A stretch of DNA of 64,000 nucleotides from Polynucleobacter sp. CS-Odin-A6 (GTDB taxonomy: Bacteria; Pseudomonadota; Gammaproteobacteria; Burkholderiales; Burkholderiaceae). Below are positions 1 through 64,000 of the stretch, piece after piece. The position numbers were made by a program, and so were the translations under genes. The stretch is from the NCBI RefSeq assembly GCF_018882095.1, contig NZ_JACVPD010000001.1, positions 496,001-560,000 on the forward strand, read 5' to 3'. Below the pieces are notes generated by a model. It searched no databases and was not told the DNA's origin. It saw only the letters and a list, made by a program, of their open reading frames with translations. Position 1 is the stretch's first letter. Each line of letters starts with the position of its first letter.

Positions 1-561
1 GTCCCAGTGTCTTGGATGTCCATGTTCATTTATCTAGTGATGGCTGCATGGGCGGGCTTAGGCTTGATATTTAATGCACGCTTATCCGCCATGATGGCGC
101 AGGCTCTTGCTCCGATAGGCGCTTGGATGGCCTTTCTTTCGCTATGGACTGGTGCTTTTTGGGGTAAGCCAATGTGGGGCGCTTGGTGGGTCTGGGATGC
201 CCGCTTAACATCAGAATTAATCCTCCTTTTCTTATATCTTGGATTTATTGCATTACAGGCCTCAATTGATAATGCCCGCCGCGCTGATAAAGCAGGGGCA
301 ATCTTGGCTTTAGTTGGCGTAGTCAACGTGCCGATTATTTATTTTTCAGTGAAATGGTGGAACACCTTACATCAAGGTGCCTCGGTGTCTTTAACGAAGG
401 CTCCCGCCATGGCTCAGACCATGCTGTGGGGAATGCTATTAATGGCTTTATGCTTATGGATGTACTCAATTGCAGTAGGGTTAATGCGTGTGCGCGCCAT
501 CATTTTGGAGCGTGAGGCCCATACTGACTGGGTCAAGCAATTAAATGAGGTTAAGCGTTAA
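1..561 (+). CDS. ccmC: CcmC, heme exporter/handling protein (5' truncated)
   Basis: Cytochrome c maturation system I membrane protein that presents heme to the periplasmic chaperone CcmE. The reading frame is already open at base 1, so the true start and the first membrane segments lie outside the window. Visible are several hydrophobic segments, the tryptophan-rich WWD-type motif (GAWWVWDARLTSE) and, about 120 residues into the visible part, WWNTLHQG, which contains the conserved periplasmic heme-ligand histidine. It is followed by ccmD with a one-base overlap. ccmA and ccmB would be expected just upstream. Recognition is confident; only completeness is lacking. Confidence 0.95.
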   Translation, partial: VPVSWMSMFIYLVMAAWAGLGLIFNARLSAMMAQALAPIGAWMAFLSLWTGAFWGKPMWGAWWVWDARLTSELILLFLYLGFIALQASIDNARRADKAGAILALVGVVNVPIIYFSVKWWNTLHQGASVSLTKAPAMAQTMLWGMLLMALCLWMYSIAVGLMRVRAIILEREAHTDWVKQLNEVKR

Positions 562-749
562 TGTGGAATAGTCCTGCAGAATTTTTTGCGATGGGTGGTT
601 ATGCTCTCTACGTCTGGTGTAGTTTTGGAATCTGCGCGGCCGTCTTTTTGATGGAGCCCTTAGCTGTTCGAGTACGTCACAAGGCGATTGTGCGCAGACT
701 GCAACGAGAAATCATGGCGGAGCAGCTTGATCAAAAGGGTGGAAAGTGA
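561..749 (+). CDS. ccmD: CcmD, small heme exporter subunit
   Basis: A 62-residue protein with one membrane segment (about residues 14-34) followed by a basic, helical tail rich in Arg and Lys. This is the normal form of CcmD, which helps CcmABC release heme-loaded CcmE. The start ATG shares its first base with the ccmC stop codon, and the end overlaps the ccmE start. Sequence conservation in this family is low, so the call rests on size, topology and position between ccmC and ccmE. Confidence 0.88.
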
Positions 750-1177
750 AACCTAGGCAGAAGCGAGTAGCCATTATTGTTGGCGCACTGATTGCAATTG
801 GTATAGCGGCAACATTAATTTTGAATGCGCTCAATAGCAATATTGCCTTATTTGTCACGCCGAGTGAGGTCGCTGCGGGTAAGGCACCTACAGGACAAGC
901 TTTTCGAATTGGGGGCATGGTTCAGGACGGCTCCGTTAAAAGGGATGGCGTAACGGTGAATTTTGTTATTACTGATATGGTGAAAAGCATTCCGGTTGCT
1001 TACACAGGTATTCTTCCGGATTTATTTAAAGAGGGTAAGGGCGCTGTGGTTCAAGGCCGACTTGATTCTAATGGCCAATTTATTGCCAGCGAAGTGCTGG
1101 CTAAGCATGATGAAAACTATATGCCACCAGAGGCGAAGCATGCTTTGGATCAGGCTCAAAAAAATGGAAGTAAATAA
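746..1177 (+). CDS. ccmE: CcmE, periplasmic heme chaperone
   Basis: Binds heme covalently and delivers it to CcmF. The 143-residue protein has a short basic N-terminus, one membrane anchor (about residues 8-29), a beta-barrel (OB-fold) periplasmic domain and the heme-attachment motif HDENY, with the reactive His at 121 and Tyr at 125. It starts with GTG and overlaps the ccmD stop. The length is normal for the family. The C-terminal tail is hydrophilic and flexible, as usual. Confidence 0.96.
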
Positions 1178-3096
1178 TGATTCCTGAATTTGGTCACTAC
1201 GCATTAATCCTGGCTTTATGTATTGCCATCATTCAAGGTGTGCTGCCATTACTCGGCGCTCATCAAAGCCGGCGTGAATGGATTCTGTTGGCTAGACCAG
1301 CAGCCCAAGTAGTGTTCTTGTTGCTAGCAATTGCCTTCTTCAATTTGGCATGGAGTTTCTATATCAACGATTTTTCTGTGCTCTATGTTGCCGAGCATTC
1401 AAACTCTCAAATGCCGGTAATGTACCGCATCAGTGCAGTGTGGGGCGGTCATGAAGGCTCACTATTACTATGGGTTTTCTTGCTATCCACATGGGCTTTT
1501 TTAGTTGCCCAACTCTCCAAGTCACTCGATGAATTCATGGTGGCGCGTGTGCTCGGTGTGTTGGGCTTGGTGATGATTGGTTTGTTATTGTTTGTTTTGT
1601 TGACCTCAAATCCTTTCGAAAGACTGTTACCTGCTGCTCCAGAGGGGCGCTCTTTAAATCCCTTATTACAAGATCCTGGTCTAGTATTCCATCCCCCAAT
1701 GCTTTACATGGGCTATGTTGGTTTCTCAGTAGCCTTTGCATTTGCGATTGCTTCTTTATTATCTGGTCGATTAGATGCCGCTTGGGCGCGGTGGTCGCGT
1801 CCTTGGACAACAGCGGCATGGGTGTTTTTGACGCTGGGTATTGCTCTGGGATCTTGGTGGGCTTATTACGAATTGGGTTGGGGCGGTTGGTGGTTCTGGG
1901 ACCCAGTTGAGAATGCCTCTTTTATGCCCTGGTTGGTCGGTACAGCGCTGTTACATTCTTTAGCTGTTACCGAGAAGCGCGGTGGGTTCAAGAGTTGGAC
2001 GGTTCTATTGGCGATTACTGCATTTTCACTTTCGCTGCTAGGAACATTCTTAGTACGCTCGGGAGTGCTTACTTCAGTCCATGCTTTTGCGACCGATCCT
2101 AAGCGCGGCATATTCATCTTGCTTTTCTTGGTGCTGGTGGTAGGTTCATCATTAACGCTATATGCTTGGCGCGCTCCAAAGAGTACCCTTGGTGGCAAGT
2201 TCAGCTTAACTTCACGCGAAACTTTTATTTTGCTAGGCAATGTATTTTTAGTGGTGTCGGCAGCCTCAGTGTTACTGGGGACACTCTATCCATTACTGAT
2301 TGATGCTTTGCAACTAGGCAAGATCTCAGTTGGGCCTCCCTACTTCAATGCGGTTTTTGTGCCGATCATGGCTCCCTTATTGGTATTGATGGGAATCGGG
2401 CCCTGGACTAGTTGGAAAGGCTCCGATCTGTTGGCTGTCATCAAGCGTTTATGGATCGCCGCGGTGATAGCAGTGATCGCTGCTGTTTCGATTCCGTTTG
2501 TCATGGGAGAATTTACTTGGCTGGGTAGTCTCGGTTTCTTATTAGCCTTCTGGGTGATCGGCTCTGGAGTCTTGCAAATCATCCGCCAAGCTAAAGCGGG
2601 CAAACCAACCCGTTCCTTTCTTGGCATGCAATTCGCCCATTTTGGAATAACGGTATTCGTGATTGGTGTCACGATGGTAGGTGCCTATCAAGAAGAAAAA
2701 GATGTCCGCATGCTCGCTGGTGAGAGTGTGACTGTCGGCGGCTATCAAATTCAGCTCGAAGGGGTGAGTGCTGTACCTGGCCCAAACTATAAAGCGATGC
2801 AAGGCACATTTTTGCTCAGTCGCGATGGGAAGGTAGAAGCCACCATGTATCCAGAAAAGCGTAGTTACTTTTCTTCTTCAATGCCAATGACCGAGGCAGC
2901 AATTAACGTGGGCTTGACCCGAGATATTTATGTTTCCTTGGGTGAGCAATTAGAGGGCAAGGCATGGACTGTGAGGGTTTATTACAAACCCTTTGTTGAT
3001 TGGATTTGGGCTGGGTGTTTATTGATGGGTCTTGGTGGCATATTGGCAATGTCGGATAAACGCTACCGCATGAAGTTGCGCAAAGTCTCTGCATGA
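1177..3096 (+). CDS. ccmF: CcmF, cytochrome c heme lyase subunit
   Basis: Large polytopic membrane protein (639 residues) that, with CcmH and CcmI, ligates heme to apocytochrome c. The WWD signature WGGWWFWDPVENASF lies at about residues 235-249, and further conserved CcmF stretches include the GGHEGS region near residue 91 and FHPPMLYMGY near 171. Many hydrophobic segments are visible, with a periplasmic domain close to the C-terminus and a final membrane segment. The start ATG overlaps the ccmE stop by one base, and the end overlaps ccmG. Confidence 0.97.
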   Translation: MIPEFGHYALILALCIAIIQGVLPLLGAHQSRREWILLARPAAQVVFLLLAIAFFNLAWSFYINDFSVLYVAEHSNSQMPVMYRISAVWGGHEGSLLLWVFLLSTWAFLVAQLSKSLDEFMVARVLGVLGLVMIGLLLFVLLTSNPFERLLPAAPEGRSLNPLLQDPGLVFHPPMLYMGYVGFSVAFAFAIASLLSGRLDAAWARWSRPWTTAAWVFLTLGIALGSWWAYYELGWGGWWFWDPVENASFMPWLVGTALLHSLAVTEKRGGFKSWTVLLAITAFSLSLLGTFLVRSGVLTSVHAFATDPKRGIFILLFLVLVVGSSLTLYAWRAPKSTLGGKFSLTSRETFILLGNVFLVVSAASVLLGTLYPLLIDALQLGKISVGPPYFNAVFVPIMAPLLVLMGIGPWTSWKGSDLLAVIKRLWIAAVIAVIAAVSIPFVMGEFTWLGSLGFLLAFWVIGSGVLQIIRQAKAGKPTRSFLGMQFAHFGITVFVIGVTMVGAYQEEKDVRMLAGESVTVGGYQIQLEGVSAVPGPNYKAMQGTFLLSRDGKVEATMYPEKRSYFSSSMPMTEAAINVGLTRDIYVSLGEQLEGKAWTVRVYYKPFVDWIWAGCLLMGLGGILAMSDKRYRMKLRKVSA

Positions 3097-3617
3097 AAGC
3101 CAAGTTTTTAGTTCCCCTTCTCTTGTTCGTCATTCTGGCAGTGTTTTTAGCAGTAGGTCTTAGCCGTGATCCACAAGAAATACCTTCTCCTTTGATTGGT
3201 AAGCCAGCTCCCGCATTCGAAGTGCCCCAACTGGCTGACCCAAAGAAAACGTTTTCGCCGGAGAGTATGAAAGGTCAAACCTGGGTGTTGAATGTGTGGG
3301 CCTCTTGGTGTGCGGCTTGTCGCGATGAGCATCCGGTACTAGTTGAGTTGGGCAAGATGCAGGTGGCGCCGATTATTGGATTGGATTACAAGGACAAGCG
3401 CGAAGCCGCCATGACTATGTTAGCGCTCCAAGGCGATCCCTATCTTTTATCGGCTTTTGATAGCAATGGCCGAGTAGGTATTGATTACGGTGTGTATGGC
3501 GTTCCAGAAACGTATGTGATTGATAAGACTGGCGTGATTCGGTTTAAACATATTGGTCCAATCACTATGGCAGTCCTAAATCAGAAAATTCTTCCCTTAT
3601 TGAGCCAGTTGAAGTGA
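3093..3617 (+). CDS. ccmG: CcmG/DsbE, thiol-disulfide oxidoreductase of cytochrome c maturation
   Basis: Membrane-anchored periplasmic thioredoxin-like protein that keeps the apocytochrome CXXCH cysteines reduced. The 174 residues include an N-terminal membrane anchor (about 5-23), the active site WCAAC (Cys73 and Cys76) and the GVPETYVID stretch with the cis-proline typical of CcmG. It overlaps ccmF (ATGA) and ccmH. Confidence 0.95.
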   Translation: MKAKFLVPLLLFVILAVFLAVGLSRDPQEIPSPLIGKPAPAFEVPQLADPKKTFSPESMKGQTWVLNVWASWCAACRDEHPVLVELGKMQVAPIIGLDYKDKREAAMTMLALQGDPYLLSAFDSNGRVGIDYGVYGVPETYVIDKTGVIRFKHIGPITMAVLNQKILPLLSQLK

Positions 3618-4108
3618 TATCTAAAAAAAGTTTCCTGTCATTTATCTTTGCTTTAGTCACTCTAGGTTTGTTAAATACGGCCTTTGCTAAAGAAGCAGAA
3701 CTGCTAGTAGATGACCAGGTCACTGAGCAACGCCTCATCGTTATTTCAGAAGAAATGCGTTGTCTGGTTTGTCAGAATGAATCCCTGGCAGGGTCACGCT
3801 CTGATTTAGCGAATGACCTACGCAGAGAGATTCGGATTCTGATTAAAGAAGGCAAGACTGATGATCAAATTCGGAATTTTATGGTGGAGCGTTATGGTGA
3901 CTTTGTTTTATATCGCCCACCCGTTAAACCGATCACTTGGTTGCTCTGGATAGGACCCTTTGTGATTTTGCTCGCAGGCATTATTGGTTTATTGGTGTAC
4001 CTGCGCCGCAGAAATCTGAATGTACCTAGCACTACGCTATCGGCAGAAGACAATCGCCGAATTGATGCGTTACTTAAGGATGCCAAATCCAATTCAACAG
4101 AAAATTGA
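3614..4108 (+). CDS. ccmH: CcmH (CcmL), apocytochrome thiol reductase
   Basis: Periplasmic redox protein that reduces the apocytochrome cysteines and is recycled by CcmG. The 164-residue protein has a signal peptide (about residues 1-25), the family motif RCLVCQN (Cys50 and Cys53) in a small helical domain, one membrane segment at about residues 105-131 and a hydrophilic tail. It is the short form without TPRs; the TPR partner is encoded next. The GTG start overlaps the ccmG stop. The motif is unambiguous. Confidence 0.95.
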   Translation: MISKKSFLSFIFALVTLGLLNTAFAKEAELLVDDQVTEQRLIVISEEMRCLVCQNESLAGSRSDLANDLRREIRILIKEGKTDDQIRNFMVERYGDFVLYRPPVKPITWLLWIGPFVILLAGIIGLLVYLRRRNLNVPSTTLSAEDNRRIDALLKDAKSNSTEN

Positions 4109-4109
4109 C

Positions 4110-5300
4110 ATGACTAGTTTTTTAATCTCCGCCTTCCTTTTATTGATTTTGATCTTAGTGCTAGTACTGCGCCCATTCTTTTTTCCTGCGAAAGAGTCGG
4201 CCACTTCGCGTCGCCAGATGAATGCGGCTATTTATGGAGAAGAGCTAGATAAGCTCGAGGCGGATCGTCTATCCGGTGTAGTTGATAGCAGCACTTATGA
4301 GCTCATTCATGCAGAAATGCGTCAACGTCTTTTTCAGGATACTGATGAGGCCGATGATCTGGCGGTCCTGGGCTCTCCCAAGAAAACGATTATCGGAATT
4401 AGCGTTTTCGTGGTGCTACTTTCAGCAGGCCTTTACTTTGGCTTAGGTGACGCTTTCCGAATTGCTGACATTAAAGATCAACAGCCGATGACTAAGGAAT
4501 CGGTTGAAAAAATGGTTACTGAGTTTGCTGCAAAGATGGAAAAAGAACCAGATAATCTCAAGGGTTGGACCATGTTGGCGCGTTCCTATCAAATTTTGGG
4601 TCGCAATGCCGATGCTGCAAAAGCCTATGCCCGCGCAGGATCTTTTGTGGATACTGATCCGCAATTATTAGCAGACTATGCTGATGCCCTGGCGGCAAAC
4701 GCCAATGGCAGCTTCGCTGGTAAGCCCACGCAACTGATTAATCAAGCATTAAGACTAGACCCTAATAATTTACTGGCCTTATGGCTTTCAGGAACTGCTG
4801 ACTTTAATGCTCAGAACTACAAAGCAGCAGTTCAGTCCTGGGAGAAGTTAGCTAAGCAATTGCCTCCAGATTCAGATGAGGCTCGTACGATTGCAGCATC
4901 TATTGCTGAGGCGCGCCTCAAGGGCGGGCTTGCTCCAGCAAGCGCGCCAGTAATCAGTAATCAAGGAGTGAGTGGCCAAGTGGATATTGCACCTGGTCTT
5001 CAATCGAAGATGAAGTCGGACGATATCTTGATGGTGATTGCCCGTAAACCGGGTGAGCGCATGCCGGTAGCAGTTCTCAAAACCGCAGTGACTGCATTTC
5101 CGATGAAGTTTGTTCTCAATGATGCTTTGGCGATGAGTCCGAATGCATTAATTTCTCAGTTGCCTGAAGTATCAATTGAGGTGCGCGTTTCTAAAACGGG
5201 CATGGCGATGCCAGAGCCAGGTGACTTGATATCCAAGCAAGAAATAGTCAAAGTGGGAACAACGAATATCCGCTTAATGATCGATCAAGTCAGGCCTTAA
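4110..5300 (+). CDS. ccmI: CcmI, TPR protein of the heme ligation complex
   Basis: Apocytochrome c chaperone that works with CcmF and CcmH. I chose ATG 4110, one base after the ccmH stop, giving 396 residues. A longer frame is open from 4020 but would lie inside ccmH and place 30 polar residues before the membrane anchor. The protein has membrane segments at about residues 3-22 and 93-113 and TPR-like helices from about 130 to 260 (GWTMLARSYQILGRNADAAK is one repeat). The C-terminal domain resembles the CcmI periplasmic domain. The stop directly abuts the stop of the convergent SDR gene. Confidence 0.9.
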   Translation: MTSFLISAFLLLILILVLVLRPFFFPAKESATSRRQMNAAIYGEELDKLEADRLSGVVDSSTYELIHAEMRQRLFQDTDEADDLAVLGSPKKTIIGISVFVVLLSAGLYFGLGDAFRIADIKDQQPMTKESVEKMVTEFAAKMEKEPDNLKGWTMLARSYQILGRNADAAKAYARAGSFVDTDPQLLADYADALAANANGSFAGKPTQLINQALRLDPNNLLALWLSGTADFNAQNYKAAVQSWEKLAKQLPPDSDEARTIAASIAEARLKGGLAPASAPVISNQGVSGQVDIAPGLQSKMKSDDILMVIARKPGERMPVAVLKTAVTAFPMKFVLNDALAMSPNALISQLPEVSIEVRVSKTGMAMPEPGDLISKQEIVKVGTTNIRLMIDQVRP

Positions 5301-6062
5301 CTAGCCGCGACCAACAAATGGCATATTACTAGCCATGATGGTCATCGAGAGAATATTGCTCTCTAGCGGCAGTTGAGCCATGTGTAGAACTGCCTGACCA
5401 ACATGATCTACATCCATCAGTGGCTCAACCTTTTTGGAGCCATCAGGCTGAATAATGCCCGCCGCCATTCGTAAAGTCATCTCAGTACCTGCATTACCAA
5501 TATCAATTTGTCCGCAAGTAATATTAAAAGCACGTCCATCCAAGGCGATCGATTTAGTTAGCCCTGTAATAGCATGTTTTGTCGCAGTGTAGGGCGCCGA
5601 CATCGGGCGCGGAGTGTGTGCAGAAATAGAGCCATTATTGATAATTCTGCCGCCAGTTGGAGATTGGGCTTTCATCATGCGGATGGCCTCTTGTGAGCAG
5701 AGAAAAGCACCGCATAGATTCGCGTTAATGACATTCATCCACTGCTCGTAAGTTAAATCTTCCATGGCAATTGCTGGAGCTCCCATCCCGGCATTATTAA
5801 AGAGCACATCAATACGCCCAAAATGCTGTTTTATTTCTGCAAATAAGTGCTTAACTTCCTCTGGTTTGCCCACATCGCAAGCTACTGCTAGGCAATTAAG
5901 GTTACTTCCGCCAATGTCTTGGATGGCTAGGTTGATTCTCTCTAGATTCCTGCCCGTAAGAACCACACGAAATCCCCCTCCCAATAGCGCCTTTGCCGCC
6001 GCTTTACCTATACCAGTTCCTGCGCCTGTAACTAAGGCTACTTTACTGAGGGGTGTATGCAT
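5301..6062 (-). CDS. Short-chain dehydrogenase/reductase
   Basis: Cytosolic NAD(P)-dependent oxidoreductase of the classical SDR family, 253 residues. The Rossmann motif TGAGTGIG is at about residues 12-19 and NNAG at 89-92. The catalytic set is Ser145, Tyr158 and Lys162 (YTATK). The substrate cannot be deduced. It stands alone on the minus strand, tail to tail with ccmI with no base between the two stop codons. The family is certain, the role unknown. Confidence 0.9.
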
Positions 6063-6152
6063 GATTGTCCTAACGGTTCTTTAAAGCCCTTATCTTATCT
6101 CGAAATATTCCAATGAATTCATTCTCTTACTGATTTGTAAGCTCGGGGCATA

Positions 6153-7478
6153 ATGGCAAAAACAAGCAAACTTTTTATGAACTTCATACGAAAAAATATC
6201 TATAACCCGCTATCGCTTGGGATTGCCCTTGTGGTCTTGGTAGGCATTCTTTTTGCAACGCTGTGGATTTTGGTTCCCCCACCCCCTCGATCCATTGAAT
6301 TGGCTACCGGTTTTCAGACTGGCCTATATCAGCAGTTTGGGGAAAAGCTACAAAGCGAACTTACTCAAGAAGGTGTTTCGCTGAAGTTAAGGACTACAGG
6401 CGGTACAAGTGATAACTTAGCTTTAATCAATGATCCTAATTCCGGGGTTGATTTTGCGATGGTGCAGGGCGGGGTAGCTGACATCTCAAAATATCCTAAC
6501 TTAGTATCTATCGCGGGAGTATTTTATGAGCCAGTCTGGGTTTGGTATCGAGAGTCCAGCTTTAAAAATGAGGCTGGCAAATTAGGCTTATTAAGTCAGT
6601 TAAAAGGTAAGCGTGTTTCGATCGGTAATGAGGGCAGCGGCACATTGAGCCTGGCTTCGCAATTACTTGAGGCAAGTGGATTAAGCATGAACGATGTTCA
6701 TGCTGAAAAGCTGAAGCCACTTGAGGCTTTGGAGAAGTTTAAAAAAGGTGAATTAGACGCTGTATTTTTAGTGGTAGCTGCAGAGGCACCAATTATGAAA
6801 AGTTTTTATGAGGTTGCTGATATTCGCTTGATGAACTTTGAGCAGGCTGATGCTTATATACATCTTTTCCCATTTCTCTCAAAAGTGACGGTGCCCCGAG
6901 GAGTAGTGAGTATTGCTAATGATCTTCCTAGGCGTGATATACAAGTATTGGCAGCGACTGCTACCTTGGTAGGTAAGGATGATGTCAGTCCCGCGGTGGT
7001 AACTTTATTACTGGGTGCAACCTACGACGTACTCAAGTCATACTCATATTTACAAAAGCCAGGAGAATTTCCCTCGGGTTCTGGCTTAGATTTTCCAGTT
7101 CATATCGATGCAGAAATTTACTTAAAAGACGGACCATCTTTTTTACATCGTCATTTGCCTTTTTGGACAGCGGTATGGATTGGCCGTTTTGCGAAGATCG
7201 TGATTCCATTGCTAGTCATTTTGATTCCACTATTTACCTATATTCCAGCCATTAAGAATTTATCGTTACGACTGAAGTTATCCCAGGTATATGAGGAGCT
7301 GAAGGTAATTGAAAAAAATGCCCTCAATCCTGTCTTAAGAGAAAAGAACTACAAGGATCTTGAAAGCATTGAACGACGGGTTGGAAATATTAAGGTCTCC
7401 ATGCTGGATGCCAAAGAGTTATATGATTTAAAAGGCCATGTTGGAGAAGTTCGCCACAGGTTAAGCTTGCTATCTTAG
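6153..7478 (+). CDS. TAXI-family TRAP solute-binding protein with membrane anchors
   Basis: The central part (about residues 45-320) matches the TAXI family of TRAP transporter binding proteins: SIELATGFQTGLYQQFG near the start of the domain, then VSIGNEGSGTLSLASQLLE. Unlike soluble TAXI proteins it has an N-terminal hydrophobic segment (about 18-40) that may stay as an anchor, a second hydrophobic segment at about 345-365, and a charged, helical cytoplasmic-like tail of about 75 residues. No TRAP permease gene is adjacent. A Bug-type gene follows after 8 bases and is probably co-transcribed. The ligand is unknown. ATG 6177 is an alternative start. Confidence 0.82.
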   Translation: MAKTSKLFMNFIRKNIYNPLSLGIALVVLVGILFATLWILVPPPPRSIELATGFQTGLYQQFGEKLQSELTQEGVSLKLRTTGGTSDNLALINDPNSGVDFAMVQGGVADISKYPNLVSIAGVFYEPVWVWYRESSFKNEAGKLGLLSQLKGKRVSIGNEGSGTLSLASQLLEASGLSMNDVHAEKLKPLEALEKFKKGELDAVFLVVAAEAPIMKSFYEVADIRLMNFEQADAYIHLFPFLSKVTVPRGVVSIANDLPRRDIQVLAATATLVGKDDVSPAVVTLLLGATYDVLKSYSYLQKPGEFPSGSGLDFPVHIDAEIYLKDGPSFLHRHLPFWTAVWIGRFAKIVIPLLVILIPLFTYIPAIKNLSLRLKLSQVYEELKVIEKNALNPVLREKNYKDLESIERRVGNIKVSMLDAKELYDLKGHVGEVRHRLSLLS

Positions 7479-7486
7479 GGAAAAAG

Positions 7487-8458
7487 ATGAAATATAAGAA
7501 CATCATTGGATGGGGTATTCTGGTAGGCACATGGGTTTTTTCTGGAGGAGCACTTGCGCAAGCTTATCCTTCCAAGCCAATTACTGTAGTAGTGCCTCAG
7601 GCAGCAGGTGGAACGAATGATATTGTTGCGCGATCAATTGCACCTGCGCTTGGCGAAGCTCTTGGAACCTCAATCACTGTTGAAAATAGACCTGGTGCCG
7701 GAGGAAATATTGGTACGCAGAGTGTGGCACGGGCAGCTAAGGACGGCTATACATTGCTAATGACTATTAATAGTGCTCAAGCAATTAATCCCTCACTGTA
7801 TAAAAATCCTGGATTTGATCCGGTCAATGATTTTGTTCCGCTATATTATGTTGGCGCAACACCTTATGTTTTGGTATCTCCACCGGGATCGCCTTATAAA
7901 ACCTTAGCGGACGTGGTTAGTGCTGCAAAGAAACGTCCCGGTGAACTGTCTTACGCCTCCGCTGGTAATGGAACGATAAGTCATTTGTTGGGCGCAATGC
8001 TAAATACTAGTGCTGGTATAGAGATGCAACATATTCCCTATAAAGGCGTTGCACCTGCCATCAACGATGTGCTGGGTGGGCAAGTTCCATTGGCCTTTGC
8101 AAGTCTACCCTCTGCCCTAAATTACATTAAAGCGGGCAAATTACAGGCAATTGCTATTAGCTCTGCTAAGCGCTCAAGTGCGGCCCCAGAAATTCCGACG
8201 ATTGCTGAGACCTATCCAGATTGCGTTGGTGAAGTTTGGGTTGCTCTTTTTGCCCCAAGTGATGTGAATTCAGAAGCTACAAAAAAAATACAACTTGCGA
8301 TGGGTAGGGTGCTTGCACGTACCGATGTGCGTGAGAAGCTGATTGCGCAGGGGTTGGATCTCAGTCCTATCGCTCCAGCAAAGCTTAGTACTCTGCTTAA
8401 AGAGGAAATGGTGAAATGGGCGAAAATAGTCAAGGCATCTGGTGCGCAGTTAGACTAG
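7487..8458 (+). CDS. Bug/TctC-family periplasmic binding protein
   Basis: Periplasmic solute-binding protein of the tripartite tricarboxylate transporter type (Bug family), 323 residues. It has a signal peptide ending near ALAQA, then the family hallmarks YPSKPITVVVPQAAGG and VENRPGAGGNIGT, and further on MQHIPYKGVAPAINDVLGG. Family members bind carboxylates or other small organic compounds; the ligand here is unknown. An AGGGA ribosome site precedes the ATG. It lies just behind the membrane-anchored TAXI gene, with no TctA/TctB permease nearby. Confidence 0.92.
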   Translation: MKYKNIIGWGILVGTWVFSGGALAQAYPSKPITVVVPQAAGGTNDIVARSIAPALGEALGTSITVENRPGAGGNIGTQSVARAAKDGYTLLMTINSAQAINPSLYKNPGFDPVNDFVPLYYVGATPYVLVSPPGSPYKTLADVVSAAKKRPGELSYASAGNGTISHLLGAMLNTSAGIEMQHIPYKGVAPAINDVLGGQVPLAFASLPSALNYIKAGKLQAIAISSAKRSSAAPEIPTIAETYPDCVGEVWVALFAPSDVNSEATKKIQLAMGRVLARTDVREKLIAQGLDLSPIAPAKLSTLLKEEMVKWAKIVKASGAQLD

Positions 8459-8498
8459 ACCACGATTAATTTCAGTACCGTTTAAAGCCAAAACCAAT

Positions 8499-9245
8499 AT
8501 GACTCTCTCACCTACGCTTACGCCTATCAGCGCATTGACACAAACTCTGTCAACCCATGATTTTGCTATCGTTTCCCCCGAGGATGTAGCGCAAATTGCT
8601 GGTGTACCTCTTCAGCAGATGTTGGGCCTCAATCAGTTCTGGGATGACTTACCAAGAGATCCTTATTTAAAGGATGGGGGACGTTACCGCTTTCGACGTC
8701 ATGCGAGTTATGAGATTAAGGGTAATGAACTGACGATGGTTCCTCATCGGGCCCACTGGCAATCAGTCGATTACAACGCCTTACATGGCGGTATTGAGCG
8801 GTGGTTTGAGCCTTCACAGACGGAGTTGACTGGTAACTCTGCTTGGCAGTCTCTTTTAGTGGGTTTGGCTCGCGTATTAAATAGTGTCAAGCCTGTAAAT
8901 ACCTGGTTTGTTGAGGCGCATCAATTTCGGATTGATACAACGGATGGAATTGGTCGTCCAACTCCTGAGGGTGCTCATCGTGATGGTGTAGATTTTGTGG
9001 CCGTCTTTTTGCTTAATCGCGTGAGTGTCAAGGGTGGTGAGACTCGTATTTTTGAATCTGGGGGTTCTGCTGGTTTGAGATTTACTCTAACCGAGCCTTG
9101 GTCTTTATTACTCCTGAATGATGCAAAAATGATTCATGAATCTACCCCGATACAGCCAATCGGGCCTCATGGCTATAGAGATACTTTAGTTCTAACCTTC
9201 CGCTCGAATAGCTTTCAGGATTCACCTAATCTCAGTCAGCAGTGA
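8499..9245 (+). CDS. 2-oxoglutarate/Fe(II)-dependent oxygenase family protein
   Basis: A 248-residue protein that looks like the 2OG-Fe dioxygenase family containing bacterial amino-acid hydroxylases. The likely iron ligands are His160 and Asp162 (HRDGVD) and the distal His213 (MIHES), and Arg227 (GYRDT) is placed to bind 2-oxoglutarate. This would be a soluble cytosolic enzyme. It lies between a Bug binding protein and an MFS carrier on the same strand, so it may act on an imported or exported small molecule, but that is inference. The substrate is unknown. Confidence 0.78.
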   Translation: MTLSPTLTPISALTQTLSTHDFAIVSPEDVAQIAGVPLQQMLGLNQFWDDLPRDPYLKDGGRYRFRRHASYEIKGNELTMVPHRAHWQSVDYNALHGGIERWFEPSQTELTGNSAWQSLLVGLARVLNSVKPVNTWFVEAHQFRIDTTDGIGRPTPEGAHRDGVDFVAVFLLNRVSVKGGETRIFESGGSAGLRFTLTEPWSLLLLNDAKMIHESTPIQPIGPHGYRDTLVLTFRSNSFQDSPNLSQQ

Positions 9246-9297
9246 GTCTGCTTGGAATTTATAGGTGAGTAAATAGTCTTTCTTTTGGTAAGCTCCT

Positions 9298-10539
9298 ATG
9301 CGCTTTAAACCCAGTGGCTACACACCCCTCATGCTGATAGCGCAAACTTGCGCTCTACTAGGTTTTGCTTGTTATGCCGTAGTGTTAACGACTTTGCAGG
9401 AAGATTGGCAGCTCAGTAATTTACAGTCTGGATTAATTGCGAGTGCTTTTTTCTTTGGCTATATGTTGATGGTTCCTCTGGCAACGGCACTGACCGACCG
9501 TGTCGACGCGAAAAAGGTGTATCTGGTAGGCGGTCTTTTGGCTACTTGTGGTTTGCTTGGTATGGGCCTCTTGGCCCATAACTTTTGGACTGCCATGATA
9601 TTGATGGCAATCAATGGAGCGGGATTGGCTGGCACCTATATGCCCGGTTTGAAAATTTTGTCTGATCGGATTAAAACGGGTGAGCTCACCAGGCATATCG
9701 CCTTTTACACTGCCTTTTTTGGAATTGGTACCGGCTTTTCTTATTTATGCTCTGGGTGGATATTGGATGCGTTCGGTTGGCGCTATGTATTTGGATTGAT
9801 CGCCTTGGGCCCGTTTACTGCAATGTTGATCGTGCTCCTTTTTATTCCTGCACTCACTCATGAAAAATGGCATGGCCCGGTTCGCATCCGCTTGCACGAT
9901 ATTTTTCCAGTGGATAAATGGCGCTTGGTCTTACAGGATAAAACAGCCTCGGGATTTATTTTTGGCTATACCGCCCACACCATTGAGTTGTTTGCATCCC
10001 GTAGTTGGATAGTAGCCTTTTTTGGCTTTTGCGCTATTGTTTCAGGTGAGGTATTTTTATTGACCGCTACAACACTTGCTGGTGTGATTAATTTTTTTGG
10101 TGTTCCCTCATCCATTTTGGGAAATGAGATCGCTTTAAAAATAGGCCGTCAGAAATGGATCTTTTTTGTCATGCTAGCAAGTGCAGTATTCGGGGTGGCG
10201 CTCGCCCTATCTACAGGACAGCCTTGGTGGTTCATTATTGCTTTGGCAGTAGGGCATACGATCTTCATCATGGCTGATTCTGCTACTTTAACTGCGGGTT
10301 TGGTGGTGAGCGCTCAAGAGAACATCAAAGGTGCTGCCATGGGCCTACATTCCCTCATGGGGTTTGGAGGGGGTTTGTTAGGCCCTGCTATTTTTGGCCT
10401 TGTCCTTGATCTGACGGGGTCACGAGCCTCTACGGTGTCTTGGGTCTGGGCTTATGCCGCTATTGTTATTTGGGGTGTTCTGTTTGTCATTTACGAGTAT
10501 CGTAAAGGCTGGACTGGTAAATCTATCGCACGTCATTAA
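9298..10539 (+). CDS. MFS transporter
   Basis: Inner-membrane carrier of the major facilitator superfamily, 413 residues with about 12 hydrophobic segments. The loop 2-3 motif appears as LATALTDRVDAKKVYLVGG at about residues 60-78. Substrate and direction are unknown. It is on the same strand as the 2OG oxygenase, 52 bases downstream, and converges on the SulP gene with only six bases between the stops. Confidence 0.88.
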   Translation: MRFKPSGYTPLMLIAQTCALLGFACYAVVLTTLQEDWQLSNLQSGLIASAFFFGYMLMVPLATALTDRVDAKKVYLVGGLLATCGLLGMGLLAHNFWTAMILMAINGAGLAGTYMPGLKILSDRIKTGELTRHIAFYTAFFGIGTGFSYLCSGWILDAFGWRYVFGLIALGPFTAMLIVLLFIPALTHEKWHGPVRIRLHDIFPVDKWRLVLQDKTASGFIFGYTAHTIELFASRSWIVAFFGFCAIVSGEVFLLTATTLAGVINFFGVPSSILGNEIALKIGRQKWIFFVMLASAVFGVALALSTGQPWWFIIALAVGHTIFIMADSATLTAGLVVSAQENIKGAAMGLHSLMGFGGGLLGPAIFGLVLDLTGSRASTVSWVWAYAAIVIWGVLFVIYEYRKGWTGKSIARH

Positions 10540-10545
10540 GGTTGC

Positions 10546-12177
10546 CTATTCATTAATGGCAGTGGTAATGCCATTCTGAAGATCTGAATAAATACAATCC
10601 GCTGGTAAGCGCTCAAGCAGTCCACCGCGTATCGCCATCTCATAGGGCTGATGCGCTAGTCCACAAATCATGAGTTTGATGCCTTTTGCTTTGCAGACCT
10701 GCTCGAGTTCAAGGATGGCATCCATGCCAGATACATCAATATAGATGACATTCTTAAGATCGAGTAATAAGGTGTTCGAAGGCAATTCGTTTTCAATGCT
10801 CTCCAGCATTTTGACTGCCCCAAAGAAAATGGCGCCATACATCCGAAATGCAGCAATCTTGCCTTGATGCTGAAGCAGGTCTGGGAAGTCGTTAGTATTT
10901 GCTGATTCATAACGTGACAGACTTGAGATGCGATAGACGAAAGTGATAAATGCTAATAGTAGGCCAACTTGTATCGCAACCGTGAGATCAAGTACGATCG
11001 TGAGAAAAAATACACTCAACATCGTGATACGATAGGGGAGACGAAATTGTTTGAGCTCAAGAAATTTTTTCCATTCACCCATATTCCAAGCAATAAACAT
11101 GAGAATGGCAGCCAGGCTAGCTAAGGGAATATTTGTTGCGAGCGGAGCCCCAAATAAAATAATGACTAGCAATGTAATGGAGTGAACAATGCCGGCGACT
11201 GGTGTAGTTGCTCCGCTTTGTATATTAGTCACTGTTCTAGCAATAGCGCCGGTAGCCGGCATGCCGCCAAAAAATGGCGTTACCAGATTTGCAACACCTT
11301 GAGCCATCAACTCTTGATTAGAGTCATGGCGATCACGAATGAGTCCATCGGCAACCCTTGCACACAAGAGCGATTCAATTGCGCCAAGCAAGGCAAGAGT
11401 AATTGCGGGTGCAATAACAAATTGGGCGGTACTCCAGCTTACCGGGATCCATTCAAAGCTGGGTAAGCCCGATGGAATGCCGCCAAAGCGACTGCCAATA
11501 GTATCTACAGGAAGGTTCAATAAGCTAGTGAGTACAGTGGCTGCAGCCATCGCAATCACTGTTCCTGGAATATGTCTAAGATAAGTAAGTCTTTTTTGAA
11601 ATGTTTTCCAAGCAATCAAGAGAATAAGACTGCCAATCGATAGCATTAAGGCCGCAGGATTAACGGTATCGGCAGCACGATATAGCGTTGCTAGTGTTTG
11701 AAAGAATTCAGCTGGCATCTTAGTAATTTGCAGGCCAAAAAATTCTTTAATTTGAGATAGAGCAATTAGCACGGCGATACCATTGGTAAAGCCAATAATG
11801 ACTGCGACTGGAATAAATCGAATGAGAGTTCCGAGCTGAAAGATTCCCATGAGGAGTAGAAGTATCCCCGACATGGCAGTCGCCAGGAGTAGATTAGCAA
11901 TGCCGTAGTGCTCAACAATGCCATAGACAATGACAATGAATGCGCCTGCGGGACCACCGATTTGTACTCGACTACCACCCAAGACTGAGATAAGCCCTCC
12001 CGCAATGATGGCCGTAAAAATACCTGCTTCAGGAGTGAGTCCGCTAGCAATGGCAAATGCCATTGCCAAAGGTAGTGCAACTATTCCAACCGTAATACCC
12101 GCCATTACATCTTTGCTAAAGAGCGCGCCGTTATAGCCCTTAAAAGAGTCGAGCAGCTTTAGATGAAAGAAATTCAT
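10546..12177 (-). CDS. SulP-family anion transporter with STAS domain
   Basis: Inner-membrane anion permease, 543 residues: a hydrophobic SulP core (about residues 20-420) and a C-terminal cytoplasmic STAS domain (about 440-540) containing LLLDLKNVIYIDVSGMDA. Family members carry sulfate, bicarbonate or dicarboxylates, and sequence reading alone does not separate these. DUF2177 lies 13 bases upstream on the same strand and is probably co-transcribed. Confidence 0.9.
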   Translation of the reverse strand: MNFFHLKLLDSFKGYNGALFSKDVMAGITVGIVALPLAMAFAIASGLTPEAGIFTAIIAGGLISVLGGSRVQIGGPAGAFIVIVYGIVEHYGIANLLLATAMSGILLLLMGIFQLGTLIRFIPVAVIIGFTNGIAVLIALSQIKEFFGLQITKMPAEFFQTLATLYRAADTVNPAALMLSIGSLILLIAWKTFQKRLTYLRHIPGTVIAMAAATVLTSLLNLPVDTIGSRFGGIPSGLPSFEWIPVSWSTAQFVIAPAITLALLGAIESLLCARVADGLIRDRHDSNQELMAQGVANLVTPFFGGMPATGAIARTVTNIQSGATTPVAGIVHSITLLVIILFGAPLATNIPLASLAAILMFIAWNMGEWKKFLELKQFRLPYRITMLSVFFLTIVLDLTVAIQVGLLLAFITFVYRISSLSRYESANTNDFPDLLQHQGKIAAFRMYGAIFFGAVKMLESIENELPSNTLLLDLKNVIYIDVSGMDAILELEQVCKAKGIKLMICGLAHQPYEMAIRGGLLERLPADCIYSDLQNGITTAINE

Positions 12178-12190
12178 CTACAGTAGGCCC

Positions 12191-12592
12191 TTACGCCATC
12201 CGACTGCCAACCCAGTAGGCAAGAGTGGCGGAGAATGCGGTAACTAAAGATCCCCAGGCAATATCTATAAATGCCAGTCGAACCGGAAAGTCACGAACGA
12301 CTGCCAAATTCGTCAGGTCGTAAGTCATGTAGCAAAAGAAGCCAAACAGGGCGCCATATTGCGCTGCATAAATCCAGGACTGTTTGGAAATCGCTGGAAT
12401 AACCACAAAAATTGCCGTGCCAAGTGCGTACAACAGATAAAAGCCTAATCCAGCCAGCAACTTGGGCTCGGTGGCCATGAGCGATCCCATATCGTCACGG
12501 TAAAGATTCTTAGCAATACCAAGTAGCCAAATTAAATCTATTACGAGCAGAGAGATGAGAAACGAAAAATACACCGCTAAGTATTTGAGCAT
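12191..12592 (-). CDS. DUF2177 family membrane protein
   Basis: A 133-residue integral membrane protein with about four hydrophobic segments and the pattern typical of DUF2177 (LIWLLGIAKNLYRDD near residues 22-36, and GFFCYMTYDLTNLAVVRDFP near 83-102). No function is established. A good ribosome site (AAAGGAGA) precedes the ATG. It is the first gene of a probable two-gene unit with the SulP transporter and diverges from the universal stress protein gene, so the 88-base gap probably carries promoters for both. Confidence 0.85.
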   Translation of the reverse strand: MLKYLAVYFSFLISLLVIDLIWLLGIAKNLYRDDMGSLMATEPKLLAGLGFYLLYALGTAIFVVIPAISKQSWIYAAQYGALFGFFCYMTYDLTNLAVVRDFPVRLAFIDIAWGSLVTAFSATLAYWVGSRMA

Positions 12593-12680
12593 TGAAATCT
12601 CCTTTTTATGCCTTTACAAGTAGATAATTAGGATTATGATGGATTGAAGCATCTTGGTGTTTAATTTAATAGGAGTCAAT

Positions 12681-13121
12681 ATGTTCCAGCACTTATTAGT
12701 ACCAGTTGATGGTTCGGATGTCAGTAAAAAGTCTCTCAAGAAAGTAGCTGAGCTTGCCAAGGCCGATAAAGCTGCTGTGACATTGGTGTACGTCTCCGAT
12801 CCAATGCCGCCGATGGTGTATTCCGACAGCACAATGGGCTACGGCATCTCCCAAAAAGACCATAAGAAGGTCTGTGAGGCCTATGCTGCTGATGTCTTTA
12901 AAAAAGCGACGGTTGCCTTGGGTTCAGGCATTAAATCAAACACCTTACATATTGGTAACAGTAATTTAGCTGAAGGTATTTTGGATGGCGCCAAGAAGGC
13001 GAAGGCAGATGTGATTGTTATGGCTTCACACAAGCGTACTGGTATCAAAGGTATTTTATTGGGTAGCGAAGCGCATGAGGTGATTTTGCATTCGAAGTTG
13101 CCAGTATTAATTCTAGGCTAA
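12681..13121 (+). CDS. Universal stress protein (UspA family)
   Basis: Small cytosolic nucleotide-binding stress protein of 146 residues. The N-terminus FQHLLVPVDGSD and the C-terminal ATP-binding pattern (ASHKRTGIKGILLGSEAHEV) are typical. I chose ATG 12681 because AGGAGT sits five bases before it. An upstream in-frame start at 12654 would add nine residues that do not fit the family. A strong hairpin terminator follows. Confidence 0.93.
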   Translation: MFQHLLVPVDGSDVSKKSLKKVAELAKADKAAVTLVYVSDPMPPMVYSDSTMGYGISQKDHKKVCEAYAADVFKKATVALGSGIKSNTLHIGNSNLAEGILDGAKKAKADVIVMASHKRTGIKGILLGSEAHEVILHSKLPVLILG

Positions 13122-13133
13122 ATAAAATAGTAT

Positions 13134-13175
13134 CAAACAATAAAGGAGTCCTATGGACCTCTTTATTGTTTCTTT
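13134..13175. terminator. Bidirectional hairpin terminator between usp and the M23 gene
   Basis: The arms AAACAATAAAG (13135-13145) and CTTTATTGTTT (13161-13171) pair perfectly over 11 bp, and TCC/GGA extends the stem inside. A T-rich stretch follows on the plus strand and an A-rich one precedes it. It lies between two convergent genes and probably serves both. Confidence 0.75.
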
Positions 13176-13222
13176 ATTGCTATCAGACGCTCCACTATAT
13201 TTTCAGTTACCCCTAACTACTC

Positions 13223-14701
13223 TCAGTTATTTGGGGGCGTGCCCAGCAATAAAATCTCTCTGGTGAGTAACCCGCTGTCGCTATTGCGCATGTTCCACAA
13301 ATCCAATTGTGTTTTTGAGCTGTAGGGATCGATGTAGACACCATCTTTTCTTAATTCAAAATGTAGGTGTGGACCTGTCGAGCGTCCGGTCGAGCCAACA
13401 TAGCCAATCTCTAATCCACGTCTTATCTCGTTACCCACTTCTAGTTCTACGTTGTAGTTGCTTAAATGAGCGTAGTAGGTGCGGTAATTCCCAGGGTGCT
13501 CCAGAATGATCAGATTTCCAAAGGCGCCACTGTAGCCGAGATGGACTACTTTGCCGGTAGCAACACTAAAGATAGGTGTTCCGATAGGGGCTGCGTAATC
13601 AATGCCCATATGGGCTCGATAGCGTTGTTTGGTTGCTGCAGCGGGTGTAGCCGCTTTTTTTGCGGGCGCTATTTTTTTACTTGAAGCTCGCACGCTGCCT
13701 ACCCCTCGTGAGATGCGTCGATAACTGAGGGGGTTGGTCCAGAAGGTGCGCTCAATGGATTCTCCGGTACTGGTATAGAAGCCTCCCGGAATGTCATTGC
13801 GCTCAACCCAAAATGCGCTGGAAAATACTTCCTTAGATGCGGGATCAATAATTTCTGCTGCCCAAATTTGTGCCCAACGCTCTTTGTCACCAAAATCAAC
13901 AATCAGGCGAACAATGCTATTCGTATTTTCAAGGGCATTATTTTCTTCCGGATAAATTTGTTTAATCACGGAATTTAATTCCCAAATTAACTCTACCGGT
14001 AATTTATCTCCTACCTTTTTAGGGTCATATAACACATCACTGAGCTTTAGCTGTACTTCAGTAAAACGCTTGGATTCGTCTTTTAAGTAGTCTTGCTGAA
14101 GGAGGAAGCTACCTGCAGCCGAAGGAGTAAATGTCCAAACCTCTGTCTTGGCATCCTGTAAGGGACCATTCATTATGCTCAGTGATTCAAAGCGATTGCG
14201 ACTGCCTAGGGCTAAGGCGAACGGAATACAGCTACCACGCATACGTTCAAAAAAGCCTTTCGTCTGGGCTCTGAAAAAGTCGCTGAAATTACGATCTTCT
14301 AAGCCGATATTAGCCGGTAGATTTTCTTCATTGAAACTACGACGGATGCAACCTCGTTGAACGCGGTAGTCGAGATTTTCTCCGCTGTCATTGGTATGTT
14401 CGCCATCGAGCCTTTTGAAAAGATTGGGATCAAGGCTCAGATTCTTTGAGGCTTTATTGATTAAGCTGTCTTTAAACTTAATGCCAGACTGATTGCTGCT
14501 TGTAGCAGTAGTCTTTTGTTTGACCTTTGGCGTCTTATTCGTTTTATTAATTTGACTAGCTTGTTGCGCTTGTGTGTTTGAGGTGAAAGAAAGCACTGTT
14601 AATACCATTAGCGTAATCAGGGAGAGCCCAATTAATTGCTTGGCTTTATTCAGCCAGTAAGGCTGTTGGCTTGATTTTTTCTTCACAGCCCAATTATCCA
14701 A
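13223..14701 (-). CDS. M23-family (LytM domain) peptidoglycan endopeptidase
   Basis: Envelope-anchored zinc metallopeptidase of 492 residues. A membrane segment near residues 25-43 is followed by a long periplasmic region without a motif I know, then a C-terminal LytM domain with zinc ligands His364, Asp368 (HMGID) and His447 (HLHFE) plus His412 (AHLS). All key residues are present, so it should be an active cell-wall hydrolase. The start is uncertain: the longest frame begins with TTG 14701, and GTG 14686 is an alternative; neither has a clear ribosome site. Confidence 0.88.
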   Translation of the reverse strand: MDNWAVKKKSSQQPYWLNKAKQLIGLSLITLMVLTVLSFTSNTQAQQASQINKTNKTPKVKQKTTATSSNQSGIKFKDSLINKASKNLSLDPNLFKRLDGEHTNDSGENLDYRVQRGCIRRSFNEENLPANIGLEDRNFSDFFRAQTKGFFERMRGSCIPFALALGSRNRFESLSIMNGPLQDAKTEVWTFTPSAAGSFLLQQDYLKDESKRFTEVQLKLSDVLYDPKKVGDKLPVELIWELNSVIKQIYPEENNALENTNSIVRLIVDFGDKERWAQIWAAEIIDPASKEVFSSAFWVERNDIPGGFYTSTGESIERTFWTNPLSYRRISRGVGSVRASSKKIAPAKKAATPAAATKQRYRAHMGIDYAAPIGTPIFSVATGKVVHLGYSGAFGNLIILEHPGNYRTYYAHLSNYNVELEVGNEIRRGLEIGYVGSTGRSTGPHLHFELRKDGVYIDPYSSKTQLDLWNMRNSDSGLLTREILLLGTPPNN

Positions 14702-14817
14702 TATTGTTGCCGGGTAATTCGATATTTATGTTGTAACGCAGCAATGTTCTATTGAAGTGGGTCAAGAAAAGTGACAAAAGTTCTAGATACAATCATTTTT
14801 TGAGTTAAGGAGGTCAT

Positions 14818-15951
14818 ATGCCCATAATTGAATCAGTATCCGTCGCAGCAGTCGCAGTTCCTTTAGACAAGGTCACCTCTTTTTCTACTCGCACCGTTTC
14901 AGAGCGACACTATTGCTTAGTAAAGGTACGCGGCAAAGATGGTAATGAGGGTGTTGGTTTCTGCTATGTTGGGAGTGCTGGCGGAGACATCGCCAAAATC
15001 GCTGTAGAGCAATTACTCGCACCAAAACTCATTGGTCAAAATAGCCACCGCAGCGAAGGTTTGTGGATGGAGATGTATAACGAGTCAATTCTGCAGGGGC
15101 GTGCAGGTGCGGTCATGCGCGGAATTTCGATTTTGGATACGGCGCTTTGGGATTTAAATGCCCGTGCCGCTAATTTACCACTGCATCAATACTTGGGATC
15201 GGTTGTGGATGATCGCGTTCCAGCCTATGCCAGTGGTGGCTACTATCTAGATGGAAAAACACCTGCTAAGTTAGGTAAGGAGATGGAGTCTTACGTTAAA
15301 CAGGGCTTTAAGGCCGTCAAAATGAAAGTAGGACGTCTCTCGCCAAGAGAGGAAGAGGCACGCGTCAAGGCTGCCCGTAAGGCGGTAGGCGAGGATGTTT
15401 TGCTAACGTTAGATGCAAACAATGCTTGGCGGGATTTACCTACTGCTCTGGAATACATTCGTCGCTTTGAGGCCTACAACCCTTATTGGATTGAGGAGCC
15501 TTTTTCTCCAGACGCTATTGATTTGCATGCAGCATTAGCTCGCCAAACCAAAATCAATGTGGCGACTGGTGAGATGGAGGCGGGGCGCTGGCGTTTTAGG
15601 GAGTTAATCGATGCTGGCGGCGCAGCCATTCTGCAATCAGATGCAGCAGTATGCGGCGGCATAACAGAATGGCGCCGCATCTCAGCTTATGCAGACCTAA
15701 AGGGTGTGATTGTTTGTCCGCACTGGATGCACGACTTACATGCTCCTCTGGTAGCCGCCACTCCGAATGCCCGTTTTGTCGAGTTTTTCTTAGATGATCA
15801 GGTCTTGAACTTCCGCAGATTGATTAACAAGCAGCTCACCTTCAAGAATGGTGATTTAATCTTGCATCAAACTCCAGGTTTAGGCTTTGAATTTGATGAG
15901 GCAGCGATTAAGAAATATGCAGGTAAGGCAGCTTGGACAAAAATTGTCTAG
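14818..15951 (+). CDS. Enolase superfamily (mandelate racemase/muconate lactonizing type) enzyme
   Basis: Cytosolic Mg-dependent enzyme of 377 residues, probably an acid-sugar dehydratase or racemase. Visible are the KxK motif (Lys168 and Lys170), metal ligands Asp199 (LDANN), Glu226/227 (EEPF) and Glu252 (TGEME), and a C-terminal His302/His305 region (CPHWMHD). A near-perfect ribosome site (TAAGGAGGT) stands six bases before the ATG. The exact substrate is unknown. It sits beside a TRAP transporter and a DHDPS-family lyase, which supports a role in sugar-acid or hydroxy-acid use. Confidence 0.88.
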   Translation: MPIIESVSVAAVAVPLDKVTSFSTRTVSERHYCLVKVRGKDGNEGVGFCYVGSAGGDIAKIAVEQLLAPKLIGQNSHRSEGLWMEMYNESILQGRAGAVMRGISILDTALWDLNARAANLPLHQYLGSVVDDRVPAYASGGYYLDGKTPAKLGKEMESYVKQGFKAVKMKVGRLSPREEEARVKAARKAVGEDVLLTLDANNAWRDLPTALEYIRRFEAYNPYWIEEPFSPDAIDLHAALARQTKINVATGEMEAGRWRFRELIDAGGAAILQSDAAVCGGITEWRRISAYADLKGVIVCPHWMHDLHAPLVAATPNARFVEFFLDDQVLNFRRLINKQLTFKNGDLILHQTPGLGFEFDEAAIKKYAGKAAWTKIV

Positions 15952-15984
15952 AGGATTCATTTAATGACTGAGTAGCTTCTAGTG

Positions 15985-16020
15985 AAAAATAATCCCGCTC
16001 ATGTGCGGGATTATTTTTTT
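15985..16020 (+). terminator. Intrinsic terminator after the enolase-superfamily gene
   Basis: A perfect 11-bp stem, AATAATCCCGC (15988-15998) with GCGGGATTATT (16005-16015), has a six-base loop and runs into a T tract. An A tract precedes it, so it may also stop transcription leftward. Confidence 0.85.
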
Positions 16021-16065
16021 TGGTTCGTTTGCCTTACTGCTTTAACAGTAGTGCCTCAACAGCAC

Positions 16066-18078
16066 TTAACTGGATCGAGGATGTAATTTGAAGTGGGTAA
16101 TGGATTGGGTGATCAGCACTAAACCAAAGCCAACAAACCCAATCAGATCTGCCTCAGTCGATGGGTAGGCAAGTGCAACACCTGCGATCACCATAATGAC
16201 GCGCTCAAAGGTTTTTGTTTTCTCAATAAACCAACCTTGAAGACCGCCAGCTAAGCAGATAATGCCAATCACCGCTGTAAATGAAACCCAAGCAATTTGC
16301 ATCCAATCAGCATTCTCTAGAGCGGTTGTTGAGCCCATCAAGAGTAGGCTAACGCCCGACTTATCGAGCACAAACATGAAGGGCACCAAAATGGCAGGAG
16401 CTACGTACTTCCAAGTTTGTAAGGTTGTTTTATAGGGATTGCCTTTACAAATCGCCGCTGCCGCAAAAGGGGAGAGGGCTGTTGGAGGGGACACCTCTGA
16501 GAGTACGGCGTAATAAAAGATGAACATATGGGCGGCAAATTCTGGCACACCGAGGTTAATCAGGGCAGGCGCTGCGATCACGGCACAGATGATGTAGGAG
16601 GCGGTGACAGGAACCGCAAGACCGACTACCCAGACTACCAATCCGGTAAAAATCGCCGTGAGTAATAGTGAGCCACCCGCATATTGAATCACGATAGAAC
16701 TGAACTTCAAGCCCAGGCCAGTCAAGGTCACTGTGCCTACGATTAGCCCTGCACCGGCACAGGTGACGGCAATCGCCAGTACGCCAGTAGATCCGGATGC
16801 AAGGGCTTTAGTGAGATTGGAGTTATAGAGGCCTGAAAATATTTTCTCTTTGCCTTGGAACCATTCCCAGGGAATGATGGCAGTATCACGGCGTAGCATG
16901 CTGGACAGCGCTGACACCACAGTTGCCCAGAACACTGACATCACTGGCGAGAAACCAAATAGCATAAATACGACGATCGAAATCAGGGAGAAGAAATGGA
17001 ACCAATATTTTTTAGTGAGTTGCCAAGCACTTTCGGCAGCCTTGAATTGGATATTCTTCATGCCATATTTGCGCACGTCGATTTCTACCATGACCAGTAA
17101 GCCAAGGTAAAACAGAATCGTTGGGATCGTTGCCATCAGCAACACATCTAAGTAAGAAATCTTCAGGAAGTCAGCAATCAAGAATGCTGCTGCACCTAGA
17201 ACGGGAGGAGAGATGATGGCGCCTAAACCACCAGCCGCCAATAAACCACCAGCCGCATTTTTCTCGTAACCCACTTTTTCAAGCATCGGCGCTGCTACAG
17301 AGCCGACAGTGACCGTAGTGGCGACACCAGACCCTGAAGGACCACCCAATAAAAACGAGGAGAGCACAATGGTTCTGCCAACACCAGAGGATTTACCGCC
17401 CATGGCGGCAAAAGAGAAGTCGATAAAGAATTTACCTGCCCCAGTGAATTGTAGAAAGGCACCAAAAATAGTAAAGAGAATGATCAGGGTTGCTGAAACA
17501 TCCACCGCCGTGCCATAAATGCCCTCAAGGGTCATGTACATATAGCCCACTAAGCGGTCGAGACCATAGCCTTTGTGCGTCCATGGTGCTGGCAAATAGT
17601 TACCAAACAGGGCGTATAGCAAGAATAAAGCGGTTACGACAACTAAGACCATGCCATTAGTTCTGCGAACACTTTCTAAAATCAAGGCAATGAGGAAGAC
17701 GCCAACCATCACATCGGTTGAATTTGGGGCAGTATTGCGATCAAACAGATCATCCCCACCGCTCAAGATGTAATAGGCAACAGCGACAGATCCTATTGCA
17801 AACAAGATATCCCACCACATCAAGCGGTTTTTAAACCGGGCTGCAATTGGAAAGCTGAGGAAAACTAAGAACAGTACTAAGGCGACGTGGATTACACGTA
17901 GCTGCTGGGTTGGAACAATGGAGTACGCGGCATATAGGTGAAAGAGTGACATGCCAACAGCCACTAGGGTAATAAACTTCGCCAGGAGACCTTTGTAGTC
18001 ATTGGAGTCGCCCTCTTCTTGCTTAATGAAGGCATCTAATTTTTCTTGAGTTTCGTTGTCAATTACCGCTTGCGTCAT
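16066..18078 (-). CDS. TRAP transporter fused permease (TAXI type)
   Basis: Large inner-membrane protein of 670 residues with more than a dozen hydrophobic segments. Fused TRAP permeases join the small (Q) and large (M) subunits in one chain and usually work with TAXI binding proteins. The stretch GGPSGSGVATTVTVGSVAAPMLEKVGY, within about residues 240-270, is the conserved DctM-like core. A TAXI protein is encoded directly upstream, completing the transporter. It is expected to be a sodium- or proton-driven importer of organic acids. A hairpin separates it from the binding-protein gene. Confidence 0.92.
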   Translation of the reverse strand: MTQAVIDNETQEKLDAFIKQEEGDSNDYKGLLAKFITLVAVGMSLFHLYAAYSIVPTQQLRVIHVALVLFLVFLSFPIAARFKNRLMWWDILFAIGSVAVAYYILSGGDDLFDRNTAPNSTDVMVGVFLIALILESVRRTNGMVLVVVTALFLLYALFGNYLPAPWTHKGYGLDRLVGYMYMTLEGIYGTAVDVSATLIILFTIFGAFLQFTGAGKFFIDFSFAAMGGKSSGVGRTIVLSSFLLGGPSGSGVATTVTVGSVAAPMLEKVGYEKNAAGGLLAAGGLGAIISPPVLGAAAFLIADFLKISYLDVLLMATIPTILFYLGLLVMVEIDVRKYGMKNIQFKAAESAWQLTKKYWFHFFSLISIVVFMLFGFSPVMSVFWATVVSALSSMLRRDTAIIPWEWFQGKEKIFSGLYNSNLTKALASGSTGVLAIAVTCAGAGLIVGTVTLTGLGLKFSSIVIQYAGGSLLLTAIFTGLVVWVVGLAVPVTASYIICAVIAAPALINLGVPEFAAHMFIFYYAVLSEVSPPTALSPFAAAAICKGNPYKTTLQTWKYVAPAILVPFMFVLDKSGVSLLLMGSTTALENADWMQIAWVSFTAVIGIICLAGGLQGWFIEKTKTFERVIMVIAGVALAYPSTEADLIGFVGFGLVLITQSITHFKLHPRSS

Positions 18079-18107
18079 GTCACTGCCTATGGTTATTTAC
18101 TGCTGTA

Positions 18108-18142
18108 AATAAAAACTCAGGAGTGCTTTGCAGGCACCCCTG
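18108..18142 (-). terminator. Intercistronic hairpin between TAXI binding protein and TRAP permease
   Basis: On the minus strand CAGGGGTGC and GCACTCCTG form a 9-bp stem with one G-U pair and a seven-base loop, followed by AGTTTTTATTT. It lies between the binding-protein stop and the permease start. It could be a partial terminator or an mRNA 3' stabiliser that keeps binding protein in excess over permease. Confidence 0.65.
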
Positions 18143-18151
18143 TTGTTGCTA

Positions 18152-19102
18152 TTAATTTACTTTAATATTTTTTTCTTTGAAATACTTCAGTGCACCCGGA
18201 TGGTATGCGATCGGAGTGGACTTCTGCTTTTGATTCTCAAGGGTAACGTTGATGTATTCCTTGTGAGTGCGAACCAATTCCAATTTGTTATCAAATACTG
18301 CTTTGACAATCTTATAGGCTTCATCGTTCGGCATGTTCGCGTTCACCACTAGGATGTTCGCTACACCAGATACTTTGTTGTCTTTAGTCATACCGCTGTA
18401 GGTTTCTTTGGGGATATCAGTAGCAAAATAAAGATTGCCATACTTTTTATTCATGGCAGCGACTTCTGCGGCATTATCGATCATCACAATTTTCATGCCA
18501 GGACTATTAGCAAGATCAGTAACCGCAGCAGTTGGCAAGCCACCAACCCAAAAGAACGCATCGATTTTGCGATCCTTAACAGCATTAACGGATTCAGCAA
18601 CGCTCAAGCGCTCGCGCTTCACATCTTTGTCTTTATCAAGGCCAGCGGCTTCTAGCAAGCGAAAAGCCATCACTTCAGTTGCGCTACCTGGGGCACCAGT
18701 GCTAATACGCTTACCTTTTAAGTCCTTCATAGACTTAATGCCAGTAGACTCTACAGTGACAACGTGCATCAGATTTGGATAGAGCACCAATAGCGTGCTG
18801 AGATCTATTTTCTTATTAACAAATTTACCTTCACCGTCTTTCGCGTCTTTGGCAGCATCGGCCATAGAAAAGCCAACATAAGGCTTGCCTGTACCGATGA
18901 GGTTGAGGTTGTCCACAGAACCGCCAGTTACTTCAGCGGTAGCAGACATTCCAGGTACTTTGTTAGAGAGCACAGAGGCAAGTCCACCACCCATAGGGTA
19001 GTAAACGCCACCAGTACCGCCAGTTGCAATAGAAATGTTTTGCGCTTGTGCTGCGCCGAACATCATGGCGAACGATACGGCAATTATTTTGATTAGTTTC
19101 AT
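18152..19102 (-). CDS. TAXI-family TRAP solute-binding protein
   Basis: Periplasmic binding protein of 316 residues with a signal peptide ending near AAQAQ, then ISIATGGTGGVYYPMGGGLA, the TAXI hallmark, and GKRISTGAPGSATEVMAFR at about residues 130-148. It is the expected partner of the fused permease encoded just downstream. The ligand is probably a small carboxylate, by analogy and context. Confidence 0.93.
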   Translation of the reverse strand: MKLIKIIAVSFAMMFGAAQAQNISIATGGTGGVYYPMGGGLASVLSNKVPGMSATAEVTGGSVDNLNLIGTGKPYVGFSMADAAKDAKDGEGKFVNKKIDLSTLLVLYPNLMHVVTVESTGIKSMKDLKGKRISTGAPGSATEVMAFRLLEAAGLDKDKDVKRERLSVAESVNAVKDRKIDAFFWVGGLPTAAVTDLANSPGMKIVMIDNAAEVAAMNKKYGNLYFATDIPKETYSGMTKDNKVSGVANILVVNANMPNDEAYKIVKAVFDNKLELVRTHKEYINVTLENQKQKSTPIAYHPGALKYFKEKNIKVN

Positions 19103-19132
19103 TGAGTTATCTCCTCTGATGCGTCTATTAAA

Positions 19133-20059
19133 TTAAAGGCCCGGCATACTAAAATTCATTTTTTGCAATTCACCTAATAACTTCGCTTGCTGATCTGCAC
19201 TTAGCTGCATGAGTGGTGGCAGCACGCGCAACCACTCAGCATCTTTGCTGTAATGTGCAACAGCAGTTTTCATACCAGCAATCATTTGATATTGAGCAAA
19301 AACTGAGCGTACTTGATCTAGCGTAGCTTGGCGTTGATCTGCGTCAGATTCCCTCCAATGGGCGGCTAATTCTGCAATCGCCCTAGGGTTTACGTTAGCA
19401 GTAGCTGAGATACAGCCAACACCACCCGCACGGAGGGTGCGCATGAGGAACACTTCACTACCAGCGTAGACTCGGAAGCCTGAGGGCGCCAAGAGTTTAA
19501 TTACGGACTCGGTATATGCCCAATCACCAGAGCTATCTTTTATACCAACCACAGTCTTTGAGTACTCTTTATGAAGTCGCTCCAATAAAGACAGGCTCAG
19601 ATTAATTTTGGTCACTGGTGGGATGTTGTAGATGTAAATCTGTAATCCTGCATCACCCACTTTTTGGATTACTTCTGAGAAAAAGGCGAAGAGACCATCA
19701 TCAGTCACATCTTTGTAGTAGAACGGTGGCAACATTAATACCCCGGCGCATTTGTATTGCAAGGCATGTTTAGTCATTTGCACAGTGCCATGAATAGAGG
19801 TTGTCCCAGTTCCAGGCATCATGTGCGCTGGGTTTAAACCACCCTCGATGAGAGTGCTTAATGTAGCCATCTTTTGTGAATTAGACATCGAGTTTGCTTC
19901 AGAATTCGTGCCATAGATAGCTTGGCCAACACCACTTGCTTCAAGCCACTGACATTGCTTTAGTAATTTTTGGGCATCTGGGCTGCCATCTTCCCTAAAT
20001 GGAGTCAAGACAGGTGAAAGCACTGCAGGTAGCGTGGATGGGTGTTGGGAAATTGTCAT
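19133..20059 (-). CDS. Dihydrodipicolinate synthase/N-acetylneuraminate lyase family protein
   Basis: Class I aldolase-type enzyme of 308 residues. The Schiff-base lysine is Lys174 (GIKDSSGD) and the catalytic tyrosine Tyr144 (YNIPP). Members split or dehydrate 2-keto acids. Because it sits in an operon with a TRAP transporter and a 2-hydroxyacid dehydrogenase, I favour a catabolic keto-acid lyase or dehydratase over lysine biosynthesis. Twelve bases separate it from the upstream dehydrogenase. Confidence 0.88.
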   Translation of the reverse strand: MTISQHPSTLPAVLSPVLTPFREDGSPDAQKLLKQCQWLEASGVGQAIYGTNSEANSMSNSQKMATLSTLIEGGLNPAHMMPGTGTTSIHGTVQMTKHALQYKCAGVLMLPPFYYKDVTDDGLFAFFSEVIQKVGDAGLQIYIYNIPPVTKINLSLSLLERLHKEYSKTVVGIKDSSGDWAYTESVIKLLAPSGFRVYAGSEVFLMRTLRAGGVGCISATANVNPRAIAELAAHWRESDADQRQATLDQVRSVFAQYQMIAGMKTAVAHYSKDAEWLRVLPPLMQLSADQQAKLLGELQKMNFSMPGL

Positions 20060-20071
20060 GCTTACTCCGGT

Positions 20072-21001
20072 TTAATTGATAACTTCGGTCAGAAGTGGCT
20101 GTTGATTATAAAAAGCTTCTAGATTATCTATTGCTAAATTAGTCATTAATTGTCGCGTTTCGGTAGTTGCACTGCCAATATGCGGTGTTAGTAAGACATT
20201 ATCAAGAATTAAGAACCCCGGGTTTGGATTTGGCTCATTTTCGAATACATCGAGCGCTGCACCAGCAATCTTTTTTTGCTGCAGTGCAACTAAAAGTGCG
20301 CCTTCATCTACGACGCTTCCTCGAGCAATATTGAGGAGGTAACCTGATGACCCTAGAGCATCTAAGACTTCAGCATTGACCATCTTGTCAGTCTCTGGAG
20401 TAGCAGGGCACGCGAGGATAAGAACATCAGATGCGTTTGCCAAGGACTTGAGATCGGGGTAATAGTCATAAGTAAGTGCTTTTGGGGATGGCCCCGTATA
20501 GGCGATTTTGACTTTAAAGGGTTCAAGGCGCTTTGCGAGGTCCTGTCCAATGCGACCCATTCCGGCAATTCCAACCCGTTTTCCTGCCAAAGTGCTTGTC
20601 ACTGTGAATAAGCCTTTGGACCAAGCCTTATTCTGAACGAACGCATGAGCCTCAGGGATACGGCGAACCAGGCTAAACAGCATGCCTATCGCTAGTTCAC
20701 AAACGGCATCATTGAGAACACCCGGAGTATTGCTGGCTTTAATCCCGCTTGCCTTTAGATAGTCCAGGGGGAGGTTGTCATAACCAACCCCACAAGTAGC
20801 GACCAGGCCTACAGAGGGCAGTTGCTCCAATAAACCTTGGGGTATTTGGGTGTTTGAGCGAGTAATGATGGCAGTGAAGCTTCCCTCAGGAGGCTTACTC
20901 TTGGGGTCTGGCATTTTGGTGGCGCTTAGTCGCTTATCAATCTCCATCTGCATGATGTCTGGAAATTGACCGACCTGCAGCACCGAATTGACTGGGATCA
21001 T
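20072..21001 (-). CDS. D-2-hydroxyacid dehydrogenase (NAD(P)-dependent)
   Basis: Cytosolic oxidoreductase of 309 residues. The nucleotide-binding motif GMGRIG is at about 147-152 and the catalytic triad is Arg227 (ARGSVVDE), Glu256 and His274 (TPHIGSAT). The family interconverts 2-keto acids and D-2-hydroxy acids such as glyoxylate/glycolate or hydroxypyruvate/glycerate. It is the first gene of the leftward operon to the TRAP permease and shares an 83-base divergent promoter region with the hydroxyacyl-CoA dehydrogenase-like gene. Confidence 0.92.
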   Translation of the reverse strand: MIPVNSVLQVGQFPDIMQMEIDKRLSATKMPDPKSKPPEGSFTAIITRSNTQIPQGLLEQLPSVGLVATCGVGYDNLPLDYLKASGIKASNTPGVLNDAVCELAIGMLFSLVRRIPEAHAFVQNKAWSKGLFTVTSTLAGKRVGIAGMGRIGQDLAKRLEPFKVKIAYTGPSPKALTYDYYPDLKSLANASDVLILACPATPETDKMVNAEVLDALGSSGYLLNIARGSVVDEGALLVALQQKKIAGAALDVFENEPNPNPGFLILDNVLLTPHIGSATTETRQLMTNLAIDNLEAFYNQQPLLTEVIN

Positions 21002-21005
21002 GAGT

Positions 21006-21045
21006 CTCTTACTTTTTTATTGGAATAATGGAAGCATTGTAAGAG
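21006..21045. promoter_or_regulatory. Divergent intergenic region with an inverted repeat
   Basis: Between the divergent starts at 21001 and 21085, CTCTTAC (21006-21012) is mirrored by GTAAGAG (21039-21045), with arm centres about three helical turns apart. This could be an operator for a regulator controlling both sides, but a 7-bp repeat could also arise by chance. Confidence 0.3.
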
Positions 21046-21084
21046 GATTTGTAATCCGTATCTTGCCCCCTAAGGAGAAATCAG

Positions 21085-22026
21085 ATGTTGTTTACCCCAG
21101 CAGAAACCAAAGTCGTCATCGTCGGTGGCGGTACTATGGGCGCCGATGTGGCAGCCGTATGCGCGCGGGGTGGCTGTGCAGTTCAAGTCGTAGAACCCAC
21201 TACAGAACGCCTTGCGCTCCTGCCAGATTACTTTGCCAACACGATGATTGAACTGGGCTATGAACACCGCCTGCATTTGCTCACCACTGCTGGCTCCTTG
21301 GAAGAGGTCGACTGGTCGGAAGTGGATTTGGTGATTGAATGCGTGCCTGAGCGTTTGGACATTAAGCAAGCGTTATTTGCTAAGCTCGAGCAATATGCCA
21401 AACCAGAAGCAGTCTTAGCAAGTAATAGCACTAGCTTTCCGATTAGCGACATCGCAAGCGGTTTAAAAACACCGGCGCGCATGATTGGATTGCATTTCTT
21501 TATGCCTGCGCATTTGGTGCCTTGCGTAGAGGTAGTCTACGGAAAGAAGACATCGCCCATGGTGGGTGAAAGTCTCTCGCGCCTGATGACCGCCTGCGGG
21601 ATGGTGCCAGTGACTGTGAAAAAAGATTTACCGGGTTTCTTGGCGAATCGTTTACAGCATGCTTTATCGCGCGAAGCTTTTGCTATGGTCGACGCCGGTA
21701 TAGCTAGCTTGGAAGATATTGATAAGGCAGTTCGTTTTGGTTTTGGCTTTCGTTACATCGCAGCTGGGCCGATCATGCAGAGAGAGCACGCGGGGCTAGA
21801 TGTGCATGGCGCTGGTGGAACGACGATTTATCCAACCCTGAATAATTCATCCGAGATTGCCAAATGCTTAAGCGAGCGTGTTGCTAGCGGTAAGCTCGGC
21901 ATGAAAACCGGTGAAGGTTTTTATTCTTGGACTCCCGAGACAATAAAAGCAGAGCGGGAGCGCTATCAAGAAGCTCTTCGCGCTGGCTTAAAAATTATCC
22001 AAAAAGATATTCCAAAGATTCAATAA
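21085..22026 (+). CDS. 3-hydroxyacyl-CoA dehydrogenase family protein
   Basis: NAD-dependent dehydrogenase of 313 residues. The N-terminal Rossmann domain has VIVGGGTMGAD at about 11-21, followed by ASNSTSFPIS and GLHFFMPAH (about 110-141) with the catalytic histidine, then a helical C-terminal domain (DLPGFLANRLQHAL). It is a stand-alone dehydrogenase without a crotonase domain. Relatives include L-carnitine and L-gulonate dehydrogenases as well as true acyl-CoA enzymes, and the context of acid catabolism makes a non-CoA substrate possible. TAAGGAGA gives a good ribosome site. Confidence 0.87.
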   Translation: MLFTPAETKVVIVGGGTMGADVAAVCARGGCAVQVVEPTTERLALLPDYFANTMIELGYEHRLHLLTTAGSLEEVDWSEVDLVIECVPERLDIKQALFAKLEQYAKPEAVLASNSTSFPISDIASGLKTPARMIGLHFFMPAHLVPCVEVVYGKKTSPMVGESLSRLMTACGMVPVTVKKDLPGFLANRLQHALSREAFAMVDAGIASLEDIDKAVRFGFGFRYIAAGPIMQREHAGLDVHGAGGTTIYPTLNNSSEIAKCLSERVASGKLGMKTGEGFYSWTPETIKAERERYQEALRAGLKIIQKDIPKIQ

Positions 22027-22058
22027 GCCAATCTTGAGTTAACTCAGCCAAACCTAAT

Positions 22059-23264
22059 TTAAGTCAGATCCTTAAGATGGAGTTTTCGTAGTTGGGGAGC
22101 GAGTTGATACGTGAGTAGAACAACAGCAATCGTTGCAGCTCCACCAAACACAATGGACGGCACAAGCCCAATGAGGCTGGCAGCAATCCCTGACTCAAGC
22201 GCACCTAATTCATTGGAAGAGCCAATGAATATGCCATTGATGGCACTAATTCTGCCCCGCATTTGATCTGGAGTCGTGAGCTGCATGATGCTGCCGCGGA
22301 TCACGACTGAGACTGAGTCGCAGCAACCTGAAATAAACAGAAAAAGAGCGCAAAGCCACAGATTGTTAGAGAGTCCAAAGGCAATAATCGCAAGGCCGAA
22401 GCCGCCTATCGATAAGAGTAAATATTTTCCAGAGTTTTCTAATAGGGGGCGACGTGCCAAATAAATGCCGATGATGACTGCACCAGCTGCAGGAGCCGCT
22501 CTTAAAATCCCCAGAGTTTCTGGACCCGCATTGAGTACTTCTTTAACAAACGCAGGCAAGATCGAGACAGCGCCACCGAAGAGTACGGCGAACATATCGA
22601 GCGCCATAATACTGATAATTAATTCATGCTTGCGCACATAGTGAAAGCCTTCTAAAAAGCTTTTTAGAAAATTAGGATTTAAAACTGCTGGTGTTTCCTG
22701 CTTGATCTGAATGAAGGTAATCCCATATAAACCAATGGCGGCACTAAACGCTGCTAAAGCATAGGTCCACTCTAGTCCGGCAAAGCCAATCATCAGGCCG
22801 CCAAGACCTGGACCCGTGACGACGCAGATCTGAAATGCAGAAGAGGCATAAGCCGTGTATTTGGTGAGTTGATCTCGGGGAATGATTTGACCAAAGATGG
22901 CTTGATAGGAGGGGCGTAATAGGGCGCGTGCCAAACCTAAAAAAGCCACTGCGGTATAAATTAAAGGTACTGGGGGAGCAAGCCAATTCAAAGCGATGGC
23001 CACCAAGAACAATCCCACGCCCACATGAAGTAAGCAGGCAATGGCCGCAATCAACTTACGAGAATGGTGATCTACTGCATGTCCCGCATATAGCGCTAGG
23101 ATGAAATACGGAACAAGCTCTGCTAGCCCGATTAAGCCAAGCGAAATCACGCTGTTGGTGATCTCATATAAATGCCACCCTACGGCAACCATCATGATTT
23201 GGTAGCTCAGAGTCGCGCCGATACGGTAAAGCAAGAGGGTTCTAAAGGCTTGACTGGTTTTCAT
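22059..23264 (-). CDS. MFS transporter (EntS/MFS_3-like)
   Basis: Inner-membrane carrier of 401 residues with about 12 hydrophobic segments. LYAGHAVDHHSRKLIAA near residue 58 and PDQMRGRISAINGIFIGSSN in the C-terminal half resemble the MFS_3 group, which contains enterobactin exporters. The substrate is unknown. It stands alone, converging on the hydroxyacyl-CoA dehydrogenase-like gene. Confidence 0.88.
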   Translation of the reverse strand: MKTSQAFRTLLLYRIGATLSYQIMMVAVGWHLYEITNSVISLGLIGLAELVPYFILALYAGHAVDHHSRKLIAAIACLLHVGVGLFLVAIALNWLAPPVPLIYTAVAFLGLARALLRPSYQAIFGQIIPRDQLTKYTAYASSAFQICVVTGPGLGGLMIGFAGLEWTYALAAFSAAIGLYGITFIQIKQETPAVLNPNFLKSFLEGFHYVRKHELIISIMALDMFAVLFGGAVSILPAFVKEVLNAGPETLGILRAAPAAGAVIIGIYLARRPLLENSGKYLLLSIGGFGLAIIAFGLSNNLWLCALFLFISGCCDSVSVVIRGSIMQLTTPDQMRGRISAINGIFIGSSNELGALESGIAASLIGLVPSIVFGGAATIAVVLLTYQLAPQLRKLHLKDLT

Positions 23265-23308
23265 GAATTTGTCTCATTTTAAGGGCGTGAGTGATTTATC
23301 CTTATGGA

Positions 23309-23989
23309 ATGAAAAAAATCATTCGCGTTTGGGATCTACCTATTCGTTTGTTCCATTGGCTTTTAGCCGTCTGTATTCTGATCAGCTTTATTACCGTCAA
23401 GATTGGCGGTAATGCTATGGAGATCCATGCGCGAGTGGGTTATTGCGTGCTAGCTTTAATTATTTTCAGGATTTGCTGGGGTCTGATGGGCTCTTACCAT
23501 GCCCGTTTTATCAATTTTGTGCCCAGCCCCCAAAGTTTGTTTAGCTATGTATTGGGTAAATCTCAAGGGGGTATTGGACACAACCCTTTGGGCGCTTTAT
23601 CTGTTATTGCCTTAATTTCCTCGGTTGGCGTGCAGGCGGTTACTGGTCTGTTTGCAAATGACGACATTTCCTTTGAAGGCCCCTTCGCAAAGTATGTTTC
23701 GAATAGTACGGTTTCTCTCTTGACTTCAATCCACCATTTCAATGAATACGTGCTCCTGATCTTGATCGCACTCCACCTCTGCGCCATCTTGTATTACTAC
23801 AAATTTAAAGGTGAAGATTTGGTCAAGCCGATGATCGTGGGCGATAAAGAAATCGACCCAAGCAAGGAGGCGAAAAATCTGCCTGCTGACTTGGGTCTAG
23901 CCTCCAAGGATGGAGGTCTACAACGCGGCCTTGCTTTATTGCTGCTGAGCCTAATTGCAGCAGTTCTAGGTTACTTGATTACGGCCTAA
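23309..23989 (+). CDS. Cytochrome b561-type membrane protein
   Basis: Di-heme b-type cytochrome of 226 residues with four main membrane segments and candidate heme-ligand histidines in the first (LFHWLLAVC), second (IHARVGY) and last segments (SIHHFNEY and ALHLCAI). I prefer ATG 23309 (MKKIIRVWD) to the in-frame GTG 23291. The gene converges on cytochrome c' with directly abutting stop codons. A role in passing electrons to or from a c-type cytochrome is likely but inferred. Confidence 0.85.
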   Translation: MKKIIRVWDLPIRLFHWLLAVCILISFITVKIGGNAMEIHARVGYCVLALIIFRICWGLMGSYHARFINFVPSPQSLFSYVLGKSQGGIGHNPLGALSVIALISSVGVQAVTGLFANDDISFEGPFAKYVSNSTVSLLTSIHHFNEYVLLILIALHLCAILYYYKFKGEDLVKPMIVGDKEIDPSKEAKNLPADLGLASKDGGLQRGLALLLLSLIAAVLGYLITA

Positions 23990-24442
23990 TTACTTTTTCT
24001 TGAAGTCATCATGGCAACCTTTGCAGGTCGCTCCTGTTGCACCAAAGGCTTTCTTAATAGCCTCTAAATCGCCAGACTGCGCAGCAGTATTGAGATTAAC
24101 TGCAGCTAGTTGTAATTTTTCTGAAGCTGCTTTGAATTTAGCATTCTCTGACCAGACAGCTGGTAGTGCATTGCCACCCTCAGTGCCCGGACCAAATGCT
24201 TGCCATGGCAAGGTGGAGATCATTGCAACAACTGCTGCGTTCTTGGCCACATCATCTTTGTTAAAAGATGCTTCACCTTTAACTACTGCATTAATCTTTC
24301 CGAAAGAGTTAGCCATTACGGTAAACGCACTCTGACGATACTTGATTGCGTCTTCTGGTTTTTGGAATTGGGCAGAGGCTACGCCTGCACTTGCGAGTAA
24401 TGTGGGTGCAAGAACGGTCAAAACAATGTGCTTGAGTTTCAT
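23990..24442 (-). CDS. Cytochrome c' (periplasmic c-type cytochrome)
   Basis: A 150-residue protein with a signal peptide ending near ASAQF and a single heme-binding motif CKGCH close to the C-terminus (TCKGCHDDFKKK). A C-terminal CXXCH after a four-helix bundle is the mark of cytochrome c'. Heme attachment would depend on the Ccm system encoded at the start of the window. The family binds NO and CO or carries electrons. Confidence 0.92.
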   Translation of the reverse strand: MKLKHIVLTVLAPTLLASAGVASAQFQKPEDAIKYRQSAFTVMANSFGKINAVVKGEASFNKDDVAKNAAVVAMISTLPWQAFGPGTEGGNALPAVWSENAKFKAASEKLQLAAVNLNTAAQSGDLEAIKKAFGATGATCKGCHDDFKKK

Positions 24443-24534
24443 TGGGACTCCAGTAGTTTTTGTGGATTAAGTAAGGGGTAAAACCATATTGGTGAGCATA
24501 CACGCGAATAATGACTTTTGCAGGTTGGAAGTCC

Positions 24535-25197
24535 TCAGAAAATCATCCTCAAAGGGCTGGTGATCAGTAGGATAAGCCACTCAAAAAAGGCTATCAAGGG
24601 GGTCATCCAAAGGCTGCCAATAATGCCGGTAAATACCAAGCCGAGCACGATAAAAAAGCCCCAGGGCTCCAGTTTTCCGAGTGCGATGGATTGGCGAGCT
24701 GGCAATAGTCCTGCTAGGATCCGGCCCCCGTCTAGGGGAGGTAGAGGGAACAGGTTGAACACAAGCAGTCCTAGATTCCAGGTAATACCAGCTTGAGACA
24801 TTGAGATTAAAAACTGTTCTTTAATGCCAAGTCCAACCAGCCCTATCAGCAGGGTGAGCCAAATCAAAGCCTGAATAAAATTAGACCCTGGCCCAGCTAA
24901 AGCTACCCAAATAGAGTCAATACGGGGGTTACGAAGGCGTCCAAAGTTGACGGGTACGGGTTTGGCGTAGCCCACTAAAAACGGGGATCCGGTCAAAATC
25001 AACAACAGGGGGATGAGGACCGTACCTACAGGGTCTATATGTTTAATGGGATTCAGGCTGACTCGACCCAGCATATAGGCTGTATTGTCACCCAATCTGC
25101 GGGCGGCGTAGCCATGGGCTGCCTCATGGATCGTAATAGCAAAAATCAAAGGAATCGCATTAATGGCTACAGCTTGGATAGAATAGTCAGTAATCAT
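24535..25197 (-). CDS. Site-2 protease family (M50) membrane metalloprotease
   Basis: Polytopic intramembrane zinc protease of 220 residues: HEAAH at 24-28 (His24, Glu25, His28) in the first membrane segment, and NLFPLPPLDGG, with the third metal ligand Asp, in the C-terminal half. It is the compact form without a PDZ domain. I chose ATG 25197; a longer frame from 25254 would overlap the divergent small gene and add a cysteine-rich stretch that looks unrelated. No clear ribosome site precedes the chosen start. Confidence 0.87.
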   Translation of the reverse strand: MITDYSIQAVAINAIPLIFAITIHEAAHGYAARRLGDNTAYMLGRVSLNPIKHIDPVGTVLIPLLLILTGSPFLVGYAKPVPVNFGRLRNPRIDSIWVALAGPGSNFIQALIWLTLLIGLVGLGIKEQFLISMSQAGITWNLGLLVFNLFPLPPLDGGRILAGLLPARQSIALGKLEPWGFFIVLGLVFTGIIGSLWMTPLIAFFEWLILLITSPLRMIF

Positions 25198-25226
25198 GGC
25201 AATATGATATCTATAGGAGCAAAAAA

Positions 25227-25394
25227 GTGACTGAAGACAAGAAACCTGAATCAAAAACCCCAGCTAAGCCGGTAGTTGCCAAACCTGTGGCCCGTCCCCC
25301 AGCCCCTAAGGGTCCATCAGGTCCTGGTGGAAGGCCTCAAGCGGGCTTTGGCGGTGGAAAAGCCATGATGCGTAAGGCCGGCCGCGGCCGATAG
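25227..25394 (+). CDS. Small basic Pro/Ala/Gly-rich protein of unknown function
   Basis: An open frame of 55 residues starting at GTG, with TAGGAG six bases before it. The protein starts with a short charged stretch, continues with Lys-Pro, Ala-Pro and Gly-rich runs, and ends in a strongly basic tail (MMRKAGRGR). It has no hydrophobic segment and should be disordered; nucleic-acid binding is conceivable. It diverges from the protease gene, with only 29 bases between starts. I recognise no family. Support is the ribosome site and the clean gap between neighbours. Confidence 0.55.
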   Translation: MTEDKKPESKTPAKPVVAKPVARPPAPKGPSGPGGRPQAGFGGGKAMMRKAGRGR

Positions 25395-25436
25395 TGGATA
25401 ATTACTCTATTGCAATGTATTCACTAAGGATTGACC

Positions 25437-25574
25437 ATGAACGAATGGCATAAAGAGTCGAAAGAAGAAATTAATAAAAAGATCATCACCTTGACCGTGA
25501 TGTTGGCTGGCGCCACCAGCCTGGCTATTTTATTTGCATTAGTTGCAGCTCATATTGGTTACGTATTTGGTTAA
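25437..25574 (+). CDS. Small single-pass membrane protein of unknown function
   Basis: An open frame of 45 residues with ATG 25437 preceded by TAAGGA. About 15 charged or polar residues (MNEWHKESKEEINKK) lead into one membrane segment (about residues 16-38). Such short membrane proteins often assist a larger complex, but no partner is evident. It lies 42 bases after the basic small gene and nine bases before the dioxygenase gene, so the three may form one transcript. Confidence 0.6.
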   Translation: MNEWHKESKEEINKKIITLTVMLAGATSLAILFALVAAHIGYVFG

Positions 25575-25583
25575 TCGGTATCA

Positions 25584-26363
25584 ATGACCAGCCATCGCCA
25601 ACCTGCAGTATTTGCTGGCCATGGCAGTCCAATGTTCGCCATTGAGCCCAATCGTTACACGGCTGCTTGGGCAACACTCGGTAAATCGTTAAAACGACCC
25701 GACGCTATTTTAGTTATCTCGGCTCATTGGGTCACCCGTGGGGTTTGGGTGACTGCAATGACTAAGCCCAAAACAATTCATGACTTTGGCGGATTTCCGC
25801 AAGCCTTGTTCGATATTCAATATCCTGCACCAGGAAGTCCTGCGCTTGCGGATCGCGTAAAAGAATTGCTTGATGTTCCTGTAGTGCTTGAAGAGAACGA
25901 ATGGGGCATTGACCATGGCGCTTGGTCTGTTCTGAAATACCTCTATCCGGATGCTGATGTCCCTGTGGTGCAACTCAGTTTGGACGGTTCCCTATCTGCG
26001 AGTGAGCATTATGAGTTGGCGAAAAAATTGCGCCCCTTACGTGACGAAAATATTTTGATTCTGGCCAGTGGCAATGTTGTCCATAATTTACGAACGATTC
26101 ACTGGGAAGAGGGCGCGACACCCTATCCTTGGGCTAAAGAGTTCAATGATTTTTTTGTTTCTGAGATGAGTGCAAATCACTATGAGAATTTAGTGCATTG
26201 GGAACAAATGGGCAATTCCGCTCATTTATCCATCCCGACCCCTGAGCATTATTGGCCCGCCTTGTATACGCTTGCCCAGCAAGAGTTTGGGGAAGAACCC
26301 AGAGTGTTGGTTGATGGCTTAGAGATGGGTTCCATTAGTATGCTGACATTCTCAATTCAATAA
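25584..26363 (+). CDS. ygiD: DODA-type extradiol aromatic ring-opening dioxygenase (YgiD-like)
   Basis: Metal-dependent class III extradiol dioxygenase of 259 residues. Candidate metal or active-site histidines are His13 (GHGSP), His48 (SAHW), His111 (IDHGAW) and His167 (NVVHN), as in 4,5-DOPA dioxygenases. The family opens catechol rings, but the physiological substrate of YgiD-like enzymes in most bacteria is uncertain. A small membrane protein is encoded just upstream and crcB ten bases downstream. Confidence 0.88.
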   Translation: MTSHRQPAVFAGHGSPMFAIEPNRYTAAWATLGKSLKRPDAILVISAHWVTRGVWVTAMTKPKTIHDFGGFPQALFDIQYPAPGSPALADRVKELLDVPVVLEENEWGIDHGAWSVLKYLYPDADVPVVQLSLDGSLSASEHYELAKKLRPLRDENILILASGNVVHNLRTIHWEEGATPYPWAKEFNDFFVSEMSANHYENLVHWEQMGNSAHLSIPTPEHYWPALYTLAQQEFGEEPRVLVDGLEMGSISMLTFSIQ

Positions 26364-26373
26364 ATATCTATCT

Positions 26374-26751
26374 ATGTGGCTATCTATTTTTGCAATTTTC
26401 TGTGGTGCTGGTCTCGGCGCATTATTGAGAGCGGGATTTAATCTTGCAACGGTCAACATTGTCTCAACACTCCCTCTCGGGACCTTCATCGCAAATATGG
26501 TGGGTGGATATATGGTGGGTATTGCTGTAGCATTTTTTGGCAATAATCCAAGTCTATCTCCCGAGTGGAGGTTGTTGGTAGTTACTGGTTTTCTAGGAGG
26601 CCTCACTACATTCTCTAGTTTTTCAGCTGAGGTGGTGGGATTTATGCAGCGTGGTGAAGTCACTTGGGCGCTGGGAACTGCACTCTTACATTTAGTCGGC
26701 TCCCTAGTCCTCACCTTCTTAGGTATTCTGACTTACCAGGCCCTTAAGTAA
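26374..26751 (+). CDS. crcB: CrcB/Fluc fluoride ion channel
   Basis: Small inner-membrane protein of 125 residues with four hydrophobic segments. The Fluc motifs GTFIANMVGGY (about residues 35-45) and GFLGGLTTFSSFS (about 70-82) are present; the second holds the central sodium site and the fluoride-lining Phe residues. It works as an antiparallel dimer to export fluoride. I see no room for a fluoride riboswitch directly upstream, as the dioxygenase gene ends ten bases before the start. Confidence 0.93.
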   Translation: MWLSIFAIFCGAGLGALLRAGFNLATVNIVSTLPLGTFIANMVGGYMVGIAVAFFGNNPSLSPEWRLLVVTGFLGGLTTFSSFSAEVVGFMQRGEVTWALGTALLHLVGSLVLTFLGILTYQALK

Positions 26752-26792
26752 GCCCTTAAGTTAGCACTTTAGTTCAGATTACTCAGGCTTGA

Positions 26793-27770
26793 TTATTCAG
26801 GTTTAATGTTTCCGGCTTTGACTACCGCACTCCATTTGGTAGCTTCAGATTTAATCAAGGCCGCGAAATCAGCTGGTGTGCCACCTCCAATTTCATTTCC
26901 TTGGGAAAGCATGAGCTCTCTGAGTTGGGGATCTTTGAGAGCCTCATTAGCTGCTTTATTGAGTTTCTCAATAATGGGCTTGGGTGTCCCCGCTGGCGCA
27001 ATGAATCCCTGCCAATTTAGAACTTCAACTTTCGGGTAACCTAGCTCCGCAAAGCTAGGCACATTCGGGAAGAGGGGAGACCGCTTCTTACTAGTAATCG
27101 CAATGGGACGTAACTTATCTGCTCTAATGCTGGGGACAGCTGAGTACATCTGATCAAACATCATATCGACATTACCAGCCATTAAATCCGTTAGCGCTGC
27201 AGAGCCACTCTTATAAGGCACGTGAATCATTTGGATTCCGGTATTTTGCATAAAGAGTTCTGCTGAAAGTTGATGGCTGCCTCCAATACCACCCGAAGAA
27301 AAGGTGAGTGTGCCTGGCTTTGCCTTGGCTGCAGTCACAATATCTTGAATCGTTTTATATTGTGAATTCGGGTTTACTACCAACATCAATGGACCCTTTT
27401 CAATCAATATGATTGGGGCGAGATCCGTTTCTGGGTCATAACGTAGCGTGCCAAAGAGTGTTTTGTTCACTGCCAATGGCGCAAAATTTCCCATGCCAAT
27501 GGTATAGCCATCTGGAGCAGCTCTGGCTACAAATTCTGTGCCAATATTACCGCCAGCACCTGGTTTGTTATCGACAATAATCGGTTGCTTTAGCAGCACG
27601 CTCATGCGGACCGCTAGTTGCCTACTCCGAGAATCAGCGCTACCACCGGCGCCATACGGCACGACTAAATTAATGGGTTTATTAGGGTAGGTCGTTTGTG
27701 CTTGCAGGGTTGGCACCGATACTAGCGCCAAGCCTATCATCGACCTGCTGAGAAGTGTAGAGAGTTTCAT
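26793..27770 (-). CDS. Bug/TctC-family periplasmic binding protein
   Basis: Periplasmic binding protein of 325 residues with a signal peptide (cleavage near TLQAQ) and the family stretches YPNKPINLVVPYGAGG and VDNKPGAGGNIGTEFVARA, then IHVPYKSGSAALTDLMAGN. Its start codon overlaps the stop of the CHR transporter half by four bases, so the two are translationally coupled. It is the last gene of a leftward unit of six. Ligand unknown. Confidence 0.92.
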   Translation of the reverse strand: MKLSTLLSRSMIGLALVSVPTLQAQTTYPNKPINLVVPYGAGGSADSRSRQLAVRMSVLLKQPIIVDNKPGAGGNIGTEFVARAAPDGYTIGMGNFAPLAVNKTLFGTLRYDPETDLAPIILIEKGPLMLVVNPNSQYKTIQDIVTAAKAKPGTLTFSSGGIGGSHQLSAELFMQNTGIQMIHVPYKSGSAALTDLMAGNVDMMFDQMYSAVPSIRADKLRPIAITSKKRSPLFPNVPSFAELGYPKVEVLNWQGFIAPAGTPKPIIEKLNKAANEALKDPQLRELMLSQGNEIGGGTPADFAALIKSEATKWSAVVKAGNIKPE

Positions 27771-28288
27771 ATGAATCCCATGGTTCCAAGGGCTGCGCCC
27801 AGTGCAATTAAGTATAAGGGGTGCCAGCGAGTAAACACTGTCAATCCAATGGTGAGTATCGTGAGTCCATAGGCAGCATAACTATGATTGATTTGCAATG
27901 CAATCTGCCAGGCTGAAGAAAGCACTAGGCCAATAGCCAATGCAGCTGCCGCATATTGGATCATCCTCTTTTTATGTTCGTCGGTCATGCTCAGAATCAG
28001 CCGTTGCAAAAAGTACACCAAAATGGAAGATGGCCAGGCAATCGCAAAAGTAGCGAGAAGAGCCCCAATGACACCTCCAACATGCCAGCCAATTAAGGTG
28101 ACAGTCATGAAGTTTGGACCAGGAGCGGCCTGAGCAATGGCAAAGTAATCTGCAAACGTTTGCAGGTCAATCCAATGCTCTTGGTAGACAGATAAATTTA
28201 AGAGGCTAGGAAGTAGCGCATTAATACCACCAAAGGCAATCAGAGAAAAGGCTGAGAGCTTTAGAAATAAGCTGATCAGGATGCTCAT
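27767..28288 (-). CDS. CHR (chromate transporter) family protein, half-size, second subunit
   Basis: Membrane protein of 173 residues with about six hydrophobic segments and the CHR signature IAFGGINALLP near residue 18 and APGPN near residue 57. I chose the ATG at 28288, which overlaps the stop of the upstream CHR half (ATGA); an earlier in-frame start would lie inside that gene. The two short CHR proteins correspond to the N- and C-terminal halves of full-length ChrA and probably form one transporter. Chromate is the known substrate of some members, but the context here is organic-acid metabolism. Confidence 0.88.
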   Translation of the reverse strand: MSILISLFLKLSAFSLIAFGGINALLPSLLNLSVYQEHWIDLQTFADYFAIAQAAPGPNFMTVTLIGWHVGGVIGALLATFAIAWPSSILVYFLQRLILSMTDEHKKRMIQYAAAALAIGLVLSSAWQIALQINHSYAAYGLTILTIGLTVFTRWHPLYLIALGAALGTMGFI

Positions 28289-28824
28289 CGTTTGCGCGCT
28301 TTTTGGTGGGCTAAAAACAAAGCAAGTGGGGAGATCATGAGCACTACCCAACCCAGATCCAGGTGAAAGTAGCTTGCAGCGATCACTGTAGCAACCACCA
28401 CCAAAAGCATTGCGGGATATCGAAACTCATCGCGCATCATTTTGATACCAGTAGAGGCAATTAGGCCTACGCCAACTGCAGAGATGCCTCTGAGTAAGCC
28501 TTGCACGCTCTCTAAATTACTGTAATGTTGGTAAAGGACTGCGAGCAACATGACAATACAGATAGGTCCGAGTGTGAGACCAAGTGCTGCAGCAAAAGCT
28601 CCCTTGGCCCCGCAGAGACGAGAACCAATACATACAGCAAGATTCAGAATATTCGGCCCCGGAACAATTTGACATATCCCTAGAATGGCGCTGAATTCTT
28701 CAGAGCTGAGTACCTTATCTTGCTCTACTAAAGTACGGCGAGCCCAAGGGAGAACTCCACCAAAACCGGACATCCCAATTTTGCTAAAGCAAATAAATAA
28801 CTCCGTTGGGGTGAGTGCTTTCAA
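28285..28824 (-). CDS. CHR (chromate transporter) family protein, half-size, first subunit
   Basis: Membrane protein of 179 residues with MSGFGGVLPWARR near residue 18 and IVPGPNILNLAV near 52, the repeated CHR motif. It is the first half of a split ChrA-like pair and overlaps the second half by four bases. It starts five bases after the 2-hydroxyacid dehydrogenase stop, so it is surely co-transcribed with catabolic genes. Substrate not proven. Confidence 0.88.
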   Translation of the reverse strand: MKALTPTELFICFSKIGMSGFGGVLPWARRTLVEQDKVLSSEEFSAILGICQIVPGPNILNLAVCIGSRLCGAKGAFAAALGLTLGPICIVMLLAVLYQHYSNLESVQGLLRGISAVGVGLIASTGIKMMRDEFRYPAMLLVVVATVIAASYFHLDLGWVVLMISPLALFLAHQKARKR

Positions 28825-28829
28825 AAGAA

Positions 28830-29804
28830 TTAGATCTTAAAGGGGTGTGGTACAGGTTTTTGATCGAGCCACGCTTCTAAAGTTTGGGTAATACCTTTTG
28901 AGAAAGCTTCAAAAATAGGTTCTGCAATAAAGCCCAAATGAGGAGTGGTTAATAGATTCGGAGTATTGCGCAGTGGATCATCTTTTGGCAATGGTTCAAT
29001 ATCAAAGACATCAATTGCAGCTTGTCCAGGACAGCCCTTTTTAAGTGCAGCACTTAAATCTGTCATATTAATGAGCGCTGAACGGGAAGTGTTTACTAAA
29101 ATAGAATCCGCTCGCATCAAAGCAAGTTGATCGGCGCTGATAATTCCCTTAGTGCCTGGTCCAGCTACTAAATGCATCGTCACTACTTTGGAAGTGCTGA
29201 GTAATTCATCAAGGCTAACGGATGTCGCATTTTCTGCGGCAGCGCGTTCGGGTGTCATGCGTGGACTCCAAGTCACCACCTCCATACCAAAAGCGTGACC
29301 AACTCTAGCAACTCGGCTACCAATTGCACCTAAACCCATGATGCCGAGCCGCTGACCAGAAAGCATTGGAAGTACGGAGAGCTCATCACGCCAGCCACCT
29401 GAGGCAATCAGTTTGTGCTCTTCAATTAAACGCTTGGATGCGCCCAAGATTAAAGCCCAAGTCAGTTCGGCAGTGGTTTCTTTAGATGGACCGCCGGGCG
29501 AACAAGCTATGGGGATATTTCGTGCGATCAATGCAGCTGCATCCAAGGTGCCATTACGCTCGCCTGTGAACATCAGGAACTTGAGCTTTGGCAATCTAGC
29601 GATCATGGCTTCATTAAATGGAGCCCGATCACGCACGATGGCAATGGCATCAGCATCTTTTACGGCTTCATACAAGGCCTCGTCACGAAGGGGCTCGTGG
29701 TGAAAGGTGAGGTTAGCGCGCTGTTCCAGATTCTCCCACTGGGAGAAACGACGCAGAGCACATTCGTAGTCACCTAAGATAACGATATTGGATTTTGTAT
29801 TCAT
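28830..29804 (-). CDS. D-2-hydroxyacid dehydrogenase family protein
   Basis: NAD(P)-dependent oxidoreductase of 324 residues with GLGAIG at 157-162 and catalytic residues Arg241 (NTSRSAL), Glu270 (DIEP) and His289 (TPHLGF). It belongs to the broad phosphoglycerate dehydrogenase-like family. It lies between MmgE/PrpD and the CHR pair in a leftward unit, suggesting oxidation or reduction of a 2-hydroxy/2-keto acid from the same pathway. It differs clearly from the paralog at 20072. Confidence 0.9.
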   Translation of the reverse strand: MNTKSNIVILGDYECALRRFSQWENLEQRANLTFHHEPLRDEALYEAVKDADAIAIVRDRAPFNEAMIARLPKLKFLMFTGERNGTLDAAALIARNIPIACSPGGPSKETTAELTWALILGASKRLIEEHKLIASGGWRDELSVLPMLSGQRLGIMGLGAIGSRVARVGHAFGMEVVTWSPRMTPERAAAENATSVSLDELLSTSKVVTMHLVAGPGTKGIISADQLALMRADSILVNTSRSALINMTDLSAALKKGCPGQAAIDVFDIEPLPKDDPLRNTPNLLTTPHLGFIAEPIFEAFSKGITQTLEAWLDQKPVPHPFKI

Positions 29805-29825
29805 AGTCTTTTCTTTGGAGTGGGT

Positions 29826-31199
29826 TTAATCTGGCGTGCAAAGGCTCAAGATCTTCTTGAGGTCAGGCGCACTTCCGATACTCCACAAAGCAGAAATTAA
29901 CTGGCGAGTTTTTTCTTTGCCAATGACTGGCTCAGTCAAGCCAATAAATTTCTGTTCTAAATTGCTATCGCTCATAGGGTTCTCGACAGATCCAATCGCA
30001 TTTTGAATGAAGATATGAACCTCTTGGCCATCTTTCAGAATTGCCTTAACGTCAATAGATGCTTCGCTGATAGAGGTATCCGTTGTAGCGTTTACTTTGG
30101 CGCGCAAAGCAACGACATCAGGACGGTTCACAATCTCATCAGCATATTCACCTTCGCCAGCCTGACCAAAAATCAGACCAACGGCACAACCATGGTAGAC
30201 ACTAAACTTGCCTTCTAGGCCATCTTTGGGTGTTTTTTTACCGGTTAATTCAAGTACTAGCGGGTGAGCGCGTAATTCAATTCGCTCAACCTCTTCTGCC
30301 TTAACCCCTTGTGCACGTAATTGAGCACAAGCATCAATAGCTGGATGAATCACAATTCCGCAAGCAAATGGTTTATAGGTATTTAAGGAAATCTCAAATG
30401 ATTTACCAAGCTCTCGATCAATTTCTGACCAATCACATTTGGTGGAGACGGTTTGCATATAGCCACGACCAGCTTCCAGGGCTTTAGAGCTAGCAGTAAA
30501 ACCATGTTTAGCTAATAGCGCAGAGAGTTGTCCGGCGCGAGCTGCGCCTCCTGGGTGAAAGGGTTTGGTCATGGTACCAAATTGCTCGCGCATACCCACT
30601 GGCTGAGAAGCGGCAATACCTAAAGCCATGGTAGTTTTCTGCACATCAAGCCCCATGAGACGTGCGCAGGCTGCAGCAGAGCCTAGCATTCCGGTAGAGC
30701 CGGTAATATGCCAACCACGATGGTAGTGGTCGGGATACATCGCATTACCAACACGACATGCAACATCAATTCCTAAAACGAGTGAGTCAATAATTTGACG
30801 GCCAGTGACATTCGTATGTTCGCCTAAGGCGAGGATGGCGGAAGCTACGGGTCCCGCTGGGTGAATGACGGTCTTCAGATGAGTGTCATCAAAGTCAAAA
30901 GTGTGTGAGCTGATACCGTTAATGAGTGCTGCACCGCCCATATCAACTCGGTCCTTCCTGCCCAAAATGCTGGCTTGAGGTGCCGGCTGAAACTCGCGAA
31001 TGGCAGCTAATGAGGATTCAACACTTTCATGGTTTGCTGCACCAATTGCACAGCCTAGCCAATTTAAAAACGTACGATGCGCCTCATGATCTACTTCCGG
31101 ACTCCAACCTTGACTGGCATGTGAGGTAACAAACTCTGCCAGTATTTTAGTCACCGGTGGTGCATTCATATCCGCTGCTGCTTGTATCGCTTGTGACAT
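29826..31199 (-). CDS. MmgE/PrpD family protein
   Basis: Cytosolic protein of 457 residues matching the MmgE/PrpD fold. HTFDFDDTHLKTVIHPAGPV, near residues 98-117, is the conserved active-site region, and FKPFACGIVIHPA-like sequence (TYKPFACGIVIHP) lies near residue 275. Known members include 2-methylcitrate dehydratase, cis-aconitate decarboxylase and iminodisuccinate epimerase. No other methylcitrate-cycle gene is nearby, so a propionate role is not supported; a different substituted carboxylic acid is more likely. Confidence 0.9.
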   Translation of the reverse strand: MSQAIQAAADMNAPPVTKILAEFVTSHASQGWSPEVDHEAHRTFLNWLGCAIGAANHESVESSLAAIREFQPAPQASILGRKDRVDMGGAALINGISSHTFDFDDTHLKTVIHPAGPVASAILALGEHTNVTGRQIIDSLVLGIDVACRVGNAMYPDHYHRGWHITGSTGMLGSAAACARLMGLDVQKTTMALGIAASQPVGMREQFGTMTKPFHPGGAARAGQLSALLAKHGFTASSKALEAGRGYMQTVSTKCDWSEIDRELGKSFEISLNTYKPFACGIVIHPAIDACAQLRAQGVKAEEVERIELRAHPLVLELTGKKTPKDGLEGKFSVYHGCAVGLIFGQAGEGEYADEIVNRPDVVALRAKVNATTDTSISEASIDVKAILKDGQEVHIFIQNAIGSVENPMSDSNLEQKFIGLTEPVIGKEKTRQLISALWSIGSAPDLKKILSLCTPD

Positions 31200-31251
31200 A
31201 GTATTTCCTGTTTTTATAAGTATTGAATGTAATCAGAATGGGTTAAAGAAT

Positions 31252-32253
31252 TTATTCCAGCTCAATATTGCGTACCTTGGCAACCTTGACCCAGCGTGCA
31301 ATATCTTCTTTTATGTAGTTAGAAAACTGCTCAGGCGTCATTGGCATCAGGGTCATCGCCTCGTTTGTCATCTGCTCAGAAAACTCGGGCATTGCTAGTA
31401 CTTTGTTTAATTCGACATTCAGTTTTTTTACAATGGCATCTGGCATATTGGCTGGGCCTGAAAGACCGTACCACTGTTGACCATCAAATCCTTTGTAACC
31501 CAATTCTTTAAAAGTCGGGATATTCGGTTCTGCTGAACTCCGCTTATCACCAGTCACAGCTAAGGCCCTCACTCGATTCGACTTGAGGTAGGGCATCGCA
31601 GCATACAAGGTAGGTAACATTGCTTGAGTTTGACCTGCGAGGAGATCGGTATAAGCAGGGCCTATGCCACGATAAGGAACGTGAACCATAAAGATGTTCG
31701 CTGCTAATTTAAATTGTTCCATGCCGAGGTGGGTTAATGTTCCTGGTCCAGCTGAACCATAACTTAACTTGGCAGGATTTTTCTTGGCGTACTCTACAAA
31801 TTCTTTTAGATTCTTAATCGGCAAATCTGGGTTAATGACGAGTGCATTCGGTGTAGCACCGATCATGCCAATTGCGGTGAAATCTTTGATGGCATCGTAG
31901 GGTAGTTTGCGTACAGCTGGGTTGGTGCCGTGGCTTCCTACATAAGAAATCATCAGAGTGTAGCCATCTGGAGCTGCCTTTGCAATGGCTTGGGACGCAA
32001 TTACACCACCCCCGCCCCCAATGTTTTCAACAATAATGGTTTGACCTAGATTTTTGGATAGCCGTTCGGCAACCTTACGTGCTAAGTTATCAAGCCCCCC
32101 TCCAGCCGCCACTGGAGCAACTAATTTAATGGGCTTGTTAGGATAGTTTTGCGTTGATTGCGCGGTAGCATTTAAGCTCACAATGAAACCCAGACTTAAA
32201 AAAATGAGGGTAGATAAAAAAATCGGCACTTGCCGATTGAGGGTATTAGACAT
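31252..32253 (-). CDS. Bug/TctC-family periplasmic binding protein
   Basis: Periplasmic binding protein, 333 residues from ATG 32253. A longer frame from 32331 would put 26 polar residues ahead of the signal peptide. The signal ends near NATAQ and is followed by YPNKPIKLVAPVAAGGG and VENIGGGGGVIASQAIAKA, with VHVPYRGIGPAYTDLLAGQ later. It is probably the first gene of the leftward unit with MmgE/PrpD, 52 bases downstream. Ligand unknown. Confidence 0.9.
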   Translation of the reverse strand: MSNTLNRQVPIFLSTLIFLSLGFIVSLNATAQSTQNYPNKPIKLVAPVAAGGGLDNLARKVAERLSKNLGQTIIVENIGGGGGVIASQAIAKAAPDGYTLMISYVGSHGTNPAVRKLPYDAIKDFTAIGMIGATPNALVINPDLPIKNLKEFVEYAKKNPAKLSYGSAGPGTLTHLGMEQFKLAANIFMVHVPYRGIGPAYTDLLAGQTQAMLPTLYAAMPYLKSNRVRALAVTGDKRSSAEPNIPTFKELGYKGFDGQQWYGLSGPANMPDAIVKKLNVELNKVLAMPEFSEQMTNEAMTLMPMTPEQFSNYIKEDIARWVKVAKVRNIELE

Positions 32254-32369
32254 GTCTGGAGTCCAGAGGAGATTTAAGATTAAGTTTCTTTGATGGATGG
32301 ATTTTACTATTGAATCGACCCAAGTCAGCATGCTGGGTTTGGTGGATAAGTCAGCTTAAGCCCCCTTAT

Positions 32370-33137
32370 TTAGGCAGTGAGCTTTTTTCTGATGGAGCGT
32401 TCCATGGGAATGGTATCCAAACTAGGTTCTAAAGCTTCTCGTTCATCAAATACAAAGCAGCTGCCGGTGTAATGCGCTGAGCCCACTTCCTCGAAGTATT
32501 TTAGGATGCCCCCTTCTAATTGATAGCTGTGTTGCATGCCAATTTCACGCATGTAGAGCCCAGATTTTTCACAGCGGATTCCGCCAGTACAAAAGCTCAC
32601 CAAAGTTTTATCTGCTAATGTTTCTTTTTGTGCCGTAATAGCTTCAGGAAATTCGGTAAATTTATTGATATTGAAGTGCAGGGCATTTTCAAAAGTGCCA
32701 TACTCCACTTCAAATGCATTGCGTGTATCAATCATGACAACGGGGCGACCTAAATCATCGGTGCCACGGTCAAGCCACTCTTGTAATTTCTTTGGAGAAA
32801 TGAAATTCGCGCGACCTTCTTCTGGTCGAATCATCGGGTGATTCATGCGAATAATTTCATTCTTGATTTTGACCAACATCTTTTTGAATGGCTGGGTTTC
32901 AGACCAGCTCTCTTTGACTTGAATTGGTTTAAAGCGAGGGTCATCACGTAGCCAATCTAAGAAGCTCTGTAACTCTAATTCCTGACCAGCTAGAAATAGA
33001 TTAATGCCTTCGCCGGTTAGCAAGATTGTCCCTTTGAGTTGGTGAGAGTGACATTGATCCAATATGTTGGTACGTAGCTCTGTTAAGTTGTCTAAGCTGA
33101 CAAATAAATAGGCGGCTATGTTCAAAATGGGCTTCAT
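32370..33137 (-). CDS. trhO: TrhO, rhodanese-type tRNA uridine hydroxylase
   Basis: Cytosolic protein of 255 residues with an N-terminal ferredoxin-like domain (about 1-95) and a C-terminal rhodanese domain holding CTGGIRCEK, with the active cysteine at 183. This matches the YceA/TrhO family, which hydroxylates U34 of certain tRNAs as the first step to 5-carboxymethoxyuridine. I chose ATG 33137 (MKPILNIAAY); the longer frame to 33227 would run into the divergent gene's start. The C-terminus is basic. Confidence 0.88.
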   Translation of the reverse strand: MKPILNIAAYLFVSLDNLTELRTNILDQCHSHQLKGTILLTGEGINLFLAGQELELQSFLDWLRDDPRFKPIQVKESWSETQPFKKMLVKIKNEIIRMNHPMIRPEEGRANFISPKKLQEWLDRGTDDLGRPVVMIDTRNAFEVEYGTFENALHFNINKFTEFPEAITAQKETLADKTLVSFCTGGIRCEKSGLYMREIGMQHSYQLEGGILKYFEEVGSAHYTGSCFVFDEREALEPSLDTIPMERSIRKKLTA

Positions 33138-33226
33138 GTTCAATCTTTTTTGGCTATGGGCTCTATTATCAAACAAGCCGCCGAGAGGGTGGTAATCTTG
33201 CACTCTTAAGCGAAGGAGACCTAGCA

Positions 33227-34225
33227 ATGCAGATTCTATTGAAAATGGCTAAAAAAGCCTTGTTATTAAGCATATTGTTCATGACTAGTTACTCTATTGT
33301 GAGTGCTCAAACAGCTGGAGCTGGAGCTTGGCCTACCCAGAAGCCGATTCGCCTCATTGCGGTATTCCCGCCTGGCGGCTCTGTCGATCAAGTGGCGCGC
33401 ACTTTAGCCCCAGCCTTGCAGGCGGAATTGAAGCAAAACGTGATTGTCGAGAATATTGGGGGCGCATCAGGCGTCATTGGCACTGCAGCCATGACTAGAT
33501 CAGACCCAGACGGTTATACCTTTGCAGTGGTATTTGATACTCACGGAGTCAATCCAAGTCTAAAAGATAAGCTCCCCTACGATACGATTAAAGATATTGC
33601 GCCGGTCACTCTGATTGGTACCTCCCCGATGGTAATCGTTGCCAGTAAAAACTCTGGGATCACCAGCTTTAAGCAACTGGTAGAGCAATCGAAGGCTGGT
33701 AAGCAATTTAGTTACGGCTCTATCGGGGTTGGCAGTCTCGGACATTTAGCGATGGCTCGTTTGGCTAAACAGGCTGGCTTTGATTGGAATCACATCCCTT
33801 ATCGCGGCGGCGGCCCTTTGATGCAAGATATTCTTGGTGGTCAAGTCCAGCTAGCCATTGGCTCAGAATTCCTGGTTAAGCCCCATGTTGAAAGTGGCGG
33901 CATTATTCCTTTAGCAATCACTACTACCAAAAGATCTGCTGAGTTACCCAATGTTCCCACGATTGCTGAAAGTGGCTATCCTGGATTTAATGCGCCAGCG
34001 TGGTGGGCAGTATTGGCACCAGGAAAAACGCCCCCTGCCATTGTGAATGCCATGAATGCAGCAGTAATTAAAGCACTTAAGACGCCTGCTGTTTCAGCGA
34101 AATTAAAGACCCAAGGAATTGAAATTATTGCTGGTAACCCAGAGACTTTGCGCGATTTTATCGGCAAGCAAATCGGTATCTGGGGTAAGTTTGTGATTGA
34201 AAACAATATTAAAGAAACCCAATAA
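33227..34225 (+). CDS. Bug/TctC-family periplasmic binding protein
   Basis: Periplasmic binding protein of 332 residues. AAGGAGA lies eight bases before the ATG. The signal peptide ends near IVSAQ, and the mature part shows PIRLIAVFPPGGSVDQVA and VENIGGASGVIGTAAM, then NHIPYRGGGPLMQDILGGQ. It starts a rightward unit with the CMD-family gene nine bases downstream and the methyltransferase after that. Ligand unknown. Confidence 0.91.
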   Translation: MQILLKMAKKALLLSILFMTSYSIVSAQTAGAGAWPTQKPIRLIAVFPPGGSVDQVARTLAPALQAELKQNVIVENIGGASGVIGTAAMTRSDPDGYTFAVVFDTHGVNPSLKDKLPYDTIKDIAPVTLIGTSPMVIVASKNSGITSFKQLVEQSKAGKQFSYGSIGVGSLGHLAMARLAKQAGFDWNHIPYRGGGPLMQDILGGQVQLAIGSEFLVKPHVESGGIIPLAITTTKRSAELPNVPTIAESGYPGFNAPAWWAVLAPGKTPPAIVNAMNAAVIKALKTPAVSAKLKTQGIEIIAGNPETLRDFIGKQIGIWGKFVIENNIKETQ

Positions 34226-34234
34226 AGGTGAAGT

Positions 34235-34786
34235 ATGACTGAGCGTTTAATTCCTTATCAGCCAATGGATCTAGCGGAGCCCGCCGAGCTGGTGGCAGCA
34301 ATCCGCAAAAGGCGCGGTGGTCAATTTATTAACTTAGATCGGATGTTGTTGCACAGTACCCCTATTGCAGAGGGCTGGAATCATTTCATTGGTGAGATAC
34401 GCAACAACCTCTCTTTAGATCCGAAGTTGCGCGAGCTCGCCATGTGCGGCGTTGCTGTTCTCAATGGCGCTGAGTATGAGTTCTTTCATCATGCCCCTCC
34501 TTTTATCAAGGCTGGCGGTACCGAGGAGCAGGTTCAGGCGCTACGTTTAATTGGTCAAGATAGTTTTCCTGCTCAACTTTTTAGTCCGGTGGAAAACGAT
34601 GCGGCAGCATTGACATTTCAGATAACGCGCAATATTCAAGTGGATGGTGCTTTGATGAAGCGCTTACAACTTCTTTTAGGTAATACGGATACGGTTGAGT
34701 TAGTAACAGTCATCGCTGCATATAACATGGTCTCTCGATTTTTAATTGCGCTCGATGTCAATCCTGAGGAACATCCTCCCGGATAA
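34235..34786 (+). CDS. Carboxymuconolactone decarboxylase family protein
   Basis: Small helical protein of 183 residues similar to the CMD/AhpD fold: NLSLDPKLRELAMCGVAVLNGAEYEF at about residues 52-77 is the core of the domain, followed by HHAPPFIKAGGTEEQV. The CXXC pair of AhpD-type peroxidase partners is missing, so thiol peroxidase activity is unlikely. Such proteins accompany many organic-acid or aromatic pathways. It sits between a Bug protein and a methyltransferase. Confidence 0.85.
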   Translation: MTERLIPYQPMDLAEPAELVAAIRKRRGGQFINLDRMLLHSTPIAEGWNHFIGEIRNNLSLDPKLRELAMCGVAVLNGAEYEFFHHAPPFIKAGGTEEQVQALRLIGQDSFPAQLFSPVENDAAALTFQITRNIQVDGALMKRLQLLLGNTDTVELVTVIAAYNMVSRFLIALDVNPEEHPPG

Positions 34787-34789
34787 GTC

Positions 34790-35980
34790 ATGATCCAAAA
34801 TACTTCCATTCATTGGAATGAGAATGATCAACCCCGTGAAGCAATTTGGCATTCTGAAAATGGCATCGCTCCACACAAAAAAGTAGTGACTGGAGATGAC
34901 ACCCTGACAGCGGATGATGCGTATCATTTGGCATGCGAAGGTACTGCGATTCTGTGGAAGGGTGATTTTCAGAATGCGCGCCAGTTATTGCAGGCATTGG
35001 TTCGGCGGATTGATAAACCCTCAAAAAAATCAAAACGTGCAGGTAAGAGGGCTGTTAAAACAGATGAAGTTGCTGTCCAAAAAACGGCCCAAGATATTTT
35101 TAATCAACATCGTCTCGCACAATCCCAGCGAGCACGAACGCTGGGTATGTTGCTCATCCAGTGCAACCCTGATCACACTATCCCCTTACGTCGTGCACCA
35201 GATATTACTCAGGCTTGCCAAGAGGCGTATGGAATTGTCAGCGAGTCTTATGTAGTTTCATTGCGTGAGCTATTGGGGGTGATCAGTGCTCATGAATGGC
35301 GTAAGAATGGATTGCCTATTTTGGCTGATGGTGATGGCGAACCTATTTTTGTTCATCCTCATTACGGTGTTTTTTCGCCCGTTCGAGGTGAGTATATTGA
35401 GTTGGTTTGTAATGCGCCATTGCCAAAGTCATGGAATAAAGACTCTGTTGCTTTTGATATCGGCGCTGGCACCGGCGTGCTGTCTATTATTTTGGCCATG
35501 CGGGGTGTGCAGAAAATGATTGCTACCGATCTAGATGATCGCGCACTTGCTTGTGCCAAAGAAAATATTGCGCTATTAAATTTAGGTTCTCAAATAGAAG
35601 TGCTTAAGGCCAATTTATTTCCACCAGGCAAGGCCTCCTTGATTATCTGTAATCCACCTTGGATACCCGCCAGACCCAGCTCACCTTTGGAACACGCGGT
35701 ATATGACCCCGAGAGTCAAATGCTCAAAGGATTTTTATCTGGGTTACGAGATCACCTTTTACCTCAGGGTGAGGGCTGGCTGATTCTGTCAGATCTAGCT
35801 GAGCATCTTGGACTCAGAACTCGACCAGAATTGCTTGCGTGGATTGAAGAGGCTGGCTTAGAGGTAGTCGGTCGCATGGATACTAAGCCTAAGCATCCTA
35901 AAGCGTTTGACGAATCTGATCGGTTGCACTTCGCAAGAGCAGCTGAAATTACATCGCTATGGCGCTTAAGCTCAAAGTAA
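34790..35980 (+). CDS. Class I SAM-dependent methyltransferase with N-terminal extension
   Basis: A 396-residue protein. The C-terminal half is a methyltransferase: motif I FDIGAGTGVL at 222-231, an acidic residue in ATDLDD at 245-250 and the substrate motif NPPW at 288-291, which is used by enzymes that methylate amide or exocyclic amino nitrogens (PrmC/HemK and RsmC/RlmG types). The first 200 residues hold a Lys-rich stretch (about 76-90) and a domain I do not recognise. The target, protein glutamine or rRNA base, cannot be decided. Confidence 0.8.
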   Translation: MIQNTSIHWNENDQPREAIWHSENGIAPHKKVVTGDDTLTADDAYHLACEGTAILWKGDFQNARQLLQALVRRIDKPSKKSKRAGKRAVKTDEVAVQKTAQDIFNQHRLAQSQRARTLGMLLIQCNPDHTIPLRRAPDITQACQEAYGIVSESYVVSLRELLGVISAHEWRKNGLPILADGDGEPIFVHPHYGVFSPVRGEYIELVCNAPLPKSWNKDSVAFDIGAGTGVLSIILAMRGVQKMIATDLDDRALACAKENIALLNLGSQIEVLKANLFPPGKASLIICNPPWIPARPSSPLEHAVYDPESQMLKGFLSGLRDHLLPQGEGWLILSDLAEHLGLRTRPELLAWIEEAGLEVVGRMDTKPKHPKAFDESDRLHFARAAEITSLWRLSSK

Positions 35981-36000
35981 AGCTTGCTTAGGAGCAAACC

Positions 36001-36423
36001 TTACTTTGCAAATAATTGGCTTGGGTCTTCAAATGCTTTGAACTCTAAAGCATTGCCAGCCGGATCTAAAAAGAACATCGTCGCTTGCTCGCCCACTTTT
36101 CCCTGAAACCGGATCTGTGGTTCTATGATGAATTTCATGCCGCTGTTACGCAAGCGATCTGCTAAGACATGCCAATCTGGCATGGTCAGAACAACCCCAA
36201 AATGTTTTACGGGAACTTGATGCCCGTCAACCTCGTTTGAGGCTGCATGACCGCATTCTTGAGGGGCAAGATGGGCAACCAATTGGTGTCCAAAGAAATC
36301 AAAGTCAATCCATTCATCCGAGCTTCGTCCTTCGGCGCAACCTAAAGTGCTACCGTAAAAACTGCGGGCTGCTTCCAAATTGTCGACTGGAAATGCGAGA
36401 TGAAAGGGTTGAATGGTAGACAT
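36001..36423 (-). CDS. VOC (glyoxalase/bleomycin resistance) family protein
   Basis: Small metal-binding-fold protein of 140 residues. [24 protein letters not shown] is the opening beta-alpha unit, with His8 as a likely metal ligand, and [12 protein letters not shown] near the C-terminus holds the second ligand, Glu. I chose ATG 36423, which has AAGGA at good distance. The substrate cannot be deduced. It converges on the methyltransferase gene, 20 bases away. Confidence 0.87.
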
Positions 36424-36532
36424 GACGTTCCTTGGCAATGATCCTAGACTGAGCTTAGCACGCTCAAAGGTGTGTATTGCTAAAGTTTAGTATATTGAGA
36501 CCATCAAAATAAAGCTGTTTAACGGAGACAAC

Positions 36533-37519
36533 ATGATTACTTTTCAATTCAAGCTTTGGCATTCTATTGCTCGGGCGTTAATCATTCTGAGCTTTTCTGG
36601 TTTAGTTCATGCCGCTTATCCAGATCGACCCATCAAGCTGGTTGTTCCTTACCCTCCAGGTGGCGCTACGGATGTGATTGGTCGTATTTTGGCTAAGAAT
36701 TTAGGTGACTCTTTGGGGCAGCAAGTGTTAGTTGAAAACCGTGGTGGGGCTGGTGGCAATATTGGTGCGGAAGCAGTAGCCAAGGCTACGCCGGATGGCT
36801 ATACACTCTTAATGGGTGCGGTGACATCCCATTCCACTATGGCAACCCTTGAAAAAGGAAAGTTGCGTTATGACATTTTGAAGGATTTCACGCCAGTCAT
36901 GATTGTGGGCTCGGTACCGTTGGTGGTAGTTGTGAATCCCAATGTTCCAGTGAGAACCTTGAAAGGTTTGGTTGATTATGCAAAAGCCAATCCAGATAAA
37001 TTAAATTACGCCTCTTCTGGTGCTGGCGCTCCTCAAAGAATGGGCGCAGAAATTTTCCAAAAAGAAGCAGGCATTAAAATCACGCATGTGCCCTATAAAG
37101 GGAGTGGACCAGCCATGACCGATTTAGTTGCCGGTCAAGTGAACATGATGGTTGAGACTGTTCCAGCAGCACTACCGTTCATTACCGCTGGTCAGTTACG
37201 TCCTTTAGCGGTCACAACGGCAAAACGGATTTCGATGTTGCCAGATGTACCGACTACGGCTGAATCGGGCATGCCCGCTCTCGAGGTGAGTTCAACATTT
37301 GGCGTTCTTGCCCCAGTGGGTACACCCATGCCCATCATTGATCAATTAAATAGCGCTATCGCTAAACTATTAGTTAATCCGGAGGTAAAAGAGGCTTTTC
37401 TAAAGCAAGGTGTCTATGCCGCAACGCCAACAAAGCCTAAGCAATCCGCCGAATTGCTAGCTGGTGAAGTAAAGCGCTGGGAAAAAGTCATTAAAGAAGC
37501 CGATATTAAAGCTGAGTAA
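36533..37519 (+). CDS. Bug/TctC-family periplasmic binding protein
   Basis: Periplasmic binding protein of 328 residues with a signal peptide ending near LVHAA, then YPDRPIKLVVPYPPGGATD and VENRGGAGGNIGAEAVAKA, and THVPYKGSGPAMTDLVAGQ further on. The ribosome site GGAGA precedes the ATG. It lies 32 bases before the IlvD/Edd-type dehydratase and is probably co-transcribed with it, suggesting a sugar acid or other polyhydroxy acid as ligand. Confidence 0.92.
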   Translation: MITFQFKLWHSIARALIILSFSGLVHAAYPDRPIKLVVPYPPGGATDVIGRILAKNLGDSLGQQVLVENRGGAGGNIGAEAVAKATPDGYTLLMGAVTSHSTMATLEKGKLRYDILKDFTPVMIVGSVPLVVVVNPNVPVRTLKGLVDYAKANPDKLNYASSGAGAPQRMGAEIFQKEAGIKITHVPYKGSGPAMTDLVAGQVNMMVETVPAALPFITAGQLRPLAVTTAKRISMLPDVPTTAESGMPALEVSSTFGVLAPVGTPMPIIDQLNSAIAKLLVNPEVKEAFLKQGVYAATPTKPKQSAELLAGEVKRWEKVIKEADIKAE

Positions 37520-37551
37520 TTACCATTTAATTTTTAAGTTAAAGAATTTTC

Positions 37552-39294
37552 ATGACCAACAAAGACAAAAAACCCGCTGCCGAAACTGGCTTGCGCAAAG
37601 GCTTAACGAGTTACGGTGATAAGGGCTTTTCTTTGTTTTTGCGTAAAGCATTTATCAAAGGGGCTGGCTATACCAATAGCGCCCTAGATCGTCCTGTGAT
37701 TGGCATTATTAATACGGGAAGCGCCTACAACCCTTGTCACGGCAATATGCCGCAGTTAATCGAAGCGGTTAAACGGGGTGTGATGTTGGCTGGTGGGTTG
37801 CCGATGGATTTCCCTACGATCTCAATACATGAAAGCTTTGCTGCGCCAACCAGTATGTATTTGCGTAATCTGATGTCGATGGATACCGAAGAGATGCTGC
37901 GTGCACAACCGATGGATGCGGTGGTCATGATTGGCGGTTGCGATAAAACGGTTCCTGCACAGATGATGGGCGCTGCTTCAGCAGGTATTCCTGCGATTCA
38001 GTTAATCACTGGTTCCATGTTAACGGGTTCGCATCGCAGTGAGCGAGTTGGCGCCTGTACTGACTGTCGTCGTTATTGGGGGAAATTCCGTGCCGGTGAA
38101 ATCGACGAAATTGAAAAAGATGAAGTGAATGACCAATTGGTAGCCAGCGTTGGGACTTGCTCCGTTATGGGAACTGCTAGCACGATGGCCTGTATATCTG
38201 AGGCATTGGGACTGACCGTACCGGGTGGCGCAACTCCACCAGCAGTCACGGCTGATCGAATTCGGGTCGCGGAAGAAACGGGTACACGCGCTGTACAAAT
38301 GGCTAAAGATGGTTTGACGATCGATAAGGTGTTGACTGCCGATGCTTTTGAAAATGCAATGCGAGTACTGTTAGCGATTGGTGGATCAACCAATGGGATT
38401 GTCCACTTAGCAGCGATCGCTGGACGAATGGGTCTTGAGATTGATTTAGATGCCCTGGATAAGATGGGTGATGAGACTCCAGTCCTAGTTGACCTCAAGC
38501 CATCAGGGGATCATTACATGGAGAACTTTCATGATGCTGGTGGTATGACAACCTTATTGCGTGAGTTAAAGCCCTTACTAAAACTCGATGCAATGACAGT
38601 GACAGGTCGTACCTTGGGTGAAGAAATTGATGCCGCTCCACCAAGCTTTCCGCAAGAGGTAGTGCGTAAGTTTGATAACCCCATTTATCCCCGCGGCAGT
38701 ATTGCGGTCCTGCATGGCAATTTAGCTCCTGGCGGCGCCATCATTAAGCAATCTGCAGCTAATGAGAAATTAATGGAGCATGAAGGTCGAGCAGTGGTCT
38801 TTGAAAATAGCGAAGATCTTGCAAATCGTATTGATAGCCCTGACCTTGATGTCACTGCTGATGATATTTTGGTATTAAAAAATATTGGCCCCAAGGGCGC
38901 ACCGGGTATGCCAGAGGCGGGATATATTCCGATTCCCATGAAGCTGGCTCGAGCAGGGGTGAAAGATATTGTGCGCATCTCCGATGGTCGTATGAGTGGT
39001 ACCGCGTTTGGAACGATCGTGTTGCACGTCACCCCAGAAGCTGCAGTGGGCGGCCCACTGGCGCATGTCCATAACGGTGACCGCATTCGTTTGAGTGTGA
39101 AAAATCGGGAGATCAGTCTGCTTGTCTCGGATGCGGAACTAGCAAAGCGTGCACAAGAAAATCCGGTAATCGAACCTACTGCAGAGCGTGGTTATCTCAA
39201 ACTCTTTTTAGATACTGTGACGCAGGCAGATAAGGGTGTGGACTTTGATTTCTTAAGAGCAGCCAAGATGGTGGGTAAAACACCTAAACGTTGA
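37552..39294 (+). CDS. IlvD/Edd-family dehydratase (probable sugar-acid dehydratase)
   Basis: Fe-S dehydratase of 580 residues. Three cysteines likely bind the cluster: Cys62 (NPCHGN), Cys130 (GGCDKT) and Cys203 (GTCSVMGTAS). Their spacing (68 and 73 residues) equals what I recall for L-arabinonate dehydratase, which carries a [2Fe-2S] cluster. Enzymes of this subgroup dehydrate aldonic acids to 2-keto-3-deoxy acids. Isoleucine/valine biosynthetic IlvD is an alternative, but the neighbouring Bug gene and motif set favour a catabolic role. The final part (SDGRMSGTAFGTIVLHVTPE) is well conserved. Confidence 0.88.
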   Translation: MTNKDKKPAAETGLRKGLTSYGDKGFSLFLRKAFIKGAGYTNSALDRPVIGIINTGSAYNPCHGNMPQLIEAVKRGVMLAGGLPMDFPTISIHESFAAPTSMYLRNLMSMDTEEMLRAQPMDAVVMIGGCDKTVPAQMMGAASAGIPAIQLITGSMLTGSHRSERVGACTDCRRYWGKFRAGEIDEIEKDEVNDQLVASVGTCSVMGTASTMACISEALGLTVPGGATPPAVTADRIRVAEETGTRAVQMAKDGLTIDKVLTADAFENAMRVLLAIGGSTNGIVHLAAIAGRMGLEIDLDALDKMGDETPVLVDLKPSGDHYMENFHDAGGMTTLLRELKPLLKLDAMTVTGRTLGEEIDAAPPSFPQEVVRKFDNPIYPRGSIAVLHGNLAPGGAIIKQSAANEKLMEHEGRAVVFENSEDLANRIDSPDLDVTADDILVLKNIGPKGAPGMPEAGYIPIPMKLARAGVKDIVRISDGRMSGTAFGTIVLHVTPEAAVGGPLAHVHNGDRIRLSVKNREISLLVSDAELAKRAQENPVIEPTAERGYLKLFLDTVTQADKGVDFDFLRAAKMVGKTPKR

Positions 39295-39305
39295 TGCAGT
39301 CAAAG

Positions 39306-39347
39306 TAAAAAAAGAAAAAGAAATAAAGAAAAAGAAACAAAGAAAAA
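39306..39347 (+). repeat. Low-complexity A/G (polypurine) tract
   Basis: About 42 bases made almost only of A and G, with irregular AAAGAAA-type units, lie between the dehydratase stop and the tmRNA terminator hairpin. On the minus strand this is the T/C-rich tail that follows the tmRNA terminator stem. Slippage could vary its length, but it is outside any gene. Confidence 0.6.
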
Positions 39348-39370
39348 CGCCACCTGAAGAGGTGGCGTTT
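39337..39370 (-). terminator. Intrinsic terminator of tmRNA
   Basis: AAACGCCACC (39345-39354) pairs with GGTGGCGTTT (39361-39370) over 10 bp with a six-base loop. Read leftward, the stem is followed by TTTTTCTTTG, so it ends ssrA transcription, 31 bases past the mature 3' end. It may weakly serve the rightward dehydratase gene as well. Confidence 0.82.
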
Positions 39371-39400
39371 GACTATTGAGCGTATCAATTTACTTCAAAA

Positions 39401-39759
39401 TGGTGGAGTCGGCGGGAATCGAACCCGCGTCCGCAAATCCTCTACAGCAAGTTCTACATACTTAGTCATATCATTTAATTTAGCTAGCTAGGCACAGACT
39501 GACATGTTCCACGCTGGCGATTCACTTAGTTTTCGAATCATTCCCCGTGACATGAAATGATCTTATCTCTTGTAAATGACCCTGACCTAGCTTTCGCTAG
39601 CTGACCCAAGAGAGAATCAGTTCAGGGGCAACCGCAATTAAGCGGCTAGTGCGAAACGTTCGTCGTTTGCAGTTATTACATTCCCATTGATTTACGAGAT
39701 AACGGGTCCTCGGTATGCCCTTGATGCTTTGTAATCCACGTCGAAACCATGTCGACCCC
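39401..39759 (-). ncRNA. ssrA: tmRNA (10Sa RNA)
   Basis: Transfer-messenger RNA that rescues stalled ribosomes and tags the unfinished protein. On the minus strand the 5' end GGGGTCG (39753-39759) pairs with CGACTCC near the 3' end, followed by encoded ACCA ending at 39401. The T-loop GGTTCGATTCC and the 5' domain GGTTTCGACG are typical. The resume frame at 39670-39638 reads ANDERFALAA and stop. About 359 nt, a one-piece tmRNA. The region between the dehydratase and gph (39294-39832) is fully explained by this RNA, its promoter and its terminator. Confidence 0.97.
39638..39670 (-). other. tmRNA proteolysis-tag reading frame (ANDERFALAA)
   Basis: Ten codons starting with the resume codon GCA and ending in TAA. 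The tag ends in ALAA, the signal read by ClpXP-type proteases; the C-terminal Ala-Ala is preserved. Confidence 0.93.
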
Positions 39760-39782
39760 GGAGTTCATGCATTGGAGGTCCT

Positions 39783-39812
39783 ATTTTAAGGCTCTTAGGC
39801 TTAAATTGTTAA
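39783..39812 (-). promoter_or_regulatory. Probable sigma-70 promoter of tmRNA
   Basis: On the minus strand TTAACA (39812-39807) and TAAAAT (39788-39783), each five of six consensus, are separated by 18 bp. Transcription would start about 15-18 bases before the mature 5' end, leaving a short leader for RNase P to remove. Confidence 0.5.
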
Positions 39813-39831
39813 ATATCTTCCGAGTGACGAA

Positions 39832-40515
39832 TTAAGCCCTACTAGGAAAGATGATTTCCAGTAGCTCAAGGGGGTGGCTTACTAGGTAATCTGCGCCCCA
39901 AGACTCTGGAGGCTCTTCACAACCACAATAACCATATGCAGCTGCAATGGTTTGCATGCCTGCCGCCTTACCCGCCACAATGTCTCTCATATCATCACCA
40001 ACATAGAGCGATTTGGCCGGGTCAATATTGGCGATTCTGGCAGCATGCAAAATCGGCTCAGGATGAGGTTTTGAGTAAGGAGTGGTATCGCCAGAGACTG
40101 TCGATATTGCTCTCTGACGCAACCCCATCAACTCCGTTAAGGGGTTAGCAAAGCGCTCACTCTTATTGGTCACGATGCCCCAAGGCAGCCTTGCGCTATC
40201 CAACTGATCTAGTAAGTGATCAACACCTTCAAAAAGGACGCTGTTTACCAGTAAAGCATTCTCATAGTTGAGATAGAACTCATCTCGCAAGGCAATAAAG
40301 TCAGGATGCTCAGGGCTCATTCCAAAAGCGCAGCCAATTAACCCTCTAGCACCAGCAGATGCATGTGGGCGAAGTAGCTCATATTGCTTGGGAGCAAGAT
40401 TACGGGTAATCAGGAGCTGGTTGGCAGCCGCTACAAGGTCAGGGGCGGTATCCGCAAGCGTGCCATCCAGATCAAAAAAGACCCCCTTGTAAGGGCTTAC
40501 TAGCCCACTACTCAT
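39832..40515 (-). CDS. gph: Phosphoglycolate phosphatase (HAD family)
   Basis: Cytosolic HAD-superfamily phosphatase of 227 residues that removes 2-phosphoglycolate. The nucleophile motif is DLDGTLADT (Asp15, with Asp17 as acid/base), a helical cap follows, then the lysine (YSKPHPEP) and the metal motif VGDDMRD. It overlaps ubiG by four bases, the arrangement common in related Burkholderiales. Some homologs act on other small phosphates. Confidence 0.9.
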
Positions 40516-41201
40516 TTATGTACGGCAATCATGTAATTCACGTCCACATCTTCACCAAGGCTATAGATCTGGGTGATCGGGTTGTAAGTCATTCCCTTCA
40601 TACCAATCATTTCCAATCCAGCTTCGCGGGTAAATGCCACTAATTCAGATGGCTTTATGAATTTAGCGTATTCATGAGTCCCTTTGGGAAGTAGTCGGAG
40701 GATGTATTCAGCACCAATAATCGCAAATAAATAGGACTTGGGGTTACGATTCAAGGTGCTAAAAAAGAGGGTGCCTCCAGGCTTGCACAAGGTTGCACAG
40801 GCACGCACGACGGAAGCTGGGTCAGGCACATGCTCAAGCATCTCCATGCAAGTAACCACGTCATATTGCCCCGGCTCTTCCTCTGCTAGCGCTTCAGCTG
40901 AGATGGATCGATATGTGAGAGATGCGCCTACCTCTAGTGCATGTAATTCAGCAACTTTGAGGGCTTTTTCAGATAAATCGATGCCACAGGTATCGGCGCC
41001 AGAACGAGCTATGGATTCAGCGAGAATGCCACCACCGCAACCGACGTCCAAAACCTTCTTGCCATTGAGGTCAACAATAGACTTGATCCAATTGAGGCGC
41101 AGGGGATTAATGGCATGCAAGGGCTTGAATTCACTATTGGGATCCCACCAGCGGTGGGCTAGAGCGCTAAATTTAGCGATTTCGGACTGATCAACATTCA
41201 T
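40512..41201 (-). CDS. ubiG: UbiG, 3-demethylubiquinone/2-polyprenyl-6-hydroxyphenol O-methyltransferase
   Basis: SAM-dependent methyltransferase for both O-methylation steps of ubiquinone synthesis, 229 residues from ATG 41201. A TTG at 41216 would add five residues and is less likely. The N-terminus [22 protein letters not shown] is the UbiG hallmark, and motif I (VLDVGCGGG) lies at 50-58. It is cotranscribed with gph and faces away from gyrA, with ompA between. Confidence 0.95.
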
Positions 41202-41258
41202 GGTTTTTGCGGTCAAGTAGATTGCTTGTGGATGATTAAGTTACAAATATAGCGGAAA

Positions 41259-41289
41259 TAAAAAAGCCCGCCAGAAGCGGGCTTTTTTA
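41259..41289 (-). terminator. Intrinsic terminator after ompA
   Basis: AAAAAAGCCCGC (41260-41271) pairs with GCGGGCTTTTTT (41277-41288) over 12 bp around a five-base loop. Read leftward from ompA it ends in a T tract. It separates ompA from ubiG. Confidence 0.87.
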
Positions 41290-41302
41290 CAAGTAAAAAG
41301 AA

Positions 41303-41878
41303 TTACTTAACAGCAGCTGTACCAACTACTTCGATGTCAGTGCGGCGGTTCTTAGCGCGGCCTTCATCAGTTGCATTGCTTGCAACTGGATTGCTCTTGC
41401 CTTTTGATTCTGTGTAAATACGGCTACCGTCAACACCTTTGCTTACCAAGTAAGCCTTAACGGACTGAGCACGACGCTGGCCAAGAGCCATGTTGTAAGC
41501 ATCAGTACCAACGCTATCGGTGTTACCAACAGCAATAATCACTTCTAATTTGATCTTATTCAGGTCATTAGCAACTTTAGCCAAAGTAGCCTTGCCTTCT
41601 GGCTTCAAGTCAGACTTGTTGAAGTCATAAAGTGTGTCAGCTTGCAATGTGATCTTGCTTTGGCTAATAGAAGGAGTAGCAGCCTTAGGAGCTAACCAGC
41701 CATCGCAGTTCTTAGCTGCAGTTGCTGGAGTCCAGCTATTGTCACGCCAGCACAATGTGCCGTCATTGTTTTTCCAGTTAAGGGCGCCATCGCCGTTTTG
41801 CCAGTTATCAGAAGCCATTGCTGCAGAAGCAGAAACAGTAACAACAGATGCGAGCAACACTTTTAGGGTTTTGTTCAT
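41303..41878 (-). CDS. ompA: OmpA-family (peptidoglycan-binding) outer membrane protein
   Basis: Envelope protein of 191 residues. After a signal peptide (about 1-22) comes a short Trp-rich region with repeated NWQNGDG/NWKNNDG units and two cysteines (LCWRDNSWTPA...NCDGW), then a C-terminal OmpA domain (about 85-185) with NTDSVGTDAYNMALGQRRA, which binds peptidoglycan. There is no eight-strand barrel, so it is not an E. coli-type OmpA porin; it matches the short form next to gyrA in Burkholderiales. GAGGA gives a good ribosome site. Confidence 0.9.
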   Translation of the reverse strand: MNKTLKVLLASVVTVSASAAMASDNWQNGDGALNWKNNDGTLCWRDNSWTPATAAKNCDGWLAPKAATPSISQSKITLQADTLYDFNKSDLKPEGKATLAKVANDLNKIKLEVIIAVGNTDSVGTDAYNMALGQRRAQSVKAYLVSKGVDGSRIYTESKGKSNPVASNATDEGRAKNRRTDIEVVGTAAVK

Positions 41879-42037
41879 TTTTAGTCCTCAAAAATCTCTT
41901 TTTTAATTAAAGTCAAACTTAAATGTAATTCGCCCTACCTTGAAGCAAAAACTGCAAAGCGACACATCTCAATTTCATACAAACTGACAGAATATTAGCA
42001 TAGGGGCTATCAGTCATCAAAATGATATTATTTCTAA

Positions 42038-44770
42038 ATGGAACAAGCCGCTAAAGAAACACTACCAATATCCCTAGAAGACGAAATGCGACGGTCCTAT
42101 TTGGACTACGCAATGAGCGTCATTGTCGGCAGAGCCCTGCCAGACGTGCGTGACGGCCTCAAACCGGTTCATCGACGGGTCTTATTCGCGATGTATGAAT
42201 TAAACAACGATTGGAACCGAGCTTACAAAAAATCTGCCCGTATAGTTGGCGATGTGATCGGTAAATATCACCCGCATGGCGATTCTGCGGTGTATGACAC
42301 GATTGTTCGTATGGCCCAAGATTTCTCTCTGCGCTATATGCTGATTGATGGTCAGGGCAACTTTGGCTCTGTAGACGGCGATAACGCTGCTGCGATGCGA
42401 TATACCGAGATCCGACTCCGCAAGATCGCCCATGAGTTATTGGCCGATTTGGACAAGGAAACCGTCGATTTTGGGCCAAATTACGATGGTAGCGAGAAAG
42501 AACCCCTGATTCTTCCTGCAAAAGTGCCTAATCTATTGATTAATGGTAGTTCTGGCATTGCGGTGGGTATGGCAACCAATATCCCGCCACATAACTTGGA
42601 TGAGGTTATTACGGCCTGTTTGCATGTACTCCACAACCCAGAGTGCACGATTGATGAGCTCATTGAGATCATTCCTGCGCCGGATTTTCCGACCGCCGGC
42701 ATTATTTACGGGGTTCAAGGCGTTCGTGAAGGCTACCGCACCGGCCGCGGCCGAGTAGTAATGCGTGCCAAAACCCACTTTGAAGATCTCGATAAAGGGG
42801 CTCGTCAGGCCATCATCGTTGATGAATTGCCCTATCAAGTAAATAAAAAGAACTTGCTTGAGCGTATTGCTGAGTTAGTGAATGAGAAAAAAGTAGAAGG
42901 TATTTCTGATCTGCGCGATGAGTCTGATAAGTCAGGTATGCGGGTGGTAATCGAGCTTAAGCGTGGCGAAGTGCCAGAGGTTGTCTTGAATAATCTCTAC
43001 AAGAGCACTCAGCTACAAGATAACTTCGGTATGAATATGGTGGCCTTGGTAGACAACCAGCCGCGCCTCCTGAACTTAAAGCAAATGCTCGAGTACTTCT
43101 TACAGCATCGCCGCGAAGTAGTCACACGTCGCACGATTTTTGAATTACGCAAAGCACGCGAGCGTGGCCATGTCCTTGAAGGTTTAGCTGTTGCATTGGC
43201 GAATATTGATGAATTCATTGCCATCATTAAAGCTGCTGCGAATCCAGTAGTCGCTAAACAAGAATTAATGAGCAAGGCATGGGATTCCTCTATGGTGCGT
43301 GAGATGTTGGCACGTGCGGAGACTGATACTCCCGGTGGTCGCAATGCGTATCGTCCTGAAGGTTTATTGCCAGAGTACGGCATGCAAACTACGGGTTTGT
43401 ATCGCTTATCCGATAGCCAGGCGCAAGAAATTTTGCAGATGCGTTTACAACGCTTGACTGGCCTTGAGCAAGACAAGATTGTGAATGAATACAAAGACGT
43501 AATGGCAGAAATTTCTGACTTACTCGACTTGCTCGCTAAGCCAGAACGAGTCACCCAAGTGATTGAGTCCGAGTTAAAAGAAGTTCAAGCAGAGTTTGGC
43601 ATTGCTGGTGGTGACAGTGGTCGTCGTTCATTCATTGAGATGAATGCCACTGAGCTGTTTACGGAAGATTTGATCACGCCGCAAGATATGGTGGTGACGC
43701 TTTCTAATACGGGTTACATGAAGAGTCAGCCTCTAAGTGAATATCGTGCCCAAAAGCGTGGCGGTCGTGGCAAACAAGCTGCAGCCACCAAAAATGAAGA
43801 TTGGATTGAAACACTCTTTGTTGCAAATACACACGACATCATTCTGTGCTTCTCTGATCGCGGCCGAATGTATTGGCTCAAGGTATGGGAAGTGCCGCAA
43901 GGTAGCCGTAACTCACGCGGTAAACCAATCGTCAATATGTTCCCATTGATCGAAGGTGAAAAAATTACCGTCATTCTCCCGATCAAGGGATACCAAGATG
44001 ATCATTACGTCTTCATGGCAACAAGTTTAGGTACAGTGAAGAAGACGCGTTTATCTGACTTCTCCAATCCTCGTAAGGCCGGAATTATTGCGGTGGACTT
44101 GAACGAAAACGACTTTTTGGTTGGCGCTGCCATTACCGATGGTCAGCATGATGTCATGTTGTTCTCTGATGCGGGTAAGGCAGTTCGCTTTGATGAGAAT
44201 GATGTGCGTCCAATGGGTCGTACAGCGCGCGGTGTGCGTGGTATGAATTTAGGCGTAGGTCATCAAGTGATTGCGATGTTAGTTGCGCCAGCTGAGGCTG
44301 CTGAAGGTGCTGAGGCAGCAGTGGTTGACGAGAATGGCCTAGCTATTCCAGCTATCCCAAGCAGCGTTCTCACTGCAACGGAAAATGGTTTTGGTAAGCG
44401 CACTCCGATTGGTGAATACACCCGTCATGGTCGCGGTACTAAAGGCATGATTGCGATTCAGACAACGGAGCGAAACGGTAAAGTAGTTGCTGCCTCATTA
44501 GTATCTCCTGAAGATCAAATTATGTTGATTACGACTGGTGGCATTTTGGTCCGTACCCGTGTTTCAGAGATTCGTGAGATGGGACGCGCTACTCAGGGTG
44601 TTACTTTGATCAACGTTGATGAAGGTACCCGTTTATCTGGTTTACAGCGGATTGCTGAAAGCGATTCTGATGATGAAAACGATCTTGATGAGGGCGAGGA
44701 AGTTGAGGGTGGTGATGTCTCCGCTGATCCAGCAGTCGACTCAAGTTCTAATGAAGCTGGCGATGCCTAA
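42038..44770 (+). CDS. gyrA: GyrA, DNA gyrase subunit A
   Basis: Type II topoisomerase subunit of 910 residues that cuts and rejoins DNA. The catalytic tyrosine is Tyr122 ([11 protein letters not shown]). The quinolone-binding residues Ser83 and Asp87 (GDSAVYD) have the sensitive form at E. coli numbering. The C-terminal wrapping domain contains the GyrA box (QKRGGRGK, around residue 569), an Ala/Glu-rich insertion (about 752-766) and ends in an acidic tail. There is no obvious ribosome site before the ATG. It leads into serC 31 bases later. Confidence 0.98.
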
Positions 44771-44801
44771 TTGGCATTCATACAAGGTCGATTAACACGC
44801 C

Positions 44802-45899
44802 ATGATGTTTGACCGCCGCATTTTTAATTTCGCTGCGGGGCCTGCTACTGTTCCTGAAGAGGTATTGAAGCAAGCTGCTGCAGAGATGTTGAATTGGCAG
44901 GGTTTAGGTGCTAGCGTCATGGAGGTCAGTCATCGTGGCAAAGAGTTTATGGCTCTTTATGAGGAAGTGTTGCAAGACCTCCGAACGCTGATGAATATCC
45001 CTGAAACGTATGAAATTTTGCTACTGCAAGGCGGTGGTCTCGGCCAGAACGCAGCTATTCCGATGAATCTCATGGACCTCGGTAAGAATGGACCTAAGGC
45101 AGACTTCTTGGTGACTGGCATTTGGTCCGAAAAATCCTTCAAAGAAGCGGATAAGTACGGCGTTGCCCATCTAGCGGCATCGTCTGCGGCAGAAAAATTC
45201 AATACGATTCCAGCGCGATCGACTTGGCAATTATCGGATGATGTAGCCTATGTGCACTACTGTGCCAATGAAACGATTGGTGGCGTAGAGTTTCCCGATG
45301 TACCAGAGGTAAACGGCAAGCTTTTAGTAGCCGATATTTCCAGCAATATTCTTTCCAAAGAAATGGACGTCACGAAATGTGGTGTTTGGTTTGCTGGTGC
45401 CCAAAAAAATATTGGCCCTTCTGGCGTGACGATTGTGGTCGTGCGCAAAGATTTAATGGGTCATAGCATGAAGATCACCCCTTCCATTTGGGATTGGGCT
45501 AAGCAAGCAGCAACGCAATCGATGTTAAACACCCCGCCAACATTCTCCATTTACATGGCTGGTCTTGGATTCAAGTGGTTACTCAAGCGCGGGGGCGTGA
45601 AAGCGATTGAGAAAGTCAATCAAGAGAAATCAGCCCTACTTTATGACTTCTTAGATCAAAGTAGTTTGTATGAGAGTCGCGTCAACAAAGCATATCGTTC
45701 TAGAATGAATGTGACTTTCTTCTTGAAAGATGAGAACCTAAACGCAGAATTTTTGGCCCAATCGAATGACGCTGGATTGGTTGCATTGCGGGGCCACAAG
45801 GCGGCGGGTGGAATGCGTGCGAGTATTTACAACGCAATGCCACTCGAGGGTGTCAAAGCCTTAGTGGAATTTATGCGTGACTTTGAAAGGCGTGCCTAA
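44802..45899 (+). CDS. serC: SerC, phosphoserine aminotransferase
   Basis: PLP enzyme of 365 residues converting 3-phosphohydroxypyruvate to phosphoserine, also used in pyridoxal phosphate synthesis. FNFAAGPATVPEEVL at the N-terminus and the PLP lysine Lys202 (FAGAQKNIGPSG) are diagnostic. It is first of the aromatic supraoperon after gyrA, and its stop overlaps the pheA start by one base. Confidence 0.97.
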   Translation: MMFDRRIFNFAAGPATVPEEVLKQAAAEMLNWQGLGASVMEVSHRGKEFMALYEEVLQDLRTLMNIPETYEILLLQGGGLGQNAAIPMNLMDLGKNGPKADFLVTGIWSEKSFKEADKYGVAHLAASSAAEKFNTIPARSTWQLSDDVAYVHYCANETIGGVEFPDVPEVNGKLLVADISSNILSKEMDVTKCGVWFAGAQKNIGPSGVTIVVVRKDLMGHSMKITPSIWDWAKQAATQSMLNTPPTFSIYMAGLGFKWLLKRGGVKAIEKVNQEKSALLYDFLDQSSLYESRVNKAYRSRMNVTFFLKDENLNAEFLAQSNDAGLVALRGHKAAGGMRASIYNAMPLEGVKALVEFMRDFERRA

Positions 45900-46993
45900 T
45901 GAGCTCCAAAGACCCGAGTACTGAAGAACAGCGCTTAGCGCCAATACGCGACAAGATTGATGCACTGGATGCAGCAATTTTGGACTTGCTGACTCAGCGT
46001 GCCAAGGCTGCGCAAGAGGTAGGTCACATCAAAGGTGGTTTCGCCTCACCGGTATTTAGGCCGGAGCGTGAGCGTCAAGTTGTTGCCAGGCTTCAGGAAA
46101 TTAGTCAGGGCCCATTGTTGCCGGATGGGATTGCCGCAATTTGGCGTGAAGTGATGTCAGCATGTAGGGCGCTTGAAGCGCGTCAGACGATTGCTTATCT
46201 TGGGCCTGTAGGTACATTCTCAGAACAAGCAGCCCAAACCTATTTCGGTCACTCCATCGCGGGCTTGCCTTGCAACAGCCTCGATGAAGTATTTAAAGCT
46301 GTAGAGAAGGGGGCCGCTCAATTTGGCGTGGTTCCCGTCGAAAATTCCAGCGAAGGTGCGATATCCAGAACATTGGACTTGCTTCTGGATTCTTCCATGC
46401 GCATTAGCGGCGAGATCGTTCTTCCCATTCGACACCATCTCTTAACTAAGAGCGGTAATTTAGATGGTGTGACTACGGTATGTGCTCACGCCCAGGCTTT
46501 AGCGCAATGTCAACAATGGTTGAGCTTGCATGCCCCGCAACTCAAGCGTCAAGCTGTGAGCAGCAATGCTGAAGCCGCTCGGATGGCATCAGTGGATTCG
46601 ACTTTGGCAGCGATTGCTGGCGACCCTGCACAAGAGGCTTATGGCTTACAGGCAGTTGCTGTGCAGATTCAGGATGATCCTCACAACCGTACTCGATTTG
46701 TAGTGGTTGGGACTTATGAATGTCAGCCTACTGGCAAAGACCAGACTTCCTTGGTACTTTCCGTAGATAACCAACCTGGTGCCGTACATCGCCTCTTGGA
46801 GCCGCTAGCAAAGCATGGTGTCTCAATGAATCGTTTTGAGTCTCGCCCTGCACGTAAGGGAACTTGGGAGTATCACTTTTATATTGATGTGGCTGGTCAT
46901 GCTGAAGATGCAAAAGTAGCCAAAGCATTGGTAGAGCTGAAAGCAAGTGCAGCCTTTTATAAAAATCTGGGTTCATACCCCCATTCAGCATGA
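45899..46993 (+). CDS. pheA: PheA, chorismate mutase/prephenate dehydratase
   Basis: Bifunctional enzyme of phenylalanine synthesis, 364 residues. An AroQ chorismate mutase domain (about 12-95, IRDKIDALDAAILDLLTQRAK) is followed by prephenate dehydratase (about 98-275, with the catalytic NRTRF) and a C-terminal ACT domain with the ESRP motif for phenylalanine feedback (NRFESRPARKGTWEY). It overlaps serC and hisC. Confidence 0.97.
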   Translation: MSSKDPSTEEQRLAPIRDKIDALDAAILDLLTQRAKAAQEVGHIKGGFASPVFRPERERQVVARLQEISQGPLLPDGIAAIWREVMSACRALEARQTIAYLGPVGTFSEQAAQTYFGHSIAGLPCNSLDEVFKAVEKGAAQFGVVPVENSSEGAISRTLDLLLDSSMRISGEIVLPIRHHLLTKSGNLDGVTTVCAHAQALAQCQQWLSLHAPQLKRQAVSSNAEAARMASVDSTLAAIAGDPAQEAYGLQAVAVQIQDDPHNRTRFVVVGTYECQPTGKDQTSLVLSVDNQPGAVHRLLEPLAKHGVSMNRFESRPARKGTWEYHFYIDVAGHAEDAKVAKALVELKASAAFYKNLGSYPHSA

Positions 46994-48114
46994 GTGCTCG
47001 GATTGGTTTAAAGCATATTCAAGCGATAGCGCCTTATGTTGGTGGGCGACCTATTGGCGAGGTTGCACGCGAATACGGTCTAGACGAAAGCAAGATTGTG
47101 AAGCTGGCATCCAATGAAAATCCTTTGGGAATACCACAGTCTGCTAAAGAAGCGATGCTCAAGGCTGCTAGTGATTTAGGGCGTTACCCTGATTCCAATG
47201 GCTTTGAGCTCAAACAGGTTTTATCTACCCGCTTAGGTGTCCCAGTGGACTGGATTACTTTGGGTAATGGTAGCAATGACATCTTAGAGCTGGCAGCACG
47301 GGCAGTGGCCCAATTTGGTGACGAGGTCATTTTTTCTCGCCATGCATTTGCTGTTTATCCCTTGGCTACCCAAGCTGTTGGGGCTAAGGCGATTGAGGTT
47401 GCTCCCACTGCTACTTATGGCCATGACTTAGCTGCGATGTTACAAGCGGTTAAAGCATCCGGCGATAAAGCAAAGTTAGTCTTTGTTGCCAATCCCAATA
47501 ATCCCACTGGTAGTTATTTGTCGGCAAAAGAGATCGAAGATTTCTTGATGACTGTTCCTGCTCATGTGGTGATAGTACTGGATGAGGCTTACAACGAGTA
47601 CCTTGCCCCTGAACAGCGTTATGACGCCATTGCCTGGATCAAACGTTTCCCGAATATGATTTTGTCTCGTAGCTTCTCTAAAGCCTATGGTCTGGCTGGC
47701 CTACGAATTGGTTACGGTGTAGCGCAACCACCGTTAACGGATCTACTCAATCGTATTCGTCAGCCTTTTAATGTGAATAGTCTGGCTCAAGCCGCAGCCA
47801 TTGCTGCATTTCAGGACTCCGCTTTCTTGCAGCAAGGTTTTGAATTGAATCGTGCGGGGCTTACTCAGCTCACTCAAGCATTTGATAGTCTCGGCCTGAC
47901 ATATTTACCTTCCGCTGGTAACTTTGTCTTGGTAAAAGTGGGCGATGATGATCAAGCGGGCGCACGCATCAATTTAGAGTTATTGAAGCACGGCATTATT
48001 GTTCGTCCGGTAGGTAATTACGGTCTGCCACAGTGGCTTCGAATCTCCATCGGTTTGCCAGAAGAAAACGCGGCTTTTATTGGGGCTTTAAAAGCAATTC
48101 TGGCGCAACAGTAA
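46990..48114 (+). CDS. hisC: HisC-type histidinol-phosphate/aromatic aminotransferase
   Basis: Class I/II PLP aminotransferase of 374 residues; PLP lysine Lys231 (SRSFSKAYGLAG), with NPNNPTG at 168-174 and DEAYNEY at 198-204. In this supraoperon the enzyme is thought to serve both histidine and aromatic amino acid synthesis. Start and pheA stop overlap (ATGA). Confidence 0.92.
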   Translation: MSARIGLKHIQAIAPYVGGRPIGEVAREYGLDESKIVKLASNENPLGIPQSAKEAMLKAASDLGRYPDSNGFELKQVLSTRLGVPVDWITLGNGSNDILELAARAVAQFGDEVIFSRHAFAVYPLATQAVGAKAIEVAPTATYGHDLAAMLQAVKASGDKAKLVFVANPNNPTGSYLSAKEIEDFLMTVPAHVVIVLDEAYNEYLAPEQRYDAIAWIKRFPNMILSRSFSKAYGLAGLRIGYGVAQPPLTDLLNRIRQPFNVNSLAQAAAIAAFQDSAFLQQGFELNRAGLTQLTQAFDSLGLTYLPSAGNFVLVKVGDDDQAGARINLELLKHGIIVRPVGNYGLPQWLRISIGLPEENAAFIGALKAILAQQ

Positions 48115-48138
48115 TTACAGAATAAAAAAGAATCATCA

Positions 48139-49020
48139 ATGACCATTATTAATCCAAGCAGTAATTACGGTACCGTCACCATCGTGGGTGTTGGACTGAT
48201 TGGCGCTTCATTGGGATTAGCGCTCAAGCAAGCTGGGGTGGTAACTCAAGTTTTAGGCGTTGGTCGTAGCAAAGAAAATTTAGATCAAGCGCTGAAGATG
48301 GGCGCGATTGATGGTGTGGTGGATTTAGTTGAGGCTGCCAAGCAATCGGACGTGATTGTTCTTTGCATCCCGGTAGCGCAAATGCGCGCCGCATTCGAAA
48401 CGATTGAGCCACATCTTGAATCTCGCACCATGATCACGGATGCTGGGAGTACTAAGGGAGATGTGATTTTGGCGGCCAAGGAAGTGTTGGGCAAGAAGGC
48501 CTGTCAGTTTGTACCCGCTCATCCTATTGCTGGCGGCGCGCAACATGGTGCTAGCGCCGCTAAGGCCGATTTATTTCAGGGCAAGCAAACCATTATTTGT
48601 CCTCTGCAAGAAAATTCTCCGCAAGATACCGATTTAATTGAAGGTTTCTGGCAGTCTGTTGGTTCTATAGTGAAGCAGATTTCTAATGTACAGCATGATG
48701 CTATTTATGCTGCCGTATCGCATTTGCCGCATATTTTGTCTTACGCATTGATGGCTAGCGTGGTGAATTCCGAAGATGCCGATCAAAAGCTAAGTCATGT
48801 GGGCGCAGGATTTAAGGATTTCACACGCATTGCGGCCTCAAGTCCTGAGATGTGGCGTGATATTTGTTTGGGTAATCGCACTGCGGTTCTCAAGGAGTTG
48901 GATCAATATCTCTTAATCGTGACTCACATGCGCAAACTCATTGCTGAGAATGATGGCGCCGGCTTAGAGAAATTATTTAACAAGGCAAGCAAAGCACGTC
49001 AAGATTTGGATGTGTTGTGA
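48139..49020 (+). CDS. tyrA: TyrA, prephenate (or arogenate) dehydrogenase
   Basis: NAD(P)-dependent enzyme of tyrosine synthesis, 293 residues. The nucleotide-binding motif [18 protein letters not shown] lies near residues 13-30, and DAGSTKGDV and PAHPIAGG (the latter with the catalytic His) follow. It has no mutase or ACT domain. It overlaps aroA by one base. Confidence 0.95.
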
Positions 49021-50348
49021 TGGGTGGAACGCCTGATATAAAAGTAGGGCCATATAAGCGAGCACAAGGCTCGATTGTATTGCCAGGCTCCAAGAGTATT
49101 TCCAACCGCGTTTTGTTATTAGCAGCGCTATCTAGCGGAACTACGACTCTTAAAAACTTACTGGATGCTGATGACACGCAGGTGATGCGCAATGCTTTGC
49201 GAAAACTGGGTCTGACGGTAACCGATCAAGCAAATAATGTGTGTGTGGTGCAAGGTTGTGGTGGCAAATTTCCGGTGAAAGATGCCGATCTCTTTATGGG
49301 TAATGCCGGTACAGCCATTCGTCCGCTGACTGCAGCGCTGGCGATGCAGGGTGGTAACTATCGTTTATCGGGCGTGCCGAGAATGCATGAACGCCCAATC
49401 CGTGATTTGGTGGATGGCTTGCGTCAGGTTGGCGCAAAAATTGATTACGAATTACAAGAAGGTTATCCGCCCATTCAGATTCTGGCATCTGATATTGAAA
49501 TCAAAGATGTTGTTCAGGTTCGCGGGGATGTGTCTAGTCAGTTTCTGACGGCCTTGCTGATGGCTTTACCTTTAGTGGCTAAAGAGCCTGTCAAGATTGA
49601 GGTCATCGGTGAATTGATTTCTCGTCCATATATTGAGATCACTCTGAAGCTCATGGCTCGCTTTGGTGTAAATGTCACCTGCCCTGACAATCAGTTATTC
49701 ATTATTCCTGCAAAGACCTCTAATGCTGTTTACAAGAGCCCAGGCTCATTGTCTGTAGAAGGAGATGCCTCTTCGGCTTCTTACTTCCTTGCCCTTGGCG
49801 CTATTGGCGGCGGTCCCGTGAAAGTATTGGGTGTTGGCAAAGATAGCATTCAAGGTGATGTTGCCTTTGCCCATGCGCTGGCGCTCATGGGTGCCAACAT
49901 CACTACGGGCGAGGATTGGATTGAAGTTGCTGGCGTGAAGAATGCCAATGGCAAGCTTAATGGCATCACGCTGGATTGCACAGAAATCCCTGATGCAGCG
50001 ATGACTTTGGCTGCCCTCGCTTTATTTGCCGAAGGCCCAACGCGCTTAAACAATATTGCCAGCTGGCGCGTGAAAGAAACAGATCGTATCGCCGCAATGG
50101 CAACAGAGTTAAAAAAGTTAGGCGCTAGCGTTGAAGAGGGTGCTGACTATATCGAGGTTCAAGCGCCTCAATCACTTGCCGATTGGAAATCACCCAGTGA
50201 AGGTATTGATACTTATGATGACCATCGCATGGCGATGTGTTTCTCATTAGCGGCTTTTGGCCCAAACGCGTTGCAGATCAATGATTTCAATTGCGTAGCA
50301 AAAACCTTTCCAACTTACTTTGCTGAATTTGCAAAGATTGTTTCCTAG
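49020..50348 (+). CDS. aroA: AroA, 5-enolpyruvylshikimate-3-phosphate synthase
   Basis: Shikimate pathway enzyme of 442 residues. I take ATG 49020, which shares a base with the tyrA TGA; a GTG three bases earlier is in frame. [10 protein letters not shown] at 21-30, [10 protein letters not shown] at 94-103 and [10 protein letters not shown] at 121-130 are the class I EPSP synthase motifs, with the glycine and proline of the glyphosate site unchanged. Confidence 0.97.
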
Positions 50349-50360
50349 AATCCTCTTTTA

Positions 50361-51023
50361 ATGAATTTTCCTCCAGTTATCGCTATTGATGGACCTACTG
50401 CCTCAGGCAAAGGGACTGTGGCCTCATTGGTGGCGGAAAAGTTAGGCTTTCATTACCTGGATAGCGGGGCGCTTTATCGTTTAGTGGCTTTGGGCAGTCA
50501 AAAAGCGTCCATTGACCCTCAAAATGGCTCAGAACTCGGTATTTTAGCTAAAAACCTCGTGATTTCCTTCAAAAATGGCCAAATTCTGCTGAATTCTGAG
50601 GATGTAACTGAGGCTATTCGCACTGAAAGTGTTGGTTTATGTGCCTCAATCATTGCGGCTCATCCAGAGGTTCGGCAGGCTTTAGTAGGGGTTCAACGCA
50701 GTTTTCGTCAATCTCCAGGTCTGGTGGCTGATGGCCGAGACATGGCCAGCGTCCTATTTCCAGATGCAGCGCTGAAGGTTTTCTTGACGGCGACAGCAGA
50801 AGCGAGAGCCGAGCGTCGGTATAAGCAATTGATAGCTAAGGGAATTTCTGCTAAACTAGTTGACTTATTGCATGATTTGCAGGTGCGCGATGCCAGAGAT
50901 AGTAGTCGAGGCGCAGCGCCCCTGATAGTTGCAGCAGACGCCAAAGTGCTAGAAACATCTGAATTATCGATAGATCAAGCAGTTAAGACGGTTTTAGATT
51001 GGTATCAATCAAAAGCAGCTTAG
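50361..51023 (+). CDS. cmk: Cmk, cytidylate kinase
   Basis: Phosphorylates CMP and dCMP; 220 residues. The P-loop GPTASGKGT is at 11-19, DSGALYR follows at about 35-41, and [13 protein letters not shown] carries the substrate-binding residues. It is the usual gene between aroA and rpsA in beta- and gammaproteobacteria. Confidence 0.97.
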
Positions 51024-51135
51024 TTTTATTTGGTGGGAAGTCAAAAGCAGGAGTAGAAGTAGTTTTGGTGTCTTGAGGAACTCTACAACGCGATTTTCTA
51101 ATTGAGCGTGTTTCTTGGGACTTTTTTAACCTAAC

Positions 51136-51173
51136 CCGTCGGGCCTTCTGACGGCACAAAGTGAATATATAAA
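51136..51173 (+). promoter_or_regulatory. rpsA leader: short hairpin and start without ribosome site
   Basis: CCGTC (51136-51140) can pair with GACGG (51150-51154). The stretch before the ATG (GTGAATATATAAA) is A/T-rich with no Shine-Dalgarno sequence. In gammaproteobacteria the rpsA leader also lacks a strong site and is used for self-regulation by S1; the same may hold here. Confidence 0.4.
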
Positions 51174-52847
51174 ATGTCTGAATCATTTGCAGAATTATTT
51201 GAAGAATCATTAACCCGATCGAATATGAAGACCGGCCAAGTTATTTCGGCTGAAGTCCTTCGCATCGACCATAACTTCGTCGTTGTTAACGCTGGCTTAA
51301 AGTCTGAAGCGTTTATTCCTGTTGAAGAATTCCATAACGACGCTGGCGAGATTGAAGTCGCTCCTGGCGATTTCGTTTCTGTTGCGATTGACGCTCTTGA
51401 GAACGGCTATGGCGACACCATCCTTTCCCGTGACAAAGCAAAACGCTTGGCATCATGGATGAATTTAGAGAAAGCGCTCGAGCAAGCTGAAATCGTTACT
51501 GGTACTGTTACCGGTAAGGTTAAGGGCGGCTTGACTGTCATGGTTAACGGTATCCGCGCATTCTTGCCTGGATCACTCGTTGATACACGCCCAATCAAAG
51601 ACACCAGCCCTTACGAAGGTAAGACGATGGAGTTTAAGGTTATCAAGTTGGATCGTAAGCGCAACAACGTGGTGTTGTCACGTCGTGCGGTAGTTGAAGC
51701 TAGCCAAGGTGAAGAGCGTGCGAAGTTGATGTCTAACCTCAAAGAAGGTAGCGTTGTTCAAGGTATCGTGAAGAACATCACTGACTACGGCGCGTTCGTA
51801 GATCTCGGTGGTATCGATGGCCTCTTGCATATTACCGATTTGGCATGGCGTCGTGTGCGTCACCCAAGCGAGATGTTGACTGTTGGTCAAGAAGTAACAG
51901 CAAAGATTTTGAAGTTTGATCAAGAGAAGAACCGTGTGTCACTTGGCGTGAAGCAACTTGGTGATGATCCATGGGTTGGTATCGCACGTCGTTACCCACC
52001 GAATACCCGTTTGTTCGGTAAAGTAACTAACCTGACTGACTACGGTGCGTTCGTAGAAATCGAATCCGGTATCGAAGGTTTGGTACACGTTTCTGAAATG
52101 GACTGGACCAATAAAAACGTTGCTCCAAGCAAAGCTACTGCATTAGGAACCGAAGTTGAAGTCATGGTTCTCGATATTGATGAAGACAAGCGCCGTATTA
52201 GCTTGGGCATCAAGCAGTGCAAAGCCAATCCATGGGAAGAGTTCTCACGTGGCCAACAAAAAGGCGATAAGTTAACTGGCGCAATTAAGTCTATTACTGA
52301 CTTTGGTGTATTCATTGGCTTGCCTGGCGGTATCGATGGTTTAGTTCACCTCTCAGACCTCTCATGGAATGAGCCTGGTGAAGAAGCGGTTAAGCGATAC
52401 AAAAAAGGCGACGAAGTGGAAGCCACTGTATTGGCCATTGATGTTGAGAAAGAGCGTATCTCTCTCGGTATCAAGCAATTGTCTGGTGACCCATTTAATA
52501 ACTACACATCGGTTAGCGACAAGGGTAGCCTCGTCACTGGTACTGTGAAGGCTGTTGATGCCAAAGGTGCAACGATTCACTTAGCTGATGAAGTTGAAGC
52601 TTACTTACGTGCTTCTGAGATCTCAACAGATCGCGTTGAAGATGCACGCAATGTACTGAAAGAAGGCGATAGCGTTACTGCCATGATCATTAACATTGAT
52701 CGTAAGTCACGTGTTATCAATCTTTCAATCAAAGCAAAAGACAGCTCTGACCAACAAGATGCAATGAGCAAGCTCCAAGGTGATGCGCAGTCTGGCACGA
52801 CCAACTTGGGCGCTTTGTTAAAAGCCAAGATGGATAATCAAGGTTAA
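51174..52847 (+). CDS. rpsA: RpsA, 30S ribosomal protein S1
   Basis: Ribosomal mRNA-binding protein of 557 residues built of six S1 (OB-fold) repeats. Clear copies begin at [71 protein letters not shown] and [11 protein letters not shown]. The length is normal. Codon choice looks more biased than in its neighbours, fitting high expression. Confidence 0.98.
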
Positions 52848-52855
52848 ATCAATAT

Positions 52856-52893
52856 CGCCGCTTTCCACTAGGAGAGCGGCGGTTATTTATTGA
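52856..52893 (+). terminator. Hairpin between rpsA and ihfB (partial terminator)
   Basis: CGCCGCTTTC (52856-52865) pairs with GAGAGCGGCG (52872-52881) over 10 bp with one G-U pair, followed by a short T-rich stretch. It probably reduces readthrough from rpsA into ihfB. Confidence 0.6.
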
Positions 52894-52899
52894 TAGATC

Positions 52900-53244
52900 A
52901 TGTCAGATCAAGAGCAACAAGCAATTACTCGCTCCGAACTTGTGGAGAGCTTGGCGGAACAATTCCCCCAACTTCTTCCGAGGGATGTCGAGTTAGCAGT
53001 AAAAACATTGCTAGATACAATGACTCACGCTTTAGCCGAAGGTAAGCGAATTGAGTTGCGTGGGGTTGGAAGCTTTGTTTTGCATCACCGTCCTGCACGC
53101 GCTGGTCGTAATCCAAAATCTGGTGAGAAAGTATTGATTCCGGAGAAGCGGGTCCCGCATTTCAAGCCTGGTAAAGAATTACGTGAGCGGGTTGATTACA
53201 AGCCTTTAAAGCAAGTGAGCCCTAAAGAGGGTTCAGGTGCCTAG
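52900..53244 (+). CDS. ihfB: IhfB, integration host factor beta subunit
   Basis: DNA-bending nucleoid protein of 114 residues. [17 protein letters not shown] opens the HU/IHF fold, [27 protein letters not shown] is the beta-arm with the DNA-intercalating proline region, and [13 protein letters not shown] ends the fold. About 15 extra C-terminal residues exceed E. coli IHF beta, as in other Burkholderiales. It partners IhfA, encoded elsewhere. Confidence 0.96.
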
Positions 53245-53263
53245 TCACATAGCGCACATCCAT

Positions 53264-53286
53264 TGGTCCATTCGGACCATTTTTTT
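53264..53286 (+). terminator. Intrinsic terminator between ihfB and lapB
   Basis: TGGTCC (53264-53269) pairs with GGACCA (53274-53279) around the loop ATTC and runs directly into seven T residues. The stem is short but the T tract is clean. Confidence 0.7.
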
Positions 53287-53304
53287 ATTGAAGTTCTGCA
53301 CATC

Positions 53305-54516
53305 ATGATTCAGATTGCAACTTCCTGGTTACTCCTATTGCCAGTGATGTTCGGCATTGGCTGGTTAACCTCGCGTTGGGATTTGCGTCTAGAGAGTCGG
53401 ACGGATGAGCTTGAGCGCATGCAACAACAGCGTTCTACATTCAAAGGCTTAAGCCTTCTGTTGAATGAGCAGCCAGATCAAGCGATTGAAACTTTGGTCA
53501 AAATTGCTCAGCTTGATCCTGAAACGATTGAACTCCATTTCGCCCTAGGCAGCTTATTCCGTCGCCGCGGTGAAACTGAGCGCGCCATTCGGGTGCACCA
53601 GCATTTAGCTAATCGCGATGACTTAAAGTCACGAGATCGAGATCATGCCGCCTATGAGTTAGGCCGGGATTTTCTGCGTGCTGGTTTATTGGATCGCGCC
53701 GAAGCTTCTTTAAATCGTGTTGGAGAAGGTAAATTTGCTGCGCCCGCCAAAGAGAGTCTGCTCGAGATGTATCAAGTTGAACGAGACTGGAGTAAGGCGA
53801 TCACTGCCGCTAGTGAGCTAGAAACCTTGCAGGGTAAATCTCATCGTATTGAGATTGCACAGTTTCATTGTGAGCTGGGTCAGGAAGCCCTGTATCGCAA
53901 AGATTTACCTGCAGTAGAGCAGTCTATCCAATTAGCGCTCCAGGCTGTTCCAAATCATGCGCGAGCACTAATTTTGCAGGGTGACTATTTGATGGCGATG
54001 GATAGTCCCGCTCAGGCGATTGAGGTTTGGAGTGTGATTTCTAAAACCCATCCTGCGTATATGCATCTACTTGCCGACCGTTGGATGGCGGCGCATTCTG
54101 CATTAGATAAAGCGGATATCGGCCTGAGTGCCCTGTGTGAGTTGTTAAAAACCCAGGCCTCTGGTGAGCTGCTTGATATTGTGCAAAAGCAGATGACCCA
54201 AATTCGTGGGGCTCAAGCTGCAGAAGCCATGTTGGTTGAGGTCATGCAGCACTCGCCCAGTTTGAGTGCACTCTCGAAGTTGGCAGAGACCCGCTTGGTA
54301 CTGGCGGAGAGTAACGGTACGCCGGAGAGGGTGTCTGATTTGCAGGCAACGCTGAGTTTATTGAAGCAAAGAACCACGGCTCTAGCCCGTTACACATGTG
54401 GCAATTGCGGTTTCCGGGCGCGACGTTTTTATTGGCAGTGTCCAGGATGTAATCATTGGGAGGCTTATTCCCCACGACGAACTGAAGGTGCAGTACCTAG
54501 CGGTCCATCGATGTAG
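53305..54516 (+). CDS. lapB: LapB (YciM), LPS assembly regulator with TPRs
   Basis: Inner-membrane anchored protein of 403 residues that controls LPS synthesis by steering LpxC degradation through FtsH. It has an N-terminal membrane segment (about 4-22), TPR helices (about 45-340) and a C-terminal rubredoxin-type metal site with Cys365, Cys368, Cys379 and Cys382. I chose ATG 53305: a GTG start at 53263 would lie in front of and within the terminator. No lapA gene is found in the 60 bases before it. Confidence 0.93.
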   Translation: MIQIATSWLLLLPVMFGIGWLTSRWDLRLESRTDELERMQQQRSTFKGLSLLLNEQPDQAIETLVKIAQLDPETIELHFALGSLFRRRGETERAIRVHQHLANRDDLKSRDRDHAAYELGRDFLRAGLLDRAEASLNRVGEGKFAAPAKESLLEMYQVERDWSKAITAASELETLQGKSHRIEIAQFHCELGQEALYRKDLPAVEQSIQLALQAVPNHARALILQGDYLMAMDSPAQAIEVWSVISKTHPAYMHLLADRWMAAHSALDKADIGLSALCELLKTQASGELLDIVQKQMTQIRGAQAAEAMLVEVMQHSPSLSALSKLAETRLVLAESNGTPERVSDLQATLSLLKQRTTALARYTCGNCGFRARRFYWQCPGCNHWEAYSPRRTEGAVPSGPSM

Positions 54517-54590
54517 ATAAATAAATTAACTAAACCGTCATCAAATAGTTTTCTAATGGTGGTGTTGAATAATAGATATTTGGAGATCCT

Positions 54591-55955
54591 TTGAAAGTTA
54601 CGATTATTGGCAGCGGTTACGTAGGTCTTGTCACAGGCGCTTGCCTAGCAGAGCAGGGTAACAACGTCTTTTGCGTTGATGTCGATCCTAAAAAGATTGA
54701 GATCCTTAATTCTGGTGGCGTTCCCATCTACGAGCCTGGCTTAAAAGAAATGATTGCGCGCAATCGCGCAGCAGGGCGATTACAGTTCTCCACTGATATT
54801 GCTGCTTCTGTGGCCCATGGGGATATTCAATTTATTGCTGTTGGCACTCCCCCGGATGAAGATGGTTCGGCAGATTTGCAATATGTCGTCGCTGCTGCGC
54901 GCAATATTGGTCTTCATATGACGACTCCTAAAGTGATTGTTGACAAATCTACGGTACCCGTAGGCACGGCCGATAAAGTTTCTGCAGCAATTACGGAAGA
55001 GTTGACTAAGCGAGGCCTTGCTCCAGAGCTGTGCTCAGTAGTCTCTAATCCCGAGTTCCTCAAAGAAGGCGCTGCGGTAGAAGACTTTATGCGTCCTGAT
55101 CGGATTGTGATTGGAACGCAGAACACGCCAGCAGGATTGCGGGCTAAAGAGCAAATGCGCAAACTCTACACTCCGTTTAATCGCCATCATGAGCGTACCT
55201 ATTACATGGATGTCAAAAGCGCTGAGCTCACTAAATACGCTGCTAATGCGATGTTAGCAACCCGCATCTCCTTTATGAATGAATTAGCTAACTTGGCCGA
55301 TTTGGTGGGCGCGGATATTGAAGCGGTACGTCAAGGCATTGGTTCAGACTCTCGTATCGGCTATGGCTTTTTATACTCTGGTACAGGTTATGGTGGTTCT
55401 TGCTTTCCAAAAGATGTGTCCGCCTTATCTAAGACTGCCATTGAACATGGTCGGGATCTGAAAATCCTTGATGCTGTAGAAGCGGTCAATGAGGCTCAAA
55501 AATACATCCTCGTTGAGAAGATTGAAAAACGCTTTGGCAAAAACCTGTCGGGCAAAAAGTTTGCCATATGGGGTCTTGCTTTCAAACCCAATACCGACGA
55601 TATGCGTGAAGCCCCTAGTCGGGTGATTATTCAAGAGTTGGTTCAGCGTGGCGCACAAGTCATAGCCCATGATCCTGTAGCAATGCCTGAGGCTAAGCAT
55701 TGCCTAGACATGGACTTTAAGGATAATCCCGAGGGTCTTAAACAGGTCAGCTTGGTCGATGATCCCATGTCAGCAGTCGATGGCTGCGACGCTCTGGTGA
55801 TTGTGACCGAGTGGAAAGCCTTCCGTAGTCCTGATTTTGATTTACTTAAGACAAAGTTGAAGAACCCAATCATTTTTGATGGCCGTAATCTGTACGAGCC
55901 CCAAGCGATGCAAGAATTAGGGATTGAGTATCAGGGTATTGGTCGTCATAATTAA
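54591..55955 (+). CDS. ugd: UDP-glucose 6-dehydrogenase
   Basis: Cytosolic enzyme of 454 residues making UDP-glucuronate for envelope or exopolysaccharide sugars. The N-terminal motif [17 protein letters not shown] and catalytic Cys271 ([10 protein letters not shown]) are diagnostic. The start is TTG, chosen because TGGAGA precedes it and the protein then begins [12 protein letters not shown], as usual. It lies in front of the heptose genes, so supply of LPS sugars is likely. Confidence 0.96.
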
Positions 55956-56007
55956 AAAAGTACTGCAAAAAAACTAAACAAGAATCCCTTAGAGAGATCA
56001 GTGCCCT

Positions 56008-56937
56008 GTGGAAAAAGCGAATCGAGAACAATTTTCTAAAGCCCGCTTGTTGGTGGTGGGTGACGTCATGCTAGATCGCTACTGGTTTGGTGACACTCAT
56101 CGGATTTCTCCAGAAGCACCGGTACCAGTAGTTCAGGTCAGTAAGATGGATGAGCGTTTAGGTGGTGCTGCTAACGTGGCTCGTAACGTAGCAGCCTTAG
56201 GTGCTAAAACGACTATTTTGGGCGTGATTGGTGACGATGAAGCAGGTCGTCATGTCTCTGAGTTGCTTGAATTGAGCGGGGTCAATAACCAGCTTGAAAT
56301 AGATGGAAAAGTTCCTACTACTGTAAAGTTGCGTGTCATTGCAAGACAGCAGCAACTCATTCGCTTGGATTTTGAAGAAGCGCCTAGCGAAGCTGCTCTA
56401 GCGCATAAACTGGAGCGTTATGAAAAGCTCATCAGTGATGCCGATGTTGTGATTTTGTCGGATTATGGCAAAGGTGCATTGGGTCAGGTGGCTTTAATGA
56501 TTGAGCAGGCTCGAGCCCAAAATAAAATGATTCTGGTTGACCCTAAGGGTGATGACTACGCTAAATATCGTGGAGCTACTGTCCTCACCCCAAATCGCAG
56601 TGAACTACGCCAAGTAGTGGGTCAATGGACCAGCGAAGAAGATTTGATTAAGAGAGCGCAAGATCTGAGAAAGTCACTCAATATAGAAGCTTTACTTCTG
56701 ACTCGCTCTGAAGATGGCATGAGTTTATTTACTGAAGCAGGTGTGAGTCATGTAAAAGCCCAAGCGCGCGAAGTATTTGATGTTTCAGGTGCGGGTGACA
56801 CGGTGATTGGCACTCTAGCAGTTGCATTGGCAGCAGCATGGCCATTAGAAAAGGCAATGGCTTTAGCTAATCGTGCTGGCGGCATTGTGGTGGGTAAATT
56901 AGGTACTGCCACTGTTACTTCTGAGGAGTTGCAATGA
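56008..56937 (+). CDS. hldA: HldA (RfaE1), D-glycero-beta-D-manno-heptose-7-phosphate kinase
   Basis: PfkB-family kinase of 309 residues in ADP-heptose synthesis. [17 protein letters not shown] at 14-30 and catalytic Asp264 (DVSGAGDTV) are typical. It has only the kinase domain and lacks the C-terminal nucleotidyltransferase half of E. coli HldE, so a separate HldC is needed from elsewhere. GTG start; four-base overlap with hldD. Confidence 0.94.
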
Positions 56938-57953
56938 CTATTATCGTAACCGGCGCCGCTGGATTTATTGGTGCCAATCTCGTTCAAGCGCTCAATGCGC
57001 GAGGTGAGAAAAATATTATTGCCGTAGATGATTTGCGTCCTGCGGATAAATATCGCAATCTAGCTGATCTCGACATCATTGATTACCTAGATAAAGATGA
57101 ATTTTTAGAGGCTTTTAGAAGCGGTCGTTTTGGCAAAGTAAGGGCAGTGTTTCATGAAGGTGCTTGCTCCGATACGATGGAAACGGATGGCATTTTCATG
57201 ATGGCGAATAATTATCGCTACAGCATGGATTTACTGGATATTTGCACAGAGCAAAAAGTGCAATTACTCTATGCCTCTTCTGCAGCGACTTATGGCGGTT
57301 CAGATGTCTTTGTTGAGAGTCGTGAGCATGAGAAGCCTTTAAATATTTACGGCTACTCAAAATTCTTATTTGACCAAGTAATGCGTAAACGCTTCACTGG
57401 AAATGCCAATTCCGCTCAAGTTATTGGTTTTCGTTATTTCAATGTCTATGGCCCACGTGAGTCCCACAAAGGCCGTATGGCTTCAGTAGCTTTTCATCAA
57501 TATCACCAATACAAAGCCAATGGCAAAGTAAAGCTCTTTGGTGAATATGGTGGTTATGGTCCAGGAGAGCAAAGCCGTGACTTTGTTTCTGTTGAGGATG
57601 TGGTTAAAGTGAACCTCTATTTCTTAGATCATCCTGAAATCAGTGGCATCTTCAATCTCGGTAGTGGCCGTGCACAACCATTTAATGATGTTGCTCATGC
57701 GGTAACTAATGCGATGCGAAAAGTCGATCATGCTGACCCCTTAAGTCTAAAAGAATTAGTAAAAGAAAAGGCGATTGAATACATCCCATTCCCGGAAGCA
57801 CTCAAAGGCAAGTACCAGTGCTTTACTCAGGCAGATTTAACCAAGCTCCGCGCTGCCGGCTATACAGAACCCTTCTTGGATGTAGAGCAGGGTGTCAGTC
57901 GTTATATTACTTGGCTATCAGCTAATACTGATTTCTTAGCAAGCCCACTTTAG
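56934..57953 (+). CDS. hldD: HldD (RfaD), ADP-L-glycero-D-manno-heptose-6-epimerase
   Basis: Extended SDR enzyme of 339 residues, last step of ADP-heptose synthesis for the LPS inner core. The Rossmann motif [11 protein letters not shown] is at 6-16 and the active Tyr139 and Lys143 (YGYSK) follow. Directly coupled to hldA (ATGA). Confidence 0.96.
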
Positions 57954-57998
57954 GCTAATATAAACAGTCAACCAACAGGATTTCCATTCGTTGTAACT

Positions 57999-58032
57999 AA
58001 TCCACTTGCACTTTGTGTCAGTGGATTTTTTA
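57999..58032 (+). terminator. Intrinsic terminator after hldD
   Basis: AATCCACT (57999-58006) pairs with AGTGGATT (58020-58027), and inner bases extend the stem (CAC/GTG). It is followed by a T-rich run. It ends the ugd-hldA-hldD unit before comEA. Confidence 0.78.
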
Positions 58033-58050
58033 TTAACCAATGGAGATCAT

Positions 58051-58446
58051 ATGAATCATTTATTAAAGTCTTTGTTATTTTTGGCAGTAGTCGCTGTTTC
58101 GGGCTTGGCTATCGCCTCTCCGATTAATGTCAATACTGCTACCCAAACGGAGTTAGAGAGCATTAAGGGTATCGGTCCTTCTAAGGCAAAAACCATCATT
58201 GCTGAGCGTTTGGATGGCGGCCATTTTCAGGATGCGAATGATTTACAAAAGCGGGTGCGCGGCATTGGGATGAAATCCGTAGAAAAGATGGTGGATAACG
58301 GTTTGACGATTGAGGCCCCCAGTTCTTTTCGTGAGCCCAATGGTCGGACCAATAAGGAGGGTTCCAGTGCTAGTAGACGCAGTTCGCGTGGTCAAAGCAG
58401 TTCTCGTAATAATCCGGACCGTGCGGGGCCAAATCGCCGAAATTAA
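58051..58446 (+). CDS. ComEA-like helix-hairpin-helix DNA-binding protein
   Basis: Secreted protein of 131 residues from ATG 58051 (GGAGA before it). A signal peptide ends near GLAIAS. The mature part has PINVNTATQTELESIKGIGPSKAKTII, the two helix-hairpin-helix motifs of ComEA, which binds incoming DNA during natural transformation. The last 40 residues are Ser/Arg/Asn-rich and probably disordered. An upstream in-frame start at 58006 overlaps the terminator. Confidence 0.88.
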   Translation: MNHLLKSLLFLAVVAVSGLAIASPINVNTATQTELESIKGIGPSKAKTIIAERLDGGHFQDANDLQKRVRGIGMKSVEKMVDNGLTIEAPSSFREPNGRTNKEGSSASRRSSRGQSSSRNNPDRAGPNRRN

Positions 58447-58487
58447 GCCCTTTTACGTTTAGCTTGGCTTATGGCTAAAATAGTTTC

Positions 58488-59399
58488 ATGAGCATACCTT
58501 CTTACTTGACTATTTCGCAGACCGTGGGTAATACGCCCTTGGTTCGTTTACAACGCATTCCTGGTGCTGATAACGATTCCAAAAATAATCTGATCTTAGG
58601 AAAGTTAGAAGGTAACAATCCAGCGGGGTCAGTAAAAGACCGTCCTTCGCTGTCGATGATCCTGCGCGCTCAAGAGCGAGGTGAAATCAAGCCTGGCGAT
58701 ACCCTGATTGAAGCGACCAGTGGCAACACTGGTATTGCTTTGGCAATGACCGCCGCGATGTTGGGCTACAAGATGGTTTTAGTCATGCCTGAAAACCAAA
58801 GTATTGAACGCAGACAAAGTATGGCTGCCTATGGGGCAGAGTTAATTCTCACGGCAGCTTCTGGTGGCATGGAGTTTGCACGTGACTATGCATTGCAGCT
58901 ACAAAAAGAAGGTCGTGGTAGATTGCTAGATCAATTTGCCAACCCAGATAATCCACGGGCTCACATTGAAACCACGGGACCAGAAATCTGGCGTGATACC
59001 GATGGCCAAGTAACCCACTTCGTTTCATCGATGGGTACCACTGGGACGATTACTGGAGTCTCTACTTACCTCAAGTCGATGAACCCCAATATTCAGATTA
59101 TTGGCGCACAACCAGAAGAAGGTTCGCAGATTCCTGGCATTCGTAAATGGGCTCCTGAGTATTTGCCGAAGATTTACCAGAGTGATAAGGTCGATCGCAT
59201 TGAGTACGTGAGTCAAGCGGATGCCGAAGAGATGGCTCGCAGGCTTGCTGCTGAAGAAGGGATCTTTTGCGGTATCTCTGCCGGTGGCGCCCTAGTGGTT
59301 GCTTTACGTATTGCTCGCCAGGTAGAAAACGCCACGATTGTCTTTATCGTTTGCGATCGTGGGGATCGTTATCTCTCTACCGGAGTTTTCCCAGCCTAA
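58488..59399 (+). CDS. cysM: CysM, cysteine synthase B
   Basis: PLP enzyme of 303 residues making cysteine from O-acetylserine and sulfide or thiosulfate. PLP lysine Lys50 (NPAGSVKDRPSLSMI) and SGNTGIAL are clear. The fit to CysM over CysK rests on the overall sequence look (NPAGSVKDRPSL, NQSIERRQSM). It converges on mltB with 19 bases between. Confidence 0.93.
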   Translation: MSIPSYLTISQTVGNTPLVRLQRIPGADNDSKNNLILGKLEGNNPAGSVKDRPSLSMILRAQERGEIKPGDTLIEATSGNTGIALAMTAAMLGYKMVLVMPENQSIERRQSMAAYGAELILTAASGGMEFARDYALQLQKEGRGRLLDQFANPDNPRAHIETTGPEIWRDTDGQVTHFVSSMGTTGTITGVSTYLKSMNPNIQIIGAQPEEGSQIPGIRKWAPEYLPKIYQSDKVDRIEYVSQADAEEMARRLAAEEGIFCGISAGGALVVALRIARQVENATIVFIVCDRGDRYLSTGVFPA

Positions 59400-59418
59400 G
59401 ACTTTAGTTTATTGAGGT

Positions 59419-60693
59419 CTACGGAGATTTTTTCTTGCGAGTAGATTTCTTAGGTTTGGTTTTGACGGGCTCAACTGAATTTTTTTCTAATTTTGTTTCT
59501 TTAGTGTTTGCTTGGGATGATGTTGGTGGCACTACACTTTGGTTTTTATAGCCTAAGGCCTCTGCAAATTCGGCAACACTTTGTGCGTAAAAATAGCTAC
59601 GGTTGTATTGCACAATGGTGAGAAAGTTATTGAGACCCACTACGTAGCGCGCTTGATCGTTGCCATCTTTATCGGGGTAGGGGAGATCAACAATGAGTGC
59701 TTTGCTTTGCGGTTCAACGCCCCCCATTTGAAGATCGCCCTGATCTTTAGTCAGAATGCCTTTTTCAATGAGTTCTTGAATAGTGTATTTCAGCTGAGGC
59801 TCGCCATCAGCCAGCGCTTTTGCTTCACTTACTGCGACTTCTTGTACTGGGAAGTAAATTGGCATACCCGGTTGCCAGCCGTGCTTACGCATAAAGTTGG
59901 CAACACTGGCTATAGCATCTTTAGGACTTTGTTTTAAGTCAATATGACTATCTCCATCTCCATCGACAGCAAAGCTACGAATACTGCTTGGCATAAACTG
60001 CGGCAACCCGATTGCACCGGCATAGGAGCTATTTTGATTTAGGCAGGCATTGAAGCGGACGGTATTCAAATCTTGACTACTATTGTTAGCCGGTAACTTC
60101 CCGCCACCTTCTGACCAACATAAGAGAATTAAATCTTGCAACTGATCCTTAAATAGCTGTTCACGAGCTACTTTGTTGGCTGTCTCCGGATAACTAAAGG
60201 CAAGGGTAGCGAGTACATCTTTCGCCCGAAAGTTCCCGGTTTGACGACCATAGATGGTTTCAATACCAATAATGGCCACAATAATCTCCGCTGGGACCCC
60301 AGATTCCTGTTCCACTTTACTGAGGAATGCTTGGTTTTGCTCCCAAAAGACCTTCCCAGCCTTGAGTCGAATCGGCTCAACAAAGCGCTTACGATAGGCA
60401 ATCCAATTCTTCTTAAAGTTGCCCGATGGGGGTAACACCAATTTTCGAATGGAGGGAATCGTTTTAGCATCAAGGAAGGCTGCCTCAAGCGTCGCCTGAG
60501 GAATCCCTTGGGTTTGGGCTATTTGTATGATGAGTTGTTCAAGATTTTGGCTAAAACGGACTTCTGTGGCGGCATCCTCGGACTGGTTTACGATAGGCTC
60601 AGGGCTTACTGGCTGAGTCGGGGTGCTCGAGCAGGCGCTTAAAAGTAGCGCACAGAGCAGTATTAAAGTGAGGTTGGAAATACGAAAATTCAT
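59419..60693 (-). CDS. mltB: MltB-type lytic murein transglycosylase (lipoprotein)
   Basis: Outer-membrane-anchored peptidoglycan lyase of 424 residues. The lipobox LLLSACSS places the lipid cysteine at 21. Glu145 (GIETIYGRQTG) is the catalytic acid of family 3 lytic transglycosylases. SYAGAIGLPQFMPSSIRSFAVDGDGD follows with the EF-hand-like site. The C-terminus is a Lys/Arg-rich tail of about 20 residues. It diverges from the deacetylase-like gene. Confidence 0.94.
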   Translation of the reverse strand: MNFRISNLTLILLCALLLSACSSTPTQPVSPEPIVNQSEDAATEVRFSQNLEQLIIQIAQTQGIPQATLEAAFLDAKTIPSIRKLVLPPSGNFKKNWIAYRKRFVEPIRLKAGKVFWEQNQAFLSKVEQESGVPAEIIVAIIGIETIYGRQTGNFRAKDVLATLAFSYPETANKVAREQLFKDQLQDLILLCWSEGGGKLPANNSSQDLNTVRFNACLNQNSSYAGAIGLPQFMPSSIRSFAVDGDGDSHIDLKQSPKDAIASVANFMRKHGWQPGMPIYFPVQEVAVSEAKALADGEPQLKYTIQELIEKGILTKDQGDLQMGGVEPQSKALIVDLPYPDKDGNDQARYVVGLNNFLTIVQYNRSYFYAQSVAEFAEALGYKNQSVVPPTSSQANTKETKLEKNSVEPVKTKPKKSTRKKKSP

Positions 60694-60776
60694 GAATTAA
60701 AGAATGGGTTTTTAAGGGTTTGGCGGGTTTTATTAAATTATAAAAATAATCGTTTTGTTATTGAGGATTACTAGTA

Positions 60777-61697
60777 ATGACAACAGGATACATAACTCAC
60801 CCCGATTTTCTCAAACATGAGATGGGGGGTCACCATCCCGAGTGCCCAGAGCGGATTCAGGCTATCAATGATCAGTTAATCCGCAGTGGTGTCGATCGCT
60901 TTTTGCATCATCTAGATGCGCCCCTTGCAACCGAAGAGCAGCTTGAGTTGGTTCATAGTCCGGATCATATTGCTTTCGTTAAAGAACGCTCTCCAGAAAG
61001 TGGTTACTTCATGCTTGATGGTGACACTATTATGAACCCCCATACTTGGAATGCTGCGCTCCGTGCAGCTGGTGCGGCTATAGCCGGCGTTGATGCTGTA
61101 ATGAAGGGCGAGGTTGAGAATGTGTTTTGTGCAGTTCGTCCACCTGGACATCACGCTGAGCCAACGCGCTCAATGGGCTTTTGCGTCTTTGATAGTGTGG
61201 CAGTAGCAGCGCGTTATGCAATTGAAGAGTATGGCATCCAGCATGTAGCCATTATTGACTTTGATGTTCATCACGGGAATGGTACTGAGGCTGCATTCTT
61301 TAATGATCCAAATGTGCTGATGTGTAGCTTCTTTCAGCATCCGTTTTATCCGTATAGCGGCTTGGATGGGGCAAATAATATGGTGAATGTACCCCTTCCC
61401 GCTTCTACCCGCGGAGATGTAGTGCGCTCGATAGTAGAAGAACAGTGGTTACCCCGTCTACGTGATTTTGAGCCGGAACTGATTATTATCTCAGCCGGAT
61501 TTGATGCTCACCGTGAGGATGATTTGGGGCAGATGGGCTTGGTAGAGGATGACTATGCTTGGATCACCAAGCAGCTCAAGACAGTCGCAAACCAATATGC
61601 CCAAGGTCGTATCGTCAGCTGCCTAGAGGGTGGATATAACCTATCTGCTCTGGGCCGAAGTGTGGTCGCGCATGTCAAAGCACTTGCGGATATTTAA
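60777..61697 (+). CDS. Histone deacetylase-family amidohydrolase (AcuC/AphA-like)
   Basis: Zinc hydrolase of 306 residues. His125/His126 (PPGHHAEP) and the zinc ligands Asp163, His165 (DFDVHHGNGT) and Asp243 (GFDAHRED) are all present. Bacterial members remove acetyl groups from acetylpolyamines, acetyl-CoA synthetase or other small amides. The acyl-CoA synthetase gene next door may suggest lysine deacetylation of that enzyme, as for AcuC, but that is inference. Confidence 0.9.
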   Translation: MTTGYITHPDFLKHEMGGHHPECPERIQAINDQLIRSGVDRFLHHLDAPLATEEQLELVHSPDHIAFVKERSPESGYFMLDGDTIMNPHTWNAALRAAGAAIAGVDAVMKGEVENVFCAVRPPGHHAEPTRSMGFCVFDSVAVAARYAIEEYGIQHVAIIDFDVHHGNGTEAAFFNDPNVLMCSFFQHPFYPYSGLDGANNMVNVPLPASTRGDVVRSIVEEQWLPRLRDFEPELIIISAGFDAHREDDLGQMGLVEDDYAWITKQLKTVANQYAQGRIVSCLEGGYNLSALGRSVVAHVKALADI

Positions 61698-61743
61698 GCG
61701 CAATCAGAAATATCGATTTTAAGAGATCAAGATCAAGGAACAC

Positions 61744-63396
61744 ATGAGTAATATTTTTGAACAAGGTTTAGATCGTAATCCAGCAAACTTCACTCCGATT
61801 ACGCCACTCTTGTTTATAGAGCGGTCCGCCGAAGTGTATCCGGCACGCTTGGCTATTGTGCATGGCAAGTTACGCCAAACTTGGGGTCAGACCTACGAAC
61901 GTTGCCGTCGCCTAGCAAGCGCGCTGCAACAGCATGGAATCGGTTTTGGAGATACGGTGGCTGTGATGTTGCCTAATACTCCTCCGATGGTGGAAGCGCA
62001 TTTTGGTGTTCCGATGGCTGGAGCGGTATTAAATGCCTTAAATACGCGTCTTGACCCAGAGTCGATTGCTTTTATGCTGAACCATGGCGAAGCCAAGGTG
62101 GTGATCGTTGATCCTGAGTTTTCTAAAGTCATGAAGGCAGCACTCGAGATCGCTAAAAAAGAAAGTGGCCGTGAGTTCTTGGTAATTGATGTTGAAGAAA
62201 AAGAGTTTGATGTGCCTGGTGAACGGCTCGGTAAGCTAACTTATGAACAGCTTTTAGTCCAAGGAGATCCTCAGTTTGCATGGCAAGTACCAGCGGATGA
62301 GTGGCAGGCGATTTGTTTGAACTACACCTCGGGCACCACCGGAAATCCAAAAGGTGTGGTGTACCACCATCGTGGTGCAGCGATGAATGCGATATCAAAT
62401 ATTTTAGATTGGGATATTCAAAGGCATCCCACTTATCTTTGGACGCTCCCTATGTTCCATTGCAACGGCTGGTGCTTTCCTTGGACAGTAGCGGCGCGCG
62501 CGGGCGTGAACATTTGCCTACGTCGTGTGGATGCACAGCATATCTTTGCTGCAATCAAAGAGCATGGTGTGACGCATTACTGCGCTGCCCCTATTGTGCA
62601 CAGCCTATTAGTGAACGCCCCCGATGAATTAAAAGAGGGTGTACCCAAAGGCGTGAAGGGCTTAATCGCTGGTGCTGCGCCTCCCGCAATGATTATTGAG
62701 GGAATGGAAAAACTGGGTTTTGATCTCACGCATGTCTATGGATTAACAGAGACTTACGGACCAGCAGCAGTCTGTGTCAAGCAGGATGAGTGGGATGAGT
62801 TGGATATTGGTGAGAGAGCTCGTCTCAATGCACGTCAAGGTGTTCGCTATCACTTACAGCAAGCGATTGCCGTTCTGGATCCCGTAACTCTTGAGCCGGT
62901 TCCCGCTGATGGTGAGACTATGGGTGAGATTATGTTTAAAGGCAACATCGCCATGAAGGGCTATCTCAAGAATGAGCGGGCGACCCGAGATGCATTTGAA
63001 GGCGGCTGGTTTCATTCGGGTGATTTGGCGGTGATCAACCCCGATGGTTATGTAAAGATGAAAGATCGGAGCAAAGACATCATTATTTCTGGCGGAGAAA
63101 ACATTTCCTCAGTAGAGGTAGAGGATGTGCTCTATCGCCATCCAGCAGTAATGGCGGCTGCAGTGGTTGCTAAACCCGATCCCAAATGGGGCGAGACACC
63201 GTGTGCCTTTTTAGAAATCAAGCCAGGCATGGCAGTAACACCAGCCGAAATCATCACCCACTGTAAACAGCATCTTGCTGGATTCAAGGTGCCCAAGGCA
63301 ATTGTGTTTTGTGAGCTGCCAAAGACCTCGACTGGCAAGATTCAGAAGTTTGAACTTCGCAAGCAGGCTGGCTCGGCTTCAGCAATCGACGTTTAA
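61744..63396 (+). CDS. Acyl-CoA synthetase (AMP-binding family)
   Basis: Cytosolic ligase of 550 residues that activates a carboxylic acid to its CoA ester. YTSGTTGNPKGV at 194-205, GLTETYGP in the middle, YHRSGDL-like WFHSGDL and the C-terminal catalytic lysine 532 (TSTGKIQKF) are intact. It looks like the medium-/short-chain (DmdB-like) group. It lies 46 bases after the deacetylase-like gene and upstream of etfB, fitting acyl-CoA oxidation. Confidence 0.92.
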   Translation: MSNIFEQGLDRNPANFTPITPLLFIERSAEVYPARLAIVHGKLRQTWGQTYERCRRLASALQQHGIGFGDTVAVMLPNTPPMVEAHFGVPMAGAVLNALNTRLDPESIAFMLNHGEAKVVIVDPEFSKVMKAALEIAKKESGREFLVIDVEEKEFDVPGERLGKLTYEQLLVQGDPQFAWQVPADEWQAICLNYTSGTTGNPKGVVYHHRGAAMNAISNILDWDIQRHPTYLWTLPMFHCNGWCFPWTVAARAGVNICLRRVDAQHIFAAIKEHGVTHYCAAPIVHSLLVNAPDELKEGVPKGVKGLIAGAAPPAMIIEGMEKLGFDLTHVYGLTETYGPAAVCVKQDEWDELDIGERARLNARQGVRYHLQQAIAVLDPVTLEPVPADGETMGEIMFKGNIAMKGYLKNERATRDAFEGGWFHSGDLAVINPDGYVKMKDRSKDIIISGGENISSVEVEDVLYRHPAVMAAAVVAKPDPKWGETPCAFLEIKPGMAVTPAEIITHCKQHLAGFKVPKAIVFCELPKTSTGKIQKFELRKQAGSASAIDV

Positions 63397-63456
63397 CCAG
63401 AGATGCCCCTAGGCGGATAAAATAGTAGAGTTACTCAAAAAAATAGAGAATGAAGC

Positions 63457-64000
63457 ATGAAAATCTTGGTGGCTGTAAAACGGGTAGTTGATTACAACGT
63501 CAAAATTCGGGTGAAATCAGATCACTCTGGCGTTGATCTCGCAAACGTCAAAATGAGCATGAACCCCTTTGATGAAATTGCGGTAGAAGAAGCAGTGCGT
63601 TTAAAAGAGGCCGGTGTTGCCACTGAAGTCGTGGTGGTTTCAGCGGGTCCTACCCAATGCCAAGAAACACTCCGGACTGCTTTAGCAATTGGCGCAGATC
63701 GCGCTATCTTGGTAGAGTCCGATGCTGAATTACAACCTTTAGCAGTGGCAAAAATTCTGCAGGCGCTTTGTGAAAAAGAGCAGGCGCAAATCGTGATCTT
63801 AGGTAAGCAGGCAATCGATGACGATAGCAACCAAACAGGGCAGATGTTGGCTAGTTTGATGGATATTCCACAGGCAACCTTTGCTTCAAAGGTGGTGATT
63901 GCCAATGGCAAAGCCAATGTGACGCGTGAGGTTGATGGTGGCTTAGAAACGATCGCGATAACATTGCCAGCTGTCATTACAACGGACTTGCGTTTGAATG
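63457..64000 (+). CDS. etfB: EtfB, electron transfer flavoprotein beta subunit (3' truncated)
   Basis: The frame runs from ATG 63457 past the window end, 181 codons visible of about 250. [19 protein letters not shown] at the N-terminus and [20 protein letters not shown] are typical of EtfB, and the AMP-binding stretch and [14 protein letters not shown] follow. It passes electrons from acyl-CoA dehydrogenases to the ubiquinone pool. EtfA should follow outside the window. The start is clear although the stop is not in view. Confidence 0.95.

Follow-up and report, generated by a model that had tools for sequence, protein, structure and literature searches.

In freshwater Polynucleobacter, a gene for a solute-binding protein sits directly behind a split "chromate" transporter within an organic-acid gene cluster. 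Does this protein deliver its ligand to the transporter beside it, or do the two belong to different systems? In the window, i.e. the whole stretch of 64,000 nucleotides of Polynucleobacter sp. CS-Odin-A6 that was analysed, ORF reading places six leftward genes at 26793-32253, in the order Bug1, MmgE/PrpD, HADH, CHRa, CHRb and Bug2. Order, strand and tight packing are as given in a preliminary description of this DNA, and the families named there were confirmed by Pfam (TctC/Bug and Chromate_transp twice each, MmgE_PrpD, 2-Hacid_dh):

31252..32253, minus strand: Bug1, periplasmic solute-binding protein of the TctC (Bug) family, opening the cluster; PF03401, 262.9 bits (ORF 31252-32331)
29826..31199, minus strand: MmgE/PrpD family protein; PF03972, 239 bits, and PF19305, 134.6 bits
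28830..29804, minus strand: HADH, D-2-hydroxyacid dehydrogenase; PF02826, 168.8 bits
28285..28824, minus strand: CHRa, short-chain CHR (chromate transporter family) half; PF02417, 125.1 bits
27767..28288, minus strand: CHRb, short-chain CHR half; PF02417, 106.6 bits; ATGA overlap with CHRa
26793..27770, minus strand: Bug2, TctC-family solute-binding protein; PF03401, 251.7 bits; ATGA overlap with CHRb

For Bug1, the ATG at 32253, also chosen in the preliminary description, is the best start and is followed by a stretch resembling a signal peptide by eye; the open reading frame extends to 32331. CHRa probably starts with a TTG 5 nt past the HADH stop. The TctC domain of Bug2 is full length and above the Pfam cut-off (PF03401 positions 3-273 of 274), its N-terminus resembles a signal peptide (again by eye), and in a profile search against solved structures terephthalate-binding proteins were the best matches, followed by 2dvz, 7ndr, BugD, Bug27 and 5oei. 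HADH contains GLGAIG (at 157), NTSR (238), DIEP (268) and PHLGF (288), which we take to be its NAD-binding and catalytic motifs, and the MmgE/PrpD protein scores far under the NCBIfam PrpD equivalog cut-offs. The flanking genes are labelled, by assumption, CrcB, DODA, RSE, cytC and MT. All in all, the cluster looks like an organic-acid locus, as had been proposed.

The start of Bug2 indeed shares an ATGA with the stop of CHRb (27767-27770), and CHRa and CHRb share another one (28285-28288). Since exact 4-nt overlaps are found in 8 of the 38 neighbouring co-directional pairs of the window (60 of 64 ORFs counted, four overlapped by longer ORFs being excluded and the CHRb start being set at 28288), the CHRb-Bug2 overlap is unremarkable. 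It is not a trait of one strain, as it occurs in 15 of the 62 Polynucleobacter loci showing both genes; in 46 of these 62 the first ATG is 2-61 nt off, and in one there is none in range. From the proposed translational coupling of Bug2 to CHRb there remains an overlap which is real and reaches beyond a single strain, but which is a minority trait. The overlap of CHRa with CHRb is found in 71 of 74 Polynucleobacter relatives.

Among 121 Polynucleobacter genomes, CHRb adjoins Bug2 on the same strand and in the same order in 73; 23 have CHRb but lack Bug2, 12 have Bug2 but lack CHRb, two carry both at separate places, and 11 have neither. These genomes share species with a set of 76 CHRab loci, in which HADH is present in 67 of the 72 where it could be judged. 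In a tree built from 81 CHRb loci (a moved Bug2, L226, being scored as absent and some tips being the same strain twice), parsimony assigns one change to HADH, seven to Bug2, 13 to PrpD and three to a TctA cassette; HADH is the steadiest neighbour of CHRab there. One clade has CHRab without HADH, as does genome G611 (outside the tree), and one clade has retained CHRab without any other operon gene. Bug2 is not simply part of the PrpD module, since in 21 of the 76 loci HADH-CHRab-Bug2 persists although PrpD is missing there. In the 12 Bug2-only genomes, all of which were read, Bug1 and PrpD relatives lie beside the Bug2 relative in eight, and neither HADH nor CHRb was found in any of the 12 stretches; the Bug2 relatives concerned score 511-611 bits vs at least 631 for nearly all CHRb-adjacent ones and could be a sister group. 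In several lineages, a TctCBA cassette follows CHRb on the opposite strand and replaces Bug2, while CHRab stays. The TctA of this cassette is 94-100% identical among the full-length copies compared, and the exchange could reflect repeated recombination of one cassette via conserved flanks, not functional equivalence.

Because Bug2 and CHRab were lost, moved and replaced separately in relatives, they probably are not parts of one transporter. The account that we favour, and regard as reasonably probable, is that Bug2 serves a remote TctAB, that CHRab is a separate anion carrier associated with HADH, and that the six genes form a locus of carboxylate uptake and use. In this genus, the locus would provide for uptake and use of at least one small carboxylate, Bug1 and Bug2 being binding proteins of tripartite tricarboxylate (TTT) transport and putative orphans. 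Bug2 would bind the carboxylate in the periplasm and, as we infer, contact and hand it over to a TctAB permease whose genes lie at another place, the core TctBA flanked by alaS and glnS being the likeliest candidate; lineages that have acquired a complete TctCBA at the locus lack Bug2. As for the putative sequence of reactions, the acid, once in the cytoplasm, would be processed by MmgE/PrpD and HADH. CHRa and CHRb would together make up one independent two-part anion carrier, whose closest tie is to HADH; regarding its presumed substrate and direction, our guess is that it may export or exchange the 2-hydroxy or 2-oxo acid handled by HADH. Several points speak against this account, namely the adjacency to Bug2 kept in 73 of the 98 CHRb-bearing genomes, the loci with HADH-CHRab-Bug2 but no PrpD, the lower scores of the Bug2 relatives in Bug2-only genomes, the cases of CHRab without HADH, the possible recombination of the TctCBA cassette and the weaker conservation of the core TctB described below.

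This genome contains 30 Bug genes vs 2 TctA genes. One TctA, paired with a TctB, is flanked by glnS and alaS, and the 20 kb read there contain no Bug gene; a Bug-less TctBA was observed between alaS and glnS in 21 of 21 stretches (the own genome and 20 of 20 further ones). A TctA like this core one occurs in 121 of 121 Polynucleobacter genomes, with best matches at least 85% identical, and in distant members its conservation exceeds that of AlaS and GlnS next to it. The conserved Bug-less TctBA is a candidate partner of Bug2. With 45-83%, the identity of the core TctB is far below that of TctA, which is not an obvious prediction of a shared permease. No report on Polynucleobacter with TTT transport was found in the literature searched, mostly without subscription journals. 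A Bug-less TctBA would make the question of the permease for many orphan Bugs testable, and this is perhaps worth more than the CHR finding.

The preliminary description supposed that the CHR pair carries an organic anion, perhaps with Bug help. A cargo other than chromate is plausible, both PrpD genes of this genome being located at most 4 kb from one of its three CHR systems (the probability by chance is about 2e-4, computed after the pattern was seen), whereas the help of Bug2 did not hold up. It seems unlikely to us that CHRab merely happens to lie in the operon and serves as an efflux pair for chromate or another inorganic anion. Such a role would agree with the good match of both halves to PF02417, with the clade retaining CHRab alone, and with the mixed neighbours of CHR loci elsewhere: among the matches listed, no Pfam family accounts for more than six of 132 neighbour proteins (histidinol-dehydrogenase six, flavin-reductase six, TctC two; 132 of 174 proteins were scanned, the 42 excluded by hand mostly having fewer than about 180 residues and two being very long). 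It would agree less with the proximity to both PrpD genes and the constancy of HADH beside CHRab, with the absence of a chromate-resistance regulator among the nine proteins scanned by Pfam, or with the scores of the two halves, which are far under the NCBIfam ChrA/ChrB equivalog cut-offs (models of another pair); TIGR00937, a full-length model, gave 90.6 and 62.4 bits vs a cut-off of 171.7.

PF02417 itself is widespread, occurring in 127 of 150 genomes of this bacterial family. As a general theme, a location of CHR genes in organic-acid operons was not found by Pfam analysis of the 132 proteins encoded beside CHR genes in other genera, and PrpD occurs there in four of 107 stretches, three of them from one family (among the matches listed). 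AlphaFold2 models were too poor for a fold search (CHRb: pLDDT 52, pTM 0.33; CHRa: pLDDT 60, pTM 0.39), and a sequence search yielded no credible solved-structure relative of CHRb, the sole match having an E value of 0.46. A Chr protein of Thiomicrospira, tested for transport of inorganic carbon, failed to restore growth to an E. coli strain, and according to the authors it may have been misfolded (PMC12628692, in part); a further search, mostly without subscription journals, found no report linking Chr to inorganic carbon. The conserved CHR pair behind HADH in an organic-acid operon offers a practical place to ask about CHR cargo without chromate.

Could Bug2 nevertheless assist CHRab? Quite improbably, it might be a facultative CHRab binding protein in most Polynucleobacter, which would add a further kind of binding-protein-assisted carrier, CHRab acting without Bug2 either alone or beside a TctCBA that takes over the uptake; equally, CHRab might be an organic-anion exchanger coupled to HADH, and the CHR family would then gain a non-chromate substrate. 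We consider it very unlikely that Bug2 works as a binding protein dedicated to CHRab in a secondary transporter importing an organic anion in the manner of TAXI-GltS, the published precedent (PMC12344293, in part). The frequent adjacency in the genus, the shared ATGA in some loci and the pairing kept without PrpD would fit this, as would one genome (locus L093) in which an SBP_bac_11/6 binding protein lies 36 nt upstream of a CHR pair that includes the top CHRb match from other genera among the matches listed. However, within the genus the two genes are not kept or lost together, and the gene-neighbourhood survey that had been suggested, when run, placed Bug beside CHR near chance elsewhere: 2 of 107 loci, both from one genome, have it on the same strand and in the same order vs 1.2 expected, a rough comparison because in high-GC loci some of the ORFs called are spurious antisense frames or too long (one locus, L158, yielded no focal gene). 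On either strand, the number is 3 of 107; these loci are the best matches to the CHRb of the window among the matches listed, a non-random set in which some are not clean short pairs. In 257 loci, none of the 454 CHR ORFs also matched Bug. A Bug-CHR transporter is thus unsupported, given the separability of the genes, the near-chance adjacency outside the genus and the replacement of Bug2 by TctCBA with CHRab kept. No report of a Bug-CHR or CHR-MmgE link was found in the literature searched, mostly without subscription journals, nor does the portion of PMC2864759 consulted contain one. That Bug2 functions chiefly in sensing or buffering rather than in transport, as in the Bct system of Bordetella pertussis with its published sensory role (PMC5994714, PMC5812351, both in part), is hardly probable, as a two-component or receptor gene is absent among the six operon genes and the replacement by the full importer TctCBA suggests transport.

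The favoured reading, with Bug2 serving a remote TctAB and CHRab being a separate carrier, can be compared with known systems. Short-chain CHR pairs are two-gene chromate transporters, for example that of Bacillus subtilis. CHRa and CHRb resemble them as neighbouring PF02417 proteins of half length whose genes overlap by 4 nt, as they do in nearly all relatives, but differ in their link to a 2-hydroxyacid dehydrogenase and MmgE/PrpD, a chromate function being putative. Expansions of orphan Bugs occur in Bordetella and Cupriavidus, and the excess of Bug over TctA genes in this genome is alike; here, in contrast, the Bug-less TctBA between alaS and glnS is a candidate shared permease. In TAXI-GltS (Bordetella pertussis BP0403/BP0402), too, the binding-protein gene lies directly behind a secondary-transporter gene, overlapping in some relatives, and the carrier family was not known to need a binding protein. 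There, an overlap that points to translational coupling was described, along with fusions and with neighbouring positions in widely differing bacteria (PMC12344293, in part), whereas Bug2-CHR shows no fusion in the 257 loci, no above-chance recurrence in other genera and frequent separation within one genus. TphC of Comamonas sp. E6, encoded in a catabolic operon, works with TpiBA from another operon (PMC8556258, PMC5812351, both in part). Although a CHR pair is present in the Bug2 operon and the partnership of Bug2 with the core TctBA is putative, the likeness extends to the protein family, to the terephthalate-binding proteins as best structural matches, to the catabolic operon and to a distant TctBA pair.

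The preliminary description had reported six leftward genes, the last of which overlaps the gene before it by 4 nt, and this arrangement was confirmed; CHRa and CHRb (together CHRab) are short-chain halves of the chromate transporter family (PF02417) and the Bug genes encode solute-binding proteins (PF03401).

26793-32253, minus strand: Bug1, MmgE/PrpD, D-2-hydroxyacid dehydrogenase (HADH), CHRa, CHRb and Bug2, in this gene order
27767-27770, minus strand: CHRb/Bug2 overlap, ATGA common to both genes
28285-28288, minus strand: CHRa/CHRb overlap, ATGA common to both genes

CHRa most likely starts with TTG, 5 nt past the HADH stop. Exact 4-nt overlaps occur in 8 of 38 adjacent co-directional gene pairs in the window. 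Overlaps and gene presence were counted in 76 loci retrieved via CHRb, whose owners, where named, are Polynucleobacter species, besides MAGs. The CHRa-CHRb overlap is found in 71 of 74 loci and the CHRb-Bug2 overlap in 15 of the 62 showing both genes; the remainder have their first ATG at 2-61 nt, except for one locus without ATG in that range. The CHRb-Bug2 overlap is an ordinary, minority trait, and the gene order around it is real, widely conserved and common in the genus. Beside the operon (33227-34786, plus strand) lie a third Bug gene and then a carboxymuconolactone-decarboxylase-family gene; no relative of this Bug is labelled in several related loci (e.g. L022, L025, L026).

Among 121 Polynucleobacter genomes (E 1e-130 for Bug2, 1e-50 for CHRb), CHRb was found in 98 and Bug2 in 87; the two adjoin in 73 (counting G608, whose Bug2 is interrupted by three stop codons, with the CHRb next to it intact), 23 have CHRb but no Bug2, 12 have Bug2 but no CHRb, both are present but apart in two, and 11 have neither. 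Genes flanking the operon, with no obvious transport role, likewise hold their positions in related loci, so synteny alone says little; gene losses and movements are more informative here. Bug2 could be judged in 71 of the 76 CHRb loci (60 present, 11 absent) and HADH in 72 (67 present, five absent). On a tree of 81 of the 88 loci considered, for which at least three marker genes per locus were demanded, parsimony requires one change for HADH, seven for Bug2, 13 for PrpD and three for a TctA cassette. HADH-CHRab-Bug2 is kept without PrpD in 21 of the 76 loci, which counts against a simple two-module view.

The genomes in which CHRb and Bug2 part were read individually. In 21 of the 23 CHRb-only genomes (G606 and G622 being left out), nine have HADH-CHRab with no further operon gene behind, five carry TctCBA, a permease with its own binding protein, behind CHRb (TctA broken in two), one has Bug1-PrpD-HADH-CHRab minus Bug2 (L249), and six have CHRab without HADH (L228, L241, L246, L253, L256, L257), L246 falling outside the locus tree. 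All 12 Bug2-only genomes were read, in stretches of 6.6-15 kb, and neither HADH nor CHRb was seen in any of these; their Bug2 relatives share 66-78% identity with the window Bug2 and adjoin relatives of Bug1 (56-62%) and PrpD (68-74%) in eight; a ninth genome carries a Bug1 relative at the end of a contig, and the other three have neither. They may form a sister group, because their scores (511-611 bits) lie below nearly all those of Bug2 beside CHRb. Bug2 follows another Bug on the other strand in G584 (L226) and lies far away from CHRb in G624 (L213); G089 (L157) has broken copies of HADH and CHRb and a short Bug2.

The TctCBA cassette stands behind CHRb in L062, L068 (partial), L070, L073, L086, L244 and L245 and, broken, in L242 and L247; Pfam confirms TctC, TctB and TctA in L070, and TctA was recognised by profile elsewhere. 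The full-length TctA copies that were compared share 94-100% identity, and therefore one cassette appears, from sequence comparison, to have moved between Polynucleobacter lineages, occupying the Bug2 slot.

Outside the genus, a Bug partner for CHR was not borne out. Searching 399 genomes of the order with a CHRb profile yielded, among the matches listed, 120 stretches that were fetched, and 107 after subtraction of 13 from Polynucleobacter. Among these listed matches a same-strand Bug lies within 200 nt of CHR genes in two of 107 loci, both in genome G199, versus 1.2 expected by random placement within the same loci, and a Bug on either strand in three of 107. Pfam analysis of 132 of the 174 neighbour proteins revealed no dominant partner (TctC in two), and no ORF combining CHR and Bug domains was found in 257 loci. 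In a family of small genomes (f17; L143, L146, L165) TctA lies near a CHR pair, and the same stretch also contains PrpD; Pfam confirms TctA for L146, and TctB and TctC for L143. On a plasmid of Azoarcus sp. KH32C a CHR pair has a sugar phosphate isomerase/epimerase on one side and an AEC transporter on the other. On one of Cupriavidus necator NH9 such a pair follows genes for an aldolase/citrate lyase and a DUF1330 protein, and a short Bug gene lies on the opposite strand.

Two further neighbourhoods were observed among the matches listed. At the best non-genus match to the window CHRb (L093:2-2271), a single case, the gene upstream of the CHR pair, 36 nt away, encodes a binding protein of a family other than Bug (SBP_bac_11/6). 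The family with the next-best matches (L094-L099, L101) has a histidinol dehydrogenase-family gene upstream of CHRa, read singly by Pfam in L096 and L101; six of the 132 neighbour proteins match that family.

The source genome (2.10 Mb) holds three CHR systems including the window pair.

C6:6311-7323: second CHR pair
C5:46110-47387: long CHR
L200:5843-12194 (G000:C5): second CHR-PrpD-Bug operon, around the long CHR (SDR, CHR, FAS1_DH-like, PrpD, HpcH/HpaI aldolase, Bug)

The 14.8 kb stretch read around the second pair contains no Bug, PrpD or HADH gene. PrpD genes number just two in the genome, and each has a CHR gene no more than 4 kb away; the zone so defined makes up 1.3% of the genome, and the chance of both falling inside is, post hoc, about 2e-4. 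The suggestion that the CHR carriers here serve organic-acid metabolism thereby gained ground, and that of Bug2 as their binding protein did not.

A candidate partner for Bug2 is found elsewhere. The source genome has 30 Bug genes versus two TctA genes, of which the one on contig C3 has TctB and TctC alongside.

C2:320521-322020 (TctBA pair, L239:8519-10502), outside the window: Bug-less TctA, with TctB, between glnS and alaS

No Bug lies near this pair in the 20 kb read. A relative of this TctA occurs in 121 of 121 Polynucleobacter genomes (best matches at least 85% identical), and all 20 further stretches read (3.6-13.5 kb) show the glnS-tctA-tctB-alaS block without Bug. In 14 more distant stretches TctA (85-87% identity) is better conserved than AlaS (71-86%) and GlnS (67-74%), but TctB reaches only 45-64%; a need to accept many binding proteins could constrain the core TctA. 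TctA relatives (E <= 1e-150) were found in 94 of 250 genomes of the order, four of them Polynucleobacter. This core TctBA is a candidate shared permease for orphan Bugs, and such a conserved, Bug-less pair allows the orphan-Bug question to be tested directly. By a first-look, unscored count, nine Polynucleobacter genomes of 2.5-3.1 Mb (L215-L223) hold 116-210 Bug candidates each, the others in the same listing 7-106 (G535, with 148, excepted), a likely Bug expansion within the genus.

Most likely, Bug2 would bind a carboxylate and hand it to the shared TctAB, and the acid would be processed by PrpD and HADH; CHRab would be an anion carrier in its own right, following HADH and perhaps serving to export or exchange a 2-hydroxy or 2-oxo acid. 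The Bug2-CHR transporter proposed in the preliminary description is unlikely, and the locus is still of interest for CHR function. The published TAXI-GltS work makes the case that carriers of another family can recruit a binding protein (PMC12344293), and the Bug-CHR idea was therefore reasonable; that case, however, rested on recurrence in disparate bacteria and on fusions, neither of which was found for Bug-CHR in the loci surveyed. The best matches of Bug2 among solved structures are terephthalate-binding proteins. As described in two reports, TphC is a TTT binding protein encoded in a catabolic operon and TpiBA is encoded in another (PMC8556258, PMC5812351), which provides a published model for a binding protein and its permease in separate operons.
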